Below, one piece after another: positions 1-29,854 of a DNA stretch of 29,854 bases. The translations under genes were made by a program, and so were the position numbers. This stretch comes from Candidatus Poribacteria bacterium (lineage in GTDB: Bacteria > Abyssobacteria > SURF-5). The first letter of the stretch is position 1; each line of letters begins with the position of its first letter. The notes below the pieces were generated by a model. It was not told where the DNA came from. It did not search any database and was given only the letters and a program-made list of their open reading frames with translations. Location of the stretch: positions 1-29,854 of the forward strand of contig JACRIR010000061.1 in the NCBI GenBank assembly GCA_016215705.1, written 5' to 3'.

Positions 1-93
1 CGCAAGAAGAAGATTTCGATAACTCCCGTTCACCTTGACCTTACCAACCACCCCGCAATAGAAGACCTCAAGCGCTGGGAAATAACGGTTTAA
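1..93 (+). CDS. surE: SurE-like 5'/3'-nucleotidase, C-terminal 30 residues only (partial)
   Basis: Frame 1 is open from the first base to a TAA at 91-93. The 30 residues include ISITPVHLDLTNHPAIEDL, which resembles the conserved C-terminal tail of the SurE nucleotidase family (a pattern like VSITPLxLDLTDYEALEEL before a final Lys-x-Trp segment). SurE is a metal-dependent phosphatase that removes phosphate from nucleoside monophosphates. Only the tail is visible and the metal-binding residues lie outside the window, so the call rests on this short match. The gene runs towards dapB (convergent), with a palindrome between them. Confidence 0.6.
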   Translation, partial: RKKKISITPVHLDLTNHPAIEDLKRWEITV

Positions 94-128
94 GATATTC
101 TCTTTGTCATCTGAGGCAGGCGAAAACC

Positions 129-165
129 AATTCGGGGACACGATGTCCCATGGTGTCCCCGAATT
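129..165. repeat. GGGGACAC palindrome (family A, copy 1), possible bidirectional terminator
   Basis: Two 13-base arms, AATTCGGGGACAC (129-141) and its complement (153-165), flank an 11-base loop. The element sits between the convergent 3' ends of the surE-like gene and dapB, where a shared terminator is expected. No long T tract follows on either strand, so termination is inferred from position and stem. The same palindrome recurs at 16227-16273 and 22875-22913, and in decayed form at 8111-8155 and 20991-21020. Confidence 0.7.
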
Positions 166-185
166 AGCAAACCTGCTCGGTCGCG

Positions 186-992
186 CTAACTTAGCTTCAG
201 AGCGTCTTGCATGGTATAGAGTCCGGCGGGTTGGCGCACGATGAACTGAGCGGCCAGAAGGGCGCCCCGCGCGAAATTGTCGCGACTGTGCGCGCGGTGA
301 GTGATTTCGATTCGCTCGCCCTGTCCGGCGAAGAGAATCGTGTGGTCGCCCACGATGTAGCCGCCTCGAACCGCATGTATGCCTATCTCGCTCTTGGGCC
401 TTGGTCCGACGATTCCCTGCCTTCCATACACTGCGCTCGCGCTGAAAACGCGGTTGGTGGCGTCGGCTATAGCCTCGCCAAGCATGATCGCCGTTCCGCT
501 TGGAGCGTCTCGCTTCGCACTGTGGTGCGCCTCCACGATTTCTATGTCAAAAGCGTGTCCCAGGAGTTTGGCCACTTGTTTCGACAAGGCGAGCAGCACA
601 TTGACGCCGATGCTCATGTTGGCCGACATGAGGCACGGCAAATGCTGGCTCAACCGCCTGATCTCGTCCAGGTGGGCCGGCGTGAAGCCGGTCGTCCCGA
701 TGACAACCGGTTTGCGCTCGGAGTGAGCCTCCCGAATGCAGTCCAGCGTTGCCTCGGGAGTGGCGAACGCGATTATACACTCGATGTCGTTTATCACCTT
801 TTGCAAACTCCCCACGAGCGAAACATCGAGGCTCCGCAAGCCGAAGAGAGCGCTTAGGGACTGCCCAAGGGCGGGATGACCCGGATATTCTATGGCCGCG
901 GTTACGGCGAAATCCTTGTCTCCGCCTGCAAGCTCGATTATGCGGCGACCCATCTTGCCGGTCGCCCCGAATACCCCGATTCTGAGCGCCAC
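186..992 (-). CDS. dapB: 4-hydroxy-tetrahydrodipicolinate reductase
   Basis: DapB reduces the product of DapA with NAD(P)H in the cytoplasmic diaminopimelate/lysine pathway, which supplies both lysine and the peptidoglycan cross-linking amino acid. The 268 residues are close to the usual length. The N-terminal nucleotide-binding loop FGATGKMG is at residues 8-15, GTTGF is near 99-103, and the catalytic signature EAHHSAKRDAPSGTA is at 154-168 with the paired His and the Lys intact. dapA lies 211 bases upstream on the same strand, so the two probably form one pathway unit, although a dispersed repeat sits between them. Start chosen at the ATG at 992; a longer frame that overlaps it is a different reading frame. 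Confidence 0.96.
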   Translation of the reverse strand: MALRIGVFGATGKMGRRIIELAGGDKDFAVTAAIEYPGHPALGQSLSALFGLRSLDVSLVGSLQKVINDIECIIAFATPEATLDCIREAHSERKPVVIGTTGFTPAHLDEIRRLSQHLPCLMSANMSIGVNVLLALSKQVAKLLGHAFDIEIVEAHHSAKRDAPSGTAIMLGEAIADATNRVFSASAVYGRQGIVGPRPKSEIGIHAVRGGYIVGDHTILFAGQGERIEITHRAHSRDNFARGALLAAQFIVRQPAGLYTMQDALKLS

Positions 993-1060
993 GTCTCAAC
1001 CTCCGCGTTGGAATCCGTCCCGTAACTCTGCTTCTTATGTGTCAATCCGGCCTATTATTT

Positions 1061-1121
1061 GTCATTCCCGCGAGTGCGACAAGCCATCCTCCCGTTTGTA
1101 CTCCTGCGAAAGCGGGAATCC
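1061..1121. repeat. Dispersed GTCATTCCCGCG...GCGGGAATCC inverted-repeat element
   Basis: GTCATTCCCGCG at 1061-1072 is answered by CGAAAGCGGGAATCC at 1107-1121, giving an imperfect inverted repeat around a 34-base centre. Elements of the form GTCATTCCCGCG(A)AAGCGGGAATCC are widespread intergenic repeats in many bacterial genomes. It lies in the dapA-dapB spacer (993-1203), where I see nothing coding. Confidence 0.6.
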
Positions 1122-1203
1122 ATTCTTACAACACATTCAGCGCTCTGCCTTAAAGGCGCAACGTGCCGCGACCCTGCTCTCACAGCCTCTCAGACACATT
1201 CCG

Positions 1204-2079
1204 TCAGACGGTTTCCAGCAGCCCCAGTTTCTCGAGCACCGCCCTCAGCCGGGGTTCATGCTCGGGAGAGAGAGGAACCAGCGGCAGTCGCAGCTCGTTT
1301 TCGATCAGCCCCATCATGCTGAGCGCGCGTTTGATGGGTATCGGATTAGTCTCGCAGAAAAGCGCCTTGAACAACGGCAACAATTGGAAATGAATGCTCT
1401 GCGCCTCTTCCATGTTGCATCTGTTGAACGAATCTATCAGCGCAGAGACCTCCGTCGGAGCCGCGTTGGCCGCGACGCTGACCACTCCTTTCGCGCCGAC
1501 CGCAAGCATGGGCAGAGTAAGCGAATCGTCGCCGGAAAGGACGGTGATATCGCACATGCTCAGAATAGCGCTCACCTGGTCGATGCTTCCGCTCGCTTCC
1601 TTTATGGCTACGATGTTGTCTATCTTCGACAACTCGACCACGGTCTCCGGCAGCATGTTGACGCCGGTCCGGCTCGGAACGTTATAGAGCATGATGGGCA
1701 AATCGACGGCGGCGGCTATTTTCTCGTAGTGGACCTTGAGCCCGCGCTGCGTCGGCTTGTTGTAGTAAGGCGTTATCATGAGGGCGCCGTCCGCGCCGAC
1801 GTTCTTGGCGCGCCGCGTCAAATGGAGCGCCTCCTCCGTGCTGTTCGAGCCCGTTCCCGCGACCACCTTCGCGCGTCCGTTCACCGTCTCGACGACCATT
1901 TGTATGATGCGCACTTGCTCGTCGTGCGTAAGCGTGGCCGCTTCGCCGGTGCATCCGCACGGACAAATGACGTCGGTCCCTCTCGTGAGCTGAAACTCCA
2001 CGAGCTCGGGAATCCTCGGCTCGTCCACTTTTCCGTTCTTCATGGGTGTTACGAGAGCCACCATTGAACCTGTAAACAT
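1204..2079 (-). CDS. dapA: 4-hydroxy-tetrahydrodipicolinate synthase
   Basis: DapA condenses pyruvate with aspartate semialdehyde, the first step committed to diaminopimelate and lysine. The 291 residues align along the whole family. MFTGSMVALVTPM is the standard N-terminus, YNVPSRTG carries the proton-relay Tyr (E. coli Tyr133), IKEASG carries the Schiff-base Lys (E. coli Lys161), and ITPYYNKPTQ carries the Tyr107 equivalent. One oddity: the usual GTTGE loop reads GCTGE (residues 42-46), so the position matching catalytic-triad Thr44 of E. coli is Cys43. The ATG at 2079 follows an AAGGAG ribosome site seven bases upstream. dapB follows on the same strand; dnaB lies upstream across a 173-base spacer. 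Confidence 0.95.
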   Translation of the reverse strand: MFTGSMVALVTPMKNGKVDEPRIPELVEFQLTRGTDVICPCGCTGEAATLTHDEQVRIIQMVVETVNGRAKVVAGTGSNSTEEALHLTRRAKNVGADGALMITPYYNKPTQRGLKVHYEKIAAAVDLPIMLYNVPSRTGVNMLPETVVELSKIDNIVAIKEASGSIDQVSAILSMCDITVLSGDDSLTLPMLAVGAKGVVSVAANAAPTEVSALIDSFNRCNMEEAQSIHFQLLPLFKALFCETNPIPIKRALSMMGLIENELRLPLVPLSPEHEPRLRAVLEKLGLLETV

Positions 2080-2252
2080 AAGTTACTCCTTAATTGAGCG
2101 CTTACAGTTTCCTCAGTTTGAGTTTCTTCTGAGCAGCCGACCCCGTTTACGGCGGGGTCATGTGACAAGAGAAACTTCCCATCTCTCCTTGCGATCGAAG
2201 CGAAACAGTCTCTCTGTCTCTTTGGTTCTCTTCCCTTTCGCCTTTCTCCTCT

Positions 2253-3641
2253 TCAGAAAGGCTCGGCCTGTTCTACCCGATTCTCAAAACGGACCCGCTC
2301 GCCGAAGAAGTTGAGATCAACAGTTCCGGTCGGCCCGTTGCGCTGTTTGGCGACAATCACCTCGGCTTTGTTCAATAGATTTTCCGAAATCTCTTTGTTC
2401 GGGTTCTGCTGACGCCAATAATACTCCTCGCGAAAGAGCATGAGCACAACGTCGGCGTCCTGCTCGATTGCGCCCGATTCGCGCAAATCGGCCAACTGGG
2501 GACGGTTCTCCTCACGCCGTTCCACCGCTCGGCTGAGCTGTGAGAGGGCGATAACGGGCACCTCCAGTTCGCGCGCCAGCGCTTTCATGTGCCGTGATAT
2601 CGAGGCTATCTCCTGCTGCCGGCTCTCGACCCGGCTGCCCCGCTCCTCCATGAGCTGCAAGTAATCGATGACGATGAGGTCGAGGCCTCTTCTCGCCTTG
2701 AGCATCCGCGCCTTCGCGCGTATCTCCATGGCCGAGATCGTGGACGAATCATCGATGTAAATCTTCGATTGCGCAAGGCGGCCGGCCGCGTCGGTAAGGT
2801 CAGGATACAGTTTGGCGTCGAAATAGCCGGTCTGCAAGCTCCTGAGCGTGAGATCATTCGAGCGCGCCTCCGAACACAGCATCCTCAGAACCAGTTGGTG
2901 CTTGTTCATTTCGAGGCTGAAGAAGGCGACGGTCTTTTTCTCTTGCACGGCAACGTGTCCCGCAATGTTGAGCGCAAAACTCGTCTTCCCCATCGAGGGC
3001 CTTCCTGCTATGATGATGAGGTCCGACTTCTGAAGACCGGACAGTATCAAATCCAATTTCGTAAAACCCGTCGAGAGGCCGGTCACTTGCCTGCGGTTGT
3101 TGAAAAGGTCGTCAACCCATTTGAAGACGGGATGTATCAGACCCTCAATAGCGGCAATAGAGTTGCTGACCCGCCTTTCAACAATGTCAAAAATGCGCTT
3201 CTCCGCGTTGTCGAGCACCTCCTCGACCTCGGGGCCTTCGCCGTAAGCGTCCGTCATGATCTCGGTCGCCACGGTCAGAAGCTCCCTGAGCCACGATTTC
3301 TCGAGCACGATCCGGCAGTAGTAATCGACGTGGGCGACCGTGGGGACCAGGTCGAGAAGTTGCGCAAGATATGTTGCTCCCCCGACCGACTCGAGCTCGC
3401 CGGCCTTGCGAAGCTCGTTCGACACACTGATAAGATCGACGGGCGAACTCTGGTTGTACAGGTCGATTATCGCCCGGAATACCCGGCGGTGGGCCTCGTC
3501 ATAGAAATGGTTCTCCCGCAACTTCTCCACGGCCTGTCCGATGGCTCGTTCATCGAACAACATCGCGCCCAGGACACTTTGCTCGGCTTCGCGGTTATGC
3601 GGAGGGACTTTCGTCGGGAGCGATGTTTCTTTTCTGGCCAT
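2253..3641 (-). CDS. dnaB: Replicative DNA helicase
   Basis: DnaB is the hexameric 5'-3' helicase that unwinds DNA at the replication fork. The N-terminal primase-interacting domain begins with KVPPHNREAEQSVLGAMLF. The RecA-like C-terminal domain holds Walker A GRPSMGKT, Walker B with VIDYLQLM, and the conserved SQLSRAVERR and SGAIEQDADVV segments. I chose the ATG at 3641 (462 residues) because it leaves the usual ten or so residues before PPHN. The frame also extends 15 codons upstream to a GTG at 3686, and neither start has a strong ribosome site. Placement directly downstream of rplI is a classical bacterial arrangement (rpsF-ssb-rpsR-rplI-dnaB). Confidence 0.95.
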   Translation of the reverse strand: MARKETSLPTKVPPHNREAEQSVLGAMLFDERAIGQAVEKLRENHFYDEAHRRVFRAIIDLYNQSSPVDLISVSNELRKAGELESVGGATYLAQLLDLVPTVAHVDYYCRIVLEKSWLRELLTVATEIMTDAYGEGPEVEEVLDNAEKRIFDIVERRVSNSIAAIEGLIHPVFKWVDDLFNNRRQVTGLSTGFTKLDLILSGLQKSDLIIIAGRPSMGKTSFALNIAGHVAVQEKKTVAFFSLEMNKHQLVLRMLCSEARSNDLTLRSLQTGYFDAKLYPDLTDAAGRLAQSKIYIDDSSTISAMEIRAKARMLKARRGLDLIVIDYLQLMEERGSRVESRQQEIASISRHMKALARELEVPVIALSQLSRAVERREENRPQLADLRESGAIEQDADVVLMLFREEYYWRQQNPNKEISENLLNKAEVIVAKQRNGPTGTVDLNFFGERVRFENRVEQAEPF

Positions 3642-3821
3642 TTCAAGCGTCTTGGATTTGTCCGGGTAATTAGATATTCTCTGCACGGGAACGGCGCATC
3701 GTGCCCCTGCAGCAGTTGTTGGACGGCCTCACCCCGGGAAATGCGAGCGTTGACTCATCGTCGAATCCGCAAGCTTGATTCTATTCGCAGAGAAACTCCG
3801 ATATGCCTTGACCCGGCGTCT

Positions 3822-3853
3822 GCGAATAAATTCGCGCCTGCAGAATTGCGGGG
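3822..3853 (+). repeat. GCGAATNNATTCGC repeat (family C, copy 1)
   Basis: GCGAATAAATTCGCGCCTGC followed by AGAATTGCGGGG, in the 220-base spacer between dnaB and rplI. The core is a dyad (GCGAAT..ATTCGC) with a directional tail CCTGC-n-GAATTGCGGG. Related copies lie at 11368, 14183 (inverted), 14247 and 21096. No coding sense is apparent. Confidence 0.65.
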
Positions 3854-3861
3854 CAGACTCG

Positions 3862-4308
3862 TCAGTCCGCTTTTACAACCCAAACTTTCAGTTTCGCTTC
3901 GACCTCAGGGATGACTCGAACAGGGACGGTAAACACGCCGAGAGACTTGATCGGCTCCTCCAGTTGGATATTCTTCTTGTCGATCTCGAGACCCTCTTTC
4001 TTGAGGGACTCGACGATGTCCATTGCGGTGACCGAACCAAATATCTTGTCTTCCTCGCCCACCTGCACTGCTATCGTGCATGAGGCAGCGGCAATCTTAT
4101 CGGCCAAACTCTTCGCTTCCTTGGTCGATTTCTCCTTCTTTTCGCGGAGGACCTTCCTCTCGTGCTCAAGTTGTCGCATATGGCCCGCGTCGGCGCTTAC
4201 GGCGAGATTGCGCGGAATCAAATAGTTGCGGCCATACCCCTCCTTTACCTCTACGACTTCACCCGCATTGCCAAGTCTCTTGATGTCTTCTCGAAGTATA
4301 ACCTTCAT
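3862..4308 (-). CDS. rplI: 50S ribosomal protein L9
   Basis: L9 is an elongated protein of the large ribosomal subunit, with two globular domains joined by a long helix. The 148 residues match the family length. The N-terminal signature MKVILREDIKRLGNAGEVVEVKEGYGRNYLIPR (abbreviated: MKVILREDI, GEVVEVKEGYGRN, YLIPR) is complete. A charged Lys/Glu helix spans residues 45-75, and the C-terminal domain contains KIFGSVT. The ATG at 4308 has a GGGAG ribosome site. It belongs to the rpsF-ssb-rpsR-rplI-dnaB cluster but is separated from rpsR by 191 bases that include a terminator-like hairpin. Confidence 0.97.
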   Translation of the reverse strand: MKVILREDIKRLGNAGEVVEVKEGYGRNYLIPRNLAVSADAGHMRQLEHERKVLREKKEKSTKEAKSLADKIAAASCTIAVQVGEEDKIFGSVTAMDIVESLKKEGLEIDKKNIQLEEPIKSLGVFTVPVRVIPEVEAKLKVWVVKAD

Positions 4309-4347
4309 CGGTCTCCCTTCCGGCGGCCATCAGGAATAAAACAAAAA

Positions 4348-4388
4348 CGGCCGCGTCAGTTTCTTCTGAACAAGATTGTCGGCGGCCG
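4348..4388 (-). terminator. Possible intrinsic terminator or attenuator between rpsR and rplI
   Basis: Read leftward, the arms CGGCCGC (4382-4388) and GCGGCCG (4348-4354) pair perfectly around a 27-base loop, which itself contains TCAG...CTGA. The run TTTTTGTTTTATT follows directly (4347 down to 4335). Stem plus T-rich tail is the form of a rho-independent terminator. The long loop and its position inside a ribosomal-protein operon make partial read-through or attenuation more likely than a full stop. The rest of the rplI-rpsR gap shows nothing coding. Confidence 0.45.
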
Positions 4389-4499
4389 GCTTGAATTATC
4401 GGAAAGCGCAAAAGCAAGCGGCCCCGGCCTTCGTTCACCGCCTCGCCGACGGTGCGATCATGCCGCTCCCGCTGCGCGCGCCATGATGTGCGAGGGTAA

Positions 4500-4736
4500 C
4501 TAATCGGCGGTGAAAGGCACGAGCGCGATCATGCGCGCGCGTTTGACGGCAGCGCAGATGGCGCGTTGGTGTCTTGCGCAGTTGCCTGAAATCCTGCGCG
4601 GGATAATCTTTCCGCGCTCGGTCATGTAGTGCCTCAGCCTCTGCACATCTTTGTAGTCGATGTCGGCAGCAGGCACTTTGTCGGCGCAGAAACGGCATAT
4701 CTTTCTGCGTCCAAACGATTTCTTCGGTTTTGGCAT
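4500..4736 (-). CDS. rpsR: 30S ribosomal protein S18
   Basis: S18 binds S6 on the platform of the small subunit. The 78-residue length and the sequence CRFC-ADK, then [20 protein letters not shown] and [26 protein letters not shown], are typical. Cys14, Cys17, Cys53 and Cys61 (with His56) suggest the cysteine-containing, possibly zinc-binding form of S18; this is inference. The ATG at 4736 follows AAGGAA. It lies directly downstream of ssb, as in many genomes. Confidence 0.96.
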
Positions 4737-4768
4737 ATATTCCTTTCCTTAATGTGCGGTTCTTTTCG

Positions 4769-4850
4769 TCAAAACGGTATATCGTCAAACTCTCCGGTCC
4801 AGGACTTTCGACCCGGCTCAGAACGGGATATCCTCGGACTCTTCCGGTCC
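4769..4850 (-). repeat. Tandem duplication of the ssb 3' end
   Basis: The last 33 bases of ssb including its stop (4818-4850) recur at 4769-4800 with about 27 matching columns and one single-base gap. Both copies encode an Asp-Ile-Pro-Phe-stop ending, but the gap puts the second copy in another frame. In that frame the outer copy reads TGEFDDIPF before its TGA. The outer copy lies in the ssb-rpsR spacer. Confidence 0.8.
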
Positions 4851-5258
4851 GGGCGGCGTTTCCGGCGGTGGAGCGGTTGCCGCCCCTTGCGGAGCGCCTT
4901 CTTTTCGGTCGCCGGCCCAGTCCATGAACTGGACACGGCTTGCCGTAACCTCGATGACGGTCCTTTTCTGACCGCCTTCGGCTTCCCACTGCCGGCTCTG
5001 TAAGCGGCCTTCGATGAAGACAGGCCTCCCCTTCCTGAGATATTCGACGCACTTCTCGGCCTGCTTCTGCCACACATTCACATTTATGTAGCAAACGTCT
5101 TCGCGTTTCTCGCCGTCTTTACCCATGTAGGTCGAATTGACCGCCATGCGCAGCGTCGTCACAGCAATGCCCGTCGGAGTATAGCGAAGCTCGGGGTCCT
5201 GAGTGAGCCTCCCGGCGAGGAAGACCTTGTTGACCTCTATCATGCTGAGCTGAGACAT
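4818..5258 (-). CDS. ssb: Single-stranded DNA-binding protein
   Basis: SSB coats single-stranded DNA during replication and repair. Residues 6-110 form the OB fold (NKVFLAGRLTQDPELRYTPTG, then DVCYINVNVWQKQAEKC, RKGRPVFIEGRL). A short Gly/Pro/Ala-rich linker follows, then the acidic C-terminal tip EESEDIPF that recruits partner proteins. The 146-residue length is normal. The start at 5258 (MSQLSMIEVNK) or the internal ATG at 5243 are both possible; neither has a strong ribosome site. The gene sits between rpsF and rpsR as usual. A second, frameshifted copy of the tip coding sequence lies just past the stop. Confidence 0.96.
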   Translation of the reverse strand: MSQLSMIEVNKVFLAGRLTQDPELRYTPTGIAVTTLRMAVNSTYMGKDGEKREDVCYINVNVWQKQAEKCVEYLRKGRPVFIEGRLQSRQWEAEGGQKRTVIEVTASRVQFMDWAGDRKEGAPQGAATAPPPETPPGPEESEDIPF

Positions 5259-5328
5259 CCTGCGGATTCCCTTCAGCCTGTGGCTGTTCAGCCTGCGGAC
5301 GCAAGCCTGCCGGTGTCAGCCTGTGTTG

Positions 5329-5634
5329 TCAGCTTGTGGCCGCCTTCTTCTTTTCCAACCTTATGGTTTGATGACGGATCACTTCTTCGGTGACGGCAAA
5401 ATGTCTCGCCAGCTTGTCCACGACGTCGCCCGGCGCCTCAAAGTCCATTTTCATGCAAATCCCGTCGGTGAACCGCTGGATTTCATACGCGAGCTTCTTG
5501 CGTCCCCAGTTCTCAAGCCCGAGAACGATGCCGCCGTTGCGCGTCACTTGCTCCTGAGCCTTTTCGGACATTTTCGCGATCGCCTCTTCCGATGCATCGG
5601 GCCGAATCACGAATATTACCTCATACTTGTTCAA
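5329..5634 (-). CDS. rpsF: 30S ribosomal protein S6
   Basis: S6 pairs with S18 on the small ribosomal subunit and opens the rpsF-ssb-rpsR-rplI-dnaB cluster. The 101 residues begin NKYEVIFVIRPDASEEAI and include NWGRKKLAYEI and the family-typical mid region. Translation starts with TTG at 5634: the strong ribosome site GGAGGTGA ends four bases upstream, and there is no ATG nearby in frame. A promoter lies about 50 bases upstream, with a GC-rich hairpin next to the ribosome site. Confidence 0.96.
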   Translation of the reverse strand: MNKYEVIFVIRPDASEEAIAKMSEKAQEQVTRNGGIVLGLENWGRKKLAYEIQRFTDGICMKMDFEAPGDVVDKLARHFAVTEEVIRHQTIRLEKKKAATS

Positions 5635-5648
5635 TGTATCACCTCCGC

Positions 5649-5667
5649 GCGCGGGCCTATCCCGCGC
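5649..5667 (-). promoter_or_regulatory. GC-rich hairpin in the rpsF leader
   Basis: GCGCGGG and CCCGCGC arms (7 bp, 5-base loop) lie in the short leader, ending two to three bases before the GGAGGTGA ribosome site. S6:S18 represses its own operon through leader RNAs in several phyla. I do not see the CCG bulge that defines the published S6:S18 motif, so regulation here is only suggested by position. Confidence 0.35.
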
Positions 5668-5682
5668 TCCAAATCGGGCTGT

Positions 5683-5711
5683 ATTGTATCACAGACCATT
5701 CAAACTGGCAA
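5683..5711 (-). promoter_or_regulatory. Sigma70-type promoter for rpsF operon
   Basis: Read leftward: TTGCCA (5706-5711), 17-base spacer, TACAAT (5683-5688). The predicted start is about 40 bases before the rpsF TTG. It is well placed to drive rpsF-ssb-rpsR and, with read-through, rplI-dnaB. Confidence 0.7.
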
Positions 5712-5740
5712 GTGAAAACAGAATAGGAAAATAGAATAGA

Positions 5741-5776
5741 GACAGCCTCTTTCTCTCGTCAAGGAAAGAGGCTGTC
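5741..5776 (-). terminator. Terminator downstream of hppA
   Basis: Perfect 13-bp arms, GACAGCCTCTTTC (5741-5753) and its complement (5764-5776), flank a 10-base loop, 68 bases after the hppA stop. Read leftward, the stem is followed by the pyrimidine-rich TCTATTCTATTTTCC. It separates hppA from the rpsF promoter. Confidence 0.7.
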
Positions 5777-5844
5777 CCTCAACTTGATCGGCGACTATGC
5801 AGCGTCGCCGCAAGGTATTTACTTGCCTTCAGCCGCCTTACGAT

Positions 5845-7941
5845 TTACAGCACCGCAAACAGAGGCGCCAAAACCAGCGATATGACCGCCATCAACTTTA
5901 TAAGAATGTTAATGGACGGGCCGACGGTGTCCTTCAACGGATCGCCTACCGTGTCGCCAACGACGGCCGCCTTATGCGCATCGGAGCCTTTTCCGCCGAA
6001 ATGACCGGCCTCGATGTATTTCTTGCCGTTGTCCATCGCGCCGCCGCTGTTGGCCATCTGGATGCCGAGCATCAGGCCGATGGCAACCGCCCCGACGAGC
6101 ATGCCCGCAAGCCCCTTCGGGCCGAGGATAAACCCTGCAACCACCGGCGACAATATCGCGAGGAACCCCGGAACAAGCATGCCTTTGATGGCGCTGCGCG
6201 TGCTGATATCAACACACGTGGTCGGATCGGGGTCGGCTTTTCCTTCCATCAGACCCTTTATTTCGCGGAACTGGCGGCGAACTTCCGCTATCATTTCGAA
6301 TGCGCATTTGCTGACCGCGCCGAACAGAAGCGAGCAGAACAGGAACGGAAGCATTGCGCCGATGAGCAACCCTGCCATCACTTGCGGGTCAGTAAGCTCA
6401 ACGTTGGTCAGGTGGGTCGCGCCGATGAATGCGGCCACAAGGCTCAATGCCGCAAATGCCGCCGAACCGATTGCAAAGCCCTTCCCGATAGCAGCGGTCG
6501 TGTTGCCCACGGCATCGAGATTGTCGGTTATGCCTCTGACGCTCTTGTCGAGTCCCGCCATCTCAGCCATGCCGCCCGCGTTATCGGCAATCGGGCCATA
6601 GCTGTCAACCGAAACGATCATGCCCGTCGTGGCAAGCATGCCGAGCGCCGCAAGCGCCACGCCATACATACCTGACAGTTTGTACGAAAGAATGATGGCG
6701 GCTGCGAGAATGACGGTCGGTATCGCCGTGCTCATCATGCCTACCGAAATGCCGCCGGTAACCGTTATGGCCGGGCCGCTCTGAGAGGACTCAGCCAGCT
6801 TTTGCACGGGTCTATAGTGCCCCGACGTAAAATACTCGCTCGTGAAACCAACTATTATGCCTGAGACAATCCCTGCCACATTCGCCCAGAACGGTCCCAA
6901 TTTCGTGTACACGCCGAACGAATCCTCGAATGGAACTCCGATCTTGTTGATGATGAAATAGCTCAGCACAACCGTAAGTATGGCCGCTATATATGTTCCG
7001 TTCATCAATGCCGCCTGCGGGTTCTTGCCGGTTCCCATCTTCACGAACATAATGCCTACGATCGAAGAGCCAATCCCCGCCGCTGCGATAAGGAATGGTA
7101 TCACCATAAGCGACGTGAATTGGTCGCTGCTGATGTAAGGCAGCAGCGTATCCGCTTTAGTCGCAAGTGTAAGTGAGAACGCAATAGCGACAGTCGCTAT
7201 GATCGCCTCGACGTAGCTCTCGAGCAGGTCCGCTCCCAGACCGGCCACGTCGCCGACGTTGTCGCCGACGTTGTCCGCGATAACAGCCGGATTGCGGGGG
7301 TCATCTTCGGGTATTCCGGCTTCGACTTTACCCACGAGGTCGGCGCCCATGTCGGCGCCCTTCGTGAAGATTCCGCCGCCGGAACGCGCAAACAGAGCCA
7401 CAAGGCTCGCGCCCATAGCGTATCCGTTCACTGCGACCGGGTCATGATATATGAGCCACATGATGCACAAGCCCGTCAATGACAGACCCACTACGCTCAT
7501 GCCCATGACCGCGCCGCCGGAAATGGCGATGTCCAACGCGCCATTCATGCCTTTTGTCCGCGCGGCCTCGGTTGTGCGCGCATTTGACCGCGTGGCAATG
7601 CTCATGCCGATGTATCCGGCAGCCGCCGAAACGAGTCCGCCGACCACGAAGCAAATCGCCGTATGGATACCTAACTCGAGCATCGGCCTGTCAGGGAATA
7701 CGTTCTTCCAGATGATAGGCGCTATCGCAAAAATAATGGCGATGACGAGCACAAATGAAAACACATACTTGTACTCGGTTTTCAGAAAAGCCTTCGCGCC
7801 TAGTTGCACCATTTTCGAGATTTTCTGCATCTTCTCGTTGCCCTGGTCTTGCTTCAAGATGTACGATACCAGGTACACCACAAACACGAGCGCAGCTATT
7901 CCCGAAATCAGCGCAATAAGTACACCCGAATTACCACTCAT
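5845..7941 (-). CDS. hppA: Membrane-bound ion-pumping pyrophosphatase, K+-dependent type
   Basis: This inner-membrane enzyme hydrolyses pyrophosphate and pumps H+ or Na+ out of the cytoplasm. The 698 residues contain about 16 hydrophobic segments. The substrate-binding loop KGADMGADLVGKVEAG-IPEDDPRNPAVIADNVGDNVGD occupies residues 194-231, and GKGSDAHKAAVVGDTVGDPLKD lies near the C-terminus. Residues 479-484 read GNTTAA; Ala in place of Lys after NTT marks the K+-dependent subfamily. Whether H+ or Na+ is pumped cannot be read with confidence. The gene is a single transcription unit with its own promoter (8015-8043) and terminator (5741-5776). ATG at 7941 has a GGAGGAGAGG ribosome site. Confidence 0.96.
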   Translation of the reverse strand: MSGNSGVLIALISGIAALVFVVYLVSYILKQDQGNEKMQKISKMVQLGAKAFLKTEYKYVFSFVLVIAIIFAIAPIIWKNVFPDRPMLELGIHTAICFVVGGLVSAAAGYIGMSIATRSNARTTEAARTKGMNGALDIAISGGAVMGMSVVGLSLTGLCIMWLIYHDPVAVNGYAMGASLVALFARSGGGIFTKGADMGADLVGKVEAGIPEDDPRNPAVIADNVGDNVGDVAGLGADLLESYVEAIIATVAIAFSLTLATKADTLLPYISSDQFTSLMVIPFLIAAAGIGSSIVGIMFVKMGTGKNPQAALMNGTYIAAILTVVLSYFIINKIGVPFEDSFGVYTKLGPFWANVAGIVSGIIVGFTSEYFTSGHYRPVQKLAESSQSGPAITVTGGISVGMMSTAIPTVILAAAIILSYKLSGMYGVALAALGMLATTGMIVSVDSYGPIADNAGGMAEMAGLDKSVRGITDNLDAVGNTTAAIGKGFAIGSAAFAALSLVAAFIGATHLTNVELTDPQVMAGLLIGAMLPFLFCSLLFGAVSKCAFEMIAEVRRQFREIKGLMEGKADPDPTTCVDISTRSAIKGMLVPGFLAILSPVVAGFILGPKGLAGMLVGAVAIGLMLGIQMANSGGAMDNGKKYIEAGHFGGKGSDAHKAAVVGDTVGDPLKDTVGPSINILIKLMAVISLVLAPLFAVL

Positions 7942-8014
7942 AACCTCTCCTCCTCATTGACAAGTTAACTGGGGCAAAAACACATAAAGGTGGGAAGCGA
8001 AACAACTTGGCGAT

Positions 8015-8043
8015 AGCATACAAGAAATGACGCAGTTTGTCAA
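8015..8043 (-). promoter_or_regulatory. Sigma70-type promoter for hppA
   Basis: Read leftward: consensus TTGACA (8038-8043), 17-base spacer, TATGCT (8015-8020). The predicted transcript has a leader of about 65 bases before the hppA ATG at 7941. Confidence 0.7.
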
Positions 8044-8110
8044 GAGCGCCTCAGACACGTGTCGCAGCCACGTCCAAACAGCGCATGTCGGACGCGATGA
8101 GTCGCGCCCC

Positions 8111-8155
8111 GGAAAATCGGAGACACAATGCGACATCGTACCCCCGGTTTTCTCC
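8111..8155. repeat. Decayed family A palindrome (copy 2)
   Basis: GGAAAATCGGAGACACAATG pairs imperfectly with CATCGTACCCCCGGTTTTCTCC across CGA. The form matches the 22875-22913 copy but has several mismatches. It lies in the 8044-8405 spacer between the divergent hppA and hydrolase genes. Apart from this element, two family B hairpins and a promoter-like site, I see nothing in that spacer. Confidence 0.55.
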
Positions 8156-8165
8156 ACTTATGTCT

Positions 8166-8189
8166 GTAGGGGCGCAATTCATTGCGCCC
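8166..8189. repeat. GTAGGGGCG palindrome (family B, copy 1)
   Basis: GTAGGGGCGCAATTCATTGC followed by GCCC: the arms GGGCGCAAT and ATTGCGCCC pair around a tiny loop. Six more relatives occur in the window. Confidence 0.65.
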
Positions 8190-8294
8190 GTGTGATTAAT
8201 ATGCGGCAGGTTCGTGCAAGAAACCACAACACGAATTCATGATTTTGGACTCGAGTACTACAGCGTGGCGCGAGTTCAACAACGCCCAAAGGTC

Positions 8295-8324
8295 TTGCCT
8301 GAATCGAAGTGTCTGTGGTAGAGT
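8295..8324 (+). promoter_or_regulatory. Possible promoter for the metallo-hydrolase gene
   Basis: TTGCCT (8295-8300), 18-base spacer, TAGAGT (8319-8324), about 80 bases before the ATG at 8406. Both hexamers deviate from consensus and a family B hairpin lies in the leader, so this is a moderate call. Confidence 0.4.
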
Positions 8325-8347
8325 ATCCCGCGTCTCCCAATTCTATG

Positions 8348-8369
8348 GCGGCGCAGTTCATTGCGCCCC
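8348..8369. repeat. Family B palindrome (copy 2)
   Basis: GGCGCAGTTCATTGCGCCCC, a shortened relative of the 8166-8189 hairpin, in the leader of the hydrolase gene. A TTG at 8361 that would extend the coding frame falls inside this repeat, which argues against using it as the start. Confidence 0.55.
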
Positions 8370-8405
8370 CGCAGGAACCGACAAAAGGAACTTGACATAT
8401 CGCTA

Positions 8406-9596
8406 ATGGATATCGATGGCAAAATCCTCAGACCGCACGGCCCAACGGCCAGCGGCCGCGTGCGAGAATATCATCTCGGGCGTAAACGCCGCATGTTCCA
8501 GATAACAACATTCTGCCCCGATAAGATAGGACCCGGCCCAACGCATGTCTATCTTATCGAAGACGAAGCGTTAATCCTCGTGGACACAGGCCTGCCGACC
8601 GACATCGCGAAAAACATTTTCTATTATTGGCGCAACCAGCATATACCGCCCGAGATCGAGTCTCTGCCGGCCGACTACAGCGAACAGGAACTCCTCAGCG
8701 GCCTTAAGCTCGCCGGACACAACGTCGAAGACATCGACTTCCTCGTCATCACTCACGGCCATCCCGACCATTATCTTCTTGGCAGACGGATTGTCGGTCT
8801 CTCCGGCGCGAAGGTGGCCGCCCACGTGTCCGATTCCCACCAGATATGCAATCCCTGGGGGATCGTCAAATTGTGGGTGGAGAGAAGGCCGGCGCTCATG
8901 GCTATGGGCATGCCGCCCCCGAGACAAGGCGGTCGAACTCAGCCGACAATGAAACCGGAGACAACCGACCTTTCGCTCCGCATCGACTGCCCCATTGCCT
9001 TCGACGGCAGGCTCAGCCTCAACGGCTTCGAGAAAGACAATGTCTGCGTGCGCCACTACGCGGGTCACTCTCCCGGCGGCATATCCATTCTCTTGTATGA
9101 TGACGACGGCCGCGAAGCGGTGATGCTCTGCGGAGACACTCTGCTTTATCCCATAACGCCCCATCCCGACGACCTTGTCGCATACCTGCGGACATTGAAG
9201 AATATGAAGCGACTCGAAAACGTTGCGCTCGTTCTCCCCGCTCACGGCAAGGCGATATCGCGCCTCCGCGAGAGGCTCGATTTCCTCGAGAAACACCACG
9301 AGCACAGGCTTCGGCTCACCTATGAAGCATGCAAAAATCCTCACAGCATCTGGCAAATCGCGACAATGCCCCGCTATTTTGACGTCGTAGTCGACCCCGC
9401 CAAATTCAACCCGCTCGCCGGCCAGGAAGCATTTGTTCACGTTGAACTCCTCCAGTTGGCCGGCGCTTTGCACAGGTCACACGTCGATGGAGGCGTCCAC
9501 TACTTCCTGAATTCGGGCGAGAAATTCGAAGACGTGTACGAGCGGGTTCAAAATATTGTAGATGAGGAGGACACAACAATCTTGTTGCGGCGGTGA
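8406..9596 (+). CDS. Metallo-beta-lactamase-fold hydrolase
   Basis: A 396-residue protein of the metallo-beta-lactamase superfamily, probably a cytoplasmic hydrolase binding two metal ions; substrate unknown. VDTGLPTD (59-66) precedes the metal motif THGHPDH (116-122), with the H-x-H-x-D-H residues intact. Later ligands are His in HYAGHSPGG, Asp in CGDTLLYP and His in LPAHGK. The long C-terminal helical region after PAHG resembles the LACTB2-like branch. I place the start at ATG 8406, not the in-frame TTG at 8361, which lies in a repeat; the AAAAGGAA upstream is rather far from the ATG. The GT-C gene follows in the same direction after 134 bases containing a strong hairpin, so they may not share a transcript. 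Confidence 0.9.
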   Translation: MDIDGKILRPHGPTASGRVREYHLGRKRRMFQITTFCPDKIGPGPTHVYLIEDEALILVDTGLPTDIAKNIFYYWRNQHIPPEIESLPADYSEQELLSGLKLAGHNVEDIDFLVITHGHPDHYLLGRRIVGLSGAKVAAHVSDSHQICNPWGIVKLWVERRPALMAMGMPPPRQGGRTQPTMKPETTDLSLRIDCPIAFDGRLSLNGFEKDNVCVRHYAGHSPGGISILLYDDDGREAVMLCGDTLLYPITPHPDDLVAYLRTLKNMKRLENVALVLPAHGKAISRLRERLDFLEKHHEHRLRLTYEACKNPHSIWQIATMPRYFDVVVDPAKFNPLAGQEAFVHVELLQLAGALHRSHVDGGVHYFLNSGEKFEDVYERVQNIVDEEDTTILLRR

Positions 9597-9644
9597 GTCT
9601 TCTTGCCGCAAAGTTGCGAGAAAAGATCCTGTGAGAAAAGATTT

Positions 9645-9674
9645 TGTAGGGGCACGGCGGGCCGTGCCCCTACA
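9645..9674. repeat. Family B palindrome (copy 3), perfect hairpin
   Basis: Arms of 14 bases, TGTAGGGGCACGGC and its complement, around a 2-base loop, 48 bases after the hydrolase stop. It could end the hydrolase transcript, though no T tract follows. A 15-base direct repeat (GAGAAAAGAT-CCTGT / GAGAAAAGAT-TTTGT) precedes it at about 9618-9647. Confidence 0.65.
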
Positions 9675-9730
9675 GTCTATCTGCGCCCGGGTCTAGGACG
9701 AAACCTTGGATTCTGACAGAGGAACACACA

Positions 9731-11344
9731 TTGCCTGCTGACATTGGCGGAAACCAGCCGGTTCAAAATACAAGCGCGCGCCGGATTCTTTCATCTTTGG
9801 CAATTCTACTGCTCGGCCTTTGCTGCGCATATGTCACTTACGTCCACGCGACTGTGGGTGTTCTCCCCTACGACGATTCCTTCATTACCTTCCGCTACGT
9901 AAGCAACCTGTTCAACGGCAAGGGGCTCGTCTACAACACCGGCGAGCACGTCTTCGGAAGCAGCACTCCTCTCTACCTCGCATGGCTCGTTCTACTCAAA
10001 ACGCTCGCCCCTTCAGCGAAAATTCCCGCGCTCGCGGCCCGCGGCAACATCGTATTCTACCTCGCGGCCGGCCTCGGCGCGCTATTCCTTGTCCGCTCGC
10101 TCCTGAGCGGCCAATGGCGGATGCGATGGAGCAAAGCGGACGCTGTCGGCGCAGTCACCGCCACACTGTTTCTCATTCGGTTTGATATGCTCACTATCTC
10201 GACCGGCGCAAATGAGATGTTCCTCTTTGCAACCCTCGTCCTATGGGCATTCTTCTTTCTTATAACGAAGCAATATGTGCTTTCGGGCCTACTCGCAGGG
10301 CTTTCTATAATGGCCCGGCCCGAAGGCGTATTCTGCGCGTTCCTTTGCGGATTGATCTGGTTGCTGCATAACCGCAGGAAGCCCGTCCTGTTCGCCCTTT
10401 CTCTGGGCGGTCCGGGCCTCATTTGGACGTGTTTTGCCTTCTTTTACTATGGAACCCCCATCTACCATTCCTTGATAGCAAAATCCCAGCCGCTGTACCC
10501 ATTTCCAGCCGGCTTTGCTTTCAATTATATAGTTGGCAGGCTCGCGTTTTGGACTGTCGGCAACGACGGGGCAGTTTACGACATATGCGTAGTAATGGCT
10601 GCTGCCGTCGCCGGCTTCGCATTTCGACGACGCATTTGCCCGCTGCCATGGTTCGTTATTCCCTCATTTGCGGGTCTCATCCTGCTTTTCTACGCAGTCA
10701 GCAATCCATTTATGTTCGATTGGTACTTCCTTGTTCTCTTTCTGGGGTGGTTCCTCCTGATAGCGGTCGGACTCTCGCATCTGTTCTCGGCAGCAGCCGA
10801 GGCTGTCAGAGTGAAATTCGGTCTTGCGACGATTTCATTTGTCTTCAACATTCTATCTTTTGCGATACCTGTGTTCTTTCTTGCGAACAGCGCCGCATTC
10901 ACGTGGCAAACCCGAGACTCAAGAAGCCTCCCGGGCTATCTCCCGCGTGACCACGCCGAACTACGCACCCTCATCTACAAGGAAGTCGCAGAATTCATCA
11001 ACTCTGTCGGCGACCCATCGGACACTATCGCAGCGCCCGAGGTCGGCGCGCTTGGGTACTATTCCAGAAACCATCTCTACGACGCATGCGGGCTGGTGAC
11101 GCCGGAAGCCATCCCCTTCCTTCCATTGCCTTACGGGAAACGAGTCGGGCCAAATATCGGCAGCATCTCGGCCGAGTTCGCCAAAGCCGTCAACGCCGAT
11201 TGGATTGTCACGATGGAAGTCTTTTCAATTGAAAGCCTTGCGGATGATCCATGGTTCAAAGAGAATTATGCGCTCGTGAAAGTGTTCCCGCTGTTTTTTC
11301 GCACTTTCAGCAGCGATAACGTGTTGGTGTTCCACCACAAGTGA
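9731..11344 (+). CDS. GT-C-type polyprenyl-phosphate-dependent membrane glycosyltransferase
   Basis: A 537-residue inner-membrane protein with a first membrane segment at about 20-40 and around ten further ones to residue 390, then a soluble C-terminal domain. The first external loop reads VGVLPYDDSFITFRYVSNLF, followed by GKGLVYNTGEHVFGSSTPLYLAW. DDxFITFRY plus GxGLVxNxGExVxGxTSPLY is the loop typical of GT-C enzymes that use lipid-phosphate sugars (e.g. the AftB type); the acidic pair is the likely catalytic site. It may glycosylate an envelope glycan or lipid; the exact acceptor is unknown. Start is TTG at 9731 with AGAGGA eight bases upstream. It converges with rluB. Confidence 0.8.
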   Translation: MPADIGGNQPVQNTSARRILSSLAILLLGLCCAYVTYVHATVGVLPYDDSFITFRYVSNLFNGKGLVYNTGEHVFGSSTPLYLAWLVLLKTLAPSAKIPALAARGNIVFYLAAGLGALFLVRSLLSGQWRMRWSKADAVGAVTATLFLIRFDMLTISTGANEMFLFATLVLWAFFFLITKQYVLSGLLAGLSIMARPEGVFCAFLCGLIWLLHNRRKPVLFALSLGGPGLIWTCFAFFYYGTPIYHSLIAKSQPLYPFPAGFAFNYIVGRLAFWTVGNDGAVYDICVVMAAAVAGFAFRRRICPLPWFVIPSFAGLILLFYAVSNPFMFDWYFLVLFLGWFLLIAVGLSHLFSAAAEAVRVKFGLATISFVFNILSFAIPVFFLANSAAFTWQTRDSRSLPGYLPRDHAELRTLIYKEVAEFINSVGDPSDTIAAPEVGALGYYSRNHLYDACGLVTPEAIPFLPLPYGKRVGPNIGSISAEFAKAVNADWIVTMEVFSIESLADDPWFKENYALVKVFPLFFRTFSSDNVLVFHHK

Positions 11345-11367
11345 TTTGCTGAGCGGTCTGAGACTGT

Positions 11368-11400
11368 GCGAATGAATTTGCACCTGCAAAACTGCGGGAC
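11368..11400 (+). repeat. Family C repeat (copy 2)
   Basis: GCGAATGAATTTGCACCTGC followed by AAAACTGCGGGAC, matching the 3822-3853 element in both the dyad core and the directional tail. It lies just after the GT-C stop. Confidence 0.65.
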
Positions 11401-11454
11401 ACATTTACATTGCGGCGCACATTCACTGTCCGCATTCTCGATTCCGGCCCTGAA

Positions 11455-11529
11455 AGGAGAGAAGGCTGAGTGTCACCCCAAACACTCAGCCTAATGAGGA
11501 GAGGTACGCTACGGATTTCTCCGCAGGTT
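11455..11529 (-). ncRNA. Candidate small RNA in the GT-C/rluB convergent gap
   Basis: A strong leftward promoter (11536-11564) has no gene in front of it. The predicted transcript, starting near 11529, would fold into two hairpins. The first is CTGCGGA-GAAA-TCCGTAG (11509-11526, GNRA-type tetraloop, one G-U pair). The second is an 11-bp stem at 11463-11492, followed by TCTCTCCTTT. That gives an RNA of about 75 bases. No open frame of note lies in it. It could act in trans, or as antisense to the 3' end of the GT-C mRNA if the terminator leaks. This is inferred from sequence only. Confidence 0.35.
11463..11492. terminator. Bidirectional terminator-like hairpin
   Basis: AGGCTGAGTGT (11463-11473) pairs perfectly with ACACTCAGCCT (11482-11492) around CACCCCAA. 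Leftward it is followed by TCTCTCCTTT; rightward there is no T run. It sits between the convergent GT-C and rluB genes, about 120 bases past the GT-C stop. Confidence 0.55.
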
Positions 11530-11535
11530 GACCGT

Positions 11536-11575
11536 ATTATATCATATCTTCCCCACCGTGGCAAGTAGTCCACGG
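11536..11575 (-). promoter_or_regulatory. Strong leftward promoter with operator-like dyad over the -35 box
   Basis: Read leftward: TTGCCA (11559-11564), 17-base spacer, consensus TATAAT (11536-11541). CCGTGG (11556-11561) and CCACGG (11570-11575) form a dyad with an 8-base centre that overlaps the -35 hexamer, a typical repressor position. No gene lies downstream before the end of the converging GT-C gene. The stretch is immediately past the rluB stop. Confidence 0.6.
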
Positions 11576-11635
11576 AATAAATTATTTTGTGCCTGCTCGT
11601 CTGCCAAAAGAGGCTCTTTGAGACCGTCCCGCAAT

Positions 11636-12400
11636 TCAGAGCAGACCCGCCACCTCGGCATCCGACAAGAGACGGTGTTGGCCCGGCTCAAGCGAACCCA
11701 ACCCTATGTCGCCGAATCTGACCCTTGTCAATCGCGCCACCGGATGCCCGACGGTCTCGCACATCCTCTTTACTTGTCTCTTTCGGCCCTCGTGCACGGT
11801 TATCTCGAGGAGAGACCGATCCTCACTCGAGCGCAGAATCCTCGCGCGGGCCGGCGAAGTCCTTACGCCGTCGATCACGACGCCTCGCTGCAAATCCTCC
11901 ATCGCTTCGCGCGAAGGCGTTCCCTCGACTTCAGCATGGTACGTCTTCTCTACCTCGAACCTCGGGTGGGTCAGACGGTGACACAACTCGCCGTCGTTCG
12001 TCATGAGTAAAACGCCGTCGGTGTCCATATCCAGCCTGCCGACCGGATAAAGCCGCGCCGGTATATCGGCGACCAACTCGCTGACTGTACGGCGGCCGCG
12101 CGCGTCGCCCACGGAGCTCAAGTAACCGCGCGGCTTGTTCAGGAGAACATAGAACTTCTTCTCGATTTGGACCCGCTTGCCGTCAAGCTCGACAACATCG
12201 CTCAAGGGGTCAACCTTTGTCCCGAGTTCGCGTGCAGTATTGCCATTGACGCGCACATGGCCCGCAAGCATCAGTTTTTCGGATTGGCGGCGAGAGGCCA
12301 CGCCCGCGAGCGCAAGAAAATGTTGCAGCCTCATGTGTTGCGATTCGCCTGTGGAAGCTCTTCTTTCTTTTGACTTGACGGCTTTCGACCTTCGACTCAT
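11636..12400 (-). CDS. rluB: 23S rRNA pseudouridine synthase, RsuA/RluB family
   Basis: These enzymes isomerise specific uridines of rRNA to pseudouridine. An S4 RNA-binding domain (residues 23-80, MRLQHFLALAGVASRRQSE) precedes the synthase domain, with KPRGYLSS and the catalytic GRLDMDTDGVLL (Asp124). The 254-residue length is usual. The family match is firm; RluB rather than RsuA or RluE is inferred from its place after scpB. The ATG at 12400 overlaps the scpB TGA (ATGA), indicating translational coupling. The first 22 residues are basic and not part of the conserved fold, so the internal ATG before RLQHFLA is a possible alternative start. Confidence 0.9.
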   Translation of the reverse strand: MSRRSKAVKSKERRASTGESQHMRLQHFLALAGVASRRQSEKLMLAGHVRVNGNTARELGTKVDPLSDVVELDGKRVQIEKKFYVLLNKPRGYLSSVGDARGRRTVSELVADIPARLYPVGRLDMDTDGVLLMTNDGELCHRLTHPRFEVEKTYHAEVEGTPSREAMEDLQRGVVIDGVRTSPARARILRSSEDRSLLEITVHEGRKRQVKRMCETVGHPVARLTRVRFGDIGLGSLEPGQHRLLSDAEVAGLL

Positions 12401-13080
12401 GGATTGGGATTTGCCTGGCGAAGCTCTTCGATGGAAGGAAGCTCACTCAGCGACTTGAGCCCGAAATGAAGCAGAAACTCATTTGTGGTCCCGTATGTGG
12501 CGGGTTTTCCGACAACGTCCTTATAACCCACTATTTCAACCAGATGCTTGTCGAGGAGAGTGCGAATGGTGCTGTCCACGTTGACGCCCCGGATTGCCTC
12601 GACTTCGGCGCGCGTCACCGGCTGTTTATAAGCGATCACGGCCAGCGTCTCAAGAGCCGCTCTCGAAAGCTTCGACGCCGTTATCTTCGGCGAATACATC
12701 TTGCGCACCCACGGCGCATACTTCGGTAGCGTCGAGAGCACGTAGCCGCCTGCGACTTCTCTTATCTGGAACGGAAAACCAAGTTCCGTCAGCCTTTGCT
12801 GAACATGCCCGATAATTTCCTCGATCTTCTCCGCGCCGACACCCTCGAGCACTTCCCCGAGTCTCGAAACGGAAAGCGGCCTGTCGCTCACAAGGAGAAG
12901 CACTTCAACAACGGAGCGCAGTTCCTCGTCAGACAAATCTGCGACACTTGGCGCAGCCTCCAGACCCTGGCCGTCCTCGGGCGCAGCATCCTCCGTTTGA
13001 GCGGATTCCGGCGCTTCCGCAATCGTCTCTTCCTCGCGCTTTTCGCCGACGGGTTCAGCAGTCTCGTCATGTGTTTCCAT
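12397..13080 (-). CDS. scpB: Chromosome segregation and condensation protein ScpB
   Basis: ScpB is the winged-helix kleisin partner in the SMC-ScpA-ScpB complex that compacts and separates chromosomes. The conserved core starts at LSDEELRSVVEVLLLVSDRP and includes LSRAALETLAVIAYKQPVTRAEVEAIRGVNVDS and GRP-like VGKPATYGTT segments (both winged helices). The first 45 residues form an acidic Glu/Ala-rich tail not usual for the family. I prefer ATG 13080 (227 residues), which has GAGGAA six bases upstream. A TTG at 13098 overlapping the aroF stop is the alternative. scpA, the usual neighbour, is absent from the window; aroF takes its place. Confidence 0.92.
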   Translation of the reverse strand: METHDETAEPVGEKREEETIAEAPESAQTEDAAPEDGQGLEAAPSVADLSDEELRSVVEVLLLVSDRPLSVSRLGEVLEGVGAEKIEEIIGHVQQRLTELGFPFQIREVAGGYVLSTLPKYAPWVRKMYSPKITASKLSRAALETLAVIAYKQPVTRAEVEAIRGVNVDSTIRTLLDKHLVEIVGYKDVVGKPATYGTTNEFLLHFGLKSLSELPSIEELRQANPNP

Positions 13081-13094
13081 AAAGTTCCTCGCGG

Positions 13095-14114
13095 TCAAGC
13101 CATTGTTCTTCCCATCGCGGCTACAAGAGGCCTGACCTCTCGCATCAACTCATAGTAGCGCTCGGGGATGAGCGATTGAAAGCCGTCCGAGAAAGCTTCT
13201 TCAGGACGGGGATGAACCTCGATCATCAAACCGTCCGCGCCGGCCGCTATCGAAGCCTTCGCCATCGGCAAAACGAGGTCCCACCGGCCTGTCCCGTGGC
13301 TCGGGTCAACTATAACGGGCAGGTGACTGAGCTTCTTGATCGATGGGATCGAATTCAGGTCAAGGGTGTTCCGGGTGACCGTCTCGAATGTCCGAATTCC
13401 TCGCTCGCACAGAATCACTCTGTTGTTGCCTTCGGAGAGAATGTATTCAGCCGACATGAGCAGTTCCTCGACCGTCGACATCATGCCGCGCTTGAGAAGA
13501 ACGGGCTTCTCCGTTTTTCCCACTGTCTTAAGCAATGCGAAGTTCTGCATGTTGCGGGCGCCCACTTGCAGGATATCCGAGTACTCCGCCACGAGCTCGA
13601 CGTTATGGCTGTCCATCACCTCAGTGACGACTCTCAGGCCGGTCCTCTCTCTTGCCTCCGCCAGGAGTTTGAGCCCCTTTTCCTCCAATCCTTGAAAGCT
13701 GTAAGGAGAGGTTCGCGGCTTGAAAGCCCCGCCCCGGAGTATCCTGGCGCCACCCTTTTTTACAATCTCCGCAACCTCCAGTATCTGCTCGCGTGATTCG
13801 ACGCTGCATGGCCCCGCCATTACCTGCAACTCGGGCCCGCCCACGACAACGCCGCCAACGTCTATCCGTGTGTCCTCACGCTTGAGCTCGCGGCTCACAA
13901 GCTTGAACGGCTTCAAAATGGGCACAACGTCCTCGACACCGTGCACCGACTTGAGCGACTCCAGCCGGGCCTTGCCCCGCTCGTCGCCAACGGCCCCCAC
14001 CACGGTCCGTTCGACTCCCCGGATCAGATGAGCCTTGTAACCGAGCTTTTCTATCACACTTATGACGTGGCCCAGATCCTCTTCAGAGGCGCCGTGTTTC
14101 ATGATGATGATCAT
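13095..14114 (-). CDS. aroF: 3-deoxy-7-phosphoheptulonate (DAHP) synthase, type I-beta
   Basis: DAHP synthase condenses phosphoenolpyruvate and erythrose 4-phosphate, the first step of aromatic amino acid synthesis. Residues 1-70 form the small ferredoxin-like regulatory domain seen in the Thermotoga-type enzymes, where it mediates feedback control. The barrel domain begins at [16 protein letters not shown] (metal-binding Cys103). It continues with [32 protein letters not shown] (metal His) and LMIEVHP (metal Glu). The 339 residues are the family length. It heads the leftward aroF-scpB-rluB operon and has a strong promoter at 14340-14369. The symbol follows common usage for this subtype. Confidence 0.94.
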
Positions 14115-14182
14115 CTTGTTTCCTTCGCCTGACGATTTCAGGGATACGCAGGAATGTTGCCCACAATTGCGCGGGAATGTAG

Positions 14183-14213
14183 CCTACAATTGCGTAGGTG
14201 CGAATCTATTCGC
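14183..14213 (-). repeat. Family C repeat (copy 3, inverted)
   Basis: Read leftward: GCGAATAGATTCGCACCTAC then GCAATTGTAGG, matching the consensus core and tail. A partial tandem copy of the tail (CACAATTGCG) lies at 14162-14171. It sits upstream of aroF in the divergent intergenic region. Confidence 0.6.
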
Positions 14214-14246
14214 ATTGGCTTGGCAAGAACACGCCACAAACACAGC

Positions 14247-14266
14247 GAGAATGAATTCGCACCTGC
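14247..14266 (+). repeat. Family C repeat (copy 4)
   Basis: GAGAATGAATTCGCACCTGC, facing copy 3 across 33 bases, so the aroF leader holds an inverted pair of the element. The intergenic region 14115-14585 otherwise holds two divergent promoters. Confidence 0.55.
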
Positions 14267-14339
14267 GGCGACCCGAACCTGGCGCGCGTATCGTCAAACA
14301 AACTGCTGCGCGCAGTTGTCTCTCCGGTCGCGTGGCCCT

Positions 14340-14369
14340 AGTATAGCCAGTGCAGCTTTGCTTTGTCAA
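14340..14369 (-). promoter_or_regulatory. Sigma70-type promoter for aroF-scpB-rluB
   Basis: Read leftward: consensus TTGACA (14364-14369), 18-base spacer, TATACT (14340-14345). The leader would be about 220 bases and contains two family C repeats, leaving room for leader regulation. Confidence 0.7.
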
Positions 14370-14417
14370 GAAACTGCGCCCGCGCGCATATGCCCTAAAC
14401 TTCACAGACAAGTGGAC

Positions 14418-14446
14418 TTGCCAATTCGCAATCTTTGTGGTATACT
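14418..14446 (+). promoter_or_regulatory. Sigma70-type promoter for the sensor and secretion genes
   Basis: TTGCCA (14418-14423), 17-base spacer, TATACT (14441-14446), about 130 bases before the ATG at 14586. It is divergent from the aroF promoter, 48 bases away. Confidence 0.7.
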
Positions 14447-14585
14447 CCCATTTCAAACGCGGCGGCTTCAACCGTCAGTGTACATGTCCGAATTGATATC
14501 TGGCCTTGAGAGTCTTCACAAAAGTCCGCCCGCATGGTGCGGGTAAGCCAAAAAAGGCGCCCTTCTAACATTGGAGGAAACTCTG

Positions 14586-15575
14586 ATGACCGTTGACCAC
14601 ACCGAACTCACTCTCCTCACAGACACCTTGCGAAGCCGCGAGGAAGAACTCCGAGCATACAAGCACGATTTATCCGAGAGAGACAAGGAGATAAAAGCCC
14701 TCAAGGAGGAACTTAAAGGTACACGGACGAAGCTCGAGGAGAAAATCGAGCGCCTCTCAACTCTCGTCAGCGTCGGAAACAGTATCAGCTCCACGCTCGA
14801 CCTCAACCAGTTGCTGACCTACCTGACCACGTGCGCCACTAAGGTGATGAAGGCGAAAGACAGCAGCCTGATGCTCGTGGACGAACTCAAGAATGAGCTC
14901 GTCTTCAAGATCACACTCGGAGAGAAGGGCAGCCAGATTCAGGAATTCCGCCTCAGAATGGGACAAGGCATCGCAGGACAGGTCGCTCTCACCGGCGAGC
15001 CCATAGTCGTTACCGACGCCTCGAAAGATGCCCGATTCGAGCGCGCTGTCGACATGGCTACCGGTTTCGAGACCAAGTCCATCATGTGCGTCCCCATCAA
15101 GCTGCGCGGGAAGGTAGTCGGCGTAATCGAGGTTCTCAACGCCGGCTATAGCGGCCCGCTCTCCTCCGAGGACCTCGACATTTTCTCCGCCTTCGCAAGC
15201 GCCGCAGGCGTGGCCATTCAAAACGCCCGACTCTTTTCCGCTATCCAGAGCTCTTTCGAGCATATATGCGACCTCTTGAAGTCCGGCGCTCTGATGACCG
15301 ACGAAAACGGCGAACTCGTCATGATCAACACGATCGCAAGAAAGCTCCTCGGTTTCAAGGACGCCCAGACCGTAACCATCCGGAACATCGGCGAACTGAA
15401 ATCGGATAAGAACATATCTTCTCTCCTCCAGACCAGTTTCGATAAAGCAAAATCATTCAAGGACGAAGTAATGCTCGGTGGCCCGGGGAACAAGAAAATC
15501 AAGATTGATATCGCGCCCGTCATAGACCCCACCGGCATGAAAATCGGAACAGTTGCCGTCCTGAGTAAAGCTTGA
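14586..15575 (+). CDS. Coiled-coil/GAF/PAS-domain sensory protein
   Basis: A 329-residue, apparently cytoplasmic protein without membrane segments. Residues 10-60 are a charged coiled coil (SREEELRAYK... ELKGTRTKLEEKIERL). Residues 55-210 form a GAF domain, with LLTYLTTCATKVMKAKDSSLMLVDE, GQGIAGQVALTGEPIVVTDA and MCVPIKLRGKVVGVIEVLN. Residues 220-329 resemble a PAS fold (ALMTDENGELVMINTIARKLLGF). No kinase, cyclase or DNA-binding output domain is present, so it likely signals by contact with a partner. ATG 14586 has GGAGG eight bases upstream; the in-frame TTG at 14571 overlaps that site and is not used. gspI follows after 60 bases, suggesting co-transcription with the secretion genes. Confidence 0.85.
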   Translation: MTVDHTELTLLTDTLRSREEELRAYKHDLSERDKEIKALKEELKGTRTKLEEKIERLSTLVSVGNSISSTLDLNQLLTYLTTCATKVMKAKDSSLMLVDELKNELVFKITLGEKGSQIQEFRLRMGQGIAGQVALTGEPIVVTDASKDARFERAVDMATGFETKSIMCVPIKLRGKVVGVIEVLNAGYSGPLSSEDLDIFSAFASAAGVAIQNARLFSAIQSSFEHICDLLKSGALMTDENGELVMINTIARKLLGFKDAQTVTIRNIGELKSDKNISSLLQTSFDKAKSFKDEVMLGGPGNKKIKIDIAPVIDPTGMKIGTVAVLSKA

Positions 15576-15635
15576 GTTAAGCCTCGTTCCGTCGCTTCAA
15601 CATCGCGAAGCAGGGACAACATCGGGGAGCACGAT

Positions 15636-16220
15636 ATGTTTGCAAAACATTGGTCTTACTCACCGAAACGGACTCCGCGACGCATCAACCTCGCCTGCGA
15701 CTCCAGCGGCCTCAGTATGCTCGAGTTGATAATGGCCTTCGTGGTTCTTCAGGTCGCAATCGTGGCCTTTGCCCAATTCTTCACCGCCGCCCTCGACCTC
15801 TCGAGGAGCGCGCGCCGCACGGAAATGGCGCAAATGCTCGGACAGGCCAAAATGGAAGACCTCATGCGTTCCGTGCCCGCTCAGCAGCCACTCGATTTCT
15901 CCGAAGAATCCGTCCGCCTTCTGAACGACAGGCCCGGAACATTCGAGGAGTTTGCTTCTGCAAACCCCGAAGACATCAGCCCCTTCATGTGGATTGCGGA
16001 GGCCGGTCTTTCGCCGCAAAGCAACAAGCTCGTAAACCTCACTCTCCATGTCTATTCAGTCAGAAAAAGAACCAAAGAGGGCGAATCCCCAAAGGAGGAT
16101 TTCAATCTCTCGGATAGTCGCAAGACGTTCACGCTTGTCCACACTCTCGCCGACGGCTCCCTCGAGCTTATGCGCGGAAAGGAAGAACTCAGACTCTCGA
16201 GCGCCGTTGCGCTTCCCTAG
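15636..16220 (+). CDS. gspI: Type II secretion minor pseudopilin, GspI-like
   Basis: A prepilin-like protein of 194 residues. A long leader of 25 residues ends at Gly25, followed by LSMLELIMAFVVLQVAIVAF, with Glu at the +5 position and the hydrophobic N-terminal helix expected for cleavage by the prepilin peptidase. The segment RTEMAQMLGQAKMEDLMRS resembles the AxxLAQxxMEEL region that follows the helix in GspI, a tip pseudopilin. PilV-type pilins are the main alternative. ATG 15636 has GGGGAG six bases upstream. The order I-J-K supports the call. Confidence 0.75.
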   Translation: MFAKHWSYSPKRTPRRINLACDSSGLSMLELIMAFVVLQVAIVAFAQFFTAALDLSRSARRTEMAQMLGQAKMEDLMRSVPAQQPLDFSEESVRLLNDRPGTFEEFASANPEDISPFMWIAEAGLSPQSNKLVNLTLHVYSVRKRTKEGESPKEDFNLSDSRKTFTLVHTLADGSLELMRGKEELRLSSAVALP

Positions 16221-16226
16221 CGGAAG

Positions 16227-16273
16227 GCGCTTATCCGGGGACACCATGTTTCGTGGTGTCCCCGGATAAGCGC
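16227..16273. repeat. Family A palindrome (copy 3), perfect 20-bp stem
   Basis: GCGCTTATCCGGGGACACCA at 16227-16246 pairs perfectly with 16254-16273 around a 7-base loop. It starts seven bases after the gspI stop, inside the secretion operon. In RNA this would be a very stable hairpin that could limit read-through or protect the upstream mRNA. Confidence 0.8.
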
Positions 16274-16331
16274 AAGTTTTGACGAGAATTTAACCAGGAA
16301 GCAGAAACCATTCTTTGCGAGGGGAATTCGG

Positions 16332-17075
16332 ATGCGCTTGCGAAAAAGAAACTGCTCGGGAATGTCGGTGATAGAAATTCTTGTCGTAATCGCGGTCTTG
16401 GGGATTTTCATGGGTATCGCGGTCCCAAGCGTCATGAGATCCTTCCACGCGATGGCACAGGCGAAGAAGCTGACAAATCGTTATCCGGACACCCGCAAGG
16501 CGCTCGGAGCCATGTCCGATATGATAAGGCGCACATATCCGACCGCAATGCAATCCGGAGCGACCTTCGCCGGCTCTAATGGCTCATATGACTTCGAGGG
16601 CGTGATGATTCCAGCCGATGTCCTCAGCTTCCCGGTGCTTGACACCGGCTACGCGCACGTCAGATCCGTCCAGAGAATATCCTACAAACTGGACCTTTCC
16701 ACGCCTCCTCTCGGCAGTCCTCCCGCCGGCCTTGTGCAGATGCGCTCGGCCCTGGACGCCGACCCCGAAGCAGGAACACGCGAAAGCCTCCACCACCAGG
16801 CTGTGGGACTCGATTTCAGCTACCTGGATAATTCAAAGAATCCACCCGAGTGGGTGCAGGAGTGGCCGCCGGCCTCAGCCGCGTCCTCCGTCCAGCCACC
16901 CACCCCCGCAGTTGCGCCGCCAGTCGCCGCCGGCGAAGGCCAGGCGACTCCTCCGGAGGCGGCCCGGCAACCGGTCATTTTGCCCGGCGCAGTAAAAATA
17001 ACGGTCTTTGTTCTGGGGGGCGTCGCGCCGCAGCCAACCTCATTCTTCACAATAGTCAACGTGCCGTCGCGCTGA
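16332..17075 (+). CDS. gspJ: Type II secretion minor pseudopilin, GspJ-like
   Basis: A 247-residue prepilin-like protein. A basic leader ends at Gly10, followed by MSVIEILVVIAVLGIFMGIAV with Glu at +5. Family-like features are the RKALGAMSDMIRRTYP helix, RISYKLD, and LDFSYLDNSKNPPEWVQEW followed by LPGAVKITVFVLGG, echoing the RYLD...W...W...LPxAVxI pattern of GspJ. A Pro/Ala-rich stretch of about 35 residues (roughly 178-213) is inserted between the Trp pair and LPGAVKIT, which is unusual. It lies between gspI and gspK, as in standard T2SS operons, where I, J and K form the pseudopilus tip. Confidence 0.75.
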   Translation: MRLRKRNCSGMSVIEILVVIAVLGIFMGIAVPSVMRSFHAMAQAKKLTNRYPDTRKALGAMSDMIRRTYPTAMQSGATFAGSNGSYDFEGVMIPADVLSFPVLDTGYAHVRSVQRISYKLDLSTPPLGSPPAGLVQMRSALDADPEAGTRESLHHQAVGLDFSYLDNSKNPPEWVQEWPPASAASSVQPPTPAVAPPVAAGEGQATPPEAARQPVILPGAVKITVFVLGGVAPQPTSFFTIVNVPSR

Positions 17076-17095
17076 AAAGGGGACCGAAGGGAGGA

Positions 17096-17941
17096 ATGAA
17101 AGTGAAAGCGCCTGACAACAAGGGAGTGGCAATGCTGGCCGCACTGGGCGTGGCCGTGATCCTGGGCCTCCTTTCCAGCGTGTTTCTGGCTCACATGAAA
17201 TTGGCTCGCGCTTATACCGTCACGGACGCTCAAAAACTCAAAGCGCATTACCTCGGGGTGGCCGGGGTCGAAGACGCAATTGTCCGCCTCAAGACGGATT
17301 CGCCGCTGGTGGACTCGTACAGCGACGCCTGGTGGACCGGGTCCGCCATCACGCTTCTCGGCGACGGCGGCTACACGGCAGCGGTCTCCGATGAGTCGGC
17401 CCGCGTCAACCTGCTCAGCGCCCAGCCTCAAATGCTCGGCGCCATCCTGGGCGGCGACCAGGAGGCGCTTACCAAGATTCTTAATTATCGCTCCTCAAAT
17501 AAGATATTTGCAGTCGAGGACATTGGGACTCTCGGCCTCGGGGCCGGAGCGCTCTCGCGCGTCAAAGATTTGTGCACCACCCTCGGCGACGGCAGGGTCA
17601 ACATAAATACCGCAAGCTCAGACGTTCTCGCAGCCCTGCCCGGAATGGACCCCGACACCGCCCAGCGCGTGATCGAGTTCCGAAAAGGAGTCGATGGCGT
17701 CGAGGGCACGGAAGATGATTTCGTGTTTGCGGCGCCGGAGGACCTTGCGAAAGCCCCTGGAATCACGCCCGCAAAAACAGCGCCGGTATTGCCGTTGGTG
17801 AAAGTCAACTCGAACATTTTCCGCGTCGAGGCAGTGGGCTCGATATACAAGGGAGCGCGCATCGTCAGCAACAAGAGAATCATGGCGGTGCTCAGCCGTG
17901 ATGACAACGGAAATGTGAGCATAACGTCTTGGGAAAGCTAG
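17096..17941 (+). CDS. gspK: Type II secretion minor pseudopilin GspK
   Basis: A 281-residue protein, longer than the other pseudopilins as expected for GspK, which caps the pseudopilus. The leader ends at Gly10, followed by VAMLAALGVAVILGLLSSVF. Position +5 is Ala rather than Glu, a known trait of GspK. The central part has SDESARVNLLSA and a helix-hairpin-helix-like segment after GRVNINTASSDVLAALPGMD, diagnostic for GspK. The frame is open upstream to 16850, but that part overlaps gspJ in another frame and reads like antisense noise. ATG 17096 is preceded by AAGGGAGG. gspE-like genes follow after 51 bases. Confidence 0.88.
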   Translation: MKVKAPDNKGVAMLAALGVAVILGLLSSVFLAHMKLARAYTVTDAQKLKAHYLGVAGVEDAIVRLKTDSPLVDSYSDAWWTGSAITLLGDGGYTAAVSDESARVNLLSAQPQMLGAILGGDQEALTKILNYRSSNKIFAVEDIGTLGLGAGALSRVKDLCTTLGDGRVNINTASSDVLAALPGMDPDTAQRVIEFRKGVDGVEGTEDDFVFAAPEDLAKAPGITPAKTAPVLPLVKVNSNIFRVEAVGSIYKGARIVSNKRIMAVLSRDDNGNVSITSWES

Positions 17942-17992
17942 TTAATAAAGGCCGTCGGATACCTCGATACCAACTTCCGGGAGTGTAAGACT

Positions 17993-19306
17993 ATGAGTGG
18001 CTCCAAAACCAAGAGCGCAGCAGTGGGAGAAGGAAAACCAGAAGACGTTCTTCAACAGCGACTTGAGAAGGAACTCTCTCTCGAGCAGAAGGCCTCCGCC
18101 GCAGGAGACGTCTTGCAACAGAAACTCCTTAAGAGGATTGGCGGTTCCGTCGATAGCGTGCAGCCGGTCATGCTTGTGTCCGCCATCATCGAGCTCGCGC
18201 TCAATTCACGAGCGACCGACGTCCATTTCGACCCGACGGAAGGCGGAATGACCACGCGGCTCCGCATCGACGGCCTGTTGCATGACGTGCTCTTGATCCC
18301 CAAACGCGTCCAGCCCAACGTTACGGCCCGCGTCAAAGTCCTGGCCGAGATGGACATCTCGGAAACAAGACGCCCGCAGGACGGCCACATCTCGATGAGT
18401 ATCGATGACAAGCGCTTCGACCTCCGCGTCGCCGCGCTGCCGACCTTCCGGGGTGAGAAACTCGTCCTTCGCGTCCTCGACTCGACCGGCGGTATCCCCA
18501 AACTGGATGATCTCGGAATGGAATACTCCGACCGCGTGTTCTTCGAGGAGATAATCACCAAACCGCAGGGAATGACGCTCGTGACAGGCCCCACGGGCTC
18601 AGGCAAAACGACCACTCTCTATTCCTCTCTCGAACGCATCAACCATCGCACTTACAACATAATCACCCTGGAAGACCCGGTTGAATATCAGATCAAAGGA
18701 ATCAATCAGGTTCAGATTAATCCGGTCATAGACGTGACCTTCGCATCCACGTTGCGCGCGTCGCTGCGGCAAGACCCCGACACCATACTCGTAGGCGAGA
18801 TACGCGACATGGAGACCGCCTCCATAGCAATCAGGGCCGCAATGACGGGCCACAGAGTCTTCAGCACAATCCACGCCAACACTGCGCCCGATGCCATCAA
18901 CACGCTTATCAATATGAACATTCGCCCCTTCCTCATCACAAGTTCGCTGCTGTGCATCCTTGCGCAGAGACTCGTCAGGAGACTCTGCCCGGACTGCCGG
19001 AAACCGTTTCAGCCCGAGCCGGAAATAATACAGGAAATGAACGTCAAAGACGGCCAGGCCGCCATCCATCGAGCCGAAGGCTGCGAAAAATGCAACCACA
19101 CCGGATACCTCGGGCGCACCGCCGTATACGAGCTCCTGCGCATGACGCCCGCGGTCAAAACCGCCATCCTCGCCGAAAAAAATCTCGAGCAGATTGTCAA
19201 GATAGCGTCCTCTGAAGGCATGAAGTCATTATTTGAGAAGGGCGTGAACAAGGTTGTCGAAGGAACCACCAGTATTGACGAACTTTACAGAGTGCTGAAA
19301 TTCTGA
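17993..19306 (+). CDS. gspE: GspE/PilB-type secretion ATPase 1 (no N-terminal N1 domain)
   Basis: A 437-residue cytoplasmic hexameric ATPase of the GspE/PilB family that powers pseudopilus assembly. All catalytic motifs are canonical. The N2-type domain (70-190) has ATDVHFDP, RRPQDGHIS and RVAALPTFRGEKLVLR. Walker A is GPTGSGKTTT (199-208), the Asp box is TLEDPVEYQI, LRQDPDTILVGEIRD is at 258-272, and the His box is TGHRVFSTIHANTAPDA. The zinc-binding Cys pairs are CPDC (332) and CEKC (364). The first 60 residues are a short charged helix; the N1/MshEN domain that normally docks to GspL is missing. ATG 17993 has GGGAG eight bases upstream. Confidence 0.93.
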   Translation: MSGSKTKSAAVGEGKPEDVLQQRLEKELSLEQKASAAGDVLQQKLLKRIGGSVDSVQPVMLVSAIIELALNSRATDVHFDPTEGGMTTRLRIDGLLHDVLLIPKRVQPNVTARVKVLAEMDISETRRPQDGHISMSIDDKRFDLRVAALPTFRGEKLVLRVLDSTGGIPKLDDLGMEYSDRVFFEEIITKPQGMTLVTGPTGSGKTTTLYSSLERINHRTYNIITLEDPVEYQIKGINQVQINPVIDVTFASTLRASLRQDPDTILVGEIRDMETASIAIRAAMTGHRVFSTIHANTAPDAINTLINMNIRPFLITSSLLCILAQRLVRRLCPDCRKPFQPEPEIIQEMNVKDGQAAIHRAEGCEKCNHTGYLGRTAVYELLRMTPAVKTAILAEKNLEQIVKIASSEGMKSLFEKGVNKVVEGTTSIDELYRVLKF

Positions 19307-19317
19307 GAAAGGGAACA

Positions 19318-20868
19318 ATGCCCAGGGTCTCGATACAAAAGGGCTTCTCAGGAGCCGAAAAATATCTGTCCGCCTCAGGGGGAAATCATGATGTCGAGTA
19401 CGTCGAGAAACTGTCAGAGCAGCCGGACCCCTCCGTCGTCGAATTGATACCGGCAGAGGCAATCCGCGATTTCAATGTCTTTCCTCTTTCCTGCCAGAAC
19501 GACACCATCCGGCTCGCATTGAGCAATCCCGATCAAATCGCCACCCTCGACAAGTACCGCGTCCTCAGCTCGATGGACGTGATCCCGGTCCTCATGCCGG
19601 CCGACGAGATAAAAGCGCTCATCGAGCGGACGCTCAGCCGTGAAACGAAAAAGGCGGCGGAACAGCAAGCGGGCGTGCTCGCCAATGAGGTGGAGAAGCT
19701 TCGAAGCGTCCTCGCCCGTAAGGCGCCCGTCGAAGTTGTCAATTCCATAATAGCGGCAGCGGTCAAGACGCGGGCGACCGACATCCATTTCGACCCGCAA
19801 GAAGAAGCGCTCCGCGTTCGCTACCGGATCGATGGGATTCTGTACGACATAATCAGCCTCCCGCGAAATGTCGAACCGGGGGTAATCAGCCGTCTCAAGA
19901 TTCTCTGTAACATGGATATCACCAACACGCGCACCCCCCAGGACGGCCATTTCACCATAGACGTCGCCGACCGAACGTCCGACCTTCGGGTAGCCACCGT
20001 TCCCACGTACTTCGGTGAAAAACTCGTCCTCCGCTTCATCGGCAGGGGCAACATCGTGAAAGGCCTCGGTGAACTCGGCATGGACCCCGCCGACCAGAAG
20101 GCCATCGAGCGATTCATAAAGCGCAAGGGCGGCATGCTCCTCGTGACCGGTCCGATGGGCTCCGGCAAAACGACAACGCTTTATGGCGTCCTGAACAGGC
20201 TTAACGTGCTTACCGAAAACATTGTAACGATCGAGGACCCCGTCGAGTTTCAACTGAGCGGCGTGAACCAGATTCAGGTGAACCCGTTGTCTGACCTCGG
20301 TTACACACGCGTGCTTCGCGGGGCGCTGCGACTCGATATAGACACCTTGATGGTGGGCGAAATTCGCGATGACGAGTCCGCTCACATTGCCGTTCGGGCC
20401 GCAGTGACCGGCCACAGGGTGCTAAGCACCATGCATACGAACAACGCGCTCGAAACCATTACCGCAATGCGGCACATGGGCATCAAGTCGTTCATGATTG
20501 CCAGCGGCCTGAACGTGGTCATCGCGCAGCGACTGGTTCGGACAAACTGCAACCATTGCAAGGAACAATACGACCCGTCCAAGGAACTCCTGGACGAACT
20601 CAAATTGCCGGAATCGGCCGGACCGTTTTTCCGAAGCAAAGGATGCCCGCACTGCAACGAAACGGGCTTCTTCGGACGCTCCGGATTGTTCGAAGTGCTG
20701 AAAGTCGACGAGGAAATGCGGAGCAGGATAACGGCCGGAGTCCCGGTGGACGAAATCGCAAGAATGGCAGCCGACAGAAAGATGAAGTTCATTCTGGAGC
20801 GAGGGGCGCAGAAAGTCGCCACTGGTATCACGACGGCGGAAGAGGTCCTGCGCGCCGTCGGGGCTTGA
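19318..20868 (+). CDS. GspE/PilB-type secretion ATPase 2 (with N1 domain, altered LRQDPD segment)
   Basis: A 516-residue paralogue starting 11 bases after ATPase 1. Residues 35-105 match the N-terminal N1/MshEN-like domain (VELIPAEAIRDFNVFPL, LALSNPDQIATLD). Walker A is GPMGSGKTTT (278-287), the Asp box is TIEDPVEFQLSG, and the Walker B Glu is in MVGEIRD. Cys pairs are CNHC (411) and CPHC (443). The normally near-invariant LRQDPD reads LRLDID (337-342), and the His-box region TMHTNNALETITAMRHMGI departs from the usual LHTNDAPGAITRLxDMGV. ATP binding looks intact; hydrolysis or subunit contacts may differ. ATG 19318 follows AAAGGGAACA. It could be a second GspE or a PilB acting in a related pilus. 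Confidence 0.9.
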   Translation: MPRVSIQKGFSGAEKYLSASGGNHDVEYVEKLSEQPDPSVVELIPAEAIRDFNVFPLSCQNDTIRLALSNPDQIATLDKYRVLSSMDVIPVLMPADEIKALIERTLSRETKKAAEQQAGVLANEVEKLRSVLARKAPVEVVNSIIAAAVKTRATDIHFDPQEEALRVRYRIDGILYDIISLPRNVEPGVISRLKILCNMDITNTRTPQDGHFTIDVADRTSDLRVATVPTYFGEKLVLRFIGRGNIVKGLGELGMDPADQKAIERFIKRKGGMLLVTGPMGSGKTTTLYGVLNRLNVLTENIVTIEDPVEFQLSGVNQIQVNPLSDLGYTRVLRGALRLDIDTLMVGEIRDDESAHIAVRAAVTGHRVLSTMHTNNALETITAMRHMGIKSFMIASGLNVVIAQRLVRTNCNHCKEQYDPSKELLDELKLPESAGPFFRSKGCPHCNETGFFGRSGLFEVLKVDEEMRSRITAGVPVDEIARMAADRKMKFILERGAQKVATGITTAEEVLRAVGA

Positions 20869-20923
20869 AAGGCCATCAGTACTCATTTTCACAAATACGA
20901 TGATGTATCCGTGCAACCTCCGG

Positions 20924-20947
20924 AGGGGCGACCCGGCGGGTCGCCCT
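20924..20947. repeat. Family B palindrome (copy 4)
   Basis: GGGCGACCC (20926-20934) and its complement (20938-20946) around a 3-base loop, 57 bases after the second ATPase stop. It sits in the 310-base gap before gspF, together with family A and C copies, so expression of gspF may be partly uncoupled. Confidence 0.65.
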
Positions 20948-20990
20948 TGCAGAATGCGTCATAGTATTTAGGAAACTGATTACTTAGTGA

Positions 20991-21020
20991 GGGACACCAT
21001 GCCGCACGATGTCCCCGATT
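20991..21020. repeat. Decayed family A palindrome (copy 4)
   Basis: GGGACACCAT, GCCGC, ACGATGTCCC then CGATT: the family A core with mismatched arms. Confidence 0.5.
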
Positions 21021-21095
21021 AACTGAGCGCTGCGATCTCTTTGTAAAGTCGAATTCATTCGACCGTTTGGAAATATGAAGCATGGTATCACACGC

Positions 21096-21119
21096 GCGAA
21101 TTGATTCGCGCCTATCAGG
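21096..21119 (+). repeat. Family C repeat (copy 5)
   Basis: GCGAATTGATTCGCGCCTAT then CAGG, matching the core. It overlaps the apparent 5' extension of the gspF frame, supporting the start at 21179. A partial dyad TCGAATTCATTCGA lies at about 21049-21062. Confidence 0.55.
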
Positions 21120-21178
21120 AGCAGACGCGGTCGAGAACAGGCGCCTTGCATGACACTATCAGGGGAGGGAAGTTAGCA

Positions 21179-22378
21179 ATGGCAGAGCAAAAGGACAAGT
21201 GGGAAAAAGCCCAGAATCCGGACACCGCCAAAGCGGGCGAAGCGCGCCTTCGTCTCGAAGGGGAGCCGCAGAAGGCCATAGAGGAGGCGTCGATCTTCGA
21301 CAAGCTCCTCTCTCTATCGTTCGGGAAAGGGCGCGTACCCGAGGAAATTATCACGGCTTTCTTGCGCCAGCTCGTGATGTTGCTCGAGGCAGGCGTCACG
21401 CTGCTGAGAGCCATTAACACCCTCGGCAGCCGCACCTCAAACAAGGCATTCGCCGACGTGCTCAAAGACGTGGGGAACAAAATAGAATCAGGCAACACGC
21501 TCTGGCAATCCCTTTCTTACCATCCGAAGTGCTTCAACTACCTGTTCATAAGCATCATTAAGGCGGGCGAAAGCTCGGGCACGCTCACGGAGATTATGAC
21601 GCGGCTTTCAGACTACCGCGAGAAAAGGGCCTTTATGCGCAGCCAGGTCAGATCAGCCCTCGCATATCCCTTCGTGATCTTCATTGCGGGCGCCGCCGTC
21701 CTCGCCCTCTTCCTTATCGTGGTGCTCCCGGAATTCGAATCGCTGTTCGCGTCCTTCGATATCAAGTTGCCGGCCATAACCCGCGCGGCCCTTGCATTCT
21801 CACACGCTCTCGTGAAGCTTTGGTGGCTGTTTATCATACTGATCGGCGGCGCGTTCGCCCTCGTTTCGGCCTATGCGAAAACGCCCGGCGGACGCCTGCG
21901 GGTTGACTATTGGAAGATGCGCATGCCCGTCTTCGGGCAAGTTATCACGAAGAAAGTGGTCGCCGATTTCGCGCACACGTTCGCCACTCTGTTGAACGCC
22001 GGAATATCGATCCTCGAAACACTCGATCTCACAAAGGAGGCCGTCGGAAACGCCGCCTTCGCTCAGGACCTCCAGCAAGTGCGCGAATCCATTGAGCGCG
22101 GCGAGGGCCTCGAAAAACCACTCAGGCGCTCGAAAGTCGTGCCGCCTCTGGTGACTGATATGCTCTCGACGGGAGAAGAATCCGGCGCTCTCGAAAAAGT
22201 GTCGCGCCAGATGGCGCGGATTTTTGAGCAGGAAGTGGAGAACGCCGTCAACACGCTGCGGTCACTTATCGAGCCGGTGATGATTCTCGGCCTCGGACTA
22301 GTTGTGCTGTTCCTGACTCTCTCCTTCTTCTGGCCCTACATCTCCATCATCAACCAGATGACAGGAAACATCACTTAA
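21179..22378 (+). CDS. gspF: Type II secretion inner-membrane platform protein GspF
   Basis: GspF/PilC is the polytopic inner-membrane protein on which the secretion ATPase acts. The 399 residues contain two repeats of the T2SSF domain. The first (about 40-165) has FLRQLVMLLEAGVTLLRAINTL and SIIKAGESSGTL; the second (about 240-365) has FAHTFATLLNAGISILETL and DMLSTGEESGAL. Membrane helices lie at about 180-205, 227-250 and 365-390. ATG 21179 has GGGGAGGG upstream; the frame is open 26 codons further but that part is a dispersed repeat. It is the last secretion gene here; gspC, D, G, H, L and M are not in the window. Confidence 0.93.
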   Translation: MAEQKDKWEKAQNPDTAKAGEARLRLEGEPQKAIEEASIFDKLLSLSFGKGRVPEEIITAFLRQLVMLLEAGVTLLRAINTLGSRTSNKAFADVLKDVGNKIESGNTLWQSLSYHPKCFNYLFISIIKAGESSGTLTEIMTRLSDYREKRAFMRSQVRSALAYPFVIFIAGAAVLALFLIVVLPEFESLFASFDIKLPAITRAALAFSHALVKLWWLFIILIGGAFALVSAYAKTPGGRLRVDYWKMRMPVFGQVITKKVVADFAHTFATLLNAGISILETLDLTKEAVGNAAFAQDLQQVRESIERGEGLEKPLRRSKVVPPLVTDMLSTGEESGALEKVSRQMARIFEQEVENAVNTLRSLIEPVMILGLGLVVLFLTLSFFWPYISIINQMTGNIT

Positions 22379-22428
22379 GCGCCACGTTTGCAAAGTTCTT
22401 TGCGTGCTTTCTGTTGGCCTTTTGCAGC

Positions 22429-22461
22429 GCTTCTGTACTGCTTCCGTATTGCTTCCGTAGG
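22429..22461 (+). repeat. Three tandem 11-bp repeats
   Basis: GCTTCTGTACT, GCTTCCGTATT and GCTTCCGTAGG follow one another at 22429-22461. Relatives of the unit recur near 22510 and 22773-22791. The array is too short and irregular to be a CRISPR or satellite. Confidence 0.6.
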
Positions 22462-22486
22462 GGCGACTCGGTGAGTCGCCCCTTTT
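22457..22486 (+). terminator. Family B hairpin (copy 5) acting as likely gspF terminator
   Basis: GGGGCGACTC (22460-22469) and its complement (22473-22482) form a 10-bp stem with a 3-base loop, directly followed by TTTT, about 80 bases after the gspF stop. The surrounding 40 or so bases recur at 22783-22828. Confidence 0.65.
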
Positions 22487-22576
22487 GGCCTCCTGCAGGA
22501 TTTTTGTAGTGCTTCTGTACTACTCACGTTGAAAATCGTGAATCCCTGTCTTGATTTCTTTTCCTCTTCTTCTAAG

Positions 22577-22735
22577 AATCTGCGAAAATCAGCCCAGATC
22601 AGCGGGGCGTGTCCTCTTTTTCCTTTTCATGGAATCCGTGTCCATCTGGGTGCATCTGTGGCTGAGAATGCTTCTTCCCTTCTTCTTTTTCAAAAATCCG
22701 CGCAATCTGCGAAATCAGCGGATTCCCCGTTTCTT
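22577..22735. repeat. Region of ATCTGCG/AATCAGCG dispersed repeats
   Basis: Within the 630-base gene-free gap 22379-23008 are two stretches of the type AATCTGCGAAAATCAGC and AATCTGCGAAATCAGCGG, and between them TCCGTGTCCATCTGGGTGCA followed by TCTGTGG. A related piece (AGATTGCGCAAATTCTCGCT) is at 28127-28146. These look like copies of short dispersed intergenic repeats. I see no convincing gene here. Confidence 0.45.
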
Positions 22736-22782
22736 CTTCTCTATTTCGTTGCGGCTCTGCCGCGCTGTGGGACTTCTGTAGC

Positions 22783-22828
22783 ACTTCCGTAGGGGCGACT
22801 CGGTGAGTCGCCCTTTTTGGCCTCTTGC
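22783..22828 (+). repeat. Family B hairpin (copy 6), direct duplicate of copy 5
   Basis: CTTCCGTAGGGGCGACTCGG then TGAGTCGCCCTTTTTGGCCT: almost identical to 22451-22496 over about 40 bases, again with a T run after the stem. Two terminator-like copies 330 bases apart in a gene-free gap point to duplication or insertion of the element. Confidence 0.7.
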
Positions 22829-22874
22829 ATACTCGCAAATCGGAAACCCAATGCGGCATCGAGAACCGCAACAA

Positions 22875-22913
22875 GAAATCGGGGACACGATGCGACATCG
22901 TGTCCCCGATTTC
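22875..22913. repeat. Family A palindrome (copy 5), perfect 18-bp stem
   Basis: GAAATCGGGGACACGATG (22875-22892) pairs perfectly with 22896-22913 around CGA, 96 bases past the stop of the leftward DUF1318 gene. It may end that transcript, though only TTGTTG follows on the leftward strand. Confidence 0.8.
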
Positions 22914-23008
22914 CTATATCTCAACCATCAACCGGCCTGGTGCCGGCTCCCTCTCGCCTTGTGCCCTAAGGCTTCCGAAGTCCCGCGTTTCGCGGGATTT
23001 CCCCTCCC

Positions 23009-23602
23009 TCACGAGTCCTTCCGCTCCCACTCTCCGTTTCCCTTCTGTATCCACCAACCCTTTTTGGCATCCTTGCGCCAACTGTTCGCAAAAAGCTCCT
23101 TTATCTGGGGAACCGTGTCGGGCGGAAGATCATTCGCCTTCGCAATTTCCATGTAGAGATTCTCCCTGTCGGCGTTTTCCGCCTTCACCAGCTTGTTCGC
23201 ATCCGCCTTATCTTTCAGGTCGAGTCCCTCGAGTGTGCGGATCGACAATAATCCGTCGTTCGTCTCGCCGATTATCCCCTTGTCATAGAGCGATCGCAGA
23301 GAGTCGAACCGCTGCTTCATGGACTCCTTGAGCGCCCGAATGTTCGGAGTGCTGATGTTTATATCCACCTGCGCGTAGGCGACGCCGCCAAACGGCGAAA
23401 TTCCCTCGAGCATACGCCTCAGCATGCTTTCCTTTGGGGCAGCTTCCGGTGTCGTAGCTTCGGGCTGCTTGCCATGCACTTCCTCGACTATCTTGTCGGC
23501 GGCATGCTGCACTTCCGCTGCGGGAAAATACACATTGACCGTCACGCAAGCAAGCGTGAGAACCAGCGCTACAATGCTCGCAAACTGAATCGATTTCCTC
23601 AT
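23009..23602 (-). CDS. DUF1318 (YdbL-like) exported protein
   Basis: A 197-residue exported protein. The N-terminus has two basic residues, a hydrophobic segment IVALVLTLAC and then VTVNVYFPAAEVQHAADKIV. Cys19 could be lipidated, although the lipobox (LTLAC) is imperfect. The C-terminal half matches DUF1318: SLYDKGIIGETNDGLLSI, ENADRENLYMEIAKANDLP and GWWIQKGNGEW. In E. coli the relative YdbL acts with YdbH and YnbE in phospholipid transport between membranes. A YdbH-like gene lies just upstream on the same strand, supporting the family call. The ATG at 23602 has AGGAGGTAGG upstream. A Pro/Ala/Glu linker lies at about 45-60. Confidence 0.8.
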   Translation of the reverse strand: MRKSIQFASIVALVLTLACVTVNVYFPAAEVQHAADKIVEEVHGKQPEATTPEAAPKESMLRRMLEGISPFGGVAYAQVDINISTPNIRALKESMKQRFDSLRSLYDKGIIGETNDGLLSIRTLEGLDLKDKADANKLVKAENADRENLYMEIAKANDLPPDTVPQIKELFANSWRKDAKKGWWIQKGNGEWERKDS

Positions 23603-23723
23603 GTCCTACCTCCTGTCCGAATGCCAAATGTCCTTGTCCCTTGAAGAACTCTTCTGTTCATGAATCTGCCGGTCAAACCCGCTATCTGAGAAACGAGCCG
23701 GCCCTCAACACAACGTCCTTTTG

Positions 23724-23752
23724 TAGGGGCGCGGCGTGCTGCGCCCTATACA
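23724..23752. repeat. Family B palindrome (copy 7)
   Basis: GTAGGGGCGCGGCGTGCTGC then GCCCTATAC: the GTAGGGGCGC arm with an imperfect partner. It lies in the 174-base gap between the YdbH-like and DUF1318 genes. Confidence 0.55.
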
Positions 23753-23776
23753 AAGAATTCTGCGCACTTATTGTTG

Positions 23777-26700
23777 TCAGGGGGAGCCGGACGGATTCTC
23801 CTCTTCCTTTTCCCGCTTCACCCTGTTTATGCGCTCGAGCATCGACTTGAAGCTGACCGTCTGCCCCGGATTCCTGTTAATCACGTTTATTGACGGCCCC
23901 AACATAGTCCCCCTTACGAAGTATTCGGTCCCACCTTCCACCACCTTTCCTTTCATTCGAAAATTATCGTTCTTTAGTGTGCAGTAGAATCCTAGTTTAT
24001 CATACCGGAACTCATTGAAGAAGGAGGCGAAACCGCGTCCCAGGGTCGCCTGAAATCCCTGCCCCGTGCCCAGTATCGTGATGTTCTGCACGGCGTCAAA
24101 ATTTATCCTCTGTGGAACACCCTTGCGGGGAACGGTCCCGAAATCAGCGACGAATGCGGCGGCTTGCCCCTGCGATATTTCGAGCCCCTTCAAAGTTCCG
24201 TCCATGATCCCGGTTATCGTGCCGAATTTCAACGTTTCAGTGACATCCGACAAGTCTATGTCTTTGAAGGTAAGGTCGGCCTCGATCGTCCGAACCGGCG
24301 AAAACGGTTTCTCGATCCCAAGTCCGGCCGCTTGAATCCGGCCGCCAAACACATTTGCCTCGACAGCCCCCGCAGTCTCCAACGCATCCGTATTCAAGAG
24401 GATAGAGGAAAAATGCGCATCAAGCGTTCCTTCAACCTTTGGCAATTCGAGCTTTGTCGTGATCTGCCCCAGGTCCATACCATCCGCTGACGCCGAGGTC
24501 GTCAATTTGGCCAAGCTCCCCAGCAGATTCTCCCCCTCTATTTCGTCTACAGTAAGCGTTCCCTCGAAGAGCGCTATCGGAATCGGCCCTCGCACGCGCA
24601 GCGAGTTTTCTCTGACCGCCACCTCGAGGGCGAGAGACGCAACGCTGACCGGCCCTGCGCCAATCCCCCGAAGCTCGATCCTGCCGAAATCCGAATCTTC
24701 AAACCTCGCTGCCTCGCGAGCGCTCTCTCCCTGCGGAAAATAGACGCCGAATGGCAGCCTCGCCGAAAGGGAATCCACGACGACCTTGCCTCCATCAAGC
24801 GAAATGCGTCCGTCGGCCATCTCGAAATCCCCCGCAGCGGTCCAACGCTCTTCCTTCAAGCCGAGTTGGAAGCCCGCCGAGGCCACGCCCCCCACCTTTG
24901 CTTCACGAAACGATGGGAAGCGTTCTGAGAGCAACTGCTGCGCTATTTCATCAAATACTTTCCCTATGTCAACCTTCTCAGCCCCAATGCGCATATCGAA
25001 CTCGGCGTCCTTGGCGAGTCCGGCGGAGCCGCTTGCTTTGAGCTTGCCCATCTTGCCGAGGTCAAGCGTGGCCCTGGCGTTTCGAACCTGCTTCGCGCGG
25101 AGTGTGTACTCCCCCGCAAAAGCGAAGGGAAAGACGGTCTCTGTGAACGCCTTGTAGAAAGTATCAACCAGGACCTCGAAGTTGCCGATATCTCCGGCGA
25201 CATCAAACTTCCAATTGTCCTTCAATGAAGCGCTTTCGGCTGTCCCGTTGAGCTTCGCATTGATGCCGGCCGCGCTCACGAATTCACCCTTCGAGAATTC
25301 TCCCTTCTCCAGATCAAGATTGTATTTCAGCGATAAGCTCTCCAGCGAAGTCGTAAGTTTCCCTGAGAAATCACAGCCCAGTTTCAGCGTCCCTCCGAGG
25401 CTCATGCCTTCGGGAAGCTTGTAAACATTCGGAGGAATAAGGGCAACCACCCTCGGGAGCGGTGTCCCATCCATACGGGCGTTCCCATAAAATCGTTTCG
25501 ATCCGAGTTCGTAAACACCCTTAGCCGTCACGTTCGTTGTCTTCTCCACTCTCGCCATAAACCGATCAATGGAAACATGCGACTTGTCCGCTGAAACCGC
25601 CACATTCAAAGGCGCAACCTCGATGCGAGAGCCCTTCACCAATGCAATCGCTTTGGCGGCGTTGATTGTGCCCGGCCCAGCGGCAAAAGCTCCGGCGCCG
25701 ATACTCACCGGCGTCTCAACGCCTAAGTCCTCAAGCGCCAGACCCTTCCACGCAAATCCGCCGTTCTTCACGCTCGCGTGAGCCGAAACATCGGGATTCA
25801 TGGCGTTTCCATGCATCTCGCCGGTTATCTTGAAAATACCCGTCATACCCAAATCCTTAAACTTAGGACGCTGAAGCGGCTCGCAATATTCAAGCAAATC
25901 CTTGATCTCCGGCGCCTCGACCGTCCAGTTCATGTTCAGTTTGGGCGCTCCGCCGGTTAACTCCGTCATCGCTCCGTATGCGCTTACGTTCGAGAACAAT
26001 GGAATCTTGAGGACGAGATGCGCGTTCTCCAGCGAATCCCTCTGCGGAACATAGTCGAGGCCGAAAGAAAGACTTATGGGAATGTTCGACGGCAAAAGCA
26101 GATACGGAACACGGGCGCTCAAGGCGCTCTCGATGCTGGCCTCTACTTCCGTCGATGTCTTGTTGCGATTCAGAACAAACTTCGACTCGATGATCGCAAT
26201 CGAGACGGGAATCTGCTTCCTCTTCGCGCCGCCTAACGTAAGATTCACCGAGTCCGTTCTCAAGCCGAGCACTTTTACTTCACCCGTCGAGAACATCGGC
26301 TCACCCAAAGCGGCATGGATTCCTCGCGCGCTCGCCTTCATCCCGGGAAAGTCAATGCCGATCTCACCGCTCTCAATCGCTATCGTCCCTATGGAAAAAC
26401 GGCTCTCCTCCTCCCTCTTGGGCAGAGTAGGTATGTTCGAGAAGCCGTCCTCCTTCTTGACAAGATTGATTTTGGGATTGACCATCGTCAGGGTCACAAG
26501 ATGGCCCCTGACCACGTCTCCCGGCGACGCCGTCACCCTCGTCTGCTCACAAGAGAGAAAAGGCAAGTCCTCGTGACCGGGAGCCGCCAGCTTCAAACCC
26601 TCGATCCGCACCGCCAGTGGCCACGAGAAGTGAAACGACTCCATCCGAACCGACATCTCCGCCGCCTTTGCCGCGCGCCTTTCAGCCAGCGCCCGGAACC

Positions 26701-26836
26701 TGCCCGATATCACATACCACCTCAACGTCAGCGCCGCACCCAGAAGGATCAGAAAAAGGACTGCGCATAGTCGTATTGTTGTTATTATGAATTTCTTCTT
26801 CATCGAAACTGGTTGCTCAACGGGGCTTGACATCAT
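23777..26836 (-). CDS. YdbH-like AsmA-family envelope protein
   Basis: A 1019-residue protein with one N-terminal membrane helix (about 16-36, TTIRLCAVLFLILLGAALTL), then a large periplasmic region of repeating beta-strand segments typical of the AsmA/TamB/YdbH bridge proteins that carry phospholipids between membranes. The early segment FSWPLAVRIEGLKLAAPG is AsmA-like. The C-terminal part has VEANVFGGRIQAAG, DLSDVTETL...GTITGIMDGTLKGLEI and RGTMLGPSINVINRNPGQ, matching the YdbH-type C-terminal domain. The next gene is DUF1318, as in the E. coli ydbH-ynbE-ydbL operon, but no ynbE-like gene is seen. ATG ATG at 26836 follows GAGGGA. Confidence 0.75.
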   Translation of the reverse strand: MMSSPVEQPVSMKKKFIITTIRLCAVLFLILLGAALTLRWYVISGRFRALAERRAAKAAEMSVRMESFHFSWPLAVRIEGLKLAAPGHEDLPFLSCEQTRVTASPGDVVRGHLVTLTMVNPKINLVKKEDGFSNIPTLPKREEESRFSIGTIAIESGEIGIDFPGMKASARGIHAALGEPMFSTGEVKVLGLRTDSVNLTLGGAKRKQIPVSIAIIESKFVLNRNKTSTEVEASIESALSARVPYLLLPSNIPISLSFGLDYVPQRDSLENAHLVLKIPLFSNVSAYGAMTELTGGAPKLNMNWTVEAPEIKDLLEYCEPLQRPKFKDLGMTGIFKITGEMHGNAMNPDVSAHASVKNGGFAWKGLALEDLGVETPVSIGAGAFAAGPGTINAAKAIALVKGSRIEVAPLNVAVSADKSHVSIDRFMARVEKTTNVTAKGVYELGSKRFYGNARMDGTPLPRVVALIPPNVYKLPEGMSLGGTLKLGCDFSGKLTTSLESLSLKYNLDLEKGEFSKGEFVSAAGINAKLNGTAESASLKDNWKFDVAGDIGNFEVLVDTFYKAFTETVFPFAFAGEYTLRAKQVRNARATLDLGKMGKLKASGSAGLAKDAEFDMRIGAEKVDIGKVFDEIAQQLLSERFPSFREAKVGGVASAGFQLGLKEERWTAAGDFEMADGRISLDGGKVVVDSLSARLPFGVYFPQGESAREAARFEDSDFGRIELRGIGAGPVSVASLALEVAVRENSLRVRGPIPIALFEGTLTVDEIEGENLLGSLAKLTTSASADGMDLGQITTKLELPKVEGTLDAHFSSILLNTDALETAGAVEANVFGGRIQAAGLGIEKPFSPVRTIEADLTFKDIDLSDVTETLKFGTITGIMDGTLKGLEISQGQAAAFVADFGTVPRKGVPQRINFDAVQNITILGTGQGFQATLGRGFASFFNEFRYDKLGFYCTLKNDNFRMKGKVVEGGTEYFVRGTMLGPSINVINRNPGQTVSFKSMLERINRVKREKEEENPSGSP

Positions 26837-26893
26837 TCCCTCAATACATGTCCTTGATCTTAATCGGGAATGCGCAATCCAATATCAATTGGC

Positions 26894-28054
26894 TCAGGAC
26901 TCAGGACTTACTATAACCCTCGCAACACTCTTGATAGAATCAACGGGGATCACGGATATCTTGTCTTCGAGGCGATACTCCTCGCGCCCCGGGTAGATAA
27001 CCCACAGGTGTTCCAAACCCAGGTTCTCAATGGCGACGTGCATCGAGCGGCTTCCGCTGGGCGCATCCGCATACTTGAACTCAAATCCGTAGCGTTTACC
27101 CGCAACCCGAAGAAGAAGGTCCAGTTCAGCTCCGGCATGTGTCGCCCAGAAATATGCATCGCGGCTCTCAAACGCTCCAATGACCTGTTCCAATGCAAAG
27201 CCCTCCCACGATGCCCCGAGCTTCGGATGCGATTGCAGGTCCGCATGCGTGCGCAGTTGAAGCAGAGCATGCAAAATACCGCTGTCGCGGACGTATATCT
27301 TGGGAGCTTTCACCTGCCGTTTGCGAATGTTCTCGAACCACGGAGGAAGGATTCTGATCATGTATGCGCCGGCAAGAATATCCAGATATCGGCGAGATGT
27401 GTTTTCGGATACGCCAAGCGACCTGGCAAGTTGAGATGCATTCCAGACCTCGCCATGATAATGAGCGATCATGGTCCAGAAACGTCTGAGGGTTTCGGAA
27501 GGAATCGAAATGCCAAGTTGCGGAATATCCCTTTCGAGAAAGGTTCGAGTAAAGTCGTCGCGCCAGGCCATGCTCGCGGATTCATCGTTGGCCAGAAAAG
27601 ACCTCGGAAACCCACCGCGCAGCCAAAGGCGCGCGCGATTCTCCCCACCCACTTCCCCGAGATCAAACCCGGAGAGATCGACAAATCCGACGCGTCCGGC
27701 GAGCGATTCAGATATGCCCTTGGCCAAATACGGAGAAGCGGAGCCGAGCAAAAGAAACCGGGTTTGGTTCGCTGGCCTGTCCACTAGAACTCTGAGCAGT
27801 TCAAAAAGTTCAGGCCGCCGCTGAACTTCGTCGATGACTGCCAAACCGGCGAGTTCCCCGAGCACGCTCATCGGCGCAGACAATCGGCGAACGTCAACGG
27901 GATTCTCGAGATCGAAATAAGTAGACAACTCGCGCTCAGCGATCATTCTTGCGAGCGTAGTCTTTCCGCACTGCCTCGGACCCAAAAGCGCCGCTATCGG
28001 GTGAACGCTAAATACCTTACCGATACGCTCCAATGCTCGCGGCCGTGGAATCAT
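26894..28054 (-). CDS. AAA_14/DUF4143 ATPase
   Basis: A 386-residue cytoplasmic ATPase of a widespread but poorly understood family. The N-terminal AAA_14 domain has Walker A GPRQCGKTT (near 25-33), YFDLENP and Walker B LAVIDEVQRRPELF, then a sensor-like LLLGSASP. The C-terminal DUF4143 domain begins around FLERDIPQLG, with SQLARSLGVSENTSRRYLDIL (winged-helix-like) and the nuclease-like tail GAELDLLLRVAGKRYGFEFK, whose E-x-D...E-x-K spacing resembles a PD-(D/E)XK-type core. Function unproven; relatives are often mobile accessory genes. I choose ATG 28054 because the ATG at 28063 lies inside the -10 box of a consensus promoter. Confidence 0.9.
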   Translation of the reverse strand: MIPRPRALERIGKVFSVHPIAALLGPRQCGKTTLARMIAERELSTYFDLENPVDVRRLSAPMSVLGELAGLAVIDEVQRRPELFELLRVLVDRPANQTRFLLLGSASPYLAKGISESLAGRVGFVDLSGFDLGEVGGENRARLWLRGGFPRSFLANDESASMAWRDDFTRTFLERDIPQLGISIPSETLRRFWTMIAHYHGEVWNASQLARSLGVSENTSRRYLDILAGAYMIRILPPWFENIRKRQVKAPKIYVRDSGILHALLQLRTHADLQSHPKLGASWEGFALEQVIGAFESRDAYFWATHAGAELDLLLRVAGKRYGFEFKYADAPSGSRSMHVAIENLGLEHLWVIYPGREEYRLEDKISVIPVDSIKSVARVIVSPES

Positions 28055-28061
28055 ACAATCC

Positions 28062-28089
28062 ATTATATCATAGAAATTCCGCCTGTCAA
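28062..28089 (-). promoter_or_regulatory. Consensus promoter giving a leaderless mRNA for the AAA_14 gene
   Basis: Read leftward: TTGACA (28084-28089), 16-base spacer, TATAAT (28062-28067), both perfect consensus. Only seven bases separate TATAAT from the ATG at 28054, so the transcript should begin at or next to that codon. Confidence 0.75.
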
Positions 28090-28143
28090 GTGAGGATTTT
28101 CAATGACAGAGCCTCCCCCATCCCCAGATTGCGCAAATTCTCG

Positions 28144-28205
28144 CTGATTCCCCACGTGTCATTCTGATTCCCCACGTGTCATTCTGAGCAAAGCGAAGAA
28201 TCTCC
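28144..28205 (+). repeat. 20-bp tandem duplication plus GTCATTCTGAGC element
   Basis: CTGATTCCCCACGTGTCATT occurs twice head to tail (28144-28163, 28164-28183), then CTGAGCAAAGCGAAGAATCT. GTCATTCTGAGC...GAAGAATCTC is a widespread intergenic repeat motif. It lies in the 373-base divergent gap before the helicase gene, with a possible operator and promoter further right. Confidence 0.65.
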
Positions 28206-28295
28206 CGTCTTCCGGAACTCCGCAAGTCAGGTCGTAACCCTTCACTCTTCCCATTCCCCCCTTACCTCCCCTTGTATAGGTTTTTCTATCAAACA

Positions 28296-28347
28296 ACTAA
28301 AAGCTTGACACAAACGACTAAAAGCTGTTGCACATGCGCGTTTTAGT
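28296..28347. promoter_or_regulatory. ACTAAAA repeats around the helicase promoter (possible operator)
   Basis: ACTAAAAGCT occurs at 28296-28305 and again at 28317-28326, exactly 21 bases apart (two helical turns), and the inverted TTTTAGT lies at 28341-28347 between the -35 and -10 boxes. Regular spacing on one DNA face next to a promoter suggests binding by a dimeric regulator; none is encoded nearby. Confidence 0.4.
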
Positions 28348-28357
28348 ATGGTAGAAT
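28328..28357 (+). promoter_or_regulatory. Promoter for the restriction-type helicase gene
   Basis: TTGCAC (28328-28333), 18-base spacer, TAGAAT (28352-28357), about 70 bases before the ATG at 28428. Confidence 0.55.
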
Positions 28358-28427
28358 CCTTTAGCGTCGCGCCCGTAGAACCACAGACCCCTAGCGCTTC
28401 GGTAGGCAGAGCATCCACAGGGTACAA

Positions 28428-29854
28428 ATGAAACAAGTTGTCATTGACAACCCGATTCTTAACTCTCCCTTCCTCGAACCCACCTGCCACTTTAAGTTTT
28501 CTGAAGAGGGTATCACTGACGAAATCGTAGAAGGCCGCCGCGTAAGTTCCTACTTCATCCCCATTGCGCGACCGAAGAAGAAAGGCAAATCGCCGCAACT
28601 CACGTTTGACACTGACTGGCCGCAAGACCAACTCCAGGAGAACAAATTCATCAACCGCGTTCGCGCCAAAGTCTCAAAGTGGCGTCAAGGCGGATATGTG
28701 GGGACAACGAAGACGACCTCGCGCCTTTTGGACCACTGGATAAACCCGCAACGTGAACGGAAGCTTTTCTTCTGCCAAATCGAGGCGCTTGAGACCGCCA
28801 TTTACATTGCAGAGGTGGCGAAGAAATACGGCGATGGATGGATCGAGAGCGACATCCATAATGCAAACGAAGAGGGCAATTCCGCGCTTTTTCGCATCGC
28901 GTTCAAGATGGCGACCGGCAGCGGCAAAACCGTCGTCATGGCTATGCTCATTGCCTGGCATGTGCTGAACAAGCTCGCCAATCCGGAGGATGCGCGCTTC
29001 TCCGACGCGTTTCTTGTTGTCACCCCCGGCATCACAATTCGCGACCGCCTCCGCGTGCTTCTGCCTAACGACCCGCAGAACTATTATCGCAAATGGGATA
29101 TCCTCCCTCCCGACCGCGAAAAAGAGATGGAGAAGGCGAAAATCCTCATCACGAATTTTCATGCCTTCAAACCGCGTGAGCAGTGGGATGCTGCCGCGCT
29201 TACCAAGAGCATTCTCGCAAGAGGTCAGGCCAGCCCTTTCACAGAGACCCCTGCGCAAATGGTTCGCCGCCTGTGCCGTGACCTCGGCAAGAGGCGCAAC
29301 ATCATAGTCATCAACGACGAGGCCCATCATTGTTACAGGCGCAAGGCCGACGGCGAAGACACAAAGCTCAAGGGTGACGAACGCAAGGAAGCCGAAAAAC
29401 GCGAAGAAGAAGCCCGTATATGGATTTCCGGTCTTGAAGCTACCAAGGAAAAGATAGGCATCAAGGGCGTCTATGATTTGTCCGCCACTCCCTTCTTCCT
29501 CCGTGGCTCGGGGTATCCCGAAGCCACGCTGTTCCCCTGGGTCGTCTCAGATTTCTCTCTGATCGACGCCATCGAGTGCGGTATCGTCAAGGTGCCGCGT
29601 GTGCCCGTGGCCGATGACCAGATGCAGGGCGAGCAACCGACATATCGCGACCTGTGGCTGCGCATCCGCGAGCATCTTCCGAAGAAGGGGCGTGGAACCG
29701 AGGCGGTCACCGGCGAGCCTCATCTCCCGAAAGAACTCCAAGGCGCTCTCCACAGCCTCTACGGCAATTATGAGAAATACTACCGCCAGTGGCAGACCAA
29801 TGCCGAGGCAAGCGCAAAGGGTCAGACCCCGCCCGTCTTCATCGTCGTCTGCAA
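28428..29854 (+). CDS. Restriction-type DEAD/DEAH helicase (type III R subunit-like), N-terminal part
   Basis: Open from ATG 28428 to the window edge, 475 residues without a stop. It belongs to the superfamily 2 helicase/translocase proteins annotated as type III restriction endonuclease R subunits. FFCQIEALETAIYI (115-128) looks like a Q-motif region, Walker A is MATGSGKTVV (161-170), VVTPGITIRDRL is motif Ia-like, the DEAH box is INDEAHH (295-301), and motif III is LSATPFF (351-357). The second helicase domain and any nuclease domain lie beyond the window, so restriction activity is not shown here. A methylase partner is not visible. GGTACAA before the ATG gives only a weak ribosome site. 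It is divergent from the AAA_14 gene. Confidence 0.88.
   Translation, partial: MKQVVIDNPILNSPFLEPTCHFKFSEEGITDEIVEGRRVSSYFIPIARPKKKGKSPQLTFDTDWPQDQLQENKFINRVRAKVSKWRQGGYVGTTKTTSRLLDHWINPQRERKLFFCQIEALETAIYIAEVAKKYGDGWIESDIHNANEEGNSALFRIAFKMATGSGKTVVMAMLIAWHVLNKLANPEDARFSDAFLVVTPGITIRDRLRVLLPNDPQNYYRKWDILPPDREKEMEKAKILITNFHAFKPREQWDAAALTKSILARGQASPFTETPAQMVRRLCRDLGKRRNIIVINDEAHHCYRRKADGEDTKLKGDERKEAEKREEEARIWISGLEATKEKIGIKGVYDLSATPFFLRGSGYPEATLFPWVVSDFSLIDAIECGIVKVPRVPVADDQMQGEQPTYRDLWLRIREHLPKKGRGTEAVTGEPHLPKELQGALHSLYGNYEKYYRQWQTNAEASAKGQTPPVFIVVC

Follow-up and report, generated by a model that had tools for sequence, protein, structure and literature searches.

A small-RNA gene family with sigma70-type and sigma54-type promoters in Abyssubacteria

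Description

Here, we describe a short noncoding locus in a 29,854-nucleotide window (contig JACRIR010000061.1, assembly GCA_016215705.1) that, judged by comparison with its relatives, is a genuine small-RNA (sRNA) gene outside Rfam. It likely belongs to a lineage-specific family of sibling trans-acting sRNAs that take several inputs and use an unpaired linker to pair with Shine-Dalgarno (SD) regions. Comparison of genomes shows that three genera carry orthologues of this noncoding gene, in three paralogous classes (A, B and C; the window copy is class A), with conservation of the putative promoters, the predicted structure and the unpaired linker. The predicted gene, fold and promoters are well supported; the targets and the pairing of the linker with mRNA are inferred. 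An uncultured deep-subsurface phylum gains an sRNA family not catalogued in Rfam, and the covariance model of eight sequences is usable for finding more copies.

Genomic setting and predicted RNA

On the minus strand of the window, TTGCCA-N17-TATAAT agrees with the consensus at 11 of 12 positions, exactly as the first-pass annotation had read it, and TG precedes the -10 box (extended -10; coordinates in Table 1). This leftward site is the sole promoter-like one in a scan of positions 10400-12800; it proves nothing alone because chance yields about one such site every 2.4 kb (1.1 in the interval scanned), and the case therefore had to rest on comparison, in which conservation among relatives puts the element far above chance. 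No coding sequence lies leftward of the promoter until a convergent 537-aa ORF (9731-11344), which bears out the earlier statement that nothing coding lies ahead. As for the two flanking genes named there, rluB stands, with PseudoU_synth_2 and S4 domains; the 537-aa protein named GT-C gave no Pfam match at E 0.001, nor did a protein pattern scan of genome_contigs turn up relatives.

The dyad described over the -35 box is present letter for letter, and the regulation proposed to act through it finds no backing, as neither relative has it at its orthologous class A promoter. A search across its own genome, suggested earlier as a route to its regulator, returned 1 perfect and 13 one-mismatch places, which is chance level (about 12 expected by our own estimate, 5.47 Mb x 37 / 4^12). 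The dyad is probably not part of the sRNA system. Regulation is evident at the class B siblings instead, in their sigma54 promoter and the half-site array upstream of it.

For the RNA predicted from the class A promoter, the computed fold consists of a GAAA-capped 5' hairpin followed by a terminator-like stem (z = -4.7; 0 of 200 shuffles were as stable). Both hairpins had been anticipated; the stem has 12 pairs rather than 11, and the predicted length is 78 nt where about 75 had been given. The terminator tail is U-poor. No reading frame through the RNA is stop-free except one that has no suitable start, and the compensatory changes described below are not synonymous; the RNA is therefore noncoding.

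Table 1. Predicted features of the window copy and locations of its relatives
Feature	Position	Strand	Remark
-35 box TTGCCA	11559-11564	-	class A orthologues CTTGCGC / CTTGCCT, same N17 spacing
-10 box TATAAT, extended (TATGA-TATAAT)	11536-11541	-	TATGNTATAAT in 3/3 class A copies and the class C copy of the same genome
Predicted transcription start	11528-11530	-	inferred from the -10 box; 2-4 nt before the 5' hairpin, likewise in relatives
Whole predicted sRNA, class A copy, about 78 nt	11452-11529	-	comparison with relatives and fold
5' hairpin CUGCGGA-GAAA-UCCGUAG	11509-11526	-	z -4.7; relatives have other sequence with pairing kept
Single-stranded anti-SD-like linker CCUCUCCUCAU	11494-11504	-	UCCUCAU invariant in 8/8 copies
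12-bp intrinsic-terminator-like stem, UGGGGU loop	11463-11492	-	compensatory changes at 3 pairs
Pyrimidine tail UCUCUCCUUU, conserved, predicted 3' end	11453-11462	-	comparison of copies
CCGTGG-N8-CCACGG dyad	11556-11575	.	present, overlaps -35, not conserved
Class A copies	window copy (G000); G002:C25; G001:C23
Class B copies	G000:C181; G002:C27; G001:C18
Class C copies	G000:C166:54044-54105 (L028); G001:C54:28897-28958 (L029)		more diverged; linker UUCCUCAU; sigma70-type promoter
Class B half-site arrays	L006 about 1170-1230; L010 about 1140-1200; L008 about 1828-1885 (complement)

Copies, classes and distribution

The element was found in all three Abyssubacteria genomes examined, namely the 5.47-Mb genome that carries the window (G000) and two genomes of other genera, G001 and Ca. 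Abyssobacteria SURF_17 (G002). The metagenome-assembled genomes SURF_5 (probably G001) and SURF_17 share only about 65% average amino-acid identity (PMC6121073). With the 161-bp region as query, blastn gave matches in both relatives; a pattern search found exactly 2 copies in each of the three genomes, and one further copy each in G000 and G001 came from the covariance model, for eight copies in total (2-3 per genome) with E values of 1e-14 to 4e-17. At a lax model threshold, nothing beyond these eight reached E < 0.9. Class C was not found in SURF_17, which is 91% complete, and an assembly gap may be the reason.

The class A cores of the three genera are nearly identical, with one or two differences. 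Synteny is partial for each class: the window copy has rluB (67%) and a further neighbour (80%) in common with G002, and a metallo-beta-lactamase gene on the other side (73%) in common with G001; a shared B12-binding radical-SAM gene (61%) precedes the class B copies of G000 and G001; and the two class C copies have three nearby genes in common, at a distance of 5 kb in one of them. From this gene order the three classes are therefore orthologous groups, and the duplications are thus older than the split of the genera.

Outside Abyssubacteria, none of 383 sampled genomes matched (386 genomes searched with the model); this model was built from close sequences and applied strictly at first look, which leaves room for distant relatives. 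The phylum search and exact-pattern scans of viral_contigs and genome_contigs gave matches only in Abyssubacteria, and no phage or plasmid matched. A Desulfobacteraceae contig (L031) matched a loose pattern but scored 14.5 bits with mispaired stem positions and was set aside as chance, and a weak blastn match of 26 bases in another genome (G023) was rejected for not fitting the covariance model. In Rfam 15, no family reached its gathering score, and the matches seen were at chance level, none of them to a bacterial sRNA.

Conservation of structure

All eight copies share one anatomy of 5' hairpin, unpaired linker, 12-bp terminator stem and pyrimidine tail, with the 5' hairpin beginning at most a few nt from the predicted +1. 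UCCUCAU in the linker is unpaired and invariant throughout and is extended to UCUCCUCAU in classes A and B. The stem GGCUGRRUG..CAYYCAGCC, its GGGGU-containing (GGGGUG) loop and the tail YCUYUCCUUU also occur in every copy, and the loop and tail are conserved to the same degree as the linker. In the terminator stem, 100% of 96 cells are paired and 3 pairs carry double changes; the covariation score was reached by 0 of 500 shuffles and was far lower in slid controls. Coming from eight related sequences, this covariation supports the stem but does not prove it.

Between copies, the 5' hairpins vary widely in both sequence and size, from 18 nt in the window copy to more than 50 nt, branched, in the class B copies of G001 and G002. 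They fold better than shuffles in 7 of 8 copies (p <= 0.004), the class C copy of G000 not being significant (p = 0.07). Double changes preserve pairing here too: in class A, for example, A-U is replaced by G-C or C-G, and C-G by U-A, and in class B, G-C is replaced by A-U. The covariance check that the first-pass annotation had proposed thus came out in its favor, and, together with a promoter and start-site geometry kept in the class A relatives, it upholds the proposed candidate small RNA. At the sequence level, the locus combines several features expected of a trans-acting sRNA gene: a promoter, a short noncoding RNA, a terminator, orthologous loci and a structure kept by compensatory changes.

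Promoters of the sibling genes

The putative class A promoters read CTTGC(C/G)N-N17-TATAAT, with TATGN just before the -10 box, in all three genomes. Class C has TATGT-TATAAT in G000 and TGTGC-TATACT in G001. SURF_17 also has, some 85-90 bp downstream of its class A RNA, a second TATAAT-type promoter-like site with an extended -10, TATGGTATAAT (L131, G002:C25; L002 about 1625-1640).

Class B has no TATAAT. Instead, a sigma54 -24/-12 promoter, TGGCAY-N5-TTGCTC, stands 10-13 nt before the 5' hairpin in 3 of 3 genomes (TGGCATATTAATTGCTC, TGGCATGCTTGTTGCTC and TGGCACAGTAATTGCTC), and only 1 other such site occurred in the 206 kb scanned. All three genomes carry rpoN; sigma54 dependence of class B is accordingly indicated by sequence, through its TGGCAY-N5-TTGC promoter and rpoN. 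Upstream of every class B -24 element lies a 56-bp array of TGAAAC/GTTTCA half-sites, at -272 in two copies and about -270 in the third, with a conserved layout (GTTTCA-2-TGAAAC, TGAAAC-like, 3 bp, TGAAAC, 12-13 bp, GTTTCA-TGAAAC). Judged by its location and half-sites, the array is likely an enhancer for an activator of the enhancer-binding-protein type. No enhancer-binding-protein gene was found among the class B neighbors scanned, and no further array among the one-mismatch palindromes inspected. The same half-site palindrome search returned GTTCCACGTGAAAC at G000:C91:11941, G002:C17:31850 and G001:C46:477; these match the parS (ParB) consensus and are probably ordinary chromosome-segregation sites.

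Proposed action

Each sRNA gene would be transcribed alone from a promoter 6-12 nt before the 5' hairpin, transcription would stop at the conserved terminator stem, and the 5' hairpin would shield the 5' end of the RNA. The linker CUCCUCAU, perhaps with the UCUCUCC tail, would pair with purine-rich SD regions of mRNAs and block translation, its complement in such regions being AUGAGGAGAGG. The linker is unpaired in the predicted folds and its core invariant, while adjacent hairpin sequence varies freely. Its exact complement ATGAGGAGAG precedes purH and an acs-like gene in G000, carB in G001 and an mnhB-like gene in G002; no target common to the genomes appeared among the exact-complement sites before starts, and SD sequences alone explain the enrichment of the complement. 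Classes A and C would draw their RNA supply from the sigma70 holoenzyme; class B would add to it only on activation of sigma54 polymerase by an enhancer-binding protein bound to the TGAAAC/GTTTCA array. Different signals would probably feed one translation-blocking RNA, and the promoter classes would tell how each copy is fed. A search for hfq (PF17209) detected none in the three genomes, with positive controls. A bolder version, which we consider doubtful, has a single Hfq-independent anti-SD RNA, confined to Abyssubacteria and encoded by two sigma70 genes and one sigma54 gene, setting translation globally on a deep-subsurface energy or nutrient signal; a dedicated TGAAAC-recognizing enhancer-binding protein would act chiefly or solely on the sigma54 gene.

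It is unlikely that the RNA instead binds a protein for titration or sequestration, with the linker and the GGGGUG loop as the protein site. Loop and tail do equal the linker in conservation, Hfq and shared targets were not found, and csrA is present in 2 of the 3 genomes; however, RNAs of the CsrB/RsmY type carry several loop GGA motifs, no GGA is conserved in the eight copies, and the conserved unpaired motif resembles an anti-SD sequence. In a decoy arrangement on the GlmY/GlmZ pattern, one class, such as B, would imitate another, A or C, and draw a nuclease or adaptor away from it. This would accommodate the homologous RNAs under separate sigma70 and sigma54 control and the three-part upstream sites, as at glmY (PMC6075780), but the putative pairing linker is the same in every class, which a pure decoy would not require, and we hold this to be quite improbable. 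That the element does no more than serve rluB or its convergent neighbor as a terminator or DNA repeat, behind a fortuitous promoter, is highly improbable: it does sit in a convergent gap and end in a terminator-like stem, yet it recurs among different neighboring genes, each copy has a promoter of its own immediately before its own 5' hairpin, and there are only 2-3 copies per genome.

Comparison with known systems

Sibling trans-acting sRNAs that would pair through their linker invite comparison with several described systems, of which the sibling sRNAs GlmY/GlmZ and NmsRA/B come nearest in function. The alphaproteobacterial "cuckoo" RNAs are short, multicopy and marked by the C/U-rich anti-SD motif CCUCCUCCC; there the motif is in hairpin loops, whereas here it is in the linker, and there is no Rfam match. 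The Qrr and CrcZ/CrcY sRNAs depend for their expression on sigma54 together with an enhancer-binding protein; no sequence match to them was seen, and only one class here, B, is of the sigma54 type.

In Neisseria, NmsRA and NmsRB are near-identical siblings with unpaired anti-SD motifs and demonstrated antisense action (PMC5362039). The Abyssubacteria RNAs are likewise siblings with unpaired anti-SD-like motifs, but the NmsRs are in tandem, whereas the Abyssubacteria copies are dispersed and their promoter types differ; no sequence relation was found. GlmY and GlmZ of Enterobacteriaceae are homologous sRNAs that, like the predicted RNAs here, combine sigma70 and sigma54 control; at glmY, sigma54 control goes with activation by QseF at three upstream sites (PMC6075780). 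In contrast to that pair, the Abyssubacteria siblings, from a different phylum and with no sequence or Rfam match to it, all keep the same putative pairing linker, and their upstream half-sites are TGAAAC rather than TGT-N12-ACA. One line of argument in a study of csrB duplication is that differential control of the copies integrates signals (PMC6262261). We claim membership in none of the GlmY/GlmZ, NmsRA/B or csrB systems; one RNA split over sigma70 and sigma54 genes, without Hfq, would be a simple and testable form of signal integration by RNA gene duplication.
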